Assembly (NCBI RefSeq): GCF_003576315.1
Contig: NZ_QWFZ01000033.1
Location: forward strand, 186,001 to 250,000
Length of the DNA stretch: 64,000 nucleotides
Direction: 5' to 3'
Source: Henriciella mobilis
GTDB taxonomy: Bacteria > Pseudomonadota > Alphaproteobacteria > Caulobacterales > Hyphomonadaceae
The stretch's first letter is position 1; every line of letters starts with the position of its first letter. This document shows positions 1 to 64,000 of this stretch, piece by piece. The notes under the pieces were generated by a model, which was not told the origin of the DNA, did no database searches, and worked only from the letters and a program-made list of their open reading frames with translations. The position numbers and the translations under genes are program-made.

Positions 1-1361
1 TCCTGGCGCTGGATCATCATTCCCTGTCGACAACCAGCAGCTTCGACGACTGGCTGGAGTCCGCCGCCAATGCCTCGCTCAGCATCTATGCGAGCCCGGC
101 CATCAAGGTGTCTCATACCGGCCTGCGCGTTGATACGGGAACGCCGGGCGCGGTGCGTGCACCGGGGCTGGCGAGCGGCACTGCGGCGCTGGAAGTCGCG
201 GTCGATGCGGCGGCCTACCGGATGAAGCAGGACCCGCTTGACTTCCGCCTGCTCAACTATGCCGAGACCGACCCGGGAACGGGCAAGCCCTTTTCGGCCA
301 AGGCGCTTCGCGAATGCTATGCCGAGGGTGCGGCCCGTTTCGGCTGGAAAGGCCGCCCGCTCGAGCCCGGCCAGATGCGTGACGCGGACGGATACCTCAC
401 CGGCTGGGGCGTCGGCACCGCTCTTTTCCACGCGCCCTTCTTCCCGGCGAAGGCCAGCGCCGTCATCCGCAGCGATGGCAGTGTCGGCGCACAGACATCC
501 GGCGCCGATATGGGGCAGGGGGCCTGGACGGCGCTCGCCCAGATGGCTGCCGACGGCCTTGGCATGCCGGCCGATGAGATCGAGTTCGAAATCGGCCATT
601 CCGGTCTTCCCGACGGCAGCGTCGCCGGCGGCTCGGCGCACACCGCGTCGGCAGGCAGCGCGCTGTTTGCCGCTGGCAGCGATGCGGTCCGCCAGGTGGC
701 GGAGATCGCTATGAATGACCCGGAGTCGCCGCTTTACGGGGCTGGCAATGAAGGTGTCAGGGCGAGCGGTGGACGCCTGCACCGGGTCGACGATCCGGCG
801 CGCGGCGAAACCTATGCCGAGATCCTGACCCGGGCCGGCATTGCAGAGGTTGAGGGGCAGGGGCGCGGGCGCCGTGAGAAATCGGCGGCCGAGCAGTATG
901 CCATGTATTCGCACGGCGCGGTGTTCGCGGAGGTCAAGATCGATCCCGATCTCTACCAGGTCCGCGTCAGCCGGCTTGTCGGCGCGTTCGCGGCTGGCCG
1001 GATCATCAATCCGCGGCTTGCCAAGAGCCAGCTCAATGGCGGCATGATCTGGGGCCTCAGCTTCGCATTGCACGAGGAAGGCATTCACGACCTGCGGTCG
1101 GGCCGGCCGATCAACAATGACCTTGCCGGCTACCACGTCCCCGTGCTTGCCGATGTGCCCTCAGTGGAGTCGATCCTCGTTGAAGAGCATGACCCGCACG
1201 CCAACGCGCTCGGCATCAAGGGGGTTGGCGAAATCGGAATTACCGGCACCGTGGGCGCGATTGCCAATGCCGTCTGGCATGCCACCGGTGTGCGGCCCCA
1301 GCGCTATCCGATCCATATCAAGGACCTGCTTGAGGGTGAGTTGGCCCGTCAGCGCGGTTGA
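1..1361 (+). CDS. Xanthine dehydrogenase family molybdopterin-binding subunit (3' part)
   Basis: This is the C-terminal part of a molybdenum hydroxylase large subunit; the frame is open from base 3, so the gene starts upstream of the window. Such subunits bind the molybdopterin cofactor and oxidise aldehydes or N-heterocycles with water as the oxygen source, usually with a [2Fe-2S] subunit and sometimes an FAD subunit. The VRAPG motif about 52 residues into the visible part, the glycine-rich GADMGQGAW stretch and the closing GIKGVGEIG motif (the position of the conserved active-site glutamate) are typical of the aldehyde oxidase/IorB-type family. The substrate cannot be told from this fragment, and the small subunits are not in view. 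Confidence 0.9.
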   Translation, partial: LALDHHSLSTTSSFDDWLESAANASLSIYASPAIKVSHTGLRVDTGTPGAVRAPGLASGTAALEVAVDAAAYRMKQDPLDFRLLNYAETDPGTGKPFSAKALRECYAEGAARFGWKGRPLEPGQMRDADGYLTGWGVGTALFHAPFFPAKASAVIRSDGSVGAQTSGADMGQGAWTALAQMAADGLGMPADEIEFEIGHSGLPDGSVAGGSAHTASAGSALFAAGSDAVRQVAEIAMNDPESPLYGAGNEGVRASGGRLHRVDDPARGETYAEILTRAGIAEVEGQGRGRREKSAAEQYAMYSHGAVFAEVKIDPDLYQVRVSRLVGAFAAGRIINPRLAKSQLNGGMIWGLSFALHEEGIHDLRSGRPINNDLAGYHVPVLADVPSVESILVEEHDPHANALGIKGVGEIGITGTVGAIANAVWHATGVRPQRYPIHIKDLLEGELARQRG

Positions 1362-1448
1362 TCGGTACGGACAATCAGTATCGACCTTTGCCCGACTCGC
1401 TCGCTAAGGTAGGCCTCTCGACCAGGAAGAGCTGATGAGGGCCGGGAT

Positions 1449-2234
1449 TTGGCAGATCTGACACCGGTAGAGCGAGGGGTACTCGTCGCCCTGATGGCGT
1501 CTGGCGGGTCGCTGAAGGAGAATGCCGACCTCTCTGGGCGCTTCCAGATCAGGATGTCGCCCGCGCACCGCAAGAAGCTGGCCGGCCTCGGGCTGATCAG
1601 GACAAGCAAGAAGCCCTTCGTGCACACGCTGACCGATGAGGGCTGGGCGTTCATGGCGAACGGCTTTCCGATGGACATCCCGCGCGATGGCATGAAGCTT
1701 GGCGCGCTGAACGCGCTCCTTTCTGGGGTGCGAGAGCGTGCCGGCCCCGATGCCGACGCCATCCGGGCCTTCTTCAGCGGCAAGGCGCAAAAAGGCAAAG
1801 CGCCGGCCAAGGCGGAAGAGAAAAAGCCGTCAACGCCGCCGTCGCCGCCCTCAGGGGACACCGATCTCAGCGATGCGGCGTGGAGCGACAGTGAGGAAGC
1901 CCTCGCCATGGCGTTGCAGGATATCGCCGCTTTCGGCGCCCGCATGACCGCCCTTGAGCGTGTCATCGACGACAGCCAGAAGAATGCGGCCAAGCAGCTG
2001 GCCCTCAACGCCGACAGCATCTTCCAGAATATTCGCCAGGCGGCCCGCAAGCGCGGGCTGGAGACGGTTTTCGAGCGCGGCGAGGAAGTCGAATTCGATG
2101 CAGTTCACTTTGATTGTTTTGAAGAAATTGACGAGGGCGAGGCCGCAATCGTCCTGAAGCAACCAGTCGTTAAGCATACTGCGCGAGACCAGACTCTCAT
2201 TGTGCTGCGGGGCCTGGTAAGCCCCGCCGACTGA
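1449..2234 (+). CDS. Winged-helix protein with GrpE-like C-terminal region
   Basis: 261 aa with a TTG start. Residues about 3-70 look like a MarR-type winged helix (helices, then a KKPFVHTLTDEG wing). A low-complexity Lys/Ala/Pro linker follows at about 115-135, then a helical stretch (about 150-205), then a short beta-rich tail whose pattern (VEFDAVHF ... EGEAAIVLKQPVVKH ... LIVLRGLV) resembles the end of the nucleotide exchange factor GrpE. The gene ends 11 bp before an Hsp70-type ATPase gene that has a strong GAGGAGGA ribosome site, so the two probably form an operon. I infer that this is a dedicated exchange factor or adaptor for that ATPase; the GrpE likeness is judged by eye only. Confidence 0.6.
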   Translation: MADLTPVERGVLVALMASGGSLKENADLSGRFQIRMSPAHRKKLAGLGLIRTSKKPFVHTLTDEGWAFMANGFPMDIPRDGMKLGALNALLSGVRERAGPDADAIRAFFSGKAQKGKAPAKAEEKKPSTPPSPPSGDTDLSDAAWSDSEEALAMALQDIAAFGARMTALERVIDDSQKNAAKQLALNADSIFQNIRQAARKRGLETVFERGEEVEFDAVHFDCFEEIDEGEAAIVLKQPVVKHTARDQTLIVLRGLVSPAD

Positions 2235-2245
2235 GGAGGACCCTC

Positions 2246-3640
2246 TTGGCGAAGAGCTGGATTCAAAGACTGTTTCAGAAGCGCGACATCACGCGCATCG
2301 GCTGTATCGACTTCGGCACCGCCTATTCGAAAGTGTCCATTGTCGCGTCCGAATTGTCGGAAGACCTGATGGCCCAGGATATCCATGGCCTGCCCATTGG
2401 CCGGGATATCTCGGCAAACCCTTTCCTGCTGCCGTCGCTTCTCTTCGTTGATTCCGACACGGTGCGCTTTGGCGCGAGCGCCGAGTCCGCGGCCCGGCGG
2501 GGTGAGCGCCGCGGGCGCGCCCCGTTCATGTCGCCGAAGCAGTATCTCAGCACCCATGCGCTCGATGAGCTTGACGACAAGCTGCCGCCTGAGATCGACC
2601 CGACGAATTCCTATTCGGCCCGCCGCCTGATCACGCTTTACCTTGCCTATCTGCTGCGCCGTGCCGAGGATGCTGCGCGCGAGCGTAAGATCGACTGGCC
2701 ACCGCGTTTCCGGATTGCCCGCCCGGCCTGGGACAAGGAGCGCGCCGACTGGGGCGAACAGACGCTTCGCGTGCTTGTGCGCCACGCCTTCATCCTGGTC
2801 GACCGCTTTGGCGACGATCTGCTCGCCAAGGATGGCCTTGCTCACGACGTCGTTCATGATGCCTTCGATGCCATTCCAGACACATCCGATTTCCCCGACA
2901 AGGAAATCTTCGAGATTTCAGAGCACGGCACCACGACTGTGCCAGAAGCGACAGCGGTCGCGGCTGCTTCGCTGAGGCCGGGCGAACGGCGGGTTGTCGT
3001 GGTCGCCGATATAGGCGGCGGCACTTCCGATTTCGCGGCCTTCGTGACCGGCCGGCCCGGCCATAATGTCGTCGCGGAGATCGAGGGCAGCGCCTGCGTC
3101 CTGCGCCAGGCGGGCGACTTTCTCGACATGCAGTTGCGGCGCCTGCTTGTGAACAAGGCGGGCCTCCTGCCGGATGATCCAGCAGCCCGCGGCGCCGTCG
3201 CCATGATCCGGGCGCGCCAGCGCAGCCTCAAGGAAGCCCTGTTTGCCGAGGGGCGAGTCGTGGCCGAGGCTGGCGACCAGTTCGTCGAGATGACGCTGGA
3301 TGAGTTCCTCGCCGATGAACATGTCCAGGCCTTTGCCGGCCGCCTGAAGGAAACCTTCTACAAGTCGCTCGAGCTCGCGGTCGATTTCGCACGCTATCTC
3401 TCGCAGGGTGCGCGTGCCCAGGTGCGGGTCGATATCCTGCCGACGGGGGGCGGGTATAATCTCCCCATGGTGCAGGAGATGATCCGCAAGGTGCCGATCG
3501 AGTGGCGCTTCAACACGATCGCGCCGGAGCTGCTGACCACCGACAATGCCGACTTCAATGCCGTCAGCCGCCAGCTGGCCGTGTCCGTCGGCGGCGCAGT
3601 CCTCGAACTGCCAAGACAGGTCGGCGCTGTCGCGGCCTGA
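2246..3640 (+). CDS. Hsp70-family ATPase without substrate-binding domain
   Basis: 464 aa, TTG start preceded by a GAGGAGGA ribosome site. It has the three nucleotide-binding signatures of the actin/Hsp70 fold: phosphate-1 DFGTAYSK near residue 24, phosphate-2 DIGGGTSDF near residue 255 and an adenosine-binding PTGGGYNLP near residue 405. DnaK is about 640 aa; here the protein ends just after the ATPase domain, so the peptide-binding half is missing. It is therefore a specialised Hsp70-like ATPase rather than a housekeeping chaperone. Its partner is probably the gene directly upstream. The biological role is unknown. Confidence 0.85.
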   Translation: MAKSWIQRLFQKRDITRIGCIDFGTAYSKVSIVASELSEDLMAQDIHGLPIGRDISANPFLLPSLLFVDSDTVRFGASAESAARRGERRGRAPFMSPKQYLSTHALDELDDKLPPEIDPTNSYSARRLITLYLAYLLRRAEDAARERKIDWPPRFRIARPAWDKERADWGEQTLRVLVRHAFILVDRFGDDLLAKDGLAHDVVHDAFDAIPDTSDFPDKEIFEISEHGTTTVPEATAVAAASLRPGERRVVVVADIGGGTSDFAAFVTGRPGHNVVAEIEGSACVLRQAGDFLDMQLRRLLVNKAGLLPDDPAARGAVAMIRARQRSLKEALFAEGRVVAEAGDQFVEMTLDEFLADEHVQAFAGRLKETFYKSLELAVDFARYLSQGARAQVRVDILPTGGGYNLPMVQEMIRKVPIEWRFNTIAPELLTTDNADFNAVSRQLAVSVGGAVLELPRQVGAVAA

Positions 3641-3692
3641 CCCTGTCGCTCCAGCCATGGGCAGGCGGCGCATGACCCGCTAGACTGGCGGC

Positions 3693-4682
3693 ATGTCCCT
3701 GCCGATCATCACGCCGCAGCAGATGTACGCCGCCGAGCAGCACGTCTTCGATGCGGGAACGGCCAGCTTCGATGTGATGCGCATCGCCGGTGAGGGCGTC
3801 GCCGATCATCTCCATGACAGCTTTCCGGATGGTGATATCCGCGTCCTCTGCGGCCCGGGCGGCAATGGCGGGGACGGATTTGTCGCCGCCGCGCGCCTGC
3901 GGGATCTTGGCCGCGAGGTCCGGGTCTATTCTATGAAGCCAGTCGAGGCGCTCAGCGGCGACCCGGCCCAGGCAGCCGCCTTGTGGGGAGGGGCGGTCGG
4001 GACACTGGACGAGGCGCTTTCAGACGCGGCATCGGTGACACTGGACGCCCTGTTCGGAGGCGGGCTCTCAAGGCCACTGTCCGGTGTCGCAGCGGCGCTG
4101 TCCCGGCAGGCTGGTTCGACCGTGTCGGTGGATGTGCCGTCCGGCCTCGACGGGCTGAGCGCGCGGCCGCTTGGCCCATGCTTTCGCGCGAACCTGACGG
4201 TGACTTTTGCGGCATTGAGGCCAGCCCATGTGCTGATGCCGGGCCGGGAGCTTTGCGGCTCGGTGCGGGTTCAGGCGATTGGCGTGCCCGTCGATGAGGG
4301 CGTTCGCACGAATGGCCCGGACATCTGGAACGGGGCCGGCGATGAGGCGGACGATTCCCTGACGGTCAGCGTGTTTGACGTTGATGGCTTTCGCCGTGAT
4401 TTCGATGAGATCGAACGCGGCGCGCCCAACCGGATAGAGGGCGTCCGGCAAGCTGCCGCTCAGGCAGGCTCAGTCCTAGTGGCACTGGGGGAGGACATTG
4501 TCATCGCGGCCCCGGAAGGGCGGTGTGCCGTTCAGCCTGGGATTGCGAGAACGTGGACGCCGGACGATGCCATGGCGGCCGTCCGCAAGGCCCGGGCGCA
4601 AGGGCTTCCGGCCTTCGAAGCAGCCTGCGCTGCCGTCTGGCAAGCCAGCCGTCCAGACGGGGTTGAAAATAAACCGGGTTAA
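3693..4682 (+). CDS. nnrE: NAD(P)H-hydrate epimerase (YjeF N-terminal domain) with eroded kinase tail
   Basis: 329 aa. Residues 1-210 form a YjeF_N domain, which epimerises damaged R-NAD(P)HX to S-NAD(P)HX. Visible motifs are CGPGGNGGDGFVAAARL (about 50-66), DALFGGGLSRPLSG (about 112-125) and VDVPSGLDG (about 140-148). In most bacteria a dehydratase domain of about 270 aa (NnrD) follows and regenerates NAD(P)H. Here only about 115 aa follow. They still resemble pieces of that domain (LGEDIVIAAPEGR; AQGLPAFEAACAAVW), but the start of the domain is absent and the usual A(S/T)GTGDVL-like nucleotide-site motif is replaced by TPDDAMAAV. Epimerase activity is likely; dehydratase activity is doubtful. 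Confidence 0.85.
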   Translation: MSLPIITPQQMYAAEQHVFDAGTASFDVMRIAGEGVADHLHDSFPDGDIRVLCGPGGNGGDGFVAAARLRDLGREVRVYSMKPVEALSGDPAQAAALWGGAVGTLDEALSDAASVTLDALFGGGLSRPLSGVAAALSRQAGSTVSVDVPSGLDGLSARPLGPCFRANLTVTFAALRPAHVLMPGRELCGSVRVQAIGVPVDEGVRTNGPDIWNGAGDEADDSLTVSVFDVDGFRRDFDEIERGAPNRIEGVRQAAAQAGSVLVALGEDIVIAAPEGRCAVQPGIARTWTPDDAMAAVRKARAQGLPAFEAACAAVWQASRPDGVENKPG

Positions 4683-4836
4683 CCGGCGCGTTTGGAGAGA
4701 TCGCTTGAAATCAGCCTACTTTTTGGGCACTTAGGAGAGAGATCAGCGCGATTCAGGAAACATTTTTTGCTTAGTCGCTGGTCGGGCGGCACGATTGAAC
4801 CAGAGTTGGGAAAGGAGCAGCCAAGCGCGTCATTCC

Positions 4837-6264
4837 ATGTCAGATGAATCAGAGCCTTTCGATGAGATGTTCGGTCACGGCGACACGCCGCGCGAACCCT
4901 ATCTTCATTACTGCAACTGGTTTGACGGGGAGGACACGAAGCGGCTGAAACGCAAGGCGCGCGACGCCGAGCACGCCTTTCGCCGGACCGGGATCACCTT
5001 CAATGTCTACGGTCGTGAGGAAGCCAATGAGCGCCTCATTCCGTTCGATATCGTCCCCCACATCCTGTCAGCGCGCGAATGGCAATCCCTGTCGGAAGGC
5101 ATCGAGCAGCGCGTGCGTGCCCTGAACGCTTTCCTGCACGACATCTACCATCGCCAGGAGATTGTCAGGGCGGGGCGCGTGCCGCGCCACATGATTAGCG
5201 AGAATGAAGCCTACCTGTCCAAGATGATCGGTGTCGAGCCGCCGGGCAGCATCTATACCCACATTGTCGGGACCGACATCGTCCGCACCGGCGAGAACGA
5301 GTTCTACGTGCTTGAAGACAATGCGCGTACGCCGTCCGGCGTGTCCTACATGCTCGAAAACCGCGAGACGATGTTCGAGATGTTCCCGGAGCTGTTCATC
5401 AAGAACAAGGTCCGCCCGGTCTCGACCTATCCCAAGCGTCTGCGCCGGTCGCTGGAGGCGTGTGCACCGCCGGCCTGCAATGGCCGGCCGGTGATTGCCG
5501 TCCTGACGCCGGGCATCCACAACTCGGCCTATTTCGAGCATTCCTTCCTCGCCGACGAAATGGGCGCTGAACTGGTCGAGGGCCATGACCTGCGGGTCGT
5601 GGACGGGCGCGTCGCCATGCGCACGACGCAAGGCTATACGCCGGTCGACGTGCTCTACCGCCGTGTCGACGACGATTTCCTCGACCCTCTCAATTTCCGG
5701 CCTGACTCGATGCTCGGTGTGCCCGGTATCCTCGATGTCTACAGGGCCGGCGGGATCACCATTGCCAATGCGCCGGGAACCGGGATTGCCGACGACAAGG
5801 CGATCTATTCCTACATGCCGGACATCGTCGAATTCTATACCGGCGAGAAGGCCAAGCTTCCGAACGTGCCGACCTGGCGATGCTCCGAGCCGGACTCGCT
5901 GGCCTATGTCCTCGACAATCTCGCGGATCTGGTGGTCAAGGAAGTTCACGGCTCGGGCGGCTATGGCATGCTGGTCGGCCCGGCCGCCAGCAAGCGCGAG
6001 ATCGCCGATTTCCGGAAAAAGCTCCAGGCCAAGCCCGATGGCTACATCGCCCAGCCGACCCTGTCGCTGTCGACGGTTCCGATCTTTACGGCCAAGGGGC
6101 TTGCCCCGCGCCATGTTGACCTCCGGCCCTTCGTGCTCGTCTCGCCGAAGGGCGTCGACATCACGCCTGGCGGACTGACGCGCGTGGCCCTCAAGAAAGG
6201 CTCTCTCGTGGTCAATTCCAGCCAGGGTGGCGGGACCAAGGATACCTGGGTGCTTGAATCATGA
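4837..6264 (+). CDS. Circularly permuted ATP-grasp protein (COG2308, DUF404/DUF407)
   Basis: First gene of the Anbu cluster. The family is a circularly permuted ATP-grasp enzyme predicted to form amide or peptide-like bonds using ATP; its substrate is not established. From the ATG at 4837 the protein has 475 aa. An upstream in-frame TTG at 4795 would add 14 residues, but the ATG gives the usual family start. Family hallmarks include YVLEDNARTPSGVSYMLENR, a TPGIHNSAYFEH stretch, APGTGIADDKAIYSYMPD and KEVHGSGGYGMLVGP. The end overlaps the next gene as ATGA, so the two are translationally coupled. Confidence 0.9.
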   Translation: MSDESEPFDEMFGHGDTPREPYLHYCNWFDGEDTKRLKRKARDAEHAFRRTGITFNVYGREEANERLIPFDIVPHILSAREWQSLSEGIEQRVRALNAFLHDIYHRQEIVRAGRVPRHMISENEAYLSKMIGVEPPGSIYTHIVGTDIVRTGENEFYVLEDNARTPSGVSYMLENRETMFEMFPELFIKNKVRPVSTYPKRLRRSLEACAPPACNGRPVIAVLTPGIHNSAYFEHSFLADEMGAELVEGHDLRVVDGRVAMRTTQGYTPVDVLYRRVDDDFLDPLNFRPDSMLGVPGILDVYRAGGITIANAPGTGIADDKAIYSYMPDIVEFYTGEKAKLPNVPTWRCSEPDSLAYVLDNLADLVVKEVHGSGGYGMLVGPAASKREIADFRKKLQAKPDGYIAQPTLSLSTVPIFTAKGLAPRHVDLRPFVLVSPKGVDITPGGLTRVALKKGSLVVNSSQGGGTKDTWVLES

Positions 6265-7202
6265 TGCTCGGAAAGACGGCCGGCGGCCTGTTCTGGATGT
6301 GCCGCTATCTAGAGCGCAGCGCGAACAATGCACGCCTGATCGAGGCGGGCTCGCGCATGATGATGACGCGGACCACCGAGGAAAACGCCGAGTGGGGGTC
6401 GGTTCTGGAAACGGCCAATGTCCGCCAGATCTATGATGAGCGCCACGACGCCGTGGACCGCCAGTCAGTGATCGACTTCCTTCTGCGGGACAGGTCCAAT
6501 CCGTCCAGCGTGATGTCCGTGGTCGAGGCGGCCCGTTCGAATGCGCGGATGGTACGCGTCGCGCTGACCCGTGAAGTCTGGGAGGCCGTCAACGACACCT
6601 GGATGAAGCTCAAGGACGCGCTGGCCCGGCCCGTGCGCGAGACCGAGCTGCCCAACGTCCTGGAACTGATCCGCCAGCAGAGCGCGCAGGTGCGCGGCGC
6701 CCTGCACGGCACGATGCTGCGCAACGACATCTTCAATTTCTGCCGGATCGGTACCTTTCTGGAACGCAGTGACAATGTCGCCCGCATCCTCGACGTGAAA
6801 TACTATGTCCTGCTGCCATCGGTCTCGATGGTCGGGACCTCGATCGACAATTATCAGTGGGAGGCGATCCTTCGCTCGGCGGCAGCGGAGCGCAGCTTTG
6901 CCTGGCTGAACAAGGATTCCGGTCCGCGCACGATTGCCGAATTCCTGATCCTCGATCGGCGCCTGCCGCGCTCGATCGCCTTTTGCTACCTGAACATTGC
7001 GCGCAATCTCGGCTACCTCGAAGCCGAATATGACGAGGCCCGCCCCTGCATGGAGATCTGTGCCGAGACGCTGAACCGGCTGACCTCGACCGATATCGAG
7101 ACCATCTTCCAGGGCGGGCTGCACGAATTCATCCAGTCCATCATCCAGGCGAACAATTCGCTCGGCCTGCAGATCGAGAAGGATTACCGCTTCTATGCGT
7201 AA
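6261..7202 (+). CDS. Alpha-E domain protein (COG2307, DUF403)
   Basis: 313 aa, all-helical alpha-E protein. It starts inside the stop codon of the ATP-grasp gene (ATGA). Family features are the opening MLGKTAGGLFWMCRYLERSA and a second RIGTFLERSDNVARILDVKY block around residues 155-175. Its molecular function is unknown. It almost always travels with the circularly permuted ATP-grasp gene, sometimes fused to it, which points to a shared complex or a scaffold for the ligase. The transglutaminase gene follows after 15 bp. Confidence 0.92.
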   Translation: MMLGKTAGGLFWMCRYLERSANNARLIEAGSRMMMTRTTEENAEWGSVLETANVRQIYDERHDAVDRQSVIDFLLRDRSNPSSVMSVVEAARSNARMVRVALTREVWEAVNDTWMKLKDALARPVRETELPNVLELIRQQSAQVRGALHGTMLRNDIFNFCRIGTFLERSDNVARILDVKYYVLLPSVSMVGTSIDNYQWEAILRSAAAERSFAWLNKDSGPRTIAEFLILDRRLPRSIAFCYLNIARNLGYLEAEYDEARPCMEICAETLNRLTSTDIETIFQGGLHEFIQSIIQANNSLGLQIEKDYRFYA

Positions 7203-7217
7203 GACCGGGAGCTGCCC

Positions 7218-8021
7218 ATGCGCCTGAAGATCGCCCACCAGACCCGTTACCAGTTTGCGGAGCCTGTCAGCTATGCGCTGCAGCAATTGCGCCTGACGCC
7301 CAAGACACGACGGGGGCAGGAGGTCGTTTCCTGGCGGATCGAACTGGAGGGCGGCAAGGAAGAGGTGGCCTTCATCGACCAGTTCAATAATTCGACGCAA
7401 CTGATCAGCATCGAGGAGGGCGCGCGCGAACTGGTGTTCAGGGCCGTCGGGGAGGTGGAGACGCATGACCAGGCCGGGATTGTCGGCGAACATGCCGGCT
7501 GGACGCCGCTCTGGTTGTACAACCGCAAGACCCCGCTGACGGCGCCGGGCCCGACGCTGCGAAAGCTTGCGCGCGGCCTGGGCGCAGACTTCGAGGATGA
7601 TGTCGCGCGCCTGCACGGCCTGATGGAGCTGATCGGCGCGGAAATCGCCTATGAGACGGGGCAAACCCATGCGCAGACCACAGCTGAGGAGGCGGCGGCC
7701 GCCGGCCATGGCGTCTGCCAGGACCACACCCATGTCTTCATTACCTGCGCCCGGCTGCTTGGGTTTCCGGCCCGCTATGTCAGCGGCTATCTGATGATGA
7801 CAGATCGTGTGCAACAGGATGCTTCCCATGCGTGGGCGGAAGCGTATGTTGAAGGGCTGGGGTGGGTCGGATTCGACGTCTCCAATGCCATTTCGCCGGA
7901 TGAAAAATACGTCGCAGTGGCAACCGGGCTCGACTATCTGGATGCTGCCCCCGTGTCCGGGATGACTTTCGGCCACGCGCAGGAGGGATTGGACGTTTCT
8001 GTCCAGGTGCAACAGCAATAG
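7218..8021 (+). CDS. Transglutaminase-like cysteine protease family protein
   Basis: 267 aa. Residues 1-80 match the bacterial transglutaminase N-terminal beta domain. The transglutaminase core has its catalytic cysteine in GHGVCQDHTHVF (about residue 173), histidine in ASHAWAEAYVEGLGW (about 208) and aspartate in GFDVSNA (about 223). No signal peptide is seen, so it is probably cytoplasmic. Such proteins hydrolyse or transfer amide bonds; in this cluster a role in cleaving the product of the ATP-grasp ligase has been proposed. It lies 15 bp after the alpha-E gene and 21 bp before the Anbu gene. Confidence 0.92.
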   Translation: MRLKIAHQTRYQFAEPVSYALQQLRLTPKTRRGQEVVSWRIELEGGKEEVAFIDQFNNSTQLISIEEGARELVFRAVGEVETHDQAGIVGEHAGWTPLWLYNRKTPLTAPGPTLRKLARGLGADFEDDVARLHGLMELIGAEIAYETGQTHAQTTAEEAAAAGHGVCQDHTHVFITCARLLGFPARYVSGYLMMTDRVQQDASHAWAEAYVEGLGWVGFDVSNAISPDEKYVAVATGLDYLDAAPVSGMTFGHAQEGLDVSVQVQQQ

Positions 8022-8042
8022 GCGGGGCCGTTTCGGCATAAG

Positions 8043-8777
8043 ATGACATATTGTGTGGGACTTCGCCTCGACCGGGGCCTGGTGTTCATGTCCGACACCC
8101 GAACCAATGCCGGCGTCGACAATGTCTCCAGATACCGGAAGATGTTTACCTGGACCCAGCCGGATGAGCGCGTCATCGTGATGATGACGGCCGGCAACCT
8201 CGCCACGACGCAGGCCGTGGTCAGCATGCTGGACGAGCGCACCAAGGCGCCGGAAGAACGCAACCCCTCCATCCTCGAAGTGCCGACCATGTTCCAGGCT
8301 GCCCGCACGGTCGGCAAGGTGCTGCGCGACGTGATCCGCGAAAGCGCGCCGAGCCAGGGGCCGGACGCGGAATCGCCCTTCAAGGCGACGATTATCCTCG
8401 GCGGGCAGATCAAGGGCGCTCCGCCGCGCCTGTTCATGATCTATCCGGAAGGCAATTTCGTCGAAGCCAGCGAAGAGACGCCCTTCTTCCAGATCGGCGA
8501 GACCAAGTATGGCCGCCCGATCCTGGTGCGCGCCTATGACCCGGACATGAGTTTCGAGGCCGCGGTGAAGCTGATGATGGTGTCCTTCGACTCCACGCTG
8601 AAGGCGAATTTGTCGGTTGGCCTTCCGCTGGACCTGCTGCTCTATGAGACCGACAGCCTCGCTATCAAGGCGCAGCGGCGGATCGAGGAAGACGACCCGT
8701 ATTTCAATCTGATCTCTGACAATTGGGGCGAGGCGCTGAAGGCCGCCTTCTCCTCGCTACCGGACTACGAGATCTGA
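8043..8777 (+). CDS. Anbu proteasome-type protease (peptidase family T1)
   Basis: 244 aa proteasome-fold Ntn hydrolase of the Anbu (ancestral beta subunit, COG3484) family. The sequence opens MTYCVGLRLDRGLVF, so removal of Met1 exposes Thr2 as the N-terminal nucleophile, and SDTRTN around residues 17-22 carries the usual acidic partner. It is longer than HslV (about 175 aa), as expected for Anbu. Known Anbu structures are helical or lock-washer assemblies without a dedicated ATPase. It is the last gene of the four-gene cluster, followed at once by a terminator. The natural substrate is unknown. Confidence 0.92.
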   Translation: MTYCVGLRLDRGLVFMSDTRTNAGVDNVSRYRKMFTWTQPDERVIVMMTAGNLATTQAVVSMLDERTKAPEERNPSILEVPTMFQAARTVGKVLRDVIRESAPSQGPDAESPFKATIILGGQIKGAPPRLFMIYPEGNFVEASEETPFFQIGETKYGRPILVRAYDPDMSFEAAVKLMMVSFDSTLKANLSVGLPLDLLLYETDSLAIKAQRRIEEDDPYFNLISDNWGEALKAAFSSLPDYEI

Positions 8778-8794
8778 GACATGTGCCTGTTCTG

Positions 8795-8814
8795 AAAAGG
8801 GCATTTGCCTTTTT
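8795..8814 (+). terminator. Rho-independent terminator of the Anbu cluster
   Basis: A short A-rich/T-rich hairpin (AAAAGGGCA ... TGCCTTTTT) starts 17 bp after the Anbu stop codon and ends in a T run. It would close the operon before the tRNA gene. The stem is imperfect. Confidence 0.6.
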
Positions 8815-8851
8815 CACTGAGAAGGCCTATGTCGCCCTTTCCAAAATTCAG

Positions 8852-9678
<827 letters not shown>

Positions 9679-9717
9679 CGCCTCCCACCCGGGTTCAGCC
9701 CTTGGGCCGCCGCGTAC

Positions 9718-9847
9718 CTAGTTGCCGAGATCGACGCCGAGCTTCGGCACAATCAGTACCATAAGGAAATAGAGCGCGATCGTCAGGGCCGCGCCGAGGG
9801 CAAGGGCGCCATAGAAGGGCACGCCGCGATCCAGCAGCCATGGAATG
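9718..9847 (-). pseudogene. DUF3147 gene, 3' fragment
   Basis: The last 40 or so codons of a DUF3147 small membrane protein gene, matching the 3' end of the intact gene at 26938-27294 with a few substitutions and the same stop position. Upstream coding sequence is replaced by an IS3-type transposase fragment at the shared TGGAATG, so the gene cannot make its normal product. It belongs to the left copy of the 965-bp repeat. Confidence 0.8.
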
Positions 9848-10184
9848 GCAGAGCGAAACCGGCATCGCCTGGCACTATATCGCGCCGGGCAAGCCGCAGC
9901 AGAACGGCTTCGTCGAGAGCTTCAACGGAAAGCTCCGCGACGAATGCCTGAACGAAGAGGTGTTCGACAGCCTCGCCCCATGCCAGGAAGGTGCTGGGAC
10001 GCTGGCGGCACGACTACAATCATCACCGGCCTCACTCATCGCTGGGCGGGCTGACGCCCGCAGCGCGCCGGTCGCTCAAGCACTGTGGGAGCACCGCTCC
10101 CGACGCGCTCGCCACACCTCAATCCATGGACTATGAAAGGGGCAGACTCTCGAAATGAGTGAGGGAGTGGAGGGGCTCAGGTCA
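9842..10184 (+). mobile_element. IS3-family insertion sequence, right-end fragment (orfB 3' part)
   Basis: The translation [20 protein letters not shown] followed by [13 protein letters not shown] is the C-terminal part of the IS3-type DDE integrase, including the final catalytic glutamate region. The frame is broken by one extra base near 9977. In the next frame it continues [20 protein letters not shown], then [10 protein letters not shown], and stops at 10156-10158. A likely right terminal inverted repeat, GGGGCTCAGGTCA, lies at 10172-10184. Everything upstream of the orfB C-terminus is missing. It is inactive and forms one border of the 10.2-14.0 kb cargo segment. Confidence 0.85.
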
Positions 10185-10278
10185 GACCCTAGGTCCAAGG
10201 CGACAAATACGAAACGGTCAACCTGCTGGATACTTATCGAATTTGATCCTGTCACGATTTTCTCCGCCTGTTCGAGAG

Positions 10279-10881
10279 CTATCGCTCCGTGATCAATTCA
10301 GGACCTGATACGTGATTTAATCTGACCGCCAGCCGCGCGACCCTCTGTCCGAGCAGTTTTGCTGTTTCGCGGTCAGACTGAGGCGGTGTAATATCGCCGC
10401 CTTGATCGGCATTCGCCTGCGCCATTGCGCCGATGGAGCCTCCGATCCGATTGATGTCGTCAATCGAAGCGGTGGAGGAATTGTTTCCCGGGAGCAGGCC
10501 AAGACTGACCCACAGCATGCCATGTTGAGCAGCCAGCGTAGAAATCTGGCTGAGTGTTGCGAATTTGTCGCCCGCTTGCGAGCTGGAAACTGTGAAACCT
10601 GCTGCGAGTTTGTTTTGCCATCCACGATTCAGCCATATCCTCGATGTCTGGTCCATGAAGATTTTGAAGGGCCCGGAAACCGCGCCCATATAAGTCGGGG
10701 AGCCGAAGATGATGGCGTCCGAATTGTTGAGCAATTTCCAAGCTGTGTCGGTCATAGAGGTAACGTCAATGACGTGAGCGGTGGTCCCGTCAACAGACTC
10801 AAGGCCTTCGCGAACTGCCTCTGCGAGCACCTTCGTATGTCCGTACCCGGAATGGTAGGCGATGGATATTGTGGCCGGCAT
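10279..10881 (-). CDS. Flavodoxin-family NAD(P)H-dependent oxidoreductase (WrbA-like)
   Basis: 200 aa from the ATG at 10881, which has an AAAGGAGAC ribosome site; an in-frame start upstream at 10962 lacks one. The flavodoxin fold is shown by the N-terminal strand and FMN phosphate loop YHSGYGHTKVLAEAV (about residues 8-22), the GSPTYMGAVSGPFKIFMD loop (about 74-91) and a conserved SSSQAGDKFATL stretch. Such proteins bind FMN and reduce quinones or nitro compounds by two electrons. It lies convergent to nothing and on the same strand as the LysR gene behind it, inside the segment between two IS remnants. Confidence 0.85.
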   Translation of the reverse strand: MPATISIAYHSGYGHTKVLAEAVREGLESVDGTTAHVIDVTSMTDTAWKLLNNSDAIIFGSPTYMGAVSGPFKIFMDQTSRIWLNRGWQNKLAAGFTVSSSQAGDKFATLSQISTLAAQHGMLWVSLGLLPGNNSSTASIDDINRIGGSIGAMAQANADQGGDITPPQSDRETAKLLGQRVARLAVRLNHVSGPELITER

Positions 10882-10989
10882 GCGTGTCTCCTTTGCATTT
10901 GAGACAAACTTATCCAGCAAGGCGCGATGATTAATTGCTGTTTCGGTTGGAAGATTTTTCACTTTGAGCGAATAATCGCGCGCCTTTGG

Positions 10990-11877
10990 CTACAGGTTCG
11001 CGAACTCTTCGACCAGGAAATCCACCAGCAACCGGTGCTTAAGCGAGGTTTCTTGATGGCCAGGGTAGAGCACATAGAGCGCTTGGGCCTCTCCTTTCCA
11101 TTCTGGCAAAATGTTGACCAAATCCTCGTTGGCAAGGCTCTTCGAGACATACAGGCTGGGCAAAAGACCGATGCCAACACCCTCCAGAACAGCCTCGCGG
11201 ACAGCGAGTGAATTGTTCGCCCGGTAAGCTGGGCGGATTGCGATCGTTTTGCTTTCAGAGCCTGATTTCAGGTGCCAGGAATTTGGCGAAGTAGAAGCCG
11301 AATAGGCAAGGCAGGCATGCTCTGTAAGTTCGTCCGGTTTGGTGGGCGCAGTCCGTTCAGACAAGTAAGCGGGCGAGGCGCACAGCACCCTTTCGATGTC
11401 CAGTAGTTTGCGCGCCCTGAGACTGGAATCGGCGAGCTGGCCGCCCCGGATGGCAAGGTCAAATCCTTCCCCGACAATATCCACGAAGCTGTCGCTCATG
11501 ATGAGGTCGATCTTGATCTCGGGGTATTGCCGGGCGAAGCGGGGCAGAAGTTTCGACACGACGACCAGGCCGAACGACATCGGCGCGCTGATCCTGAGGC
11601 GCCCTCGGGGCGTTCCTGTTTCGGTGCGAACGGCATCATCCGCAGCGGCTATTCCGTCAAGCACATCGCAGATCTGTTCAAAGTAAATCCTGCCGGTATC
11701 TGTCAGGCGGAGCGAGCGTGTCGTTCGGACGATCAATTGGGCGCCAAGATAGGCTTCCAGATCCTTGATCATCTTGCTGACTGCGGCGTTAGAGTAGTTG
11801 AGGTCTTGCGCTGCCGCGCTGAAGCTCTCCAATTCCACCACGCGCCTGAATACTCTCAGCGTCGAAAAGCGATCCAT
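10990..11877 (-). CDS. LysR-family transcriptional regulator
   Basis: 295 aa from an ATG at 11877 with a GGAG site 7 bp upstream. The N-terminal winged helix (MDRFSTLRVFRRVVELESFS, helix-turn-helix AAQDLNYSNAAVSKMIKDLE) and a periplasmic-binding-like effector domain (about 90-295) are intact. It is divergent from the cyclase-family gene, 103 bp away, the classic arrangement in which a LysR protein controls its neighbour. The flavodoxin gene behind it on the same strand may be a second target. The effector is unknown. Confidence 0.92.
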   Translation of the reverse strand: MDRFSTLRVFRRVVELESFSAAAQDLNYSNAAVSKMIKDLEAYLGAQLIVRTTRSLRLTDTGRIYFEQICDVLDGIAAADDAVRTETGTPRGRLRISAPMSFGLVVVSKLLPRFARQYPEIKIDLIMSDSFVDIVGEGFDLAIRGGQLADSSLRARKLLDIERVLCASPAYLSERTAPTKPDELTEHACLAYSASTSPNSWHLKSGSESKTIAIRPAYRANNSLAVREAVLEGVGIGLLPSLYVSKSLANEDLVNILPEWKGEAQALYVLYPGHQETSLKHRLLVDFLVEEFANL

Positions 11878-11980
11878 TATACACTCCGAGTGAATAGTAT
11901 TTCGACCAAGGCGGCAATTATCATCAGTTGGTGAAAACTCCAATCTCTGGCCATCGCAAGTCAGAGAATGGAAGTTCGGA

Positions 11981-12976
11981 ATGAATATCGTGAAACTGAA
12001 GAATTTTGCCGCTGTGCTAATGGTCAGTGCCGCCGGTGTCTCACCGTCCATCGCACAGAATGCTGTGGGCGAAAGCCCCTGGGGGCCCGAGGACGAACTT
12101 GGCCGGCTCAACATGATCACACCGCAATCACGCGCCGAGATCATGGCGCGCGCTTCTGCAGACCAGGTCTATGACCTGTCGGTCGATTATTTTGTCGGAA
12201 TGCCGAGTTGGCAGGCGGCAGGCGACCCGCGCTATCAGATATGGATGACCCATACGCCACAGGGAACTTTGGTCGATGATCCCATGGGTGTTGGGAAAGA
12301 AATGAATTCGCATGTCGGTTACACCGGATCTGCGATCTCGATGTACACCCACACCGGCACGCACATCGACGCGTTCAACCATTTCGGCATTGGTGGGGAG
12401 ATCTTTAACGGCTTTAGTGCTGAAGAGCATCTCGGCGATCGCGGCTGGAAGAAGACGGGCGCTGAAACTATTCCACCCATTGTCGCAAGAGGTGTCCTGA
12501 TAGACGTCGCTGCTGCCAAGGGCGTTTCCATGCTGCCCGAGGCGTATCGCATCACCCGAGCTGATATCGAACGGGCACTTCGCAAACAGGAAACTACGCT
12601 TCGGCAGGGAGATGTCGTCCTGATCCGGACGGGCCGGATGCAGGTCTACGAGGACGCCCAGGCGTACATGACCAATCCTCCGGGGCTTGGACTGGATGCT
12701 GCCAGATTTCTTGTCGAGGACAGCGGCGCAATGATTCTTGGTGCGGACAATCTGAGCTTTGAGGCATTTCCGTCCGAAGTCGAGGACAACTACATTCCGC
12801 TGCATACGTACCTGCTCGCACAGATGGGCGTGCCGATTATGGAACTCGTCTACCTGGAGGACCTCGCAAGTGACGGTGTTTATGAGTTCGCCTTTGTTGG
12901 CGGATCCCTGAAACTCCGTGGCGCGGATGCGTCTCCCATGCGGCCAATAGCGTTCCCGCTGCAGGCCGAGCGCTAA
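11981..12976 (+). CDS. Cyclase-family metal-dependent hydrolase with signal peptide
   Basis: 331 aa. The first 25 residues form a Sec-type signal peptide ending near SIAQ, so it is probably periplasmic. The family (PF04199; kynurenine formamidase and related hydrolases) binds a divalent metal through the motif HTGTHIDAFNHFG, seen at about residues 125-137. A second conserved block, GDVVLIRTGRMQVY, lies near residue 211. It hydrolyses an amide or lactone-type substrate that cannot be named here. Divergent from a LysR gene and followed after 77 bp by an EamA exporter, suggesting a small detoxification or catabolic set. Confidence 0.88.
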   Translation: MNIVKLKNFAAVLMVSAAGVSPSIAQNAVGESPWGPEDELGRLNMITPQSRAEIMARASADQVYDLSVDYFVGMPSWQAAGDPRYQIWMTHTPQGTLVDDPMGVGKEMNSHVGYTGSAISMYTHTGTHIDAFNHFGIGGEIFNGFSAEEHLGDRGWKKTGAETIPPIVARGVLIDVAAAKGVSMLPEAYRITRADIERALRKQETTLRQGDVVLIRTGRMQVYEDAQAYMTNPPGLGLDAARFLVEDSGAMILGADNLSFEAFPSEVEDNYIPLHTYLLAQMGVPIMELVYLEDLASDGVYEFAFVGGSLKLRGADASPMRPIAFPLQAER

Positions 12977-13053
12977 ACGGCGCTGCGCGGCGCGTGACTT
13001 CTCCCAGACGTGCCGTTGGCGCTCCTATTCCTGCGTTTCGAAAGGAGACTCGG

Positions 13054-13953
13054 ATGCCTTCCAAAAAGGATATCGCCACAACCGCTCTTGCACCCGTCAT
13101 TTGGGGCAGCACCTATCTGGTCACTACCGAGGCCCTACCTCCAGACTTCCCGGTTACGATGGCGGCGTTGCGCGCCCTGCCGGCCGGCTTGCTCTTGCTT
13201 GCACTGACACGATGCCTGCCCCCGCGTGCCTGGCTAGGACGCACCTTCCTACTCGGTAGCTTCAACTTCGCGTTATTCTGGACGCTCTTGTTCGTAGCTG
13301 CCTACAGGCTTCCCGGCGGTGTGGCAGCCACACTAGGGGCGTTGCAGGCAATGATGGTGATCGTGATGGCTCATGGGTGGCTAGGCACACCAATCCGGGC
13401 GGGCGCGGTCATTGCGGCCGGGGCAGGCGTTCTGGGCGTGGCGCTGCTGCTAATCGGTCCAGAAGCCGCACTTGACCCAATAGGCATAGCCGCTGGGCTC
13501 GGTGGCGCGGCGTCAATGGCCGCAGGTACGGTTCTTAGCCGGAAATGGCAGCCGCCGGTCTCGGCGCTCAGCTTCACAGCGTGGCAGCTGACGGCTGGGG
13601 GGCTGATCCTGCTGCCGCTCGCGCTTATAGTCGAGCCGCCGCTCCCACCTCTTAGTGCGACGAACCTAGCCGGATTGGCTTGGCTAGGCTTGGTCGGAGC
13701 CGCCGCCACCTATGCGCTCTGGTTTAGGGGCATCGCCCGGATGGAGCCGGGCGCGGTCTCGATGCTTGGTATGATGAGCCCCGTCACGGCAGTGCTTCTT
13801 GGTTGGGTGGTGTTAGGTCAGGCGCTATCCCCGCTGCAGGCCCTCGGCGCCGCAGTTGTCCTCACTTCTGTGTGGGCCGGGCAGCGGGCAAATCGCCCCT
13901 CGGCCGCGATAGACACATTGCGCCCGGTCAAGAGCCCGACAAAGGTCGCCTGA
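13054..13953 (+). CDS. EamA/DMT-superfamily transporter
   Basis: 299 aa from the ATG at 13054 behind an AAAGGAGACTCGG ribosome site. Ten hydrophobic segments in two EamA repeats are visible, with the typical first helix APVIWGSTYLVTTEALP and the second-repeat AATYALWFRGIARMEPGAVS block. Members of this family usually export amino acids, nucleosides or small toxic compounds (RhtA/YdcZ-type). It is the last gene before the second IS remnant, 3 bp before a candidate IS end. Substrate unknown. Confidence 0.9.
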   Translation: MPSKKDIATTALAPVIWGSTYLVTTEALPPDFPVTMAALRALPAGLLLLALTRCLPPRAWLGRTFLLGSFNFALFWTLLFVAAYRLPGGVAATLGALQAMMVIVMAHGWLGTPIRAGAVIAAGAGVLGVALLLIGPEAALDPIGIAAGLGGAASMAAGTVLSRKWQPPVSALSFTAWQLTAGGLILLPLALIVEPPLPPLSATNLAGLAWLGLVGAAATYALWFRGIARMEPGAVSMLGMMSPVTAVLLGWVVLGQALSPLQALGAAVVLTSVWAGQRANRPSAAIDTLRPVKSPTKVA

Positions 13954-13956
13954 TTG

Positions 13957-14302
13957 TGCTCTGGTCCCCAAAAACTGGATCGTTTCTGCCTGGAGTTTCC
14001 AGTAGTCTTGAACCTGACTGGGAGGAGCGAAGCGGGTGCGGCCAACGAAGTTCGCGGACGCACAGAAGGCGTTCATCATAGAGCAGGGCGAGGCCGGGAT
14101 TCCGGTCGGCGAGATCTGTCGCTAGGCAGGGATCAGCCAGATGACCTATTTCAATTGGAAGAAAGGCTATGGCGGCTTGATGCCGTCTGAGATGAAGCGG
14201 CGGAAAGAGCTGGAGGACGAGAATACCCCGCTGAAGCGGATCGTCGCCGATCTGTAACTCGACAAGTAAATGCTGCAGGACGTGCTAAAGCGAAAGCTGT
14301 AG
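13957..14302 (+). mobile_element. IS3-family insertion sequence, left-end fragment (orfA with stop codons)
   Basis: A GTG at 14036 opens an orfA-like frame: RPTKFADAQKAFIIEQGEAG, an in-frame TAG at 14123, then AGISQMTYFNWKKGYGGLMP and a leucine-zipper-like EMKRRKELEDENTPLKRIV. Further stops follow, the last at 14300. This is the helix-turn-helix OrfA of an IS3 element. TGCTCTGGTCCCC at 13957-13969 is a plausible left terminal repeat (9 of 13 match the complement of the right repeat at 10172-10184). orfB is missing apart from perhaps a few codons after 14302. Inactive. Confidence 0.8.
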
Positions 14303-14326
14303 GGCCTGGTCGCGAGCGGGAGCTTG

Positions 14327-14821
14327 TCAAAGAGGCGGTTCAGGAGGCGATAGAGCCATCCCGTCTCGGTGCCCGCCAACATACAACCAAGTGCCCTTCT
14401 GGAAGACGTAGACATCACTGAACCGCAAATTGCCCTTCAGTATTTCGCCCTTGGTACGTGTCTCTGTATCCTCTCCGGTCCATTGATATTCCTCATCAAT
14501 CGTGTAGTGAGCCACGGCGACCTTTCCGTCGGCATAGAACTGTATGTATTTTGGTATGATCTCCAGCCGTTTGACGACTTCATTCGACTTGATCGTATCC
14601 CAAAGGGAACCGAAAGAATCTTTGGTGAGCAGACGGTCCGAGCCGATCGACCAGCGCAGAAAATCCGGATGATAGATCGCCATGTGGCCGTCGCGGTCGT
14701 TTTGCGCCCACGTCGCATTACGCGCCTCGACGATTGCCCAAACATCAGCTTCGTTCGGCTTGTTCGCGCACGCTGAGATCATTGCAAAGCACGCTGCCAG
14801 AAGCAGGGTGATCCGAACCAT
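14327..14821 (-). CDS. Putative lipoprotein with NTF2/SnoaL-like domain
   Basis: 164 aa. A hydrophobic N-terminus ending in MISAC gives a lipobox with Cys18, so it is probably a lipoprotein. The mature part (VWAIVEARNATWAQNDRDGH ... FADGKVAVAHYTIDEEYQW ... GGHRDG) has the pattern of DUF4440/SnoaL NTF2-like proteins, which bind small ligands or act as steroid-isomerase-like enzymes. The last few codons (PPEPPL) lie right beside the IS remnant, so the original C-terminus may have been changed. Function unknown. Confidence 0.7.
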   Translation of the reverse strand: MVRITLLLAACFAMISACANKPNEADVWAIVEARNATWAQNDRDGHMAIYHPDFLRWSIGSDRLLTKDSFGSLWDTIKSNEVVKRLEIIPKYIQFYADGKVAVAHYTIDEEYQWTGEDTETRTKGEILKGNLRFSDVYVFQKGTWLYVGGHRDGMALSPPEPPL

Positions 14822-15023
14822 TTTACGCCCTTTTTTATCTTTCGATGTCTAACGCTGAGAGGCTATTTGGAACCTATCATGGACCTAGACGATGCTGGAA
14901 GCTTCCTTTGGCGATTTAGCAAGAGTCCGCTTTGGGCGCATACCCGGTCATCAGCGGGATCAGGTATCCAGCTGTGGCCAACGGCTAACTGGATTCAATT
15001 TCGCCGCATGTGAATGCTGGCGC

Positions 15024-16235
15024 TCAACCCCCTTCATCATCCAGGACGATATCGACAACAATGTCGCCGAGCGTTGAGGAGCGATAGGTGACGACATCGC
15101 CCGGCTTGAGGAAATGACCGCCGGCCACTTCATTCTCCACAAAGACCGGGATTCCTACATCGGACAGACTTTTGCCACTTAGCGGGCCACCAGATGCAAG
15201 GTAGGCGAGGAAAATTTCAATATAGTCGTGGCGTCGCGGCGTTGTGAAAATAACGCCTTCGGATGTCCCGGACATCAGCGTTGTCGAAGGCGCAATGTAT
15301 GGTTCGGGCGTCAGTTTGAAAAAATCACCGTCAAAATAGAAGCGAGGCGCAGACATGTCGCCGAGTGCCTTCTGAGCGAGACCCCTGAAGTCAAGGATCA
15401 TCTCTTCACCCCGGGCATCCTGCCGGGGCTGGCCATTGTGCTCAGTCATCATGCGAGTATCTGCAATGAACGACGCCCAATCATCTGGGACGACGAGAAA
15501 CGGACCTGTCGGAAAGAAGCCCTGACCGCTCTTCGCGTCGCTGAAGCCATATCCGGAATCCAGATTATCGAAGTCAGCGAGTTCCAGCAGGGCGATCCTG
15601 TCAGTGAAGTCTCCGCACAAGAAGAACCCTTTCACCGCAACATCGAAGTCAACCAAAGATGATATGGGTCGGTCAAAACGCGCGCATAGCTCAATTTCGT
15701 AGTCCATGAGATCGGATGGAGATGCCGCGACGCTGGTCCTGGACGGTGTTGCTGTTCCAAATTTGGGAAAGACAAAAACCGAGTCGCTCATGGCTTCCTC
15801 GGCATGTTCGGGAAAGTTCGTGCCAATACCGATATGTCGCATGCCGGGCGGCCCGGTTGGCAAAAGCCGCTCGACACTAATCTCCACAGTAGCTTTCAGC
15901 TGATCTTTGGTCGCAAGCAGGTCCGCTTTGTCCACCTGTGCCAAGACTTGAAAAGGGTCTTCCAGACGCGCGGCGCCGAAGTCGGCGAAATCAATGCCAG
16001 TTACCGTTTCTCCGTCATAATCGACAACCAGGATTGTTACTATTTCTCCCAAGCCATTGCGGAACTGGGCAAGCGTGAGCGCCTCTTCGAAGGGGGCAAT
16101 GTGTATCTGAAGCGGTTCAGCTTCGAAAGTTGCTGGATTGAATTGCGGGTCATCCGATGTGAACCAGGCAATATATGTTGCGAGAACCAGTGTTGCCGCG
16201 ACCGCAGCTGAATAGGTTAAAGGGCGCATTGGCAT
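15024..16235 (-). CDS. Fumarylacetoacetate hydrolase-like protein with N-terminal membrane anchor
   Basis: 403 aa from the ATG at 16235 (GGAAG site; a TTG at 16277 would extend it). Residues 5-25 form one membrane segment. The C-terminal two thirds follow the FAH pattern: MDYEIELCARFDRPIS near residue 180, a GFSDAKSGQGFFPTGPFLV block near 235 (usually ...KSFDTFCPMGP) and FLKPGDVVTYRSSTLGDI near the end. FAH enzymes hydrolyse or decarboxylate beta-keto acids with a metal ion. Standard members are soluble and about 280 aa; the anchor and the extra 150-residue N-terminal region are unusual. The metal-binding glutamates should be checked before calling it an enzyme. Confidence 0.6.
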   Translation of the reverse strand: MPMRPLTYSAAVAATLVLATYIAWFTSDDPQFNPATFEAEPLQIHIAPFEEALTLAQFRNGLGEIVTILVVDYDGETVTGIDFADFGAARLEDPFQVLAQVDKADLLATKDQLKATVEISVERLLPTGPPGMRHIGIGTNFPEHAEEAMSDSVFVFPKFGTATPSRTSVAASPSDLMDYEIELCARFDRPISSLVDFDVAVKGFFLCGDFTDRIALLELADFDNLDSGYGFSDAKSGQGFFPTGPFLVVPDDWASFIADTRMMTEHNGQPRQDARGEEMILDFRGLAQKALGDMSAPRFYFDGDFFKLTPEPYIAPSTTLMSGTSEGVIFTTPRRHDYIEIFLAYLASGGPLSGKSLSDVGIPVFVENEVAGGHFLKPGDVVTYRSSTLGDIVVDIVLDDEGG

Positions 16236-16340
16236 GGCTGACTTCCAAACACTGCGAATGACAAGCCTATTAAACAATGTTCGCTAAGGGCGCAAAACCA
16301 GACATTGGAAAGGATACGCCGATGCTATTAAGAAGGATGG

Positions 16341-17483
16341 ATGTCCTTGAACATTATCCACACGTCTGACTGGCAAATCGGCAAGGTGTTTCGCTTCGTC
16401 GATGACGGCACGATGGGGCTGCTTCAAGAAGCGCGGCTTTCGGCCATCACGCGACTAGGTGAGCTAGCGCTGGAACATGGTGCCCCTCACGTTGTAGTTG
16501 CCGGAGATATCTATGACATGGAGGCGTTGTCGCCACGATCGCTGAACCAACCGTTGGAACGCATCCGGAAGTTCGAGAATGTGAAATGGCACCTTATGCC
16601 AGGAAATCACGATCCACATCGGCCACACGGTTTATGGGATCAGCTCATGCGAAGAGGCGTGCCGGACAATGTGATCGTTCATTTCTCCGCTGAACCGAGG
16701 ATTTTCGAAAGCGATGGATTCGCTGTTCTGCCTGCGCCCCTCCAGTACAGGCGCACTCTTCAGGACCCCACTTCTTATATGGATAAAGCGGCAACCCCGG
16801 ATGGGGTTATCCGTATAGGTCTAGCGCATGGCACGGTCAGTGGCTTTGGTTCCGAGGACAAAGACGTTCCAAACTATATCAATCCCGGTAGGCCGAAGTC
16901 GGCGGGGCTCGCCTATCTGGCCTTGGGCGATTGGCACGGACAAAAGAAGATCAACGACAAGGTCTGGTATAGCGGCACGCATGAAACCGATGCGTTTGAT
17001 GTCGAGGGCGGTGGCCAGGCGCTTTTGGTCGAAATCCAAAGTGCTGAATCTGCGCCAGTCGTTGCACCGCTGAAGACAGGCTATTACCAGTGGATGACGT
17101 ATCGCGAGCAGATCAATAGTTATGAAGATGTTGATGCCCTCGCTGCGACCCTGCGCGGCAGTGGAAACGACCTGAGCCAGATTTTGGTGCGCCTTTTTGT
17201 CGAGGGTGCGGTTTCACTTCAGGACCGACAGTATTTTGAGGAACAGATCATCGATCAGGTTTCGGCGGCTTTCGGTTATTTGAGGGTCGATGATACTCGG
17301 CTCTTCCCGAGTCCCAGCGAAGAGGACCTCGATCAGATCGACCGGGGCGGTTTCGTAAGAACTGCGGCCGATGTCCTGAGGCAGAAGGCTGAGAACATGA
17401 GCGATCCCGGCCAGGAGATCGCCGCGCTGGCACTTCAGCGTCTGTACGTCGAGCACATGAAATTGCAGACGAGGAGCCAATGA
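16341..17483 (+). CDS. YhaO/SbcD-like DNA repair exonuclease
   Basis: 380 aa calcineurin-type phosphoesterase of the Mre11/SbcD/YhaO group. Metal-binding motifs are TSDWQIG (residues 8-14), GDIYD (55-59), GNHD (88-91), AHG near 161 and LGDWHG near 195. The family cleaves DNA ends or hairpins and works with a Rad50-like ATPase. That partner is the next gene, which starts within this stop codon (ATGA), so the two are made together. The DWQ form of the first motif and the YhaN-like partner make YhaO a closer model than classical SbcD. First gene of the proposed three-gene cassette. Confidence 0.9.
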   Translation: MSLNIIHTSDWQIGKVFRFVDDGTMGLLQEARLSAITRLGELALEHGAPHVVVAGDIYDMEALSPRSLNQPLERIRKFENVKWHLMPGNHDPHRPHGLWDQLMRRGVPDNVIVHFSAEPRIFESDGFAVLPAPLQYRRTLQDPTSYMDKAATPDGVIRIGLAHGTVSGFGSEDKDVPNYINPGRPKSAGLAYLALGDWHGQKKINDKVWYSGTHETDAFDVEGGGQALLVEIQSAESAPVVAPLKTGYYQWMTYREQINSYEDVDALAATLRGSGNDLSQILVRLFVEGAVSLQDRQYFEEQIIDQVSAAFGYLRVDDTRLFPSPSEEDLDQIDRGGFVRTAADVLRQKAENMSDPGQEIAALALQRLYVEHMKLQTRSQ

Positions 17484-20188
17484 AAATTCGCTCCATCGCA
17501 GTCAATCAGTTCAAGAAGTTTACGACGCCGGTGTGCCTCGACAATATCGGCGGCGGCTTGAACGTCGTCGTCGGTCCCAACGAAATGGGGAAGTCAACGC
17601 TACTCGATGCGCTGCGCGCCGCGCTGTTCGAGAAATACAGCTCCAAGGCGCAGCCAATTACAGCGCTACAAAATGACCGGAACCAGGCCGCACCTGTGGT
17701 CGAGCTCGCATTCGAGGTCGATGACGGTATTTATCGCATCAGAAAGCGTTTCGTAAAGAAGCCATACGCTCACCTGTTCTGCCCGGACGGAAGAAAGCTG
17801 GAGGGCGATGAAGCGGAGGATACGCTGCGCGATCTTCTCGGGTTCGACGAACCCGGCAAGACGGGTGCAAAGCCCGAGACCCTCGGTATGTGGAATGTGC
17901 TCTGGGTTCAGCAAGGTCAGTCCTTTGGTGCGCTCGATCTTCCTGACAGCGCGCGCTCAAACCTTCACAGCGCACTGGAGTCGGAGGTCGGTGAGGTTCT
18001 AGGTGGCAGGCGAGGAAGGGCCTTGCCCGACGCTGTGGAGAAACAGCTCTCCGAAATTGTCACGTCCACCGGTAAGCCGCGTGGCGGTTACAAGGAGCTA
18101 ATAGACGAAGTACAGACTCTGAGTTCAGATCTCGAAGCGCTGCAAAACCGCCGCAGCGATCTCTCCAGAACTCTGGAAGGCTTGGAAACCGCACAGGAAA
18201 CGCTCGCGCGGCTTTCATCGGGAGAGCAAGACCAGAAGGACAAGGAGGAATTGAACGCAGCGCGAAACCGCCATGGTGAGCTTGCCAAGCTGGAATCACG
18301 CATTGAGGCTGCGGCGACTGATGTTGAGCTGAAGAAGCGCAATCTGGAACAAGCCGAACAGGCCCTTGCCGAGCGTCGCACTCTAAAAGATCAACTCACG
18401 AGCGACGCTGCGACGGTCGAGGCGGCGAAGGAGAAACTCGACGAGGTTCGCGAAAAAGATCGGGAGCTGAGGAAACAAGTCGAGGGGCTTCGGAATTATG
18501 CGAAGAAAACCGAGGATGCCGTCACCGAGGCGGATAAGGCTGTGTCGATGGCACGCCGCGTTCTCACTGCCGTTCAGCGCGCGGGCCGCATTCGTGAGCT
18601 TCAGGAGCGGTACGAGAAAGCATACGAGGCCGAGAAGAAGCAAAGGGCCGCCCAACAGGGCGCTGCGGCCATTCTCGTGACCGACGAGAATATTGAAGCG
18701 ATCAGAGATGCCGCGAAGAAATTGGAAACTGCACGTTCCCGCCTTTCTGCCGCCGCGACCCTCGTCTCAATTGATATGCCTTCGGACCGTCTATCCAGGA
18801 TCGAGGTCGATGGAGCAGCACTTGCGGCCGGTCAGACATCGGTGGAAGCGGTCGAAGGGACGACGATCACCATTCCCGATTATGGCAGCATTTCTGTTCA
18901 GCCTGCGATCAAGGACCGGGATAAGCTCATCGCTCAGCAGCGCGAAGCGAACGAAGCCCTCAAGGCAGCGCTTGAGGAGTGCGGGGTCAAATCGGTTGAT
19001 GTGGCAGAGGAACAACTTGCCAAGCGCGAGAAGCTCTTGCGAGATGTGGAACTTGCCCGACAGGAAGCCGAGTTGCACGCGCCAGAGACGGACGACTATG
19101 ACGCCGGTGCGGAGCCGCTTGCGGATCACATTGCGGGCCTGAAGGACATTCTCAAACGAGAGCTGAGTGATCTTGGGATCGAGAGCTTGCCATCGGAGAA
19201 AGAGGCAGATCAGGCCCTCGCCGCTGCTCAGGAAAGTGCGCAGGAAGTCAGGGACATCCAGGCCACTGCCCGAGCGGCTCTTGGCGGGCCAGAAGAAGAG
19301 ATGGGCCGTCTCCAGACCGAGTTGGGAAGTGTGAAAGCACGATATGACGATGGGAAAGAACGTCTCGATAAGCTAAAGAGGGTACTGGCCGAAGCCGAAG
19401 AGCAGGTTTCAGATGATTATCTTGAAGCCGGTGTGACGACCGCTTCAAGGGCTGTGGCGGATCAGCAGAAAGCTGTCATAGAGCTTGAAGGACAGCGTGA
19501 GGGCGAGACGCTGCAGCAAATGGAAGCGCGGATATCACGTTTGGAAACGGCGCTACAGGAGCGTCGTGACAAGCGTTCCGACCTGAACGAGAAAGTTGTC
19601 GGGCTAAAGTCGCATATTGAAGCTCTTGAAGGCGCTGGTCTCGACGAAGCTATTCAGCAGAAAGAACGCGAGGTCGAGTTGGCCGACAATCAGCGTCAGC
19701 GCTACGAGCGAGAGGTTGCCGTGCTTACCCTTTTGTTATCGACATTGCGGTCCGCCGAGACCGAAGCGAAGGAGCGCTACCTCGAGCCAGTTCTGAAACG
19801 CGTTCGTCCCTACTTGCAGCTATTATTTCCCGGCGCTGAGATCGCGATTGATGAGAACCTCCATATCGTTGGCGTCATTCGGGAAAACGGCCACGAAGAA
19901 TCTTTCGAACATCTGAGCATGGGCACGCAGGAACAAATCGCCGTTCTTGTTCGTCTCGCATTTGCCGAGATGTTAGTCGAGCAAGGTCATCCCGCAACCG
20001 TCGTGCTGGATGATGCGCTGGTGTTTTCCGATGATCGGAGAATGGGCCGCATGTTCGATATTCTCAACATGGTGGGGCGGCAGGTTCAGATCATCGTACT
20101 TACGTGTCGTGAGCAACTTTTCGAGGGCATTGGCGGTCGCCAATTGTCCCTGAAAACTGCAAGCGGCGAAGAATTGGTTTCAGCATGA
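17480..20188 (+). CDS. YhaN/Rad50-like coiled-coil ATPase
   Basis: 902 aa SMC-like ATPase. The N-terminal Walker A GPNEMGKST is at 32-40. Long coiled coils occupy about 190-400 and 480-770, interrupted by a small beta-rich insert around 425-475 (EGTTITIPDYGSISV). The ABC signature LSMGTQEQ is near 812 and Walker B VVLDDALVF near 841. There is no CxxC zinc hook; the only central cysteine is isolated. That, with the DDALVFSDDRR form of Walker B, fits YhaN rather than SbcC. It should bridge or clamp DNA and drive the phosphoesterase encoded just upstream. The RloC-like gene follows after 39 bp. Confidence 0.9.
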   Translation: MKIRSIAVNQFKKFTTPVCLDNIGGGLNVVVGPNEMGKSTLLDALRAALFEKYSSKAQPITALQNDRNQAAPVVELAFEVDDGIYRIRKRFVKKPYAHLFCPDGRKLEGDEAEDTLRDLLGFDEPGKTGAKPETLGMWNVLWVQQGQSFGALDLPDSARSNLHSALESEVGEVLGGRRGRALPDAVEKQLSEIVTSTGKPRGGYKELIDEVQTLSSDLEALQNRRSDLSRTLEGLETAQETLARLSSGEQDQKDKEELNAARNRHGELAKLESRIEAAATDVELKKRNLEQAEQALAERRTLKDQLTSDAATVEAAKEKLDEVREKDRELRKQVEGLRNYAKKTEDAVTEADKAVSMARRVLTAVQRAGRIRELQERYEKAYEAEKKQRAAQQGAAAILVTDENIEAIRDAAKKLETARSRLSAAATLVSIDMPSDRLSRIEVDGAALAAGQTSVEAVEGTTITIPDYGSISVQPAIKDRDKLIAQQREANEALKAALEECGVKSVDVAEEQLAKREKLLRDVELARQEAELHAPETDDYDAGAEPLADHIAGLKDILKRELSDLGIESLPSEKEADQALAAAQESAQEVRDIQATARAALGGPEEEMGRLQTELGSVKARYDDGKERLDKLKRVLAEAEEQVSDDYLEAGVTTASRAVADQQKAVIELEGQREGETLQQMEARISRLETALQERRDKRSDLNEKVVGLKSHIEALEGAGLDEAIQQKEREVELADNQRQRYEREVAVLTLLLSTLRSAETEAKERYLEPVLKRVRPYLQLLFPGAEIAIDENLHIVGVIRENGHEESFEHLSMGTQEQIAVLVRLAFAEMLVEQGHPATVVLDDALVFSDDRRMGRMFDILNMVGRQVQIIVLTCREQLFEGIGGRQLSLKTASGEELVSA

Positions 20189-20227
20189 GATATTGAACTG
20201 ATTTAGCGCCGGGATGAATGCCGATCT

Positions 20228-22960
20228 GTGAAAATTAATACCGGAAGGGGGGAACTCTTGCCATTCGAAGAATCGCTAGATTGGGCGTCCAATGAAAATC
20301 GGCCGACTTGGCAGCGCGACGCTTTGCGTCGCCTTGCGGAAAATGGAGAACTGACCGAAGAGGATCTTTCAGTATTACGAACGTATATCGAAGTATCTCA
20401 GGGCCTATCGGTGGAGGCACTCCCTGCGCTTGAGCCTTTGGCACAGGAACATCTCTCTGAGGCTTCCAGCAACGCCCCTAAAACAGTTTTGGCTTCCCTT
20501 GGGCCTGTGAAGCATGTGGATCGGCTGGAATCGGACCAGCCGCCCATCCGCTTTGCCGTAAACGGGGTTACACTAATCTACGGGCCCAATGGATCGGGTA
20601 AAAGCGGCTACTGCCGCATCGCAAAGCAAACATGCCGCGCTCTGGAAACAGGCAAACTGCGAGGTAATGTCTACGACGACACTCCCCCACCCCCGGCGGA
20701 GGTGGGTATTAGCTTTCGTGTCGGTGGCGAAGACCAAGAGAAGGACGAACTCGTCTGGCGTGGTGATGAAAAGCCGCCGTCGGAACTCGCCCGAATTTCC
20801 GTATTCGATACGGCTTCCGCCAGAGTTTACGTCGATAAAGAGCGCAAGATCGAGTTTCTACCCTACGAGCTGGACCTGCTTAATAAGCTTGGCCTTGCGG
20901 TGCGTAGCTTGGACAACGAATTTAAGACACGGGAAGATGCGCTCAATAATGATCTTCGAGTCACTCTGCCGACCGGCTTTAACGAAGGTACGGTAGTTTC
21001 AAGTCTTCTAGCTAAAATGGTGCCTGAAACAGCTCTCGCAGATTTGCCGTCCAAAGATGACATCGTAAAGAACGCCGTTTGGACGGATGAGGAGCAGGCT
21101 GAGCTAGATCGCCTGATCGAAGAAACCAAGAACGATCCGGTTGCCATCGCGCGTTTACGCCGCGAAGCCAAACAGGCTCTAGGAACAGTGGGGAACAACA
21201 TCTCCGATTTCGAGAGCAAAATTGGGGATACGGCGATTAAGGCATTATCCGAAAAGCAGAAAGATGCCGTTCGCAAACGCGAGGCTGCTGAGGCAGCAGC
21301 AAGCGACCTGTTTAAAGGACAGCCGATTCCCGAAATCGGATCTGAGACATGGGCGCAGATGCTGAGATATGCGCGTGATTTTGCACTGGAAGCTTTCCCT
21401 AATGGCGAGCCGCCTCAGATTTCGACAACTGATCGATGCGTTCTATGTCAGCAAGAATTGGACGATGATGCGTCCGCTCGATTGAAGGCGTTCGATGAGT
21501 ACCTAGAGGATCGGGCCGCTGCGGACGCGGCCGCAGCCAAAACAGCTTTCGATCAGGCCGCAGCCCTAGTTTCGAATTACAGCATCAAGTCCAAAGACGA
21601 AGTTGGAACGATTCTCGCGGGCTATAGCGCGTTGGACGATGAGAGAAAGGCACTTGCAGAGAAGATAGGTGAATATTTCGGAAAGGCCAATGCGCGACTG
21701 ACGCTTCTCAAGAAGGCGTTGAAGGAACAGGACTATACGAAATTTGAAGAGCTAGAGCCTCTCCCGGAATCCATCGTCGACTTGATTTCCGCCGATGAAA
21801 AGAAACTGGCTGAGGAAAGCGAGGAATTCGACCGTCTTGCCGCTGACGATCAGGAGGCGAAGAGGTGGGCTCTGAGGATTGCGGAGTTGAGCGACCGCAA
21901 GAAGCTGAGCCAGGAAATTGCTGTGATCCTTGATCGTCTGGTTAAGCTTGAAGAACGACTCAAAATTGGCGCTTGCAGAGGCCTTTGTCAGTTACACCCC
22001 ATCACCCGTCAAATTAATTCGCGTCGTCGAAAACTTCTCACACCGTCTCTAAAGGACGCGCTCAAGGATGAACTATCGGCATTGCATCTGACGCATATCC
22101 CGGTCGATCTAAATGATCGTGGTGATTTGGGTAACAGCATAGTCGAAGTGGCTTTGTCCGCCCGACAGCGGGTCGCCAATAATAGCGAAGTCTTGAGCGA
22201 AGGGGAACAACGTGGGTTGGCGCTCGCCTGTTTCTTGGCGGAGCTTGAAGAGATAGGCCGAGATCACGGCATCATCATCGACGATCCGGTCTCATCGCTG
22301 GACCACTCACGCATGCAATCTGTTGCGCGTCGATTGGCCGAGGAGGCTGCCAAAGGTCGGCAGGTGATTGTCTTCACACACAATATTCTGTTTCATCACA
22401 TGCTTAGTGCCGAGGCGCGCCGGCTTCAGGTCGCCTGTCACGAAGAATGGATGAGTAGTCTTGGTGAGAGCCGTTTCGGTATTATCGACGATGCACAGAA
22501 GCCGAGGCAGATGAAGAACGTGACTGAACGGCTCAATGAAATTGAAGCAAATAGCAAGAGCCTCGATGAGTTGGGATATGATCCGACCGACGAGAAATTG
22601 AGAACACTAGTCGTCGGCCTTTATACGCAGATGCGTGATACTTGGGAGAGAATTGTAGAAGAGATCTTACTCAACCGTGTTGTGCAAAGGTTTAGGCCGG
22701 AGATCATGACGCAACGGCTTGAAGAAGCATGTATTGATCCCGAAAGTGACTATCCGTTGATATTCGAGGGAATGAAGAGATGTTCCCATTATTCCGGACA
22801 TGATCCTGCCGAGAGCCTCCCAACAGGCCTCCCTAAAGCGGATGAGATCGTTCAGGATATCGAAGCCCTTAAGCAATTTGCCAAAATCGCTACTGAACGG
22901 AGAAGCAAGCTTCGAAAAGGCCGCAAGTATGAACAAGGCGTGGAAGCAATACTTTTGTAA
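20228..22960 (+). CDS. RloC/PrrC-like AAA ATPase with zinc hook and HEPN-like C-terminus
   Basis: 910 aa, GTG start. Residues 20-60 form a small helical domain (RPTWQRDALRRL...ELTEEDLSVL). The ABC-type ATPase has Walker A GPNGSGKS at 119-126, signature LSEGEQRG near 656, Walker B IIIDDPVSSLDH near 680 and a VFTHN histidine near 716. A CVLC zinc hook lies near 404 between coiled coils, as in RloC. After the ATPase, a helical tail has RDTWE near 802 and RCSHYSGH near 850, compatible with the R-x4-6-H motif of HEPN ribonucleases, the domain used by the anticodon nucleases PrrC and RloC. I infer a DNA-sensing toxin that cuts RNA; tRNA as target is a guess. Confidence 0.78.
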   Translation: MKINTGRGELLPFEESLDWASNENRPTWQRDALRRLAENGELTEEDLSVLRTYIEVSQGLSVEALPALEPLAQEHLSEASSNAPKTVLASLGPVKHVDRLESDQPPIRFAVNGVTLIYGPNGSGKSGYCRIAKQTCRALETGKLRGNVYDDTPPPPAEVGISFRVGGEDQEKDELVWRGDEKPPSELARISVFDTASARVYVDKERKIEFLPYELDLLNKLGLAVRSLDNEFKTREDALNNDLRVTLPTGFNEGTVVSSLLAKMVPETALADLPSKDDIVKNAVWTDEEQAELDRLIEETKNDPVAIARLRREAKQALGTVGNNISDFESKIGDTAIKALSEKQKDAVRKREAAEAAASDLFKGQPIPEIGSETWAQMLRYARDFALEAFPNGEPPQISTTDRCVLCQQELDDDASARLKAFDEYLEDRAAADAAAAKTAFDQAAALVSNYSIKSKDEVGTILAGYSALDDERKALAEKIGEYFGKANARLTLLKKALKEQDYTKFEELEPLPESIVDLISADEKKLAEESEEFDRLAADDQEAKRWALRIAELSDRKKLSQEIAVILDRLVKLEERLKIGACRGLCQLHPITRQINSRRRKLLTPSLKDALKDELSALHLTHIPVDLNDRGDLGNSIVEVALSARQRVANNSEVLSEGEQRGLALACFLAELEEIGRDHGIIIDDPVSSLDHSRMQSVARRLAEEAAKGRQVIVFTHNILFHHMLSAEARRLQVACHEEWMSSLGESRFGIIDDAQKPRQMKNVTERLNEIEANSKSLDELGYDPTDEKLRTLVVGLYTQMRDTWERIVEEILLNRVVQRFRPEIMTQRLEEACIDPESDYPLIFEGMKRCSHYSGHDPAESLPTGLPKADEIVQDIEALKQFAKIATERRSKLRKGRKYEQGVEAILL

Positions 22961-23091
22961 GAGGCAACTACTTTCTCGCCCGTTCCAAACAAGCTCGGAT
23001 CGACTTGGGCCGTTGCAAGGCAACTACCGTGGTTGGGTCAGTTCGTTTTGAGGCTTCAACTATCGTTTCGTCTGCTTCCGGGATTTAGCAG

Positions 23092-23319
23092 TCAGGTCGT
23101 TGATTCTAGCACGGCGGCGGTTTGTCCTTCTTGCAACACGTCGCCTTCAGCAATGTTCAGAGCGGTTATTACACCCGCAGCCGGGGCGGTATAGGGAACC
23201 TCCATTTTCATCACTTCCATGATGAAGAGCTCTTGGCCCTCGGCGACTGTGTCGCCCTGTTTTACCAGCACCTTCCAGACGGTTCCGCCGGTCTCGAGTT
23301 CGATCTTGTGTTCAGACAT
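23092..23319 (-). CDS. Biotin carboxyl carrier protein-like subunit
   Basis: 75 aa single biotinyl domain. The biotin-accepting lysine lies in EVMKMEV (the common form is EAMKME), and the rest keeps the barrel pattern (GTVWKVLVKQGDTVAEGQEL ... APAAGVITALNIAEGD). It lies 16 bp downstream of an acyl-CoA carboxyltransferase gene on the same strand and should carry CO2-biotin to it. No biotin carboxylase gene is in the window, so that step must come from elsewhere in the genome. Confidence 0.9.
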   Translation of the reverse strand: MSEHKIELETGGTVWKVLVKQGDTVAEGQELFIMEVMKMEVPYTAPAAGVITALNIAEGDVLQEGQTAAVLESTT

Positions 23320-23335
23320 GGTGTCCCGTTCGTTC

Positions 23336-24883
23336 TTAGGGTCTCAGCGCAAAGGTGCGCGGTCCGAGCAGGTGCGGCAGCTGGCCCTGCACCCGATCCA
23401 GCCACTTGCAGAGCATGGGTCGGGTCTCGCGAGGATCGATGAGTTCATGGACCGCCAGTGCCTCGCTTCTTGGAAAGGGTGACTGGCGAGCCGCCAGCAT
23501 GTCTTCCAGCTCCTGCCGCTTGGCGTCTGGGTCCTCGGCGGCAGCGATCTCTCGACGAAACGCGACCGCTACGCCGCCTTCGACCGGTAGCGGTCCGCTT
23601 TCGGCGGAGGGCCAGGCGAGGACATAAGCGTCCGGTCCGTAATGAGCGGCCTGAGCGACGCCAAAACTCCGGCGCACCATGACCGACGCCCATGGCACAG
23701 TCGTCATGGCTGCCGTTATGACGGTTCGTGCGCCATGCCGGATTGTCGCTTGCTGTTCGGCCTTGGAGCCGATCATGAAGCCTGGCTCGTCGACAAAGGC
23801 CACGATCGGGATGTGGAAGGTCTCGCAAAGCTCGATGAAACGCTGTGCCTTCTGGGCGCCGTCGGCGGTCATCGAGCCGGCGAGATGCCGGCCATCATTG
23901 GCCCAGACGCCGATGACATGGCCGTTCAGCCGGGCAAGACCCGTGATCTGGCTGCGTCCATAGCCCTTTCCCATTTCAAAGAAGCTGTCGCGGTCGAGGA
24001 TCAGCGAAAGCACCCGCCGCATATCAAACGCCCTTCGCCGCTCCCGCGGGACGATCTCGATTAGCGCCTCCTCCTGCCGGTCGACTGGGTCGTCACAGCT
24101 GATAGCCGGCGCGAGTTCCCATACATTGTTCGGCATGTAGGACAGGAACCGGCGGATCTGGGCAAGCGCCTCTGTCTCATCTTCGGCGGCGTTATCAACT
24201 GCACCGTTGCGTGTGTGAACCTGCGCGCCGCCAAGCTCATCCTTGGTCAGCTTTTCTCCCATGGCGCGCTCAACAACGGCCGGCCCGGCCACGAGCAACT
24301 GGGCGGTCGACTTCGACATGACCGAAAAATGCGAGGAAACGAGCCGGGCGGCTGGCAGGCCAGCAACAGCGCCTAGCGCAGCGGACGCCACCGGCAGTGT
24401 TCCGAGCGTTTGGCCAACAGACTTGAACCGTGAGGGAGAAAAGACCGGCCCCGGCAAACTCGGACCACCGGACCCACCAACGCTGCCGCCAGCACCCTCA
24501 TGCAGCCGGACGAGCGGCATCTTGTACTGAAGGGCCAGATCCTCAGCGTAGACTGATTTACGGAGGCCTGCCGGAGATGGCGATCCACCCTTCAGGGTAA
24601 AGTCCTCGCCACCGACAATGATCCGGCGGCCATCGATCTTGGCGAAACCGAGCACAAAATTGGCCGGTGTGAAGTCCAGGAACTCGCCATTCTCCCCACG
24701 CTCCGAGGCGCCAGCAGCTTTTCCGATTTCCTCAAAACTGTCGTCATCGATCAGGGCCGCTATCCGCTCGCGGATAGTCAGGCGACCTTTGTCGTGCTGG
24801 CGCTGGACGCTCGCATCGCCGCCCTGCAGCATGGCCCGCTCCCGGCGCCGTTTGATTTCATCGACTTCTGATTTCCAGCTCAT
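23336..24883 (-). CDS. Acyl-CoA carboxylase, carboxyltransferase (beta-type) subunit
   Basis: 515 aa from the ATG at 24883. It has the two crotonase-fold carboxyltransferase halves of the propionyl/methylcrotonyl/geranyl-CoA carboxylase family: KGRLTIRERIAALIDDDSF at the start, LHEGAGGSVGGSGG in the acyl-CoA pocket near residue 130, and the second-half FVDEPGFMIGSKAEQQATIR near 370. It transfers carboxyl from biotin to an acyl-CoA. The downstream BCCP gene is its likely carrier; the acyl-CoA substrate and the biotin carboxylase partner are not identifiable here. It lies on the island near the right repeat. Confidence 0.88.
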   Translation of the reverse strand: MSWKSEVDEIKRRRERAMLQGGDASVQRQHDKGRLTIRERIAALIDDDSFEEIGKAAGASERGENGEFLDFTPANFVLGFAKIDGRRIIVGGEDFTLKGGSPSPAGLRKSVYAEDLALQYKMPLVRLHEGAGGSVGGSGGPSLPGPVFSPSRFKSVGQTLGTLPVASAALGAVAGLPAARLVSSHFSVMSKSTAQLLVAGPAVVERAMGEKLTKDELGGAQVHTRNGAVDNAAEDETEALAQIRRFLSYMPNNVWELAPAISCDDPVDRQEEALIEIVPRERRRAFDMRRVLSLILDRDSFFEMGKGYGRSQITGLARLNGHVIGVWANDGRHLAGSMTADGAQKAQRFIELCETFHIPIVAFVDEPGFMIGSKAEQQATIRHGARTVITAAMTTVPWASVMVRRSFGVAQAAHYGPDAYVLAWPSAESGPLPVEGGVAVAFRREIAAAEDPDAKRQELEDMLAARQSPFPRSEALAVHELIDPRETRPMLCKWLDRVQGQLPHLLGPRTFALRP

Positions 24884-25055
24884 GAAAGCGACATTCGCCT
24901 TTGCCTGCCTGGAAGTCAAAGACCGTCAGTCAACCAAGATTATTATCTGATGCGCTTCCGACCATAGCCGCGCGAACAATCCCCCATCCTGTAGATCGAT
25001 GGCCCCTTTCGGTCCGGGCGGATGTCTTCCGCCTGCCCACGCGATCGCGATTACC

Positions 25056-25880
25056 TCAGCTGAGTTTCTTGTCGATATATGAGATCAAAGCGTCCAGCTC
25101 TGCGAGATTAGACGTTGCGCGCGCTCCTATTGCTTCAAATTCTAGCCGGACTGAGGGCAGCAAGGCTCGGCACTGTTCGAGGAGGCGGCCGCGCTCGCGT
25201 ACCATGTCATTCATCAAAATGAGCTTCATCCCGGGAACACTACTGGGGTCTTCCTCCGCATACGGGTCATATGCCGCGAGCGACCCCATGACATCGACGA
25301 GATTGTCTTCGTCTATTCGGTCGAGGATGCCCTTGATAATCTCGTCAAAGACATATTCATCCTGGGGCTTGTTGACCTCTCGCAGCAGCGCCTGCAATTC
25401 GCTTTCACCATCTTGCCTCACGGTGCGCCGGGTCGGCGATCGTTCGAGGACATCCACCAAGACATCTGCGAAACGCGAATAGTCAACGTCGGTGGCACGG
25501 AAGGCGGCCATCATCTCGAAGTATATCGGCCAGCCTTTCGGATTGGCGCTCAACTCGTTCCCAGAGAGAACAGCTTCGGGCTTTGCCATTTCCAGGAAGC
25601 GATTGAGGTCGGTCCGGGTCGAGAATCGAAAGAATATTCGGTCCGGACAGCTGATCCGAAAAAGAAACAAGCGACCATCATCGATAGTAAAGTCCAGCAC
25701 GGGGTGTGTTCGCGCCTGTTCTGGTGTGCTGGATAGTTGGGTGATCATCTGCAGATCGTGCAACTCAGAAAGTCTATCAATAATGGTGATGATCGCCCTG
25801 TACACTGGATAATTGGCATAGATTGCGGATCGTACAGGCGCGGGCAGCGAAACAGAGAAGCGTCGATCGCCTGAGTTCAT
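25056..25880 (-). CDS. Hypothetical protein at the right end of the island
   Basis: 274 aa soluble, acidic protein that I do not recognise. There is no signal peptide or membrane segment. The C-terminal third (MNDMVRERGRLLEQCRALLP ... LDALISYIDKKL) is helical with coiled-coil character. The middle holds an acidic patch around EVNKPQDEYVFDEI and ends near YAEEDPSS. It is 173 bp from the carboxyltransferase gene and 220 bp from the right tRNA repeat. Codon use is less GC-biased than the flanking chromosome. A cargo gene of unknown role. Confidence 0.6.
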   Translation of the reverse strand: MNSGDRRFSVSLPAPVRSAIYANYPVYRAIITIIDRLSELHDLQMITQLSSTPEQARTHPVLDFTIDDGRLFLFRISCPDRIFFRFSTRTDLNRFLEMAKPEAVLSGNELSANPKGWPIYFEMMAAFRATDVDYSRFADVLVDVLERSPTRRTVRQDGESELQALLREVNKPQDEYVFDEIIKGILDRIDEDNLVDVMGSLAAYDPYAEEDPSSVPGMKLILMNDMVRERGRLLEQCRALLPSVRLEFEAIGARATSNLAELDALISYIDKKLS

Positions 25881-26102
25881 GAGGCAATTAAAATGCAGAG
25901 TTCTCGGAGTTCAAGCTGAAGAACTTGGTGCGACGCTCACACCAGATTGAATTCGGCAGTCAGGTCCGTTTCAAAAGGTCTGTCAACCTGATGTTTCGGT
26001 CATCATGATTGCCACCCCATCTAAAATCACCAACAATATTAAGGTCTGAAAGAACTGAAAAAGGTGGCAACAATCTCAATATAGTCAGAGCTCTATGGTT
26101 GC
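25881..26102. other. AT-richer spacer at the right island end
   Basis: No gene is seen. The stretch is clearly more AT-rich than the chromosome to its right and contains separated inverted arms (ATTGCCACC around 26006 and GGTGGCAACAAT around 26063) just inside the right tRNA repeat. Such arms near an att core may be recombinase or accessory-protein sites, but this is only a suggestion. Confidence 0.4.
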
Positions 26103-26147
26103 CTCTTAATCAGCGGGTCCGAGGTTCGAATCCTCGTGGGCGCACCA
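26103..26147 (+). repeat. Right 45-bp direct repeat (putative attR core), tRNA-Lys 3' half
   Basis: Exact copy of 8883-8927: anticodon loop, anticodon stem 3' side, T-arm and CCA end of tRNA-Lys, without the 5' half. It therefore encodes no tRNA and marks the boundary between the island and the resident chromosome. Confidence 0.88.
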
Positions 26148-26898
26148 CCGTCACATCGACCGCAACAAGGATACACAGCCCGGCAAAGGCCGTGGCGATG
26201 AGGGGCCATTGCACGGTCTCGAATGCGGCAAGGCTGCCTGCGCTGTCCAGCGCCCGCACAATGCCGAGCGTGCCGAGCGCATTGTGAAAGGCGATGGTCG
26301 CGTAGAGGTCTTCCGTCAGGAAAAAGACCGCGCTTGTTACCAGGCCAATCACGCTCAGAAAAGCGACCATGCTGGGCGTGTTGAATGGCGCGCTGTGGGC
26401 AAAGTGATAAACGCCAAACAAGACGCTCGCGATGATGGCTGCTGCCGGAACCGCCAGCCAAGCCCGGTATTCAACACTGCGCCGAACAGAGCCGGCCACT
26501 ACCGCCCAGCAAACCATGACTTCGGCCATGGAGACCACAAAGACCTGCGCATAGGCGTTCAGGATCACGACCGGATCAAGCGATGGTGCGCCGCCGGCCA
26601 TGTAGAAAAGCAGGCCGGCAGCGAGCCCGGCAGGTACGAAGAGCGCCGAGCGGCGCAGCGGTCCAAAGCCGCTACGGCGCGGCTGGGCCGATGCTATCGT
26701 GAAGCGCCGCCGAAGGACGAGGCCGGCTGCAAGCACGCCGATCAGCAGGTTGGCGAGGATGGCGTAGATCAGTCGCTCTACCACGGCGTCTGGCCGGCCG
26801 AGCGTGTTGATGCGCCCCTCGAGCCACCACGTCGCACCTGTCCACGCAATCCACAGGCCTAGCGCCCAGAGGATGGATTGGCCTTTATGTCCTGTCAT
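26110..26898 (-). CDS. CPBP-family intramembrane protein, resident copy
   Basis: 262 aa from the ATG at 26898, the same length as the island copy at 8890-9678 and about 88% identical by eye. It has the same features: multiple membrane segments, FGVYHFAH and HNALG motifs, and a degenerate first motif (MAEVMVCW). Its last residues are again encoded antisense to the tRNA-Lys 3' half. This shows that the run-in to the tRNA predates the split. The DUF3147 gene ends 39 bp upstream on the same strand. The cellular role is unknown. Confidence 0.82.
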   Translation of the reverse strand: MTGHKGQSILWALGLWIAWTGATWWLEGRINTLGRPDAVVERLIYAILANLLIGVLAAGLVLRRRFTIASAQPRRSGFGPLRRSALFVPAGLAAGLLFYMAGGAPSLDPVVILNAYAQVFVVSMAEVMVCWAVVAGSVRRSVEYRAWLAVPAAAIIASVLFGVYHFAHSAPFNTPSMVAFLSVIGLVTSAVFFLTEDLYATIAFHNALGTLGIVRALDSAGSLAAFETVQWPLIATAFAGLCILVAVDVTVVRPRGFEPRTR

Positions 26899-26937
26899 TG
26901 CCTCACACCCGGGTTCAGTCCTTGGGCCGCAGCGCAC

Positions 26938-27294
26938 CTAATTCCCGAGATCGACGCCGAGCTTCGGTACGATCAGCACCATAAGGAAATAGAGCGCAAT
27001 CGTCAGGGCCGCGCCGAGGGCAAGCGCGCCATAGAAGGGCACGCCGCGATCCAGCAGCCATGGAATGAAGAGGAACATCGGCAGGCTTGGCAGGACATAC
27101 CAGAAGGTCGCCGCCGAATGCGCCGATAGCCGGGCCGTGTCCTCGGTGTCGCGCCACAGCCAGATCATGCCGAGCACCGAGACCAGTGGCAGTGACGCTA
27201 TGAGCGCTGCAAAGCCCGGGCTGCGTTTGCCGATCTCCGAGATCGCAACGATGATGATCGCCGACAGCGTGGCCTTGATGAGCAGGTAAAGCAT
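26938..27294 (-). CDS. DUF3147 small membrane protein
   Basis: 118 aa with four hydrophobic segments and the typical family opening LLIKATLSAIIIVAISEIGK and core SPGFAALIASLPLVSVLGMI. The function of this family is unknown; it is an inner-membrane protein found widely in proteobacteria. It precedes the CPBP gene on the same strand. The 3' end of a second copy survives at 9718-9847. Confidence 0.9.
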   Translation of the reverse strand: MLYLLIKATLSAIIIVAISEIGKRSPGFAALIASLPLVSVLGMIWLWRDTEDTARLSAHSAATFWYVLPSLPMFLFIPWLLDRGVPFYGALALGAALTIALYFLMVLIVPKLGVDLGN

Positions 27295-27359
27295 GGTGTC
27301 TCCGGTACGATTTCAGCCAGTCCACGGCTTGCGATAGCAGGTTTTGCGCACCCTCGCGC

Positions 27360-28991
27360 TCATTGCGCCGGCGGGGCAGGCTGGGCCGCTTCGATACGGT
27401 GCTCTTCTGTGATGAGCAGCGCCTTCGGACTGCTGGAGAGGGCATTCTCCAGGTGAACGCCCATGCGCCAGACATGATAGGTGCACCGGTGAAGCCAGCG
27501 CATCGTTTCGAGCTGGCGCATGGCGATGTCTGCATCGAGCTCGGCCTCGGTCATGTGGGCGATGGCGGCATGGCGCAGCGTCTCGCGCTGGTCACGGAAG
27601 TCCTGGCGCGCCGCATCGAGGCGCTCGACAAGCTCGCCAGTGAAGCCGCCGTCATGGATTTCGCCCAGGATCGGCTTCAGGCTGCGGGCCGCGGCCTGGA
27701 TATCGCCTTGCGCAAAGCTGAGCCGCGCCTCCCGCAGGCCCGCCATGCGTCGTTGCAGGCGGGACATATGATCAAGGGCATGCAGGACAGATTGCAGGCG
27801 GTAATTGGCCGGCGAGCCCGGATCGGTCCGGATGCGAACAACATAGTCCGACAGCTCTTCCAGCGCGGCCCCCTCGGCATCGGTCGAACCGAGATGGCGG
27901 GCTGACGGATTGGTCAGGATCCGCTCCAGCTTGTGGACCAGGCTCAGGGCGATGCGGTTCGCCTGCCCGGCGGCGGCGTCTGTCGCGGCGGTGCCATCGC
28001 GCAGGAGGCGGTCTTCCAGTTCGCCGAACATCTCGCCCTCGCGGCCGGGAACGATGGTCTCGATCAGCCGGGCGAACTGGCGCGTGAAGCCGATGATCAC
28101 GATGACGCCCAGTATGTTGAACGTGGAATGGAAGGCGACGAGCGCGATCTGCGCGTCGCCGGCCTGGTCGAGCGCCAGCCAGTTCGAGATGATCATCGCG
28201 AAGGGCGTCAGGATGCAGAAGGCCATGATGCCGGTCATCAGGTTGTAGACGACGTGGGCATAGCCGGTGCGGCGCATGGCGGTGCCGCGCCCGAGCGTCG
28301 CCAGGAAGGCGGTGAAGGTCGTGCCGACATCCATGCCGATGACGAGGGCGGCGGCCTGGCTGAAGGAGATGGCGCCCACGCTGAGCGCGACCAGCGCGGT
28401 TGCCACGCCGGCGCTCGAGGACTGGGTGACAATGGTGACGAGGATACCGATCCCGACAAGCTGCAGGCGACCGAAGATGGTGTCGCCCGGAAACGTGTCC
28501 GGCGTGACCGCGCTCTCCAGCACCGACATGCCCGATTGCAGCGCGTCGATGCCGATGAAGATCAGGCTGAAGCCGGCAATCGCCCAGCCGGTTTTCTGGA
28601 TCCAGCCGCGGGTGAACAGGTTCAGCATCGCACCGAGGAAGGCGAGCGGAAAGACCAGCGCTGTCAGCTCGAGCTTGAAGCCGACCAGGGCGACGATCCA
28701 GCCGGTAATGGTCGTTCCGATGTTCGCGCCGAAGATGATGCCAAGCGCCTGGTTGAAGCTCAGCAGGCCAGCGCCGACAAAGCCGACCGCTGCCACGGTC
28801 GTGGCACTTGAGGATTGCAGGATCGCGGTGGCCATTGCCCCGGTCACCGCACCGCTGAGCGGGCTTTGCGTGAAGCGCACCAGCAGCTTGCGAAGCGTCT
28901 CTTCCGCAAGGCCTTTCAGCCCGTCGGTCAGCACCTGCATGCCGACGAGGAACAGGCCGAGGCCGCCGAGGAATGTAAACAGGCTATCCAT
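27360..28991 (-). CDS. Na/Pi cotransporter family protein with PhoU-like tail
   Basis: 543 aa. Residues 1-310 form the NptA/type II Na+/phosphate cotransporter domain with its two inverted repeats, each marked by a QSSS motif (AILQSSSATTVAAV near 58 and TQSSSAGVATALV near 193). Residues from about 340 to the end are helical and soluble, like PhoU, which in such fusions may regulate transport. It should take up phosphate with sodium across the inner membrane. No Pho-box-like sequence was evident. It lies beyond the right end of the island, on resident chromosome. Confidence 0.93.
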   Translation of the reverse strand: MDSLFTFLGGLGLFLVGMQVLTDGLKGLAEETLRKLLVRFTQSPLSGAVTGAMATAILQSSSATTVAAVGFVGAGLLSFNQALGIIFGANIGTTITGWIVALVGFKLELTALVFPLAFLGAMLNLFTRGWIQKTGWAIAGFSLIFIGIDALQSGMSVLESAVTPDTFPGDTIFGRLQLVGIGILVTIVTQSSSAGVATALVALSVGAISFSQAAALVIGMDVGTTFTAFLATLGRGTAMRRTGYAHVVYNLMTGIMAFCILTPFAMIISNWLALDQAGDAQIALVAFHSTFNILGVIVIIGFTRQFARLIETIVPGREGEMFGELEDRLLRDGTAATDAAAGQANRIALSLVHKLERILTNPSARHLGSTDAEGAALEELSDYVVRIRTDPGSPANYRLQSVLHALDHMSRLQRRMAGLREARLSFAQGDIQAAARSLKPILGEIHDGGFTGELVERLDAARQDFRDQRETLRHAAIAHMTEAELDADIAMRQLETMRWLHRCTYHVWRMGVHLENALSSSPKALLITEEHRIEAAQPAPPAQ

Positions 28992-29098
28992 CAGTCACAG
29001 CGCGAGACCCGTTTGCTACAGCCTGCGAGTTTTGGCGCCCGGCGCGGGCGGGTGCAAGTGTGGAGACTACGGATAGGCGCGCCGGCCGGGTCGAGCGG

Positions 29099-30094
29099 TC
29101 AGACGAAGTCTTCAGTGTCGATGGTTCGTTGCAGGCGCTCGGGATAACGGTGTCCCGAGACGGTCGACTGGTTGATCAGCCTGTCGGCCTTGTCGAGGAC
29201 GTCCTGGCTGACATTGAGAGCCAGCGTCTCGAAATTCTCTTCAAGATGAGGAATGGACGCCGTTCCAGGGATGACATGGACATGGTCGCCGCGCGACAGG
29301 ACCCAGCTCAGGGCAAGCTGCGCCGGCGTGATGCCCGCCCCGTCTGCGAGCGCGTTGAACTGTTCGACCAATGCCAGGTTCGCCGGCCAGTTGGTCTCGT
29401 CGAAGCGCGGATGCGTGCGCCGCAGATCCTTGTCTGGCAGCGTGCTCGGATCCTTCACACCGCGCGCGAGCGCGCCCCGGGCGACCGGTGAGAAGGCAAC
29501 GAAAGCCACGCCGAGCTCGCCGCAGGTCTCGAGCACGCCCAGCTCCGGATTGCGGGTCCACAGGGAGTATTCGGTCTGCATCGCTCCGACCGGGTGCTCG
29601 GCATGGGCGGCGCGCAGCGTGGCCGACGACATCTCCGAAAGACCGATCGCGCCGATCTTGCCTTCCGTCTTCAGGTCCGCCAGCGCGCCGACGCTCTCTT
29701 CGATGGGCGTGTTGAAGTCGCGCCGGTGCAGGTAATAGAGGTCGATACGGTCGACACCCAGCGTCGCAAGGCTCTTGTCCACGGCCCGGCGGATGGTGGC
29801 CGGCTGGCAGTCGATGCGGCGCTTGCCGTCGTCGAACTCGATCCCGCATTTCGAGGCGAGGAAGACCTCGTCACGGCGTGTCTTCAGCACGCGTGACAGC
29901 AGCTTTTCATTGTGGCCGAGACCGTAGAGCCGCGCGGTGTCGAAATGATCATAGCCAAGGTCGAGGGCACGGTTCAGCAGTCTTTCGCCATCTTCGTCGC
30001 TCGGAAGCGGGAAGTAGGCCTGGCTGAGTGACATGCACCCCAGGCCGACTGGGTTGAGGTCTGTTCCGCCAATGGCGCGCTTCGAGAATGTCAT
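29099..30094 (-). CDS. Aldo/keto reductase
   Basis: 331 aa NADPH-dependent oxidoreductase with a TIM-barrel. The catalytic set is visible as DTARLYGLGHNEKLL (Asp/Tyr region near 52-66), LASKCG (Lys near 82) and YYLHRRD (His near 124); the C-terminal nucleotide site is IPGTASIPHLEEN. It resembles the AKR11/12-type family. Its ATG overlaps the pobA stop codon (ATGA), so it is the last gene of the eight-gene aromatic operon. It may reduce an aromatic aldehyde or a ring-cleavage aldehyde; this is inferred from position only. Confidence 0.88.
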   Translation of the reverse strand: MTFSKRAIGGTDLNPVGLGCMSLSQAYFPLPSDEDGERLLNRALDLGYDHFDTARLYGLGHNEKLLSRVLKTRRDEVFLASKCGIEFDDGKRRIDCQPATIRRAVDKSLATLGVDRIDLYYLHRRDFNTPIEESVGALADLKTEGKIGAIGLSEMSSATLRAAHAEHPVGAMQTEYSLWTRNPELGVLETCGELGVAFVAFSPVARGALARGVKDPSTLPDKDLRRTHPRFDETNWPANLALVEQFNALADGAGITPAQLALSWVLSRGDHVHVIPGTASIPHLEENFETLALNVSQDVLDKADRLINQSTVSGHRYPERLQRTIDTEDFV

Positions 30095-31260
30095 AGAGGC
30101 AGTCCGATATAATTTTCCGCAATCGAGGTCTGTGCTGCCCTCGAACCGGCAATATAGTCAAGCTCGGCCACCTGCATGCGCCGGCCGAAAGCCCCGCCAT
30201 CCGGGAAGCGGTGCATCAGCGTCGTCAGTGTCCAGGAGAAGCGTTCCGACTTCCACACCCGGGCAAGGGCGGTCTGCGAATAGGCGTCGATACCCTCGCT
30301 CTTGCCGTCCTTGAAATACTGGATCATCGCGCGCGACAGATAAGCCACATCCGAAGAGGCGAGGTTGAGTCCCTTGGCCCCGGTTGGTGGCACGATGTGG
30401 GCGGAGTCGCCTGCCAGGAACAGGCTGCCATACCGCATCGGTTCGAAAACATAGGACCGCAGCGGGGCGATGGATTTTTCCAGCGCCGGCCCACGGGTGA
30501 TGTGGCTGGCCGCATCGGGGCCGAGGCGCGTCGCCAGTTCGTCCCAGAGCCGGTCGTCGGGCCAGTCCGACAACTTCTCGTCGAGCGGGACCTGGATGTA
30601 ATAGCGCGAGCGCGTCTTCGAACGCATGGAGGCGAGCGCAAATCCGTTCTCGTGATTGGCGTAGATCAGCTCGTCATTACAGGGGGGCACATCCGCAAGG
30701 ATGCCGAGCCAGCCAAACGGGTAGACCCGCTCATAGGCCCGGCCGACAGCGTCTGGAATGGCCTTGCGGGACGGGCCGTGAAAGCCGTCGCATCCGGCGA
30801 TGAAGCGGGCATCCACGCGGTGCTCGGTGCCGTTCTTCAGGTAGGTGACATATGGGCTTTCGCTGTCGATATCGTGCAGGGCAACATCTTCGGCCTCGTA
30901 CACCACCTCGACGCCCCGCGCCGCGCTGGCGTCCATCAGGTCCCTTGTGACCTCGGTCTGGCCGTAGACCATGACAGACCGGCCAGTCAGCTCGGCCATG
31001 TTTATGTGGATCAGGCGTTCGCCATCGGCCAGGAAGAAGCCTTCATGCGGCAGGCCTTCCTTGTGCATGCGCTCGCCAAGGTCGAGTTCGTCGAGAAGAT
31101 CGACGGTGACCTGCTCAAGCACGCCCGCCCGGATGCGCGAGAGCACATAGTCGGACGACTTGCGTTCGAGCACGACAACATCGATGCCGGCCTGGCGAAG
31201 CAGGTGGGCGAGCATGAGGCCAGCCGGACCGGCCCCGATGATGGCGACATCGGTTTTCAT
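30091..31260 (-). CDS. pobA: 4-hydroxybenzoate 3-monooxygenase
   Basis: 389 aa from the ATG at 31260, whose first base is the last base of the ligC stop codon (TGATG). It is an FAD enzyme that hydroxylates 4-hydroxybenzoate to protocatechuate using NADPH and O2. The Rossmann motif GAGPAGLMLAHLL (about 9-21), LERKSSDYVLSRIRAGVLEQ (31-50), the GCDGFHGPSRKAIP block (about 158) and LAGDSAHIVPPTGAKGLNLA (about 280) match PobA along its whole length. It feeds LigAB, encoded two genes upstream in the same operon. Confidence 0.96.
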   Translation of the reverse strand: MKTDVAIIGAGPAGLMLAHLLRQAGIDVVVLERKSSDYVLSRIRAGVLEQVTVDLLDELDLGERMHKEGLPHEGFFLADGERLIHINMAELTGRSVMVYGQTEVTRDLMDASAARGVEVVYEAEDVALHDIDSESPYVTYLKNGTEHRVDARFIAGCDGFHGPSRKAIPDAVGRAYERVYPFGWLGILADVPPCNDELIYANHENGFALASMRSKTRSRYYIQVPLDEKLSDWPDDRLWDELATRLGPDAASHITRGPALEKSIAPLRSYVFEPMRYGSLFLAGDSAHIVPPTGAKGLNLASSDVAYLSRAMIQYFKDGKSEGIDAYSQTALARVWKSERFSWTLTTLMHRFPDGGAFGRRMQVAELDYIAGSRAAQTSIAENYIGLPL

Positions 31261-32200
31261 CACTTCATGCCCTGTTCGAGTTCGTAGAGCGTCTCGTAGC
31301 AGGGCAGGACCTTTGCGACTGAGCTGTTCGGCTCGCGGCCTTCCCTTATGGCGGCGATGAATTCGCGGTCCTGCAACTCGATGCCGTTCATCGAAATGTC
31401 GACCTTCGAGACATCGACCGGCTCCTCGCGGCCTGTGACAAGGTCGTCATAGCGCGCGATGTAGGTGCCATTGTCACAGATATAGCGGAAGAAGGTGCCG
31501 AGCGGGCCGTCATTGTTGAAGGACAGTGACAGCGTGCAGATCTTGCCGGTCTCGGTCTTCAGCTGGATCGACATGTCCATGGCGATGCCGAGCTCAGGAT
31601 GGTGCGGGCCCTCAACGGCCTGCGCGACGACGACTTTCTCGCCGGTCTGGTACTGGAAGAGGTCGACGGTGTGCGCGGCATGATGCCATAGCAGGTGGTC
31701 GGTCCAGCTGCGCGGCTCGCCCTTGGCGTTGGTGTTGGTGCGGCGGAAGAAATAGGTCTGCACATCCATCTGCTGGATCGAGAGTTCGCCGGCCTTGATC
31801 TTGTTGTGCACCCATTGGTGGGACGGGTTGAAGCGGCGCGTATGGCCGACCATGCAGACAAGGCCGGTTTCCTTCTGCTTGGCCATGACGGCCTGCGCGT
31901 CGTCCCAGCTGTCGGCGAGCGGGATCTCGACCTCGACATGCTTGCCCGCATTCATGCAGGCGATCGCCTGGGCGGCGTGCATCTGCGTCGGTGTGCACAG
32001 GATGACCGCGTCGACGTCATCCATGGCGAGGACCTCATCGAGGTCTGTCGTCGCCGTCGCGATGCCGCGCCGGTCAGCAATCTCTTTCGTCTTTTCGAGC
32101 GTACGGCCGACCAGGGCAACGACCTCCACGCCTTCAATCTTGTCGAGTCCGTCGAGGTGCTTTTCGCCAAAGGCGCCGGCGCCAGCGAGTGCGAGTTTCA

Positions 32201-32201
<1 letters not shown>
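31260..32201 (-). CDS. ligC: 4-carboxy-2-hydroxymuconate-6-semialdehyde dehydrogenase
   Basis: 313 aa of the Gfo/Idh/MocA dehydrogenase fold: LALAGAGAFGEKHLDGL binds NAD(P), and EVEIPLADSWDDA and CMVGHTRRFNPSHQW fit LigC. It oxidises the hemiacetal of CHMS, the LigAB product, to 2-pyrone-4,6-dicarboxylate. The 313-aa length suits the family. It overlaps ligB by one base on the 5' side and pobA on the 3' side. The start at 32201 is fixed by the family N-terminus MKLALAG; a longer open frame upstream only shadows ligB. Confidence 0.95.
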
Positions 32202-33444
<1,243 letters not shown>

Positions 33445-33452
<8 letters not shown>

Positions 33453-34461
33453 CGGCCATCAGCCTTTCGATGATCTTCCGCGCATGGGCACCGCCGGAAT
33501 CGATGGACAGGACGCGCAGCTTCATGTCCGGATTGAGGGCGATATTCTTCTGCTGGCCTTCAAGGACTTCGATGTCTTCATTGAAGATGTTGTCCTGGCC
33601 GGCCTTGATGCGCGCGGTCACGCCGGCATCGTGAATGTCGAAATTGCGCGCCATGCCCCAAAAGTAGTGGCAGCTCGTCTCGGTCTCCGGTGTCATCGAG
33701 TCGATGACGAAACCGCGCACGCCGGAGTCGTGACTTTCCAGCGTGTCGCCCGCCTCGACCGGCGAAACGCCGACATCGATGATGACCGAGCAAGGCTCGA
33801 TGAACTGGCAGATCTGCCAGCGGTCGACCTTGCCGGTTTTCTTCAGGGCTTCGCGCCAGAAGGGCGGCGGATCGATATTCGGCATCCAGCGCGACAGGAA
33901 TACCTCATCGCCTTCCACCCGCGTTTCGAGCGGCGCCTCCATCAGTTCCTTCTGGCCGATGGACCCCATGTGGACATAGGTCTCGTGGGTCAGGTCCATG
34001 AGATTGTCGATGAACAGGCGATAGTCGCAATTCACCTTCATGTAGCCGCCATCGAAGACCCAGCCTTCGGCCGAGCAGGGCCAGAAGTCGGGGACCAGAT
34101 TTTCGTCGGCCTTCTCGGGCTCTCCGATCCAGACCCAGACATAGCGGTGCTTCTCGACGACCGGGTAAACCGGCGTGGTGATCTTCTCATTGACCCGCTC
34201 ATGGGTCAGCGGCATCTCGCACGGCTTGCCTTCCGGCGCGATGACCATGCCGTGATACTTGCAGCGGATATTGTCGCCCTCGCGCATGCCCATGGAGAGC
34301 GGCAGCAAACGGTGCGGACAGGCGTCGCGCATGGCGACAGCCGTGCCGTCGAGCTTGCGGTACAGTACGATCGGCTCGTTGCAGATCATCCGCGCGAGCG
34401 GCGCATTGGCGACTTCGCCATCCCAGGCGGCGACATACCATCTGTTGCGGATAAAGGTCAC
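33445..34461 (-). CDS. Rieske non-haem iron oxygenase (VanA-like)
   Basis: 338 aa from a GTG at 34461 that overlaps the ligJ stop (GTGA). The N-terminal Rieske cluster has CPHRLLPLSM and CKYHGMVI (Cys-x-His and Cys-x2-His); the mononuclear iron site is DLTHETYVHMGS. It is most like the vanillate/aromatic O-demethylase oxygenase group, which would convert vanillate to protocatechuate plus formaldehyde. No reductase (VanB) gene is present, so electrons must come from elsewhere. Its place between ligJ and ligA supports a feeder reaction into protocatechuate, but the true substrate could be another methoxy- or carboxylated aromatic. Confidence 0.88.
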
Positions 34462-35486
34462 TTTCCCATCTCCTTCAGCCTTGCGTCCAGACGCGGATAG
34501 ACCCGCCTTGCATTGCCCTCGAAGATCGCATGGCGATCCTCCGCGGAGAGGTTCAGCGCATCGACATAGCGTTTGGTGTCGTCGAAATACTGGCCGGTCT
34601 GCGGGTCGATGCCGCGCACGGCCCCGACCATTTCCGAGCCGAAAAGGATGTTCTTCGTGTCTATCACCTCGAACAGGAGATCGATGCCCGGCTGGTGATA
34701 GACGCAGGTATCGAAATAGACGTTCTGCATGACATGACCGTCGAGCGCGGGCTGGTCGAGCATGTCGGCGAGGCCGCGATAGCGCCCCCAATGATAGGGT
34801 ACCGCGCCGCCGCCATGCGGGATGATGAAGCGCAGTTCCGGGAAGTCCCTGAAAAGGTCGCCTTCGATGAACTGCATGAAGGCGTTCGTGTCGGCGGCGA
34901 TGTAATAGCTGCCCGTGGCGTGGAATGTCGGATTGCACGAGCCCGAAACGTGGATCATGGCTGGCACGTCGAGCTCGCACATGGCTTCGTAGAACGGGTA
35001 CCAGTAGCGGTCCGTCAGCGGAGGCGTCGTCCAGTGGCCGCCCGACGGGTCAGGGTTGAGGTTGCAGCCGACAAAGCCGAGCTCGTTCACGCAGCGGTGC
35101 AGCTCCGCGATTGAGGCTGTCATGTCAGCCTTCGGGTTTTGCGGCAGCATGCCGACGCCGATGAAGGTCTCCGGGTAAAGATCGACGACCCGGGCAATGA
35201 GGTCGTTGCAGGCGCGCGACCAGTCGATCGCCGTTTCCGGGTCGCCGACATGTGGCTCCATGCGGGAGGCGCGTGGCGAGAAGATCGTCATGTCGGCGCC
35301 GCGCTCGCGCAGCAGTCTCAGCTGGTTGGCCTCGATACCTTCCCGGATTTCGTCATCGCTGATGTGCGGACGGTCTGGCCGGGGCAGCGACGGGTCCTTA
35401 AGGCGCGCCTTCTGCGCCGCGCGGTAGTCGAGGTGCTTCTGGGGGGCAACCGTATGGTGCCCATGACAGTCGATGATGAGGCTCAT
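34458..35486 (-). CDS. ligJ: 4-oxalomesaconate hydratase
   Basis: 342 aa amidohydrolase-fold enzyme. The metal motif DCHGHHT (6-12), VFSPRAS-like TIFSPRAS (67-74), NLNPDPSGGHWTTPPLTDRY (about 143-162), IPHGGGAVPYHWGRYRGL and the end GNARRVYPRLDARLK match Sphingobium LigJ almost throughout. It hydrates 4-oxalomesaconate (after isomerisation by LigU) to 4-carboxy-4-hydroxy-2-oxoadipate. It overlaps the genes on both sides by 4 bp. Confidence 0.96.
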   Translation of the reverse strand: MSLIIDCHGHHTVAPQKHLDYRAAQKARLKDPSLPRPDRPHISDDEIREGIEANQLRLLRERGADMTIFSPRASRMEPHVGDPETAIDWSRACNDLIARVVDLYPETFIGVGMLPQNPKADMTASIAELHRCVNELGFVGCNLNPDPSGGHWTTPPLTDRYWYPFYEAMCELDVPAMIHVSGSCNPTFHATGSYYIAADTNAFMQFIEGDLFRDFPELRFIIPHGGGAVPYHWGRYRGLADMLDQPALDGHVMQNVYFDTCVYHQPGIDLLFEVIDTKNILFGSEMVGAVRGIDPQTGQYFDDTKRYVDALNLSAEDRHAIFEGNARRVYPRLDARLKEMGK

Positions 35487-36349
35487 GCGGTGCGCGCCTC
35501 CTTTGTCCCTGAAATGAGCGAGAGTTTGTCTTCCAGCCGCGTGGGCGGTGTGTGATGGCCCAGCAGGCCAAGCTCTCGCTGGCGGCGGACGGTACCTCGC
35601 GTCAGTGCCGGCTGGATGCCGAGACTCTCAAGCGTGGCGCAGACCTCTTCCATTTCCGCGGCCCGGCGACTGCCGTGAACCAGCATGCGCTCGAGATTAT
35701 AGTTTGCGCGGCCTGGCCATTCCGCGCCGAGCGATTCCAAGACCTCATCGACGACACCGGCTGCATCGGCGGCCAGCACGCATTCGGCGGTCAGCGCCTC
35801 AATGCCTTTCACCATGACGGACCGGATCATCTTGATGACCGACGCGCGGCCGATCTCAGCACCGACCTGGCGGACCTTGCCGAACCCCAGCGCCTTGAGG
35901 GCCCGCTCGCCGTCTTCGGCATGCGGCCCGCTGAGCAGGAGCGGCACATCCAGCTGCGCGGGGTAGACCGGCGACATTACCGCGACATCGACATAGCGCC
36001 CGCCAGCCGCCCCGATGAAGATGGCTGCCTCGCGCTTGCGCTGCGGGGCGACTGAATTCATGTCGAAAAAGAGTGTGCCTTCGTTGAGGTAGCCAGACGC
36101 CGTCTTGGCTGCGGCAAGCGACTGGTCGGCTGTGACCAGGGACAGGACCTGATCGCCACTGGAAATGGCGTCTTCGCAAGACGCAGAGGCGTCCACGCCC
36201 GCCGCTCCGAAGTCGCGCATCTTGGCGTCGCGGGCTCCCGCATCGTCCAGCTTCAGGTCGTAACCAAAGGCATCACCTGTCCAGCGGGGATCGGACGCAA
36301 ATGCGCTCGCGGCTTCGCCAAATCCGAGAAATGCCGTGCGGACAGTCAT
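35483..36349 (-). CDS. NAD(P)-dependent oxidoreductase with DUF1932 domain
   Basis: 288 aa, first gene of the eight-gene operon. The N-terminal half is a 6-phosphogluconate dehydrogenase-like Rossmann domain (FLGFGEAASAFA; FFDMNSVAPQRKREAA; YVDVAVMSPVYP); the C-terminal half is DUF1932 (KMIRSVMVKGIEALTAECVL). The conserved lysine of beta-hydroxyacid dehydrogenases is at KMIRS. Its reaction is not known; similar genes occur in other protocatechuate 4,5-cleavage clusters, which suggests a role with a hydroxy- or oxo-acid intermediate or a side product. It overlaps ligJ as ATGA. Confidence 0.85.
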   Translation of the reverse strand: MTVRTAFLGFGEAASAFASDPRWTGDAFGYDLKLDDAGARDAKMRDFGAAGVDASASCEDAISSGDQVLSLVTADQSLAAAKTASGYLNEGTLFFDMNSVAPQRKREAAIFIGAAGGRYVDVAVMSPVYPAQLDVPLLLSGPHAEDGERALKALGFGKVRQVGAEIGRASVIKMIRSVMVKGIEALTAECVLAADAAGVVDEVLESLGAEWPGRANYNLERMLVHGSRRAAEMEEVCATLESLGIQPALTRGTVRRQRELGLLGHHTPPTRLEDKLSLISGTKEARTA

Positions 36350-36403
36350 GGCGTCTGGATAGGCACATGTCCCGGGCGTGCGCCAATTGGAAGTCGATCC
36401 AGA

Positions 36404-36414
36404 CTATAAGCTTA
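36404..36414. promoter_or_regulatory. Candidate LysR half-site upstream of the lig operon
   Basis: CTATAAGCTTA lies about 55 bp before the first operon gene and contains the 8-mer CTATAAGC, whose complement recurs at 37598-37605 in front of the LysR gene and the ligK operon. TAAGCTTA is itself a palindrome. It sits in the short 62-bp gap where the operon promoter must be. An 8-mer match could be chance. Confidence 0.4.
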
Positions 36415-37578
36415 AACGAACAGAATATCTTGTGCTGAAATGTCCTTCAGCGTGTCGATGAACTCCGATTGCAGGCGCGTCGGCCGCCAGCCTTCGCGAT
36501 AGGTCAGGCCGATCGTGCGGGTGAGGGTTTCGGGCGCATTGGCGAGCACCGTCAGCCAGCCGGCTTCGAGCTCGACTTTCACCTGGTCGGGCGACAGCAG
36601 GGTCAGGCAGTCCGTTTTCATCAGGATCTGCCTGATGGTGATGACCGAGCCGCATTCGACCCGTACACGTGGGCACGCGATACCGATTTCGTCGAACATG
36701 GCCTCCCAGCGGTCACGCAGCGGCACGCCCTTTTGCGGGACGCACCACTCAAAGGCTGCAACGTCCTCAAGCGTAACCGCTTCGGCCTTCTGCGCCAGGG
36801 GGTGGCTCGAGCGGGCCAGGATGACGGGCCGGTCATTGAAGAGGGGCGCCTGCACGAGGTCCGGGCCGGGCGGCGGGTCGCGCAAGGCGCCGATCAGGAA
36901 GTCGAGGTCGCCGTCACGCAATGGTTCGATCAGTTCGACATGCGAGCCCTCAGCCACGAAGATCTGGCTGCCCGGATTGCGGTCCTGGAAGGCCACAATG
37001 CTGCTCGGCAGGACGCGGGCCCGGCAGAGCGGCATCGCCCCGATCGAAAGCTGACCGGCTCTCTGGCCAAGCATCTGGCGTATCTCGTCAATCGCGGCGG
37101 CGAGTTCCGCGTGCGCGATCCGGTAGCGGCGGGCGGCGGCCTTGCCGGCATTGGTCAGCTCCACGCCGCGGCCCCGGCGTTTGGCGAGACGCATACCGAG
37201 CGAGGCTTCGAGGTCGGCGACCGCGCGATGCAGCGAGGCCTTGGCAAGCCCAGTGGCGGCGCTGGCCTCGGCATAGCTGCCGCCCCGCGCGAGCGCGACA
37301 AAGGCGCGGACCTGGGCGTGCGTGACTTTCGGCGAGCGGATCAGTTCGAGTGCGGCGGCGGCGCGGGGGGCGAGCAGGTGACCGGCCTGCGTCGGCACCA
37401 TGCCATCGCTCTGACGGTCGAAAAGACGCACATTCAGCTGGTCCTCGAGCCTGACCAGGCCCTGCGTCAGCGCTGGTTGCGAAATATGTACGGCCCGGGA
37501 GGCGGCCAGCAGTGTTCCCAGTTCGAAGGTTTTTACGAACGCCCGCAAATGGCGGAGATTGAAATCCCAGGGATCCAT
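36412..37578 (-). CDS. LysR-type regulator with two tandem N-terminal helix-turn-helix domains (LigR-like role)
   Basis: 388 aa, about 90 longer than an ordinary LysR protein. The first winged helix covers about 6-65 (RHLRAFVKTFELGTLLAASR, ISQPALTQGLVRLEDQL). A second complete one follows at about 85-145 (QVRAFVALARGGSYAEASAA, LAKASLHRAVADLEASLGMR). A normal effector-binding domain takes up the rest. It stands between the eight-gene operon and the divergent ligK operon, so it is the likely activator of both, with a pathway intermediate as effector. Two DNA-binding heads per chain would allow eight in a tetramer. Confidence 0.88.
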   Translation of the reverse strand: MDPWDFNLRHLRAFVKTFELGTLLAASRAVHISQPALTQGLVRLEDQLNVRLFDRQSDGMVPTQAGHLLAPRAAAALELIRSPKVTHAQVRAFVALARGGSYAEASAATGLAKASLHRAVADLEASLGMRLAKRRGRGVELTNAGKAAARRYRIAHAELAAAIDEIRQMLGQRAGQLSIGAMPLCRARVLPSSIVAFQDRNPGSQIFVAEGSHVELIEPLRDGDLDFLIGALRDPPPGPDLVQAPLFNDRPVILARSSHPLAQKAEAVTLEDVAAFEWCVPQKGVPLRDRWEAMFDEIGIACPRVRVECGSVITIRQILMKTDCLTLLSPDQVKVELEAGWLTVLANAPETLTRTIGLTYREGWRPTRLQSEFIDTLKDISAQDILFV

Positions 37579-37588
37579 CGCCCGACTA

Positions 37589-37605
37589 TTAGCATATGCT
37601 TATAG
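37589..37605. promoter_or_regulatory. Candidate LysR operator between the regulator and ligK
   Basis: The near-palindrome TTAGCATATGCTTATAG contains the perfect palindrome AGCATATGCT (37591-37600) and lies 11-27 bp before the LysR start codon and about 80 bp before ligK. It is AT-rich against a GC-rich background and ends with the complement of the 8-mer found before the eight-gene operon. A LysR binding site, autoregulatory and controlling ligKUI, fits. Confidence 0.5.
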
Positions 37606-37681
37606 TTATGTCTAAGTACGAATGGCCGAAATCCGCTGCCGGCGACTAAGACATTCCTGTTTCAAAGTGGAGGTTTTCGCG

Positions 37682-38348
37682 ATGAGCGGTGTCGTGGTTC
37701 AGTCGATCCAGCGGGCAGCGAGCGACGTGATCGACGGATTGGGCAGGGCCGGGGTCGCCACGGTGCATGAGGCGCAAGGGCGAAAGGGCCTGCTCGCCAG
37801 CCGTCTACGGCCGATCTATAGCGGCGCGCGGATTGCCGGGTCGGCCGTCACGATATCCGCCCCGCCGGGCGACAACTGGATGATCCATGTCGCCATCGAA
37901 CAGCTGAAGGCAGGCGACATTCTCGTCCTCGCCCCGACCAGCCCCTGCGAGGACGGCTATTTCGGTGACCTGCTCGCGACATCGGCCATGGCAAGGGGCT
38001 GCCGTGGTCTCGTCATCGATGCTGGTGTGCGCGACGTGCGTGACCTCACCGAAATGGGCTTTCCGGTCTGGTCGAAGGCGATTTATTCGCAGGGTACGGT
38101 GAAGAACACGATCGGCTCGGTGAATGTGCCCGTCGTGTGCGCCGGCGCTGCGATCAGTCCGGGGGACGTGATTGTTGCCGACGATGATGGGGTGTGCGTC
38201 GTTGCCCGCGAAGAGGCCGAACAGGTCCTTGTGCAGGCAAAGGCGCGCGAAGCCAGGGAAGAGGAAAAACGCGAGCGCCTCGCCGCTGGCGAACTCGGCC
38301 TCGACATCTATGACATGCGCCCCCGGCTGAAAGAGATGGGCCTCAAAT

Positions 38349-38356
<8 letters not shown>
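37682..38356 (+). CDS. ligK: 4-carboxy-4-hydroxy-2-oxoadipate aldolase / oxaloacetate decarboxylase
   Basis: 224 aa from the ATG at 37682 behind a GTGGAGG ribosome site. It is a RraA-fold class II aldolase: [27 protein letters not shown] N-terminus, [20 protein letters not shown], and the metal/substrate block [20 protein letters not shown] followed by [10 protein letters not shown]. It cleaves CHA to pyruvate and oxaloacetate and can decarboxylate oxaloacetate. First gene of the divergent three-gene operon; its end overlaps ligU by 8 bp. Confidence 0.94.
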
Positions 38357-40282
<1,926 letters not shown>

Positions 40283-41308
40283 CTATTCGGCGGCGGCCGG
40301 CATTGTCCGGCCGGGATGCTCGGGAAAGATGAGTTTCAGGCCGGTCGTCTCAGGCAGGCAGGTCTGCAGTTCTCCGCCATGCGACTCGGCGATCCGGTCG
40401 GCAATAGCAAGGCCCAGCCCGGCAGCACCGCCCGGCGCAATGTCTGCACGAACGCCCCTTGCTTTCAGCTTTTTCAGCGTCGCTGCGTCGAGGCCGCTGC
40501 CGCCATCGGACACGGTTATGCAGGCGCCAGGTCCGGCGATGACCGAGACATTCCCACCCTCCGGCGTGGCCCGCAGGGCGTTCGTCACCAGGGTTCGAAC
40601 GGCTGCGCCAACGGCTTCCTCCAGCCCCGGGAAAGGGGACGGATCGTGCGTCTCGAAGGAGAGTGATCGTCCGCTCCCGATGGCTGCGGGGGCCATGTCC
40701 TCCACGATACGCCGGCCAAGATCGACCGGATCGATCATCCGGCTGTCCTTTGCGATCTCTGTGACGTTGCTCCTGGCCAGGAGCAGCAGCTGGTCGATCA
40801 TGTCGGAAAGCGCTGTCAGATACTCCTGCAGCCGCCTGGTGTCGTGCTCTGGAAGTTTGTCCAGCTCCAGCGCAAGCAGGGCGAGCGGGGTCTTCAGCTC
40901 ATGCGCGGCATCGGCGGCAAAGGCTTCCTGGCGCTCGGCATGTCTCGAAAGCTGCAGGATGAGGTCGTTGACCGCCGTCACATAGGGCCGGAGTTCCGTC
41001 GGCAGCGTCTCGACCGGGGCCTGGTAGGCCTGCAGGGAGCCCGCCGCGAGACTGACCTGCCTTGCTGTCGCGCGAAGCTTGCGCTCAAGGTCGCGTACGA
41101 CAAGGAAGGCGCCGATCCCGAAGAGGGTCAGAAACACACCCACAGGCAGCACCACATGGTCGAAGATCTCGTGCAGGGTCTGTGTCGTTGATAGGTGGTG
41201 CCCGGTCAGCAGACCGTATTGCTGGGTCACAAGCAGGACGAGTACCGAGCCGCCGATCAGCCCGGAGATCGCCAGCCCTGCCAGCAGTCTCGATCGAATG
41301 GATTGCAT
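40283..41308 (-). CDS. Two-component sensor histidine kinase
   Basis: 341 aa from the ATG at 41308, which overlaps the response regulator stop (TGATG). Two membrane segments (about 8-30 and 54-75) enclose a very short periplasmic loop of about 25 residues. The H box AADAAHELKTPLALLALELD carries the phospho-accepting histidine near 147; the N box (TLVTNALRATP) and G boxes (VSDGGSGLDA, GGAAGLGLAIADRIAESHGG) are intact. The signal is unknown; such a small sensor loop suggests detection within the membrane or through a partner. Confidence 0.93.
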   Translation of the reverse strand: MQSIRSRLLAGLAISGLIGGSVLVLLVTQQYGLLTGHHLSTTQTLHEIFDHVVLPVGVFLTLFGIGAFLVVRDLERKLRATARQVSLAAGSLQAYQAPVETLPTELRPYVTAVNDLILQLSRHAERQEAFAADAAHELKTPLALLALELDKLPEHDTRRLQEYLTALSDMIDQLLLLARSNVTEIAKDSRMIDPVDLGRRIVEDMAPAAIGSGRSLSFETHDPSPFPGLEEAVGAAVRTLVTNALRATPEGGNVSVIAGPGACITVSDGGSGLDAATLKKLKARGVRADIAPGGAAGLGLAIADRIAESHGGELQTCLPETTGLKLIFPEHPGRTMPAAAE

Positions 41309-41979
41309 CAGGTTCTTCCCGTCCCGAGATAATAGCCGACACCGCGCACAGTATGCAGCATGTCTTCGCCGCATGCATTGGCCAGCCGCTTGCGAAGGCG
41401 GGAGGCGACAGCTTCCAGCGCGTTGGGTGTGACGGCTTCCATCGATCCGTAAACGGCCGCTTCGAGCTGCTCACGCGCCACGACCCGTCCGGGCCGGCGA
41501 AGCAGGGCTTCGATCATGTTGGCCTCCTTGGCGCCGAGAGAGACCGGTTCGCCGTCGACGAAGAGCTGGCGGTCGGCGGTGTGGAAGGTCAGTGCGCCGA
41601 GCGTCAGGACCGGATCCAGACGGTGACCCGGCCGCCGCGAAATGGCGCGCAGGCGGGCGGCGATTTCTTCGGCGTCAGCCGGTTTTACGAGGTAATCGTC
41701 CGCGCCATTGTCCAGTCCACGCACGCGGTCCTCGAGCGATCCGCGTGCCGTCAGCACAAGGACGGGCGCGCGCTCTCGCGGGAGAGTCGAAAGCCAGGTC
41801 AGGCCATCGCCGTCCGGCAGGCCGAGATCGAGCAGGATTGCGTCGTATCCACCCGCATGAAGGCAGGCGCCGGCATCGTCCAGCGCGTGGCAGACATCGC
41901 TGTCTATGCCGCGCACCATAAGGCGTTCAGACAGCAGCATGGCCAGCTTCTTGTTGTCTTCGACTACCAGGACACGCAT
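41308..41979 (-). CDS. OmpR-family response regulator
   Basis: 223 aa from the ATG at 41979 (an in-frame ATG at 42000 would add seven residues). The receiver domain begins MRVLVVEDNKKLAMLL; the phospho-acceptor Asp is in DAILLDLGLPDGDG near 51 and the conserved Lys in DDYLVKPADAEE near 100. The C-terminal winged helix (LGAKEANMIEALLRRPGRVV ... ASRLRKRLANA ... TVRGVGYYLG) binds DNA. It forms an operon with the kinase gene that follows. Targets are not evident. Confidence 0.94.
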   Translation of the reverse strand: MRVLVVEDNKKLAMLLSERLMVRGIDSDVCHALDDAGACLHAGGYDAILLDLGLPDGDGLTWLSTLPRERAPVLVLTARGSLEDRVRGLDNGADDYLVKPADAEEIAARLRAISRRPGHRLDPVLTLGALTFHTADRQLFVDGEPVSLGAKEANMIEALLRRPGRVVAREQLEAAVYGSMEAVTPNALEAVASRLRKRLANACGEDMLHTVRGVGYYLGTGRT

Positions 41980-42303
41980 CGTGATCTGCCTGCTGCTCAT
42001 TTGCCGGCCATTCCCGCCAGCAACCCATTGAGACTACGCGAACACGAGCAACCTGTCGTGTCCCGTGGTGCTGAACAGCAATCGGCATGCCACAGGCCGC
42101 GTCAGCGAGATGTCAGTTTTGCCCGATATATCAGGGTTCATGTGCCGCTAAGCTTAGCAAGCATCCATTCGACTTCGCCTTGCGAAGTCAGGCACTAAAG
42201 AGCGGCGAGGCCTGCCTTGTCGCGGAGGGCGGAGCGAGTGCCACACCCCACCCGGCACTTCGCTTCGTCCTCTCCCTTCTTTTCCAGAACCCGCCCGGCC
42301 TGC
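41980..42303. other. Intergenic region with two hairpins, no gene
   Basis: 324 bp without a convincing gene. It holds a perfect 7-bp stem at 42171-42189 (GACTTCG / CGAAGTC, loop CCTTG) and a longer imperfect hairpin at about 42232-42266 (GAGCGAGTGCC with GGCACTTCGCTTC). Neither is followed by a strong T run. They may be intergenic palindromic repeats or weak terminators for the LysR gene to the right. Confidence 0.45.
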
Positions 42304-43173
42304 TCATGGCAGGGATGCCAGAAGCTCTGCCAGGAACCCGGCCATGAGGCTGTTGCGCTTGAGCCCGGCAACGTCCTCGTGCACGGCCAGCCAGAAGGAG
42401 CGCCGCACTTCGATGTCTCCGGCGAGCACCGGGACGAGGTGAGGCTCACGGTCTGCCATGAAGACCGGGAGAATGCCGAGACCGGCCCCCGCCGCAACCA
42501 TTTCAAGCTGGGCAACAATGCTCGGGCTGCACAGATGGGGGGTGAGGCCGGGCAGCAGCTCATCGAGATAGCGCAGCTGCGAGGAATAGATCAGGTCTTC
42601 GGTGTAGCCGATCAGCGTGTGCTGTTCGAGGTCGGTGCGTGAGTGAACCGGCGGCGTGGCGGCAAGATACTCGGCCGTGCCATAGAGACGCAGCGAATAG
42701 TCGGTGAGCCTGCGCACCCTGAGGCGTCCCGCGCTCGGCCGGGTCAGCAGGACCGACATGTCGGCCTGGCGTTTCGGGACGCTGACAAAACCGGACAGGG
42801 CGATCAGGTCGACGTCGATGTTCGGGTGGGCCCGCCGGAAGTCGGCCAGGGCCGGGGCGATGACGGCCGATCCGAGTCCCTCTGTGGCGCCGAGCCGGAT
42901 GCGGCCCGCCGCGGTCTGCTCCCGTGTGCTTTCGGCCATGATGTCAAAGGAGAGCGACTCCATGGCCTCGACCCGGTCGGCGAGCTTTTCGCCTGCTGGC
43001 GTGAGGGCATGGCCGCGCCGCGTGCGTTCGAACAGCGTCAGGCCGAGTTCGGTTTCGAGCCGCTTGATCCGCCGGCTGACGGTGGTCGCATCGAGGTGCA
43101 GGTGCGCTGCGGCTTCGTCCAGCTTTGGCTGGCGGGCCACGTCGAGAAAGATCTTCAGGTCGTCCCAGTTCAT
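42304..43173 (-). CDS. LysR-family regulator divergent from the valine operon (MmsR-like role)
   Basis: 289 aa. The helix-turn-helix (LKIFLDVARQPKLDEAAAHL, LDATTVSRRIKRLETEL) is of the type often seen in divergent partners of dehydrogenase genes, and the effector domain fills the rest. The gene is read away from mmsA with 110 bp between start codons, containing a good operator candidate. It therefore probably controls the valine catabolic operon and itself. The inducer, perhaps a branched-chain intermediate, is not known. Confidence 0.9.
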   Translation of the reverse strand: MNWDDLKIFLDVARQPKLDEAAAHLHLDATTVSRRIKRLETELGLTLFERTRRGHALTPAGEKLADRVEAMESLSFDIMAESTREQTAAGRIRLGATEGLGSAVIAPALADFRRAHPNIDVDLIALSGFVSVPKRQADMSVLLTRPSAGRLRVRRLTDYSLRLYGTAEYLAATPPVHSRTDLEQHTLIGYTEDLIYSSQLRYLDELLPGLTPHLCSPSIVAQLEMVAAGAGLGILPVFMADREPHLVPVLAGDIEVRRSFWLAVHEDVAGLKRNSLMAGFLAELLASLP

Positions 43174-43185
43174 GGCGGCTTTTAA

Positions 43186-43201
43186 CCTGCAAAATTGCAG
43201 G
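43186..43201. promoter_or_regulatory. Inverted repeat, candidate LysR operator for mmsA
   Basis: CCTGCAAAATTGCAGG has perfect 7-bp arms around AA, 13 bp upstream of the LysR start codon, and is followed by a further half-like element CTGCAAACC around 43209. The TGCAA/TTGCA arms fit a LysR recognition site placed for control of both divergent genes. Confidence 0.6.
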
Positions 43202-43283
43202 TGTCAGCTGCAAACCTTTTAGTGTACCCGCATGGTCGCCGTCCTTACGATAGGACGAGACAACATATCAGGGAGCCTCAGCC

Positions 43284-44780
43284 ATGCGCAGCGTGCATCA
43301 CTTCATCTCCGGCAAGAGCGTTGAAAGCCAGTCGGGCCGCTTCGGTGACATCTACAATCCCAATACCGGCGAAGTGCAGGCCAGGGTGGGCCTGGCGACG
43401 GAAGGCGAAGTCGACAAGGCTGTTGAGGCGGCCAAGGCCGCGCTGCCGGAATGGTCGACGACCAACCCGCAGCGCCGCGCCCGCGTGCTCTTCAAGTTCA
43501 AGGGTCTGCTTGAGCAGAACATCGACGAGCTGGCCGAGCTGCTCTCCTCCGAGCACGGCAAGGTGGTCGCCGATTCGAAGGGTGACGTGCAGCGCGGTAT
43601 TGACGTCGTCGAATTCGCTTGCGGCATCCCGCACCTGCAGAAGGGCGAGTATACCGAGGGCGCAGGCCCCGGCATTGACGTCTATTCGATGCGCCAGCCG
43701 CTGGGTGTCGTCGCCGGCATCACGCCATTCAACTTCCCCGCCATGATCCCGTGCTGGATGTTTGCTGTCGCGATCGCCTGCGGAAACACCTTCGTGCTGA
43801 AGCCATCGGAGAAGGACCCGTCGGTGCCGGTGCGGCTCGCCGAGCTGTTCCTCGAGGCGGGCGCGCCGGAAGGCGTGCTGAATGTCGTGCACGGCGACAA
43901 GACCGCCGTCGACGCGATCCTGAAGCATCCGGAGATCAAGGCTGTCAGCTTTGTCGGTTCATCCGACATCGCACAGTATGTCTACGCCACCGGCACGGCG
44001 CACGGAAAGCGCGTGCAGGCCATGGGCGGGGCGAAGAACCACGGCATCATCATGCCGGACGCCAATATGGAGCAGGCGGTCAAGGACATTGTCGGCGCGG
44101 CCTATGGCTCGGCTGGCGAGCGCTGCATGGCGCTGCCGGTTGCCGTGACCGTCGGCAAGAAGACCGGCGACGAGTTCGTTGAGCGCATGCTGGACGCCGC
44201 AAAGGGCCTGAAGGTTGGTGTGTCGACCGATCCGGACGCCCAGTACGGCCCGGTCGTGTCGGCCGCGCACAAGGCCAAGGTCGAGGACTATATCCAGATG
44301 GGTGTCGATGAGGGCGCCGATCTCCTGCTCGATGGTCGAGGCCTGAAGATGCAGGGCGCCGAGAATGGCTATTTCATCGGGCCGAACCTGTTCGACAATG
44401 TGAAGCCGCACATGAAATCCTACAAGGAAGAGATCTTCGGCCCGGTGCTGCAGGTGGTGCGTGCCGAGACGCTGGAAGAGGCGGCGGCGCTCCCAAGCAA
44501 TCACCAGTATGGCAATGGCGTTGCGATCTTCACTTCGAATGGCCGCGCCGCGCGCGAGTTTGCCGCGCAGGTCAACGTCGGCATGGTCGGCATCAATGTG
44601 CCGATCCCGGTGCCGGTCAGCTATCATACGTTCGGTGGCTGGAAGCGCTCAGCCTTTGGCGACACCAACCAGCATGGCCCCGAAGGCGTGCGCTTCTGGA
44701 CCAAGATCAAGACCGTTACCCAGCGCTGGCCGGAAGGCGATATCGGCGACCAGGCTTTCATCATCCCGACGATGCAGTGA
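43284..44780 (+). CDS. mmsA: Methylmalonate-semialdehyde dehydrogenase (CoA-acylating)
   Basis: 498 aa aldehyde dehydrogenase. PLGVVAGITPFNFPAMIPCW, KPSEKDPSVPVRLAELFLEA, VSFVGSSDIAQYVY and the active-site cysteine in GSAGERCMALPVAV are characteristic of MmsA, as is the ending WPEGDIGDQAFIIPTM. It converts methylmalonate semialdehyde with CoA and NAD to propionyl-CoA and CO2, the last step of valine breakdown. First gene of the five-gene operon. Confidence 0.97.
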   Translation: MRSVHHFISGKSVESQSGRFGDIYNPNTGEVQARVGLATEGEVDKAVEAAKAALPEWSTTNPQRRARVLFKFKGLLEQNIDELAELLSSEHGKVVADSKGDVQRGIDVVEFACGIPHLQKGEYTEGAGPGIDVYSMRQPLGVVAGITPFNFPAMIPCWMFAVAIACGNTFVLKPSEKDPSVPVRLAELFLEAGAPEGVLNVVHGDKTAVDAILKHPEIKAVSFVGSSDIAQYVYATGTAHGKRVQAMGGAKNHGIIMPDANMEQAVKDIVGAAYGSAGERCMALPVAVTVGKKTGDEFVERMLDAAKGLKVGVSTDPDAQYGPVVSAAHKAKVEDYIQMGVDEGADLLLDGRGLKMQGAENGYFIGPNLFDNVKPHMKSYKEEIFGPVLQVVRAETLEEAAALPSNHQYGNGVAIFTSNGRAAREFAAQVNVGMVGINVPIPVPVSYHTFGGWKRSAFGDTNQHGPEGVRFWTKIKTVTQRWPEGDIGDQAFIIPTMQ

Positions 44781-44785
44781 TCGCC

Positions 44786-45562
44786 ATGACCAGCTACAAC
44801 ACGATCACCTTCGAGCATTCCAACCGGATTGCTCTCGTCACGCTCAATCGTCCCGACAGCTTGAATGCGCTGAACGCTGAAGTCATGGCGGAAGTCGCCC
44901 ATGTCTTCGGTGAGATCGACCGCAACAAGGACATCGCCGTCAGCGTGCTGACGGGTGAGGGCCGGGCCTTTGCGGCGGGCGCAGACATCAAGGAGATGCA
45001 GCCGCAAAGCTTCTCCGACATGTATGTCGAGGACTACTTCGCGGGTTGGGACCGGTTCGCGGCCTGCCGCAAGCCGGTGATTGCGGCGGTGAATGGGTTC
45101 GCGCTCGGCGGCGGTTGTGAGCTTGCCATGATGTGTGACCTCATCATCGCGTCGGAAAAGGCGAAGTTTGGACAGCCGGAAATCAAGCTGGGCGTGACGC
45201 CTGGCATGGGCGGCTCGATCCGTCTCACCAAGGCGATCGGCAAGGCAAAGGCGATGGATCTCGTCCTGACGGGACGGATGATCGATGGCGAGGAAGCCGA
45301 CCGGATCGGCCTCGTCAGCCGCGTCGTGCCGCATGATGATCTGATGAGTTTGGCGATGGAAGCCGCTGAAGCGATTGCCGGTTTCTCAATCCCATCCATC
45401 ATGGCCGCCAAGGAGATGGTTGGCCGTGCTCTGGAGCTCCCGACCACGGAAGGCGTTCGCTTCGAGCGGCGCTTGTTCCAGGGCCTGTTCGGAACACATG
45501 ATCAGAAGGAAGGCATGGCCGCGTTCAGCGAGAAAAGGGCGCCCGACTTCAAGGATTCCTGA
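44786..45562 (+). CDS. Enoyl-CoA hydratase (methacrylyl-CoA hydration likely)
   Basis: 258 aa from the ATG at 44786 (a GTG at 44777 is also in frame). Crotonase fold: oxyanion hole FAAGADIKEMQ and FALGGGCELAMMCD, with catalytic glutamates expected in ELAMMCD and GQPEIKLGVTPGMGG. The ending FSEKRAPDFKD is usual for short-chain enoyl-CoA hydratases. In this operon it should hydrate methacrylyl-CoA to 3-hydroxyisobutyryl-CoA. It starts a few bases after the mmsA stop. Confidence 0.93.
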   Translation: MTSYNTITFEHSNRIALVTLNRPDSLNALNAEVMAEVAHVFGEIDRNKDIAVSVLTGEGRAFAAGADIKEMQPQSFSDMYVEDYFAGWDRFAACRKPVIAAVNGFALGGGCELAMMCDLIIASEKAKFGQPEIKLGVTPGMGGSIRLTKAIGKAKAMDLVLTGRMIDGEEADRIGLVSRVVPHDDLMSLAMEAAEAIAGFSIPSIMAAKEMVGRALELPTTEGVRFERRLFQGLFGTHDQKEGMAAFSEKRAPDFKDS

Positions 45563-45624
45563 CGTCGGCGCCGCAATGGCGTAAGACGGTCGCGAACCGA
45601 TGAGACTGAAGTGGGTATGAGAAG

Positions 45625-46764
45625 ATGATCCTCAACGAAGAACAGACGATGATTTCCGACATGGCGAAGAATTTCGCCATGAGCGAGCTGCGTCCCCACG
45701 CGGCCGAATGGGACAAGGCGGGGCATATGGATCGCGCCAAGCTGGTCGCGCTGGGCGAGCTTGGCTTTGGCGGGATCTACACTGGTGAGGAGCATGGCGG
45801 CTCCGGCCTTGGGCGGCTCGACGCGGCGCTGATCTTTGAGCAGCTCTCGCGCGGCGACATCAGCCATGCGGCCTTCCTGTCGATCCACAATATGGCGACG
45901 TGGATGATCGACAGTTTCGGCCATGACCAGCTGCGCGCGAAATATGTCCCGCGGCTGACGGCCACAGACCTCATCGCCTCCTACTGCCTGACCGAGCCGG
46001 GCGCAGGCTCCGACGCGGCCAGCCTCAAGACGACGGCGAAGCTCGACGGCGACGAATACGTCCTCAATGGCGCGAAGGTCTTCATTTCGGGCGCGGGCTT
46101 TTCGGATATCTATGTCGTGATGGCGCGGACGGCCGATGGCGGCGCGAAGGGCGTCTCGACCTTCATTGTCGAAAAGGACGCGCCGGGCCTCTCCTTCGGC
46201 AAGCATGAAGACAAGATGGGCTGGCGCGCGCAGCCGACGGCCATGGTCAATTTCGATGACTGCCGTATCCCGGCGACGAACCGGGTGGGCGACGAGGGCA
46301 ATGGCTTCAAGTTTGCCATGGCAGGGCTTGATGGCGGCCGGCTCAACATCGCCGCCTGCGCCCTTGGCGGCGCGCAGGACGCGCTCGACCGGGCCTTTGC
46401 CTATGTGCAGGAACGCAAGCAGTTTGGCCGCGCCATCATCGATTTCCAGGCGACACAGTTCAAGCTCGCCGACATGGAGACCGAACTCGCCGCGGCCCGC
46501 TCGCTGCTCTACGACGCGGCCCGCAAGGTCGATGCGAATGCGCCGGACAAGACCAAGTTCTGCGCCATGGCCAAGCGCTTTGTCACCGACACAGCATCCA
46601 AGGTCGCGAATGACGCGCTGCAGCTGCATGGCGGCTATGGCTATCTCGGCGACTATGAAGTCGAGCGGATCGTGCGCGACCTTCGCGTTCACCAGATCCT
46701 GGAAGGCACCAATGAAATCATGCGCGTCATCGTCGCGCGTGAAATGATGAAGGGGCAGGTATGA
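45625..46764 (+). CDS. Isobutyryl-CoA dehydrogenase (acyl-CoA dehydrogenase family)
   Basis: 379 aa flavoprotein. YCLTEPGAGSDAASL and FISGAGFSDIYVVMART mark the FAD/substrate site, YVQERKQFGRAIIDFQATQF the dimer and FAD contact, and GGYGYLGDYEVERIVRDLRV with HQILEGTNEIMRVI the C-terminus. The catalytic base is the Glu of EGTNEI. The ACAD8-like sequence and operon place it at isobutyryl-CoA to methacrylyl-CoA, passing electrons to ETF. Overlaps the next gene as ATGA. Confidence 0.93.
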   Translation: MILNEEQTMISDMAKNFAMSELRPHAAEWDKAGHMDRAKLVALGELGFGGIYTGEEHGGSGLGRLDAALIFEQLSRGDISHAAFLSIHNMATWMIDSFGHDQLRAKYVPRLTATDLIASYCLTEPGAGSDAASLKTTAKLDGDEYVLNGAKVFISGAGFSDIYVVMARTADGGAKGVSTFIVEKDAPGLSFGKHEDKMGWRAQPTAMVNFDDCRIPATNRVGDEGNGFKFAMAGLDGGRLNIAACALGGAQDALDRAFAYVQERKQFGRAIIDFQATQFKLADMETELAAARSLLYDAARKVDANAPDKTKFCAMAKRFVTDTASKVANDALQLHGGYGYLGDYEVERIVRDLRVHQILEGTNEIMRVIVAREMMKGQV

Positions 46765-47795
46765 GCGAACCGACAGTCATCGCACGCAAGCAGGGCCGGG
46801 CCGGGCGGATCACGCTGAACCGGCCAAAGGCGCTGCACTCGCTGAATTCCGACATGGTCAAGCGCATGACGGATGCGCTCGTGAGATGGGAAGTCGATGA
46901 GAGTGTCGAGCTGATTGTCGTTGATCATGCCGAGGGCACGCGCGGCTTCTGCGCGGGCGGCGATGTTCGCATGCTGGCCGAATCCGGGGCCAAGGACGGC
47001 AAGGAAGCGCGCGAATTCTTTGCAGGCGAGTACCGTCTCAACACGCTGATCAAGGAATACCCCAAGCCTTATGTCGCGATCATCGACGGCGTGACCATGG
47101 GCGGCGGTGTCGGCATCTCGGTGCATGGCGACTATCGCGTCGCGACGCCGAACACGCTGTTCGCCATGCCTGAATCGGGCATTGGCCTGTTCCCGGATGT
47201 CGGCGGCGGCTGGTTCCTGCCGCGCCTGCCGGGTGAGCTGGGCATGTGGCTGGCACTGACCGGTGAGCGGCTGAAGGGCGAGGACGTGCTGGCGGTCGGT
47301 GTGGCGACACATTTTGCTGAAGAGACGGACGGACTGGCTGACCGGCTGTGCGAAGCGGGCATCTCCGCGCTCGATGGCCTGAAGACCGAGGCTGGGGCGA
47401 GTTTCACCGATCACATCCCCGAGATCGATGCCTGCTTTGCCAAGCAGAGTGTCGAGGAGATCATGAGCTGCCTCGAAGCCGGCAGCGACTGGGCGCAAGG
47501 GCAGGCGGCCGGGCTGAAGAAGAAGTCACCGCTCACGCTCAAGATCGCCCACCGCCAGCTTCACGAAGGCGGCCAGTGCAAGGACTTCCGCGAGAACATG
47601 CGCATGGAGTACCGTATCGCTTCGCGGCTCGTCCTCACCAAGAGCTTTCACGAAGGCGTACGTGCGGTGCTGATTGACAAGGACAACAAGCCGGACTGGA
47701 CCCCGGGCAGCCTGGAAGAGGTGCGTCCGGTCATCCTGAACACCTTCTTTGAGACGCTAGGCGAAGACGAACTCAAATTCATCGGAGAGAAATGA
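46761..47795 (+). CDS. 3-hydroxyisobutyryl-CoA hydrolase
   Basis: 344 aa crotonase-superfamily hydrolase. RGFCAGGDVRMLAESGAKDG, DGVTMGGGVGISVHGDYRVA and FAMPESGIGLFPDVGGGWFL are the family signatures; the glutamate in PESGIG is catalytic. It releases 3-hydroxyisobutyrate from its CoA ester, a step special to valine breakdown. It is coupled to genes on both sides by 4-bp overlaps. Confidence 0.96.
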   Translation: MSEPTVIARKQGRAGRITLNRPKALHSLNSDMVKRMTDALVRWEVDESVELIVVDHAEGTRGFCAGGDVRMLAESGAKDGKEAREFFAGEYRLNTLIKEYPKPYVAIIDGVTMGGGVGISVHGDYRVATPNTLFAMPESGIGLFPDVGGGWFLPRLPGELGMWLALTGERLKGEDVLAVGVATHFAEETDGLADRLCEAGISALDGLKTEAGASFTDHIPEIDACFAKQSVEEIMSCLEAGSDWAQGQAAGLKKKSPLTLKIAHRQLHEGGQCKDFRENMRMEYRIASRLVLTKSFHEGVRAVLIDKDNKPDWTPGSLEEVRPVILNTFFETLGEDELKFIGEK

Positions 47796-48685
47796 TGAGC
47801 AAGCTGGCTTTCATCGGGCTCGGGAATATGGGCTCCGGCATGTGCGCAAACCTCGCCAAGGGCGGCTATGAGGTGGCGGCGTTCGACCTGAATGACGACG
47901 CGGTGAAGCAGGCCGTCAGCGCTGGCGCGACGGCTGCGACCTCGGTCGCCGATGCCGTGTCCGACGTTGATGTCGTTGTGACCATGCTGCCAGCGGGCAA
48001 GCATGTTCACCAGGTCTATTTCGGCGATAATGGCGTTGCCGCGAATGCGAAGCCGGGGACGCTGTTTCTCGACTGCTCGACCATCGCTGTGGAGGAAGCC
48101 CGTGAGGCTGCGAAGAAGGCTGAGGCGGCCGGCTTCATCTATCTCGATGCGCCAGTCTCCGGGGGCGTCGCGGCGGCTGAAGGCGGGACGCTGACCTTCA
48201 TGGTCGGCGGGCCTGACGAGGGCTATGCGCGCGCTAAGCCCGTGCTGGAGAAGATGGCGAAGAATGTCTTTCATGCCGGCGGGGCGGGTAATGGCCAGGT
48301 CGCCAAGATCGCCAACAACATGTTGCTCGGCATCTCGATGATCGGCACCTGCGAGGCCTTCAATCTTGCCGAAAAGCTGGGTCTCGATGCGCACACCTTC
48401 TTCGATATTTCCTCCACGGCCTCTGGCCAGTGCTGGTCGATGACGAGCTATTGTCCGGCTCCGGGGCCTGTGCCGGCCGCGCCGTCGAACCGCGACTACA
48501 AGCCTGGTTTTGCCGTGGCCATGATGCTGAAGGACCTCAAGCTGGCGCTGGCGTCGGCGGAAGGGGCAGGGGCGTCGACCCCGCTTGGCCATCATGCCGG
48601 GGAAATCTATGCAAAGCTCGATGAGGACGGCCATGCCGGTCTCGACTTCTCGGGCGTCATGAAGCGGATCAGGGGCGAGATCTGA
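47792..48685 (+). CDS. mmsB: 3-hydroxyisobutyrate dehydrogenase
   Basis: 297 aa beta-hydroxyacid dehydrogenase. The nucleotide site FIGLGNMGSGMCANLAKGGY, the substrate-site DAPVSGGVAAAEGGTLTFMV, catalytic lysine in GNGQVAKIANNMLLG and the GQCWSMTSYCPAPG loop are typical of MmsB. It oxidises 3-hydroxyisobutyrate to methylmalonate semialdehyde for MmsA. Last gene of the operon. A start three bases downstream (47795) is also possible. Confidence 0.97.
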   Translation: MMSKLAFIGLGNMGSGMCANLAKGGYEVAAFDLNDDAVKQAVSAGATAATSVADAVSDVDVVVTMLPAGKHVHQVYFGDNGVAANAKPGTLFLDCSTIAVEEAREAAKKAEAAGFIYLDAPVSGGVAAAEGGTLTFMVGGPDEGYARAKPVLEKMAKNVFHAGGAGNGQVAKIANNMLLGISMIGTCEAFNLAEKLGLDAHTFFDISSTASGQCWSMTSYCPAPGPVPAAPSNRDYKPGFAVAMMLKDLKLALASAEGAGASTPLGHHAGEIYAKLDEDGHAGLDFSGVMKRIRGEI

Positions 48686-48830
48686 TCCAGTATCGCGGGG
48701 CAAGGCTGGTCAGCGGCCGGGCGTCAACGGGCGTACCTGGCGTGGTTAAAGTACGTGGCGTATCTATTAACCCACTGAAAAGCATGCGTTTTAATACATA
48801 ATACATGATAGCGCCCTACAGCTGCTAGGC

Positions 48831-51188
48831 ATGTATGAAATCCTCTCATGTGTAACAGGCGAGCATGGCCTGCTTTATGTGTTGGCCGCCATTCTTGTTC
48901 TGGCAACCGGCTCAGTCTGCTCGGTCATCGTTTACCAGCGCGGCGTTCTTGCAGAGACGCGCATGCGCCAGCGCATTTGGGCCGGTCTGTCCGGCGCGGT
49001 TACCGCCATTGGAATCTGGGCCACCCACTTCGTTGCCATGCTGGGGTATCGGCCAGGATTTGCCTTCCAATTCGACGGTCTGACGACGCTTCTCTCGGCC
49101 GGGATCGCCCTGTCGGGTTTCCTCGCCACGAGCCAGATCCTGATTGGCGCGATGACGCCGCTTCGCCGCGCGACCTGCGCATTGCTGGCGACGATCACCG
49201 TCACCACGATGCACTATTATGGCGTTGGCGCCCTGAAGGCGTCAGCGCTCATCGAGTTCGACACCGGCTATGTGATCACCTCGTTTGTCGCCGCACTGGC
49301 GCTGTTTTCCGCGACCTATTTCAGTCTCAGCACCGAAAGCAAGGCGCGCAACGTGGCAGCGCTCGGGACATCGATGGCGGCGGTCGCGTCGCTCCACTTC
49401 ATCGGCATGACCGCGATGACGGTCGTTCCGCTCGACGGATTTGCGCAGGCAGGCTGGGAGATTGCGCCTGCAACGCTCGGCAGCTGGGTCGTCCTCGGTG
49501 TTGCCGCCGCGATTATCGCCGCTTCGGTCGCCGCCGGCTGGGACACCGTCCTTTCCAGCTTCCGCTTTCGCGAACAGCGCACAATGTCCCTGCTGGTCAA
49601 TGCCGCATCGGAAGCCATCCTGGTTGTCCGCGATGATGGTGTTGTCGTCGAGGTGAATGAAGCGGCTGTCGCCCTTCTTGGCACCCCGCGGGACGCCCTG
49701 GTTGGCGCACAGGCCGTAAACCTGATCGGTCTCGACCCCCTGAGGACAGGGCCGGATACGGTCTGCGAACATGAAATCCAGTGTGCCGGCGAGGCAATCC
49801 CCGTCGACCTCAGCGTGCGCGATCTTGAAGACAGCGGTCGCGGCCTTGTCGCCGTCAGTCTCTACGACCTGCGCGACCGTATCCGAAACGAAGCCCACAT
49901 CCGCGAGCTGGCCTATCTCGATCAGCTGACCCAGCTGCCCAATCGCGCCGCTTTCCAGAAAGCGCTCGACGAGCGTACCTCGCAGAACGCGCCGGCCATC
50001 CGGGACTTCAGCGTGTTCCTGGTCGACCTCGATGAGTTCAAGGACGTGAATGATCAGTTTGGCCACGAGGCCGGTGATGCGGTGCTCAAGGAATCTGCCC
50101 AGCGGCTGCGGATCACCTTTGGCAAGGATGCCATTGTCTCGCGCCTCGGCGGCGACGAGTTTGCGGTCATCTACCCTGATGGCAAGGATGAGAAAGCGCT
50201 CCTCGCGCTCGGCGAGGCATGCGTCCAGAGCCTGTCGCGCCCGATACGCTATGGTGCGGTTACAATTCGCTCAGGGGCCAGTGTCGGTATTGCGTCGGGC
50301 CTGATGTGGGAAGACCCTGCTGCCTTGCTCAAGGCAGCCGACCGGGCTCTTTACGTCGCCAAGCATGGCGGCCGGCGAACGGCGCGCTTCTATGACAGCG
50401 AGCTGCACGCCCAGGCCGAGACAAAACGCAAACTGGAAGCGGACCTCGAGCGGGCCGTGCGCGCAGAAGAATTCGTCCTCCATTACCAGTCCAAAGTGTG
50501 CTCGCGGACGTCGCGGGTGCTGGGATTCGAAGCGCTCATTCGCTGGAACCGGCCAGGTCATGGCCTGGTCATGCCGGGTGCATTCATCGAAGTCGCCGAG
50601 CAGAGCCTGATCATTCAGGATATCGGCCGCTGGTCGATCTACACAGCCTGTGAGGCGGCCGCGCGCTGGAAGGAAAAGGTCAGCGTGTCGGTGAACCTGT
50701 CTGCCCGCCAGTTCCTCGATCCGAAGCTGTATGCCACCGTCCGTGATGCGCTTCGCAAGAGCGGGCTGGACGCCAGCCGGCTGGAGCTCGAGATTACCGA
50801 GACCTGTCTGATCCAGAACACGATTGTCGCGGCCCGCATCCTCGAGCGGCTCAAGAAGCTTGGCGTACAGATCGCCCTTGATGATTTCGGTACCGGCTAT
50901 TCATCGATGCGCTTTGTCCAGCAATTCCCCTTCGACCGGATCAAGATCGACAAGTCGTTCGTCCTGTCCATGGAGAGTGACAAGAAGGCCCAGGCGATTG
51001 TGGACGCCATCCTGCATCTTGGTTCGAGCCTGTCCATTCCCGTGGTGGCAGAAGGGGTAGAGACCGAATCGCAGGCGAAGAGGCTGATCGAGGCCCATTG
51101 CAGCGAGCTTCAGGGCTTCCTGCTCAGCCGTCCAGCCCCGCTGGACGTGGACGGCATGGTCATTTCGAAGCTTGCCAACGCCTCGTGA
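48831..51188 (+). CDS. MHYT-PAS-GGDEF-EAL cyclic-di-GMP signalling protein
   Basis: 785 aa. The N-terminal seven membrane segments (about 10-240) carry three MHYT-type motifs: THFVAML near 64, TMHYYG near 124 and LHFIGM near 186, thought to bind copper or sense gases. A PAS-like segment follows (about 255-345), then a GGDEF domain with an intact GGDEF at about 441-445 and an EAL domain with intact EAL near 566. Both catalytic signatures are present, so it could make and break c-di-GMP. It stands alone, in its own transcription unit. Confidence 0.95.
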   Translation: MYEILSCVTGEHGLLYVLAAILVLATGSVCSVIVYQRGVLAETRMRQRIWAGLSGAVTAIGIWATHFVAMLGYRPGFAFQFDGLTTLLSAGIALSGFLATSQILIGAMTPLRRATCALLATITVTTMHYYGVGALKASALIEFDTGYVITSFVAALALFSATYFSLSTESKARNVAALGTSMAAVASLHFIGMTAMTVVPLDGFAQAGWEIAPATLGSWVVLGVAAAIIAASVAAGWDTVLSSFRFREQRTMSLLVNAASEAILVVRDDGVVVEVNEAAVALLGTPRDALVGAQAVNLIGLDPLRTGPDTVCEHEIQCAGEAIPVDLSVRDLEDSGRGLVAVSLYDLRDRIRNEAHIRELAYLDQLTQLPNRAAFQKALDERTSQNAPAIRDFSVFLVDLDEFKDVNDQFGHEAGDAVLKESAQRLRITFGKDAIVSRLGGDEFAVIYPDGKDEKALLALGEACVQSLSRPIRYGAVTIRSGASVGIASGLMWEDPAALLKAADRALYVAKHGGRRTARFYDSELHAQAETKRKLEADLERAVRAEEFVLHYQSKVCSRTSRVLGFEALIRWNRPGHGLVMPGAFIEVAEQSLIIQDIGRWSIYTACEAAARWKEKVSVSVNLSARQFLDPKLYATVRDALRKSGLDASRLELEITETCLIQNTIVAARILERLKKLGVQIALDDFGTGYSSMRFVQQFPFDRIKIDKSFVLSMESDKKAQAIVDAILHLGSSLSIPVVAEGVETESQAKRLIEAHCSELQGFLLSRPAPLDVDGMVISKLANAS

Positions 51189-51362
51189 AAATTAGCTTTC
51201 TGTAACAAACAGGACGGCTTCGGCCAAAAAAGCCTGAGAAGTCAAAGCGTCCCAGCGCCCGGCTGGTGGCGGTCCCTCGGGGCTTAGCACTCTGTTAAGC
51301 CTCCGCGCGCAATTTCCCGGTAATCGTTAACCGTACTGGGGCTATTGTTAAGAGGGTCCGGC

Positions 51363-52946
51363 ATGTTGAAGAAACAGGTGCGCTGGGGCGCGGAACTTGG
51401 CTACACGAAACCGGTCAAGCCACTCGATCCGAAGGTTGAGCAGAACCAGCACGGGCTGAAAGGCTCGCTCAAGGATGGCGAACTGGGCTTTTCGCGCATG
51501 GTCACCCGTCGGGTGGCCCGCAAGGATGCCCAGGACGGGATCCCGACGTCTGAATCGATCACTGAGGACCAGTGGAGCGAGCGCGAACAGCAGATCGCCG
51601 AAAAGGCCGAGCGCGTGCGCCGCGGCCTGAAGACCTGGATGAGTGCCACGTCGGCCTCCGTGCGCAACTTCATTTCCGACTGCACGCCGGGCGCTATCTA
51701 TCCCGAGCAGCTGAAGGAAGCGATCAAGGCCGAGGAAAGCGAGTACCGTCACTACGAATTCGACGATTCGACCGACGCCAAGGCGCATCACGAAGCCACG
51801 GTGGTCGAGCTGGAAAGCTTCAAGCAACGCTTCGGCGACCAGCTCCAGAAACGCACGCCCGACATCAAGAAGAATGTCGAACAGGCGATCGCGATCCTGA
51901 TCTTTATCATGATCGTCGAAGGCTGTTTCAACGCGCTGCTGTTCAAGGATGCGCAGTCGTCCGGCCTGCTGGGCGGCATGATGGTCGCCTTCGGTATTTC
52001 CGCTGTAAACGTCCTCTTCGGCGTAGTTGGCGGCTTTGTCGGCCTCAGAAACCTCAACCATCCAGAAACATACATGAAGGTGCTCGGCGGGATCGTCGCG
52101 GGCGTGTGCGTCGCGTGCGGCCTGTTCGTGAATTTCTTCGTCGCCCACTTCCGCGATGCCGTGGAGGTCGCCCTGCATGATGCGCTGGCAGAAGGCTCGC
52201 TCGCCGGTTTCTCCATGTTCGCGATTTCGCCTTCAGCGGTGATCGCCGACATGTTCCCGAACATTTTCGGCCTCGACAGCCTTGTCGCGATTGGCCTCCT
52301 GCTGATCGGCCTCACCGTCTTTGCGATTGCGCTCTATGAGGGTTATGACCGCATCTCCGACCGCTTCCCGGGTTATGGCCGGGTCTGGCGCAAGGAGCGC
52401 GCGGCCTATGAGAAGCGCCAGCAGGTGCGCAATGGCGTGCGCGACGACCTGTCGGATTTCTTCACCCGCTCGCGCATCTGGTTCGAGACCCAGCAGCAGC
52501 GCCACCTTGCCGCCAAGCGCGAGATCGAGAAGGCCATGAACCTGCTTGAGACGCGCCGCGACATTGCCGTCGAGATCGCCGCCCGGGCCGGGGACCAGGA
52601 GCGCTCGCTCAAGGTTGCCTACCGCCAGGCCCATCGCCGCGCGCGTAATGCCTGCCGGGACAAGCTGGGCGAACAGGCCGCCGTGCCCGCCTATTTCGAC
52701 GAGATCGTCACGCCGAACATCCCGCCGCTCGACACGCAGAAAGAGCGCGAGCAGGCCAATGCGGCAATCAAGGCGATCGAGAACAACATCCAGGCGCTGA
52801 ACATCGTGCGCGAGTGGATGGAAAGCCATATCCAGCAGGTCCAGAAGGGCCTCTCCTCCATCGAGGAGCGCGTGGGCGGACACATCCAGGCGATGCGCGA
52901 CAAGCAGCATCACCAGCGTCAGGAACACCAGGCGAAAAGCGCCTGA
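51363..52946 (+). CDS. Hypothetical membrane protein with long coiled coils
   Basis: 527 aa from the ATG at 51363. A soluble N-terminal part (1-170) is charged and helical. About four to five membrane segments follow between about 175 and 330 (for example AIAILIFIMIVEGCFNALLF and SLVAIGLLLIGLTVFAIAL). The C-terminal 200 residues are again helical and charged, with heptad-like runs and a His/Gln-rich end. I do not recognise a named family. The next gene follows after 33 bp and encodes a single-pass protein with a vWA-like domain, so the two probably act together at the inner membrane. Confidence 0.8.
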   Translation: MLKKQVRWGAELGYTKPVKPLDPKVEQNQHGLKGSLKDGELGFSRMVTRRVARKDAQDGIPTSESITEDQWSEREQQIAEKAERVRRGLKTWMSATSASVRNFISDCTPGAIYPEQLKEAIKAEESEYRHYEFDDSTDAKAHHEATVVELESFKQRFGDQLQKRTPDIKKNVEQAIAILIFIMIVEGCFNALLFKDAQSSGLLGGMMVAFGISAVNVLFGVVGGFVGLRNLNHPETYMKVLGGIVAGVCVACGLFVNFFVAHFRDAVEVALHDALAEGSLAGFSMFAISPSAVIADMFPNIFGLDSLVAIGLLLIGLTVFAIALYEGYDRISDRFPGYGRVWRKERAAYEKRQQVRNGVRDDLSDFFTRSRIWFETQQQRHLAAKREIEKAMNLLETRRDIAVEIAARAGDQERSLKVAYRQAHRRARNACRDKLGEQAAVPAYFDEIVTPNIPPLDTQKEREQANAAIKAIENNIQALNIVREWMESHIQQVQKGLSSIEERVGGHIQAMRDKQHHQRQEHQAKSA

Positions 52947-52979
52947 TAGCAAGCCGTCAGACGGGAAGGAGTCTCAGTC

Positions 52980-53753
52980 ATGGCTAGGTCGAGAGAAAAG
53001 GGCCCCTGGTTCTGGCGGGGCATGATCGGGGCGATGCTGGCCAGCGTGTTTGGCCTGTTTGCCCTCGCCGCCTTCAGCGCGAGCCCGGCAACAACGCCGG
53101 AAACCGGTTGCCGCATGGACCGCAAGGACCCGGCGCACACGGTGGTCATGATCGACCAGTCGGACCCGTTCAATCCGAACGACCTGGGATGGGTCGCAGA
53201 ATTCATCGACAGCGAGGCGCGCACCCTGCCGCGTTTTGGCCGGCTGACCGTCGTCACGCCGAATTCGGCCGATCCATATGACGCGAAGATCGTCTACAGC
53301 CACTGCTCGCCGGGCTCGGCCGAACATGCCAACCCTTTCCTGCAGAACCCCCGCATGATCGAGGACACCTGGCGCGAGACCTTCTATGAGCCGCTTTCTG
53401 ATGAGATTGAGAAGGCGCTTATGGACAAGCGCCAGCCGAGCTCACCGCTGTTCGAGGCGGTCTATTCCATTGCCGACCGGGCTGATTTCCGGGCCTCGCG
53501 CGGGGATCGCCGCATCATCCTCATCTCGGACCTGATGCAGCATTCCGGCGAGTTCTCCTTCTACAAGACCGGGACCGACAAGGACGCCTTCTCGAAGACC
53601 CGCCTTGCCGACCAGGTGCCGGAAATGGACGGTGTCGAGATCGTCGCCCGCGTTGTCCCGCGCCAGGAATACGACCTGCCGATGAGCGATGTGAAAGCCT
53701 TCTGGCGCGACTATTTCGAGAAGACCGGGGCTGAGTTCACCTCGGTGAACTGA
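52980..53753 (+). CDS. Membrane-anchored vWA-like protein
   Basis: 257 aa. Residues about 13-34 form a membrane anchor; the rest would be periplasmic. It shows a divergent von Willebrand A pattern: HTVVMIDQSDPFNPND gives a D-x-S-like metal site near 62, SPLFEAVYSIADR resembles the second motif, and RRIILISDLMQHS near 165-180 the core strand and third-motif aspartate. It is not a recognised enzyme. It follows the coiled-coil membrane protein and ends 8 bp before a hairpin. Confidence 0.72.
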   Translation: MARSREKGPWFWRGMIGAMLASVFGLFALAAFSASPATTPETGCRMDRKDPAHTVVMIDQSDPFNPNDLGWVAEFIDSEARTLPRFGRLTVVTPNSADPYDAKIVYSHCSPGSAEHANPFLQNPRMIEDTWRETFYEPLSDEIEKALMDKRQPSSPLFEAVYSIADRADFRASRGDRRIILISDLMQHSGEFSFYKTGTDKDAFSKTRLADQVPEMDGVEIVARVVPRQEYDLPMSDVKAFWRDYFEKTGAEFTSVN

Positions 53754-53760
53754 TGAAAAA

Positions 53761-53798
53761 ACACCCTCATCCTGAGCGAAGTCAAAGGACGAGGGTGT
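53761..53798. repeat. Intergenic palindromic repeat, possible bidirectional terminator
   Basis: ACACCCTCATCCT and AGGACGAGGGTGT form a 13-bp stem with one mismatch around a 12-base loop, flanked by A and T runs (GAAAAA before, TTTT after). The core CATCCTGAGC...AAAGGACGAGG resembles a dispersed repeat seen in many alphaproteobacterial genomes. It lies just after the vWA-like gene and would also face the convergent quinone oxidoreductase gene. Confidence 0.7.
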
Positions 53799-53860
53799 CT
53801 GGTTTTCATCGGGGAGCCTTGTGGTTTGACATCGCTCACCATGAGGCTTTCCTTGCCGGC

Positions 53861-54865
53861 CTAGATCTCCAGCACGATTTTCCCGAAATGCTTCTGCGCG
53901 GCCTGGTGACCGAAGGCCTCGGCGATCTTGTCGAGCGGGAAGCTGTCGGAGATCACCGGCTTGATGCCGTTCGCCTCGATGGCGGCGATCATGTCTTCCT
54001 GGTGGGCGCGTGAGCCGACGGTGATGCCGGACATGGTAAGGTTCTTGGAAAAGAACGCCGCGGTCGGCACTTCGCCTGAGACACCCGTCAGCACGCCGAT
54101 CAGTGAAATATGCCCGCCGACACGAGCGGCGGCGATGGATTGCGCCATGGTGGCCGGGCCGCCAATCTCGACGACCTCATCAACGCCGCGCCCGCCGGTC
54201 AGCTCGAAGGCCTTTTTGCCCCATTCGGGCGTTTCCTTGTAATTGATCAGGTGGTCGGCGCCGAGCGCCTTCAGCTTGTCGAGCTTCTCTTGCGAGGAGG
54301 ATGTCGCGATGACGCGCGCGCCCGCCGCCTTGGCAAATTGCAGCGCGAAGATCGAGACCCCGCCCGTGCCCTGCGTGAGCACCCAGTCGCCGGGCTTGAC
54401 CTTGTTCTCGACGAACATGCCGCGCCAGGCGGTCAGGGCCGCACAGGTCAGCGTCGCGGCCTCAGCATAGGAATAGCCGTCGGGCATGCGCGTGAACGCT
54501 TCCTGCGAGGCGGCGACGAGTTCTGCGCCGAAGCCGTCATCGCCATCGCCCGGCACGCTGGCAAATCCGGCGGCGCCAATCGGGCCGGAATGCCAGTTCG
54601 GGAAGAAGGTCGAGAGGACCTTGTCGCCCTCCTTGAAGCGGGTGACGCCCTCGCCGACGGCGACAACATCGCCTGCGCCATCCGACATCGGGATACGGCC
54701 GTCCGGGGTCGGGATGCCGCCCATGACGACGACAAAGTCATGATAGTTGAGCGAACTGGCGCGCACCCGGACAAGGATCTCGCCCGGGCCGGGCTTCGGA
54801 TCGGGACGTTCCTCGATCTTCAGGTTCTCCAGGCCGCCCGGTTTCTTGACTGCTGCAACTTTCAT
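53861..54865 (-). CDS. Zinc-independent NADPH:quinone oxidoreductase-like protein (MDR family)
   Basis: 334 aa from the ATG at 54865. Medium-chain dehydrogenase fold: N-terminal GroES-like half (PGPGEILVRVRASSLNYHDF), NADPH site VLTQGTGGVSIFALQFAKAA (about 160-179; the TGGVS form is common in this subgroup) and VIATSSSQEKLDKLKALGAD. The cysteines of the structural zinc lobe are absent. It probably reduces quinones or enones. A longer frame upstream is an overlap shadow. Single gene, followed by the palindromic repeat at 53761. Confidence 0.9.
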   Translation of the reverse strand: MKVAAVKKPGGLENLKIEERPDPKPGPGEILVRVRASSLNYHDFVVVMGGIPTPDGRIPMSDGAGDVVAVGEGVTRFKEGDKVLSTFFPNWHSGPIGAAGFASVPGDGDDGFGAELVAASQEAFTRMPDGYSYAEAATLTCAALTAWRGMFVENKVKPGDWVLTQGTGGVSIFALQFAKAAGARVIATSSSQEKLDKLKALGADHLINYKETPEWGKKAFELTGGRGVDEVVEIGGPATMAQSIAAARVGGHISLIGVLTGVSGEVPTAAFFSKNLTMSGITVGSRAHQEDMIAAIEANGIKPVISDSFPLDKIAEAFGHQAAQKHFGKIVLEI

Positions 54866-54950
54866 GATCGTATCTCCCTTGAAGGTGTTTGAATCACACC
54901 AAGCATCGCTGCCGCTGCGACAGCCAAGAAGGAACTCGTCCGGCTGGCGC

Positions 54951-54984
54951 AAAAGAAAAGGGCGGCAGATCGCTCTGCCGCCCC
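54951..54984 (-). terminator. Rho-independent terminator of the TonB receptor gene
   Basis: Read on the minus strand, a 10-bp perfect GC-rich stem (GGGCGGCAGA / TCTGCCGCCC, 4-base loop, 54960-54983) is followed by TTTTCTTTT. It starts about 25 bp after the receptor stop codon. Confidence 0.9.
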
Positions 54985-55007
54985 ATCCTGTCGAATTGTG
55001 GGTCGCC

Positions 55008-57341
55008 TTAGCGCGCCAGCGTGAATTCCACGCCGACAACACGGCCCTTCTTGAGCGGGCTGAACGTGCCGCCGCCCGGCAGGGCCTGGAAGGGCGACTG
55101 AACGCCGTTGGAGAGCGGCCCCGGGAAGGGCAGCTGGGTGTCGTTGCCGACCTGCACTTCGTCGAGCAGGTTGTCGCCGAAGAGCGAAACGGCAAAGCCT
55201 TCATATGGGGTCTCCCAGGTGAAGTCTGCCGCGAGCTGTGTCGTGCCCTGCACCCAGCCGAAATTGCTGTCGGTGTAGGCAATGCGGTCACGATACTGCA
55301 TGTTCAGCGTCGAGACGAGCGAACCCATGTCACCGAGATCGGTGTCGTGGATGAAGCCGAAGCCATAGGTCACCTGCGGCACACGCGGCAGTTCCAGGGC
55401 CTCGTCACGCTGGTCGACCACGGTATCGCCGCTGATGTCGAAACGGACATCGTCATACTCGGCATCGATCAGGCCGGCATTGAAGGTGAAGAGCAGGTTG
55501 TCGGTCGCTGCCCAGCGGCCATCGACTTCGACACCCGTGATCGTCGCGTCTGCCGTGTTGAGGATGTTCTGCACGACGCCGGACGGACCGGCCGTGTTCA
55601 CCTCACGCTGCATGTCGGAGATCTTGGTCAGGAAGGCTGCACCGTTGAACTGGACGCGGCCATCCTCGCTGCTCGACTTGAAGCCGATTTCATAAGCGTC
55701 GACTTCCTCTTCGTCGAAGCCGAAGTCACCGGTTTGCGGAACGATCTGTCCGAGGAAGACGCCAACGTCCGTGATCCGGAAGTTGTAGCCGCCCGAACGG
55801 AAGCCCTTGGTATAGGTACCATAGGTCTGGAAATTGTCGGCCCAGAAGTATTGCAGGCCGAGTTTCGGCGTCCAGTTCGACCAGTCGTCGCCATCGGAGA
55901 AGCCGTTCGGCTCGGTGGCGCCCACAGCGCCGAGGAGCGCATTGTTGCCATCGACCGGGCAGGTGCCGTCAACGACCGAGCATTCGAAGCGCGGACGGAT
56001 ATAGGTCACGTCTGCGTCCTTTTCCTCTGACGAATAGCGCAGGCCGACCGTCGCGATCAGGTCCGTCGTGATCGAGTAGTCGACGTTGGCAAAGACGCCA
56101 TACACGGTGTGGTCCTGGCTGCCGCCGCCGTAGAACTGCCACGGAATGGAGGCCGGCAGGGCTGCCGGGCGCGTGGTCGGCAGGTTACGGATTTCCGTAT
56201 AGTCGACTGTCTGGTTGAAGTAGTAGACACCCGTCGTCAGGTCGGTCTTGCCGAACGTGCCAGCATAGCGCAGCTCGTTGGAGATCTGTTCCTGTGCGAG
56301 TTCGGAACCGGAGTGGAACAGGGTGAACGGCGTCGCGTCGATATCGCCCGACGTGTCGGACGTGAACTTGCGGTAGCCGAGGATGTTGGTGATCTGACCG
56401 TTGCCGAAATCGACATCATAGTCGGTGCGCAGCGAGCTGAGGATCGTTTCCGACTCGCCGAAGCCCGGATTGTTGATCGAGAAGTCGAAGCTGTCGCGAT
56501 CGAAGTAAGAGCGGTTCTGGCCGGTCGGGCCATCGACGCGGCTGTCGCCATACTCGGCCTTGAGCAGGACGGTGAGCCGCTCGGTCGGGAAGTACTCCAG
56601 CGCGCCCTTGTAGATGGCGGTCTGGGCTTCGCCGTGATTGTCGCCGTCATACAGGTTCTTGAAGTAGCCGGCGTCGGAATTGTAGTAGGCGCCGATCTTG
56701 CCGTTCAGGACGCCTTCGACCAGCGGGCCGGAAACGGTTGCCTGGATGGTGGAGTTCAGGCCGCCGCGATCGTCGTCGATCGGACCGTCAAAGGTCGCGC
56801 GGGCCTTGTAGGTGAAGTCGTCGGTCGGGTTGGCGGTGTTGACGACCAGTGCGCCGCCCGTCGTGTTGCGGCCGAAGAGAAGACCTTGCGGGCCACGCAG
56901 GACTTCAACGCTCTCCAGGTCGAACAGGTCGACAACCACGCCGTTGTTCACGCCGAGATAGACGCCGTCGATAAAGACGCCAACAGCCGGGTCGATGGAC
57001 GGAATGGATGAGTTCACGCCGAGGCCGCGAATGGCGAAGTTTGCCGTGCCGCGCGCCGTGCCGACATCGTCGAGCGAGACGTTTGGCGAGGTGAAGCTGA
57101 GGTCTTCGATCGTCGTTACGTTCAGGGCGTCGAGCGTGTCGGCATTGAATGCGGTGACCGCGATCGGAACGTCCTGGACGTCTTCAACGTCCTTCTTCTT
57201 CGTCGCCGAAACAGTGACTTTCTGAAGAACGCGGTCGACGGCCGTTTCACGGTCGCTGTCGCTCTCCTGTGCGATGGCGGGCAGGGCGCTGAAAGCGGTC
57301 GCCAGAGCTACGCCGGACAGGAGGATGGATTTGCGCTGCAT
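55008..57341 (-). CDS. TonB-dependent outer-membrane receptor
   Basis: 777 aa from the ATG at about 57341, where a signal peptide (LLSGVALATAFSALPAIAQ) begins; the longer open frame upstream has no signal. The plug domain follows (VPIAVTAFNADTLDALN ... SVEVLRGPQGLLFGRNTTGG), then a 22-strand barrel ending in VGVEFTLAR with the terminal aromatic-containing strand. Receptors of this sort import ferric siderophores, vitamin or carbohydrate and aromatic ligands using TonB energy; the ligand here is unknown. Monocistronic with its own terminator. Confidence 0.95.
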   Translation of the reverse strand: MQRKSILLSGVALATAFSALPAIAQESDSDRETAVDRVLQKVTVSATKKKDVEDVQDVPIAVTAFNADTLDALNVTTIEDLSFTSPNVSLDDVGTARGTANFAIRGLGVNSSIPSIDPAVGVFIDGVYLGVNNGVVVDLFDLESVEVLRGPQGLLFGRNTTGGALVVNTANPTDDFTYKARATFDGPIDDDRGGLNSTIQATVSGPLVEGVLNGKIGAYYNSDAGYFKNLYDGDNHGEAQTAIYKGALEYFPTERLTVLLKAEYGDSRVDGPTGQNRSYFDRDSFDFSINNPGFGESETILSSLRTDYDVDFGNGQITNILGYRKFTSDTSGDIDATPFTLFHSGSELAQEQISNELRYAGTFGKTDLTTGVYYFNQTVDYTEIRNLPTTRPAALPASIPWQFYGGGSQDHTVYGVFANVDYSITTDLIATVGLRYSSEEKDADVTYIRPRFECSVVDGTCPVDGNNALLGAVGATEPNGFSDGDDWSNWTPKLGLQYFWADNFQTYGTYTKGFRSGGYNFRITDVGVFLGQIVPQTGDFGFDEEEVDAYEIGFKSSSEDGRVQFNGAAFLTKISDMQREVNTAGPSGVVQNILNTADATITGVEVDGRWAATDNLLFTFNAGLIDAEYDDVRFDISGDTVVDQRDEALELPRVPQVTYGFGFIHDTDLGDMGSLVSTLNMQYRDRIAYTDSNFGWVQGTTQLAADFTWETPYEGFAVSLFGDNLLDEVQVGNDTQLPFPGPLSNGVQSPFQALPGGGTFSPLKKGRVVGVEFTLAR

Positions 57342-57618
57342 TGAGGTCTCCCTAATGGTTTTATGTTGTTTTTCGGACCGATCGTTGACGGGTCCGTTTC
57401 CGAGTGAATCACCGAGGCGATTCCGCTCCGCAGCCATATGTTTCATTTATACAGATATGCAATGGAGACATGCGGTCACATGCTGCTGCGCCAGTCACAG
57501 TGATGCAATGATGCATCACATTAACGTCTATCCATCTGTTTATGACGATATGCGAGCGAAGGATCGAAGTCGGCTGGGCAGCGCGACGAACCCATCGATA
57601 CGATTGTGAAAATGAAGG

Positions 57619-58401
57619 TCAGACGGTCGGGAAATCCGGCTTTCTCTTCTGGATGAAGGAGAGATAACCTTCCCTGAAGTCAGGTCCAGTGGCGGCCTGT
57701 ACAAACCGCTCGCGACCTTCTGTCTCATCGAGCCCCTCCGGCGAGCCGAGCGCGGCGATGATCTCTTTCATTTCCCGCACCGAGTACTGGGAGACCGCAG
57801 CGATCCTGGCAGCCTTTTCCTTCGCCGTCTGCAGCGCCGTCCCGGGCGCGCAAAGCTCAGCCACCAGTCCGATCCGCAGCGCCCGGCCGGCATCGAAAAT
57901 CGCGCCGGTGAAGAGGATGTCCCTGGCCTGTGCCGGGCCGACGGCTGCGAGCAGTCGCCGTGTGTCGCCGGGCGGGTAGACAAGGCCGAGTTTTGCCGGC
58001 GTCACGCCGAACCGGGCGTCTTCTGCTGCAATCTGGATATCGCAGGCCAGGGCCAGCGAGACGCCGCCGCCCACGCAGGCGCCCTCAATGGCCGCAATGA
58101 CGGGCTTTCGGCACGTGGCCAACCTGTCCAGCGCATCCGAAATTGTGTCCCGGCTCTTTGCGGCCGACTCCCGGTCGGCATAGATCGTTTCGAATTCGGA
58201 GATATCGGCCCCGGCGGCAAAGTGACCGGTTTCGCCGCCGTGCAGGATGATGACACGGGCCTCCGGCGAGGCCTCTGCCTCGGCGATAAGGCCGGGCAGG
58301 GCGGCCCACATCTCGATATTGAAGGCATTCCGCCGGGCTGGCGCATCGATGATGATCTCAGCGACCGGCGCGGCAATTTCCAGCCGAAGCTGTCCCGGCA
58401 T
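57619..58401 (-). CDS. Enoyl-CoA hydratase/isomerase family protein
   Basis: 260 aa crotonase. Oxyanion-hole motifs FAAGADISEFE near 62 and GACVGGGVSLALACD near 107 are present. The first catalytic glutamate position reads SLALACD instead of CELA, and the second region is FGVTPAKLGLVYPPGDT. The missing first glutamate suggests an isomerase, hydrolase or other crotonase reaction rather than plain hydration. It starts directly after the amidohydrolase stop on the same strand, so the two may be co-expressed. Confidence 0.87.
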   Translation of the reverse strand: MPGQLRLEIAAPVAEIIIDAPARRNAFNIEMWAALPGLIAEAEASPEARVIILHGGETGHFAAGADISEFETIYADRESAAKSRDTISDALDRLATCRKPVIAAIEGACVGGGVSLALACDIQIAAEDARFGVTPAKLGLVYPPGDTRRLLAAVGPAQARDILFTGAIFDAGRALRIGLVAELCAPGTALQTAKEKAARIAAVSQYSVREMKEIIAALGSPEGLDETEGRERFVQAATGPDFREGYLSFIQKRKPDFPTV

Positions 58402-59685
58402 CTATTCGCCCAGTTCGTTGGAGTGAACGACGCCATCGGCCATCACGAAGTCGACATCCTCAAGCTCACGGACATCGTCCAGCGGATTGCCGCCGACGGC
58501 GATGATGTCAGCTTCCTTGCCGACTTCGATGGCGCCGATGGTATCGGCCATGCCGAACAGGTCGGCATTGTTGATTGTCGCCGCCTGGATCGCCTGAAGC
58601 GGGGTCATGCCCCACTCGACCATATAGGCGAACTGGCGCCCGTTCAGGCCATGCTGGTAGACGCCCGCATCCGTGCCGAACGCCATCTTCGCACCAGCCT
58701 CGACGGCGCGCTTGAAGCTCTCGCGCTGCGCACGGCCGACTTCGCGCTCCTTGTCGAGCGACTCCGGCAGGATACCGGCTTCCTCGCCCTCCGACAGGAT
58801 GAAGTCGGATACGTAGACGTCCATGGACAGGTATGTGCCCTGCTTCCTGGCGAGCGCGATGCTCTCATCGTCGATCAGGCTGGCATGCTCGACCGAATCG
58901 ACGCCCGCCTCGATGGCCGTGCGGATGCCCTTGGTGCCATGCGCGTGGACCGCCACCTTCATGCCGAGGGCATGCGCCTCGTCGACAATGGCGGCCATCT
59001 CCTCGGCGGTGAATTGCTGCGCACCGATCTTCGTGCCCTTGGACAGGACACCGCCCGTGCCGCAATACTTGATGACCTCGGCGCCATACTTGAAGTTCTC
59101 GCGCACCTTCTGGCGCACCGCCCATGGACCGTCGGCCACGCCTTCCGAGGTTGCATCATATTCCTTCGGCAGCAGGTTCATGTCGCAATGGCCGCCCGTG
59201 ATGCCAAGCGCCACCCCGGCGGGGATGACACGCGGGCCCGGAATTTCACCATCCATGATCGCATCGCGCAGGGCGACGTCGGAATACCCGGCCGCCCCGA
59301 CATTTCGCACCGTGGTGAATCCGGCCTTCAGCGTCGTCTCGGCATTGGCGACCCCCGAAATCGTCGCGCGCGGCAGCGATATGGCGAGGCTGCGATAGCC
59401 GTGATCGTCATGCCGGCTGGTCAGGTGGACATGGCTGTCGGACAGGCCGGGCAGGACGTAGGCGCCCTTCATGTCGATCACCGTCTCCGTGCCGTCCAGG
59501 CCAAGCGAATCCTCACCGCCCAGGGCGACGATCCGGCCATCCTCGACCAGGATGGAATTGCCGGTCATCACATTGCCGGTCCTGACATCGATGATGTTCC
59601 CGCCCGACAGCACCGTCTTCTCAGCGTGTGCACCCATGGCGAAACTCAGCGCGGCGACGGACAGGGCAGTGAGGCGAAGGGACAT
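58402..59685 (-). CDS. Secreted amidohydrolase-family metal-dependent hydrolase
   Basis: 427 aa with a signal peptide ending at AMGAHA (about residue 21). The metal-binding HVHLTSRHDD (near 86), KVAVHAHGTKGIRTAIEAG (near 230), DSVEHASLIDD (near 255) and AFGTDAGVYQHG (near 320) match the imidazolonepropionase-like or prolidase-like amidohydrolases that hydrolyse cyclic imides, dipeptides or esters in the periplasm. The actual substrate is unknown. It is upstream of the crotonase gene with no gap and 91 bp from the amidase gene. Confidence 0.9.
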   Translation of the reverse strand: MSLRLTALSVAALSFAMGAHAEKTVLSGGNIIDVRTGNVMTGNSILVEDGRIVALGGEDSLGLDGTETVIDMKGAYVLPGLSDSHVHLTSRHDDHGYRSLAISLPRATISGVANAETTLKAGFTTVRNVGAAGYSDVALRDAIMDGEIPGPRVIPAGVALGITGGHCDMNLLPKEYDATSEGVADGPWAVRQKVRENFKYGAEVIKYCGTGGVLSKGTKIGAQQFTAEEMAAIVDEAHALGMKVAVHAHGTKGIRTAIEAGVDSVEHASLIDDESIALARKQGTYLSMDVYVSDFILSEGEEAGILPESLDKEREVGRAQRESFKRAVEAGAKMAFGTDAGVYQHGLNGRQFAYMVEWGMTPLQAIQAATINNADLFGMADTIGAIEVGKEADIIAVGGNPLDDVRELEDVDFVMADGVVHSNELGE

Positions 59686-59776
59686 GGCGGAACTCCGGTC
59701 GGGTCAAAAGGATTGGTGCGCAACGTGTCGCCAGATTCAGGGTCTGGCAAGGCACGTTGCGCGACGGGATATGCGG

Positions 59777-61264
59777 TCAGCCGAGAATGCCCGGCCTGCG
59801 GTCAATCCAGGGCTGGGCCGCTTCCAGCTCATAGGCGAGTGCGAGCAGAAGCCCGTCATCCCCGCGCTGCCCCGAGAAGAGGGAGCCGACCGGCAGGCCG
59901 CTCTCGGTCCACTGGACCGGGACGCTCATCGAGGCGGCACCGGCCACGTTGAGCGGGGCGGTGAAGGCAGCGAAGTCCGTAACAGACTTGCGGACCTCGT
60001 CATACGGTCCAGTCGGTGACTGCACGCCGATCTTCGGCGGCAGCGTCGAGACAGTCGGGGTCAGGATGACGTCGAAATCCTCGAACCATGAATGATAGAG
60101 CGGCTCGAACGCGGCCAGGTAGGCGACCGCATCCTCGAATTTGTCGGCCTTCCGGGCAAATTCCTGTACAAGGCCGAGCGTCCAGGGCTCGACGATGTCT
60201 TCCGAAGGCGGCTTGCCGAAATAGGCGGCGGCATCCTGCGCGAACTCGTAGGCGCCGGCCGCCCAGAGCAGCAGGAAGTTGTCGGTGAACTCCTTCCCGT
60301 CGATCGGCATGGACCAGTCGATGACCTCATGGCCAAGGCCGCGGCAGAGCTCCGCCGTGCGTTCGATGGCCGTCCGCGTTTCGGCGTCAAGCGCGGCGCC
60401 ATTGATCGGCTCAGGCGCGAACGCGATGCGCAGCCGGCGCGTGGACGGGCCCATGACGCGCCCGACTTTGGGCAGGCCGCTATCGGGGTTTTCCTCCGCG
60501 GCGAAGATGGCGGCGCTGTCGCGCACGGTCAGCGTCACGGCGTGATTGACGCTGAGATCGATGCCTTCCTCGGTTCGCGATTCGATGATCGCCCCGCGTG
60601 ATGGCTTCAGGCCGAACAGGCCGCAGCAGGCCGCCGGGATACGGATCGAGCCACCACCGTCGCTGGCATGCGCGAAGGGCACGACGCGTGCCGCTGTCAG
60701 GGCAGCCGCCCCGCCGGAAGAGCCGCCCGGAATGCGATCGAGGTCCCACGGATTGCGCGTCGGGCCGGTGACCAGCGGCTCGGTCGACGAGATGAGCCCC
60801 ATTTCAGGCGTTGTCGACTTGCCGAGGACGACCACGCCCATCTCCCGCCAGTTGGCCGGGAAAATGTCGTCGGTGTCCGGCATGTAGCCCTCAAAGGCGC
60901 GGCTGCCATAATAGGTCTGCGCGCCTTTCCAGTTTGCGAGGTCCTTGATGAAGGTTGGCACGCCGCCCAATGCGCCTTCGGGACTCGCTGCAGCCTGCGC
61001 GCGGGCCTGGTCATAAATCGCGCTCGCAATAGCGTTGATCTGCGGGTTGACCGTCTCGGCGCGGGCGATGGCCGCATTGGTGAACTCCAGGGAGGTTATG
61101 TCCCCGTTCGCGATCAACTCGGCCATGCGCACGCCATCAAGATCGCCCGAAGGCAGGCTGGTGGCGCTGAGCGCGCGGACAGGGGCGCAGGCCGAAGCAA
61201 AAGGCAGCAACGCCGCTGTTGCAGCCGAACCGCGCAGAAAGTGGCGGCGGGTCAGGTTTGTCAT
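59777..61264 (-). CDS. Tat-exported amidase (amidase signature family)
   Basis: 495 aa. A twin-arginine signal LTRRHFLRGSAATAALLPFA begins the protein, and a cysteine follows (ASACAP), so it may be a Tat-exported lipoprotein. The Ser-cisSer-Lys triad is visible: Lys in PTFIKDLANW (near 109), cis-Ser in SDGGGSIRIPA and nucleophile Ser in PGGSSGGAAA (near 182). These enzymes hydrolyse amides to acids and ammonia. With the neighbouring secreted amidohydrolase it suggests periplasmic breakdown of amides or peptides. Confidence 0.93.
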   Translation of the reverse strand: MTNLTRRHFLRGSAATAALLPFASACAPVRALSATSLPSGDLDGVRMAELIANGDITSLEFTNAAIARAETVNPQINAIASAIYDQARAQAAASPEGALGGVPTFIKDLANWKGAQTYYGSRAFEGYMPDTDDIFPANWREMGVVVLGKSTTPEMGLISSTEPLVTGPTRNPWDLDRIPGGSSGGAAALTAARVVPFAHASDGGGSIRIPAACCGLFGLKPSRGAIIESRTEEGIDLSVNHAVTLTVRDSAAIFAAEENPDSGLPKVGRVMGPSTRRLRIAFAPEPINGAALDAETRTAIERTAELCRGLGHEVIDWSMPIDGKEFTDNFLLLWAAGAYEFAQDAAAYFGKPPSEDIVEPWTLGLVQEFARKADKFEDAVAYLAAFEPLYHSWFEDFDVILTPTVSTLPPKIGVQSPTGPYDEVRKSVTDFAAFTAPLNVAGAASMSVPVQWTESGLPVGSLFSGQRGDDGLLLALAYELEAAQPWIDRRPGILG

Positions 61265-61382
61265 GGTTCTAGTTCCTCCCGGGTCATTTTATTGCTGTGA
61301 CGCTGCACCCGCCTTGTCCGTAAGGCAAGCGCAAGCTAGCCATTGATTTCAAACGCAACCACTTGCGCGCCGGAGCCCCCTT

Positions 61383-62762
61383 ATGCTGTCGATCCTGGAT
61401 CTCTTTCGCATCGGCCTTGGCCCATCCAGTTCTCATACAGTGGGACCGATGCGGATTGCGCGGCGTTTTATGCAGGACGCGGCGCGGGCCGGAAAGCTCG
61501 CCGGTGCCGGGTCTGTCAGGGTCGAGCTGCAGGGGTCGCTGGCGCTGACCGGTGTCGGCCACGGCACCGACAAGGCGGTCATATTGGGGCTGATCGGCCT
61601 CAAGCCGGAAACGGCCGATCCGGAAGCCGCCGAGACCCTGTTCAGGCAGACGGCGCAGGAAAAGCGGATCAAGCTGGCTGAGGGGCCCGAAATCGCCTTC
61701 GACCCGGTGCGCGATATCGTCTTCCAGACCGATACGGTTCCCGATCTGCATCCCAATGGCATGGTCCTGCACCTGATACCTGAAGGCGGAGACGACCCGT
61801 TTTCACGGACGTATTTCTCCACCGGCGGCGGATTTATCGCGTCTCGCAAGCAGCTGGAAAAGCCGGCCCGGGATGATGTCGTCGCCAGCGCCCGCGGCGC
61901 GCCGCATCCATTCGGCTCGGCCAGTGAGATGGTTTCGATCTGCCGGGCAAAAGGCTGGCGGGTGGATGAGCTTGTCCTTCACAATGAGGATGCCCGGCGC
62001 GCACGAGACAAGACGGTCCAGCGCCTCGACAGCATTTTTGATACGATGATGGCCTGCATCGACCGCGGGCTGAACCAGACCGGCGTCCTGCCGGGCGGTC
62101 TTGATGTCTCCCGCCGGGCGCCGGGCCTCTACCGCAAGCTCCGCGACAATCCCGGCTCGAATGAGCGCGAGCAGCTGTTCGACTGGCTGAATGTTTTCGC
62201 CATGGCCGTGAATGAGGAGAACGCTGCGGGCGGGCGGGTCGTGACCGCACCAACCAATGGGGCTGCCGGCATCCTGCCATCGGTCATCCGTCACTACTGT
62301 CATGATGATGGCAGGCTGGACCGGACCAAGGCGCGCCGGTTTCTCACCACCGCGGGCGGGATCGGCCTGCTCTACAAGCAGCGCGCCTCGATTTCCGGCG
62401 CTGAGATGGGCTGTCAGGGCGAGGTCGGCGTCGCCTGCTCCATGGCAGCGGGCGGACTGGCCGCGGTCTGGGGCGCGGATGCCGAAGCGGTCTGCGTCGC
62501 AGCCGAGATCGGGATGGAGCACAATCTCGGCCTGACCTGCGATCCGGTTGGCGGCCTCGTCCAGATCCCCTGTATCGAACGCAACGCGTTCGGCGCGGTG
62601 AAGGCCGCCAATGCGGCGCGTCTGGCCCTGCACGGGACCGGCCAGCACAAGGTCAGCCTCGACCAGGTCATCGAGACGATGCGCCAGACCGGCATCGACA
62701 TGTCGTCGAAGTACAAGGAGACCAGCAAGGGCGGCCTGGCGGTCAATGTGATTGCCTGTTGA
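61383..62762 (+). CDS. sdaA: L-serine dehydratase (single-chain, iron-sulfur type)
   Basis: 459 aa. The beta domain comes first ([20 protein letters not shown] at 7-26), then the catalytic alpha domain with [37 protein letters not shown] and [20 protein letters not shown], whose cysteines hold the [4Fe-4S] cluster. It deaminates L-serine to pyruvate and ammonia. It is full length for the fused family. Convergent to nothing, divergent from the amidase gene 118 bp away, where the promoter should lie. Confidence 0.97.
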
Positions 62763-62824
62763 AACCAACAGCTTGACCCGCGGTCACGCTTGGAGGCGGT
62801 TTTGCACCATGTCATTCTGCACGC

Positions 62825-63889
62825 ATGGATGGATTTCAGACCAAGACACCGGCCAGAGCAGGGCTGGATTACCCGATTGGCGACGTACCGGCGCCCGGCG
62901 AGACGCTGGAGATCCTGCCCGGGCTGCACTGGGTTCGGATGCCGCTGCCGTTTTCCCTGAAATGGATCAATCTCTGGCTCATTGATGACGGCGAAGCCGG
63001 CTGGACGATCGTCGATACGGGCATGCCGCTCGACGATACCAAGAAGGCCTGGCGGAAAATCTTCGAGCAAAAGCTTGATGGCCGTCCCGTCTGGCGGATC
63101 ATCGTTACGCACATGCATCCTGACCATGTCGGCAATGCCGGCTGGCTGAGCCGGAAATTCCCGGGCGCTGAGCTGTGGATGTCGCAGCTGGAATACATCA
63201 CCTGCCGGATGCTGGTCGCCGATACGGGACGCGAAGCGCCGCAGGCCGGGATCGATTTCTACCGCGCCGCCGGCTGGAATGAAGACCAGATCAAGACCTA
63301 TTGCGACCGCTTCGGCGGGTTCGGGCGCGGCGTCAGCCAGATGCCGGACGCCTATCGCAGGCTCGTGGACGGGGAGACGATCCGCCTCGGCGGGCATGAC
63401 TGGCAGGTGATTGTGGGGCGGGGCCATTCGCCCGAGCATGCCTGCCTGTTCAACGCCGAACAAAATGTGATGATTTCAGGCGACCAGCTGCTGCCGCGTA
63501 TTTCGTCCAATGTCTCGGTCCACCCGACCGAGCCGCTGGCTAATCCGCTCAAGGACTGGCTGGACAGCTGTCGGAAGCTTCGCGGACACGTGCCGGAGGA
63601 TGCGCTCATCCTTCCCGCGCACAATGAGCCCTTCCGCGGCGCCCACAAGCGCCTCGATGATCTGATCCGCGGGCATGAGGTCGGGCTTCGCCGCCTGAAG
63701 CAGCGTCTTGGCCAGGCGCCCCGGCGCGTGATTGACGTATTCCCGTCCATCTTCGGCCGGGCGATCGGTGACGATGTCCTGTCCATGGCGACGGGAGAGG
63801 CCATCGCGCACCTGCGCTGCCTCATCGGGCGCGGCGAAGCGACTGTCAGCCGCGATGGCGACGGGGTGGACTGGTACACCGCAGCTTGA
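62825..63889 (+). CDS. MBL-fold metallo-hydrolase
   Basis: 354 aa. The metal motif THMHPDHVGNAGW (near 98-110), GRGHSPEHACLF (near 201), SGDQLLP and PAHNEPF (near 266) give the complete zinc-ligand set of the glyoxalase II-like MBL superfamily. The extra C-terminal helical domain of about 90 residues is seen in MBL proteins of aromatic or fatty-acid loci. The reaction is unknown. The gene lies 62 bp after sdaA on the same strand. Confidence 0.92.
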   Translation: MDGFQTKTPARAGLDYPIGDVPAPGETLEILPGLHWVRMPLPFSLKWINLWLIDDGEAGWTIVDTGMPLDDTKKAWRKIFEQKLDGRPVWRIIVTHMHPDHVGNAGWLSRKFPGAELWMSQLEYITCRMLVADTGREAPQAGIDFYRAAGWNEDQIKTYCDRFGGFGRGVSQMPDAYRRLVDGETIRLGGHDWQVIVGRGHSPEHACLFNAEQNVMISGDQLLPRISSNVSVHPTEPLANPLKDWLDSCRKLRGHVPEDALILPAHNEPFRGAHKRLDDLIRGHEVGLRRLKQRLGQAPRRVIDVFPSIFGRAIGDDVLSMATGEAIAHLRCLIGRGEATVSRDGDGVDWYTAA

Positions 63890-63970
63890 GCCGTTCCCTG
63901 CGACAGAAATTGTGGGTCGCCATGGTTTCGCCATGACGCTAGTCTTCCTTCTGCACGAAGGGAGACGACC

Positions 63971-64000
63971 ATGAACGAACGCGGGCCGACAAGCTTCCTG
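63971..64000 (+). CDS. 5' end of a gene cut by the window edge
   Basis: An ATG at 63971 follows a good ribosome site (GGGAGACGACC), and ten codons (NERGPTSFL after Met) remain open to the window end. Too short for any identification. Confidence 0.55.
   Translation, partial: MNERGPTSFL

Follow-up and report, generated by a model that had tools for sequence, protein, structure and literature searches.

A conserved YhaO/YhaN-type gene pair with an exchangeable ATPase-nuclease gene behind it in Henriciella mobilis and related loci

Three adjacent genes of Henriciella mobilis, located in a stretch of 64,000 nucleotides (contig NZ_QWFZ01000033.1, positions 186,001 to 250,000; in the following referred to as the window), constitute a conserved gene pair encoding proteins of the Mre11 and Rad50 types and a third gene that is exchangeable. 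The initial annotation had suggested a fixed trio; this is ruled out, as close relatives of the pair carry an OLD gene, another type of RloC gene or Gabija in third position. On balance we favour the view that the locus is a modular anti-phage operon with a Rad50/Mre11-type core and a swappable effector, both its defence activity and its mechanism being inferred.

The pair and the RloC-type gene of the window

The features of the window on which the analysis is based are, all on the forward strand:

8852..8927, +, tRNA-Lys(ctt), a single tRNA, left boundary of the island
16341..17483, +, YhaO-like metallophosphoesterase (Mre11/SbcD-type), 380 aa, ORF intact
17480..20188, +, YhaN-like Rad50/SMC-type ATPase, 902 aa, ORF intact, 4-bp overlap with yhaO
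20147..20188, +, end of yhaN, limit of DNA homology with loci of other third-gene types
20228 (GTG) or 20258 (TTG)..22960, +, RloC-type ABC ATPase nuclease, exchangeable slot gene, ORF intact
16365..22953, +, region homologous on the DNA level (85%) to the L036 trio (locus in genome G060, same genus), the sole piece longer than 80 bp
26100..26918, +, second copy of the 3' half of the tRNA and the adjacent ORF, right boundary of the island

All three genes are under purifying selection, the dN/dS values between the window and L036 being 0.09 for yhaO, 0.125 for yhaN and 0.127 for the third gene. A scan for promoters and terminators gave no excess over shuffled sequence. The names YhaO and YhaN are those of the initial annotation, given without comparison to the Bacillus proteins. 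The overlapping Mre11/Rad50-type pair described there is borne out by the 4-bp overlap and by the Pfam domains above cut-off, i.e. Metallophos in the first protein and SMC_N, AAA_15, AAA_21 and AAA_27 in YhaN, where the SbcC Walker B domain scored below cut-off only. Rad50 chains are among the matches of YhaN, and as the protein contains no CxxC its earlier description as lacking a zinc hook holds. A viral origin of the pair was rejected, since it has no match in viral_contigs and YhaN has none in phage records.

Mre11-type phosphoesterases carry the metal-site motifs DxH, GD, GNHD, H and GHxH. YhaO keeps GD, GNHD and the single H, but DxQ and GDWH replace DxH and GHxH (D10-x-Q12, GD56, GNH90D, H163, GD197WH199). 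In the YhaO alignment D197 is present in 39 of 39 rows and Q12 in at least 90%, and nearly all aligned relatives have the altered motifs, whereas the SbcD protein of L228 keeps the His form; YhaO itself matches SbcD only weakly (E 0.0053). Since YhaO thus lacks two canonical Mre11 histidines, its nuclease activity is uncertain.

Two starts can be considered for the third gene. From the GTG at 20228 it encodes 910 aa and lies 39 bp behind yhaN, the gap given in the initial annotation; from the TTG at 20258, just before which a Shine-Dalgarno-like ggaagggggg is located, it encodes 900 aa and the gap amounts to 69 bp. The third gene of L036 also encodes 900 aa behind a gap of 69 bp, and the gap in L118 is 69 bp as well. 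TTG is probably the likelier start, and with it the 39-bp gap would not hold.

RloC is defined by an Arg-X3-Glu-X36-52-His triad and a zinc-hook insert (Davidov and Kaufmann 2008, PMC2610378), and in RloC from Geobacillus replacement of any triad residue is described to abolish activity (PMC2610378). In the third protein of the window, which has the Pfam domains AAA_13 and AAA_21 above cut-off, the ABC Walker A, signature and Walker B motifs are all present, together with CVLC at 404-407 (CxxC in 24 of 24 aligned homologues) and the triad R803-X3-E807-X50-H858 (R803 in 23, E807 in 24 and H858 in 24 of the 24). As the bare spacing pattern is found in 50% of shuffled tails, it is the conservation of the residues and not the pattern match that provides the evidence. 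By these sequence-defined features the third protein fits RloC, which supports its previous reading as an RloC-like zinc-hook ABC ATPase with a putative RNase tail. RCSHYSGH, the motif named for mutation in the initial annotation, coincides only in part with the conserved residues, its last His being found in 24 of 24 homologues, but its Arg in only 17. A sequence search of the PDB returned nothing for the third protein.

The genes had further been placed on a tRNA-bounded island. There is one tRNA-Lys, and the sequence from 8880 on recurs at 26100-26918 (93% identity over 300 bp, 89% over 819 bp), so that the island has a tRNA on one side and only a partial tRNA repeat on the other. G+C is reduced across most of the DNA in between.

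The slot behind the pair and its exchange

Loci were collected with a YhaO profile (alignment of six sequences) run against the named genome contigs, which yielded 71 loci. The clade was defined by about 60% YhaO identity or more; addition of plasmid and further genome loci and removal of duplicates and broken contigs resulted in 26 loci, several loci being MAGs with doubtful labels. Dropped were duplicates (L035, identical to L093; L037, to L105; L224, to L114; the G362 copy of L115), clade loci interrupted by a cut or a frameshift ahead of the slot or in it (L094, L096, L099, L101, L108, L112, L119, L120) and partial pairs (L159, L161, L163). A defence-nuclease gene stands at position +1 on the same strand in 20 of the 26 loci (19 of 25 plus the window), and the contents of the slot are:

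RloC-1, five loci: window, L036, L103, L106, L118
RloC-2, four loci: L031, L100, L110, L222
OLD-a (OLD/Toprim), three loci: L093, L097, L102 (5' part interrupted in L102)
OLD-b (OLD/Toprim), seven loci: L095, L098, L107, L111, L113, L117, L223
Gabija GajA-GajB, one locus: L104, a complete known system
No such gene, six loci: L105 (convergent SIR2-like gene and ATPase in its place), L109, L114 (yhaN truncated), L115, L116, L124

OLD-a and OLD-b share 24-28% identity, and RloC-1 and RloC-2 are matched by different PADLOC models. The gap behind yhaN depends on the type, with 59-85 bp for RloC-1 (window 39 or 69 bp), 116-122 bp for RloC-2, 42 bp in two of the three OLD-a loci and 15-29 bp for OLD-b. 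Profiles of the slot families, which were built from the same families that they score, were run against the 142 ORFs from 25 loci that are 200 aa or longer and do not belong to the pair; they matched 19, all of them in the slot, and none of the other 123; in a tblastn search no slot family was found at the upstream neighbour in any of the 25 clade loci. The C-terminal tails of YhaN look partly type-specific in the few rows available.

On the DNA level homology stops at the end of yhaN between types and covers all three genes within a type. The window aligns with L035, L097, L031, L095, L098 and L100 from yhaO to 20147-20188 only, whereas the alignment with L103, L106 and L118 continues into the third gene, and in ten DNA comparisons nothing beyond the pair or trio is common with the window (pieces longer than 80 bp). 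The pairs of the window and L093 are 89% identical, with RloC and OLD, respectively, behind them, and the pair DNA of L104 and L105 is 90% identical and then differs immediately. The homology with L036 spans exactly the trio. Most relatives have an OLD gene or another RloC gene as third.

In a pair tree of 30 rows (L222 and L223 absent; L121, L122, L123, L125, L128 and L131 from outside the clade included) RloC-1 requires five changes, at least four of which are forced by well-supported branches, OLD-b seven (four forced), and OLD-a and RloC-2 two each; without the rows lacking a slot gene eight changes suffice in total. All labels together require 15 changes, compared to a mean of 17.0 for shuffled labels, a value as low being reached in 28 of 200 shuffles, i.e. 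the slot gene is loosely tied to the pair lineage, OLD-b excepted. The identities of OLD-b and pair are correlated with a rho of 0.97 (n=8, L131 included; 0 of 5000 permutations as high), suggesting, without proving, that OLD-b is the oldest partner of the pair. For RloC-2 co-divergence is borderline (n=4, p 0.08), and for RloC-1 it is not seen (n=5, rho 0.3, p 0.21). In an RloC tree of 29 rows the five RloC-1 slot proteins need only one to two changes, which allows a single origin. Five changes on the pair tree as against one to two on the RloC tree suggest that a single lineage of RloC was passed between different lineages of the pair.

Possible function and alternative explanations

In the modular operon that we favour, a YhaN-YhaO complex of the Rad50-Mre11 type would engage the DNA ends of an invader or abnormal DNA, and where restriction-modification (R-M) genes lie upstream these ends may be produced by restriction. 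The slot would hold one of several unrelated ABC-ATPase nucleases, serving as local effector under control of the core. The RloC-type enzyme of the window would then cleave RNA, with the anticodon loops of tRNA as the most likely target, and halt translation once the core signals an invader. The chain of events put forward in the initial annotation is a plausible proposal; there, ends are processed by the pair, and the third protein responds to the result with tRNA cleavage.

R-M genes do occur next to the pair. In L093, L103 and L096 a type III restriction subunit gene is located directly upstream, at 66 bp, with an overlap and at 28 bp, respectively, and is preceded by a methylase gene; each of the three systems has a different PADLOC model as its match. 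A phmmer search for type III R-M proteins covered the ORFs of 111 loci including the window. Such genes are thus located near the pair in three of 25 clade loci plus L096, and none was found among the ORFs of the window. A similar type III gene pair lies upstream on the opposite strand in L124 and downstream in L241. Upstream neighbours were scanned for families in L093/L035, L103, L096, L107 and L100.

Such upstream genes also fit a guard mechanism, which we regard as a serious, if rather unlikely, alternative. Here the pair, alone or together with a restriction system, would silence the third protein, and inhibition of the complex by a phage would release it. PrrC, an anticodon-nuclease ATPase, is described as being silenced by EcoprrI (PMC3710099), and RloC as being linked to R-M loci (PMC3710099, PMC2610378). 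OLD and Gabija are reported to react when RecBCD is lost on DNA ends, and OLD to kill cells without RecBCD (PMC12407980); the gene families of the slot fall into groups of this kind. On the other side, L163 has only a broken remnant of the pair, followed by an intact OLD gene, so that this effector, at that locus, seems not to be lethal without its own pair.

That two functionally uncoupled defence systems travel together, one being a YhaO/YhaN nuclease and the other RloC, OLD or Gabija acting on its own, appears improbable. RloC relatives in Bradyrhizobium, Rhizobium, Mesorhizobium and Pseudosulfitobacter do exist without a directly adjoining pair (in Mesorhizobium, an annotated DNA repair exonuclease gene starts about 6.5 kb from the RloC relative on the plasmid), two of the three nearest RloC-1 relatives outside the clade lie 107-109 bp behind nSTAND3 proteins (Thioclava, Phaeobacter), and both the complete Gabija of L104 and the replacement in L105 would suit independent systems. 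Yet the strand of the slot gene is constant, the gaps are type-specific, OLD-b co-diverges with the pair, and the slot families are lacking at the upstream neighbours. The arrangement also recurs in other pair lineages: an RloC-2 relative is located 91 bp upstream of a 40% identical pair on a Sphingopyxis plasmid (L241), OLD genes 33 and 91 bp upstream of the pairs in L087 and L041 (Paracoccus, G046), and in L228 (G606) an SbcD-SbcC operon is followed by RloC at 136 bp. Defence genes cluster anyway, as the upstream R-M genes of some loci show, and this as well as the six loci without a nuclease gene in the slot speaks against the modular operon.

A DNA-repair operon, in which the pair mends breaks and the third gene acts as damage checkpoint, would agree with the protein families of the pair and with the proposed response of RloC to DNA damage (PMC2610378), but is very improbable, as few genomes have the pair at an identity of 60% or above (4 of 299 in the order and 5 of 385 in the class, each count including the window genome), one copy is plasmid-borne, its flanks are not shared with the window and the gene next to it changes often.

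Relation to known systems

RloC, OLD, Gabija and the Rad50-like Lamassu are already known. What appears to be new is the pair-plus-slot arrangement, i.e. a Rad50-type defence with swappable effectors. We found no description of it in the open-licence PMC literature, and as the search covered only such papers this is weak evidence of absence. The trio may to this extent be called undescribed, as the initial annotation had it, although the third gene alone is a listed candidate: in PADLOC-DB it matches PDC-S06 with an E of 1.3e-183, YhaN has LmuB as best match (E 2.8e-17, partial), and YhaO has no match. The name PDC-S06 is listed for four papers of that literature.

RloC, the PDC-S06 family of PADLOC, comprises ABC ATPases whose C-terminus is of the anticodon-nuclease/HEPN kind. 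The third protein shares with RloC the ABC motifs, the CxxC hook and the triad, but is longer (910 or 900 aa, compared to 658-897 aa in the 2008 set as given in PMC2610378) and is encoded behind an Mre11/Rad50-type pair. Like SbcCD/Mre11-Rad50 the pair consists of overlapping phosphoesterase and coiled-coil-type ATPase genes; it differs in that the metal-site motifs of YhaO are altered, a zinc hook is lacking, the distribution is accessory and an effector is linked to it. In PrrC-EcoprrI an anticodon-nuclease ATPase is likewise coupled to a DNA-acting complex, which is, however, a type I R-M enzyme there (PMC3710099, as far as described). OLD proteins and Gabija (GajAB) fill the same slot in relatives of the window pair. 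In a review on OLD, class 1 is described as consisting of lone genes and class 2 as accompanied by GajB, and the word Rad50 does not occur there. For the window Gabija is ruled out, as Pfam finds neither OLD/Toprim nor UvrD domains, i.e. no GajA/GajB-type domains, in the trio.

Lamassu (LmuB with an LmuA effector and usually LmuC), as described, also combines a Rad50/SMC-like core with exchangeable effectors, but the window pair has a metallophosphoesterase partner and the slot proteins are ABC ATPases themselves. Neither LmuA nor LmuC is among the PADLOC matches listed (the best 25 for YhaN and the third protein; YhaO had none), and Lamassu is ruled out by these missing parts, the best models of the third gene being PDC-S06. 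The operon may be regarded as analogous to Lamassu, made of other proteins.

In our judgement it is an evenly balanced matter whether these loci represent an undescribed family of immune operons, where an Mre11-Rad50-type complex with remodelled metal site serves as common sensor for at least four separate, exchangeable ATPase-nuclease lineages (two of RloC and two of OLD) and can in turn be added downstream of a restriction system. If so, Lamassu would be joined by a second defence core of the Rad50 type whose effectors are swappable, RloC and OLD nucleases would share one control module, and RloC would gain the silencing or tethering partner suggested in 2008. The old question of what keeps RloC silent and what releases it would become testable, the near-identical cores with different effectors in the window and L093 being natural swap pairs. 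RloC homologues are also present in viral contigs, among the matches listed, and one of them (L245) adjoins ORFs that look R-M-like by eye.

Island boundaries in the window

In the window, positions 8880-9698 and 26100-26918 form an 89% repeat consisting of the 3' half of tRNA-Lys and the adjoining ORF, and this arrangement suggests tandem islands that share a single attachment site. The ORF at 9840-10136 is, by the look of its sequence, presumably a transposase fragment.

Genes next to YhaO/YhaN pairs

In three loci from other genomes (L-numbers) a type III Mod-Res gene pair, a different one in each case, is located directly upstream of the YhaO/YhaN pair:

L035, 3196-8140: type III Mod-Res gene pair
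L103, 52-4829: type III Mod-Res gene pair
L096, 1202-5699: type III Mod-Res gene pair

Distant YhaO/YhaN pairs are followed by an ORF of 1667 aa in L127 (12033-17036) and of 1735 aa in L133 (8410-13614); both ORFs fall in one cluster, and the former is a helicase with REase MTES_1575. In L163 (8001-10354) YhaO/YhaN is only a remnant, owing to an internal deletion and a stop, and the OLD gene behind it is intact.

RloC-type genes with other neighbours

An nSTAND3 protein precedes an RloC that is 50% identical to the window RloC in both L034 (5615-10703), where the nSTAND3 protein is PDC-S73 with an Mrr domain, and L033 (6238-10706). In L228 (2119-9096) an RloC-type gene lies 136 bp behind an SbcD-SbcC operon, and on a Roseobacter plasmid (L243, 6001-13123) a relative (64%) of RloC-2, one of the families found directly behind yhaN, lies close to two genes annotated as SbcD and ATPase, a pair encoded on the opposite strand.
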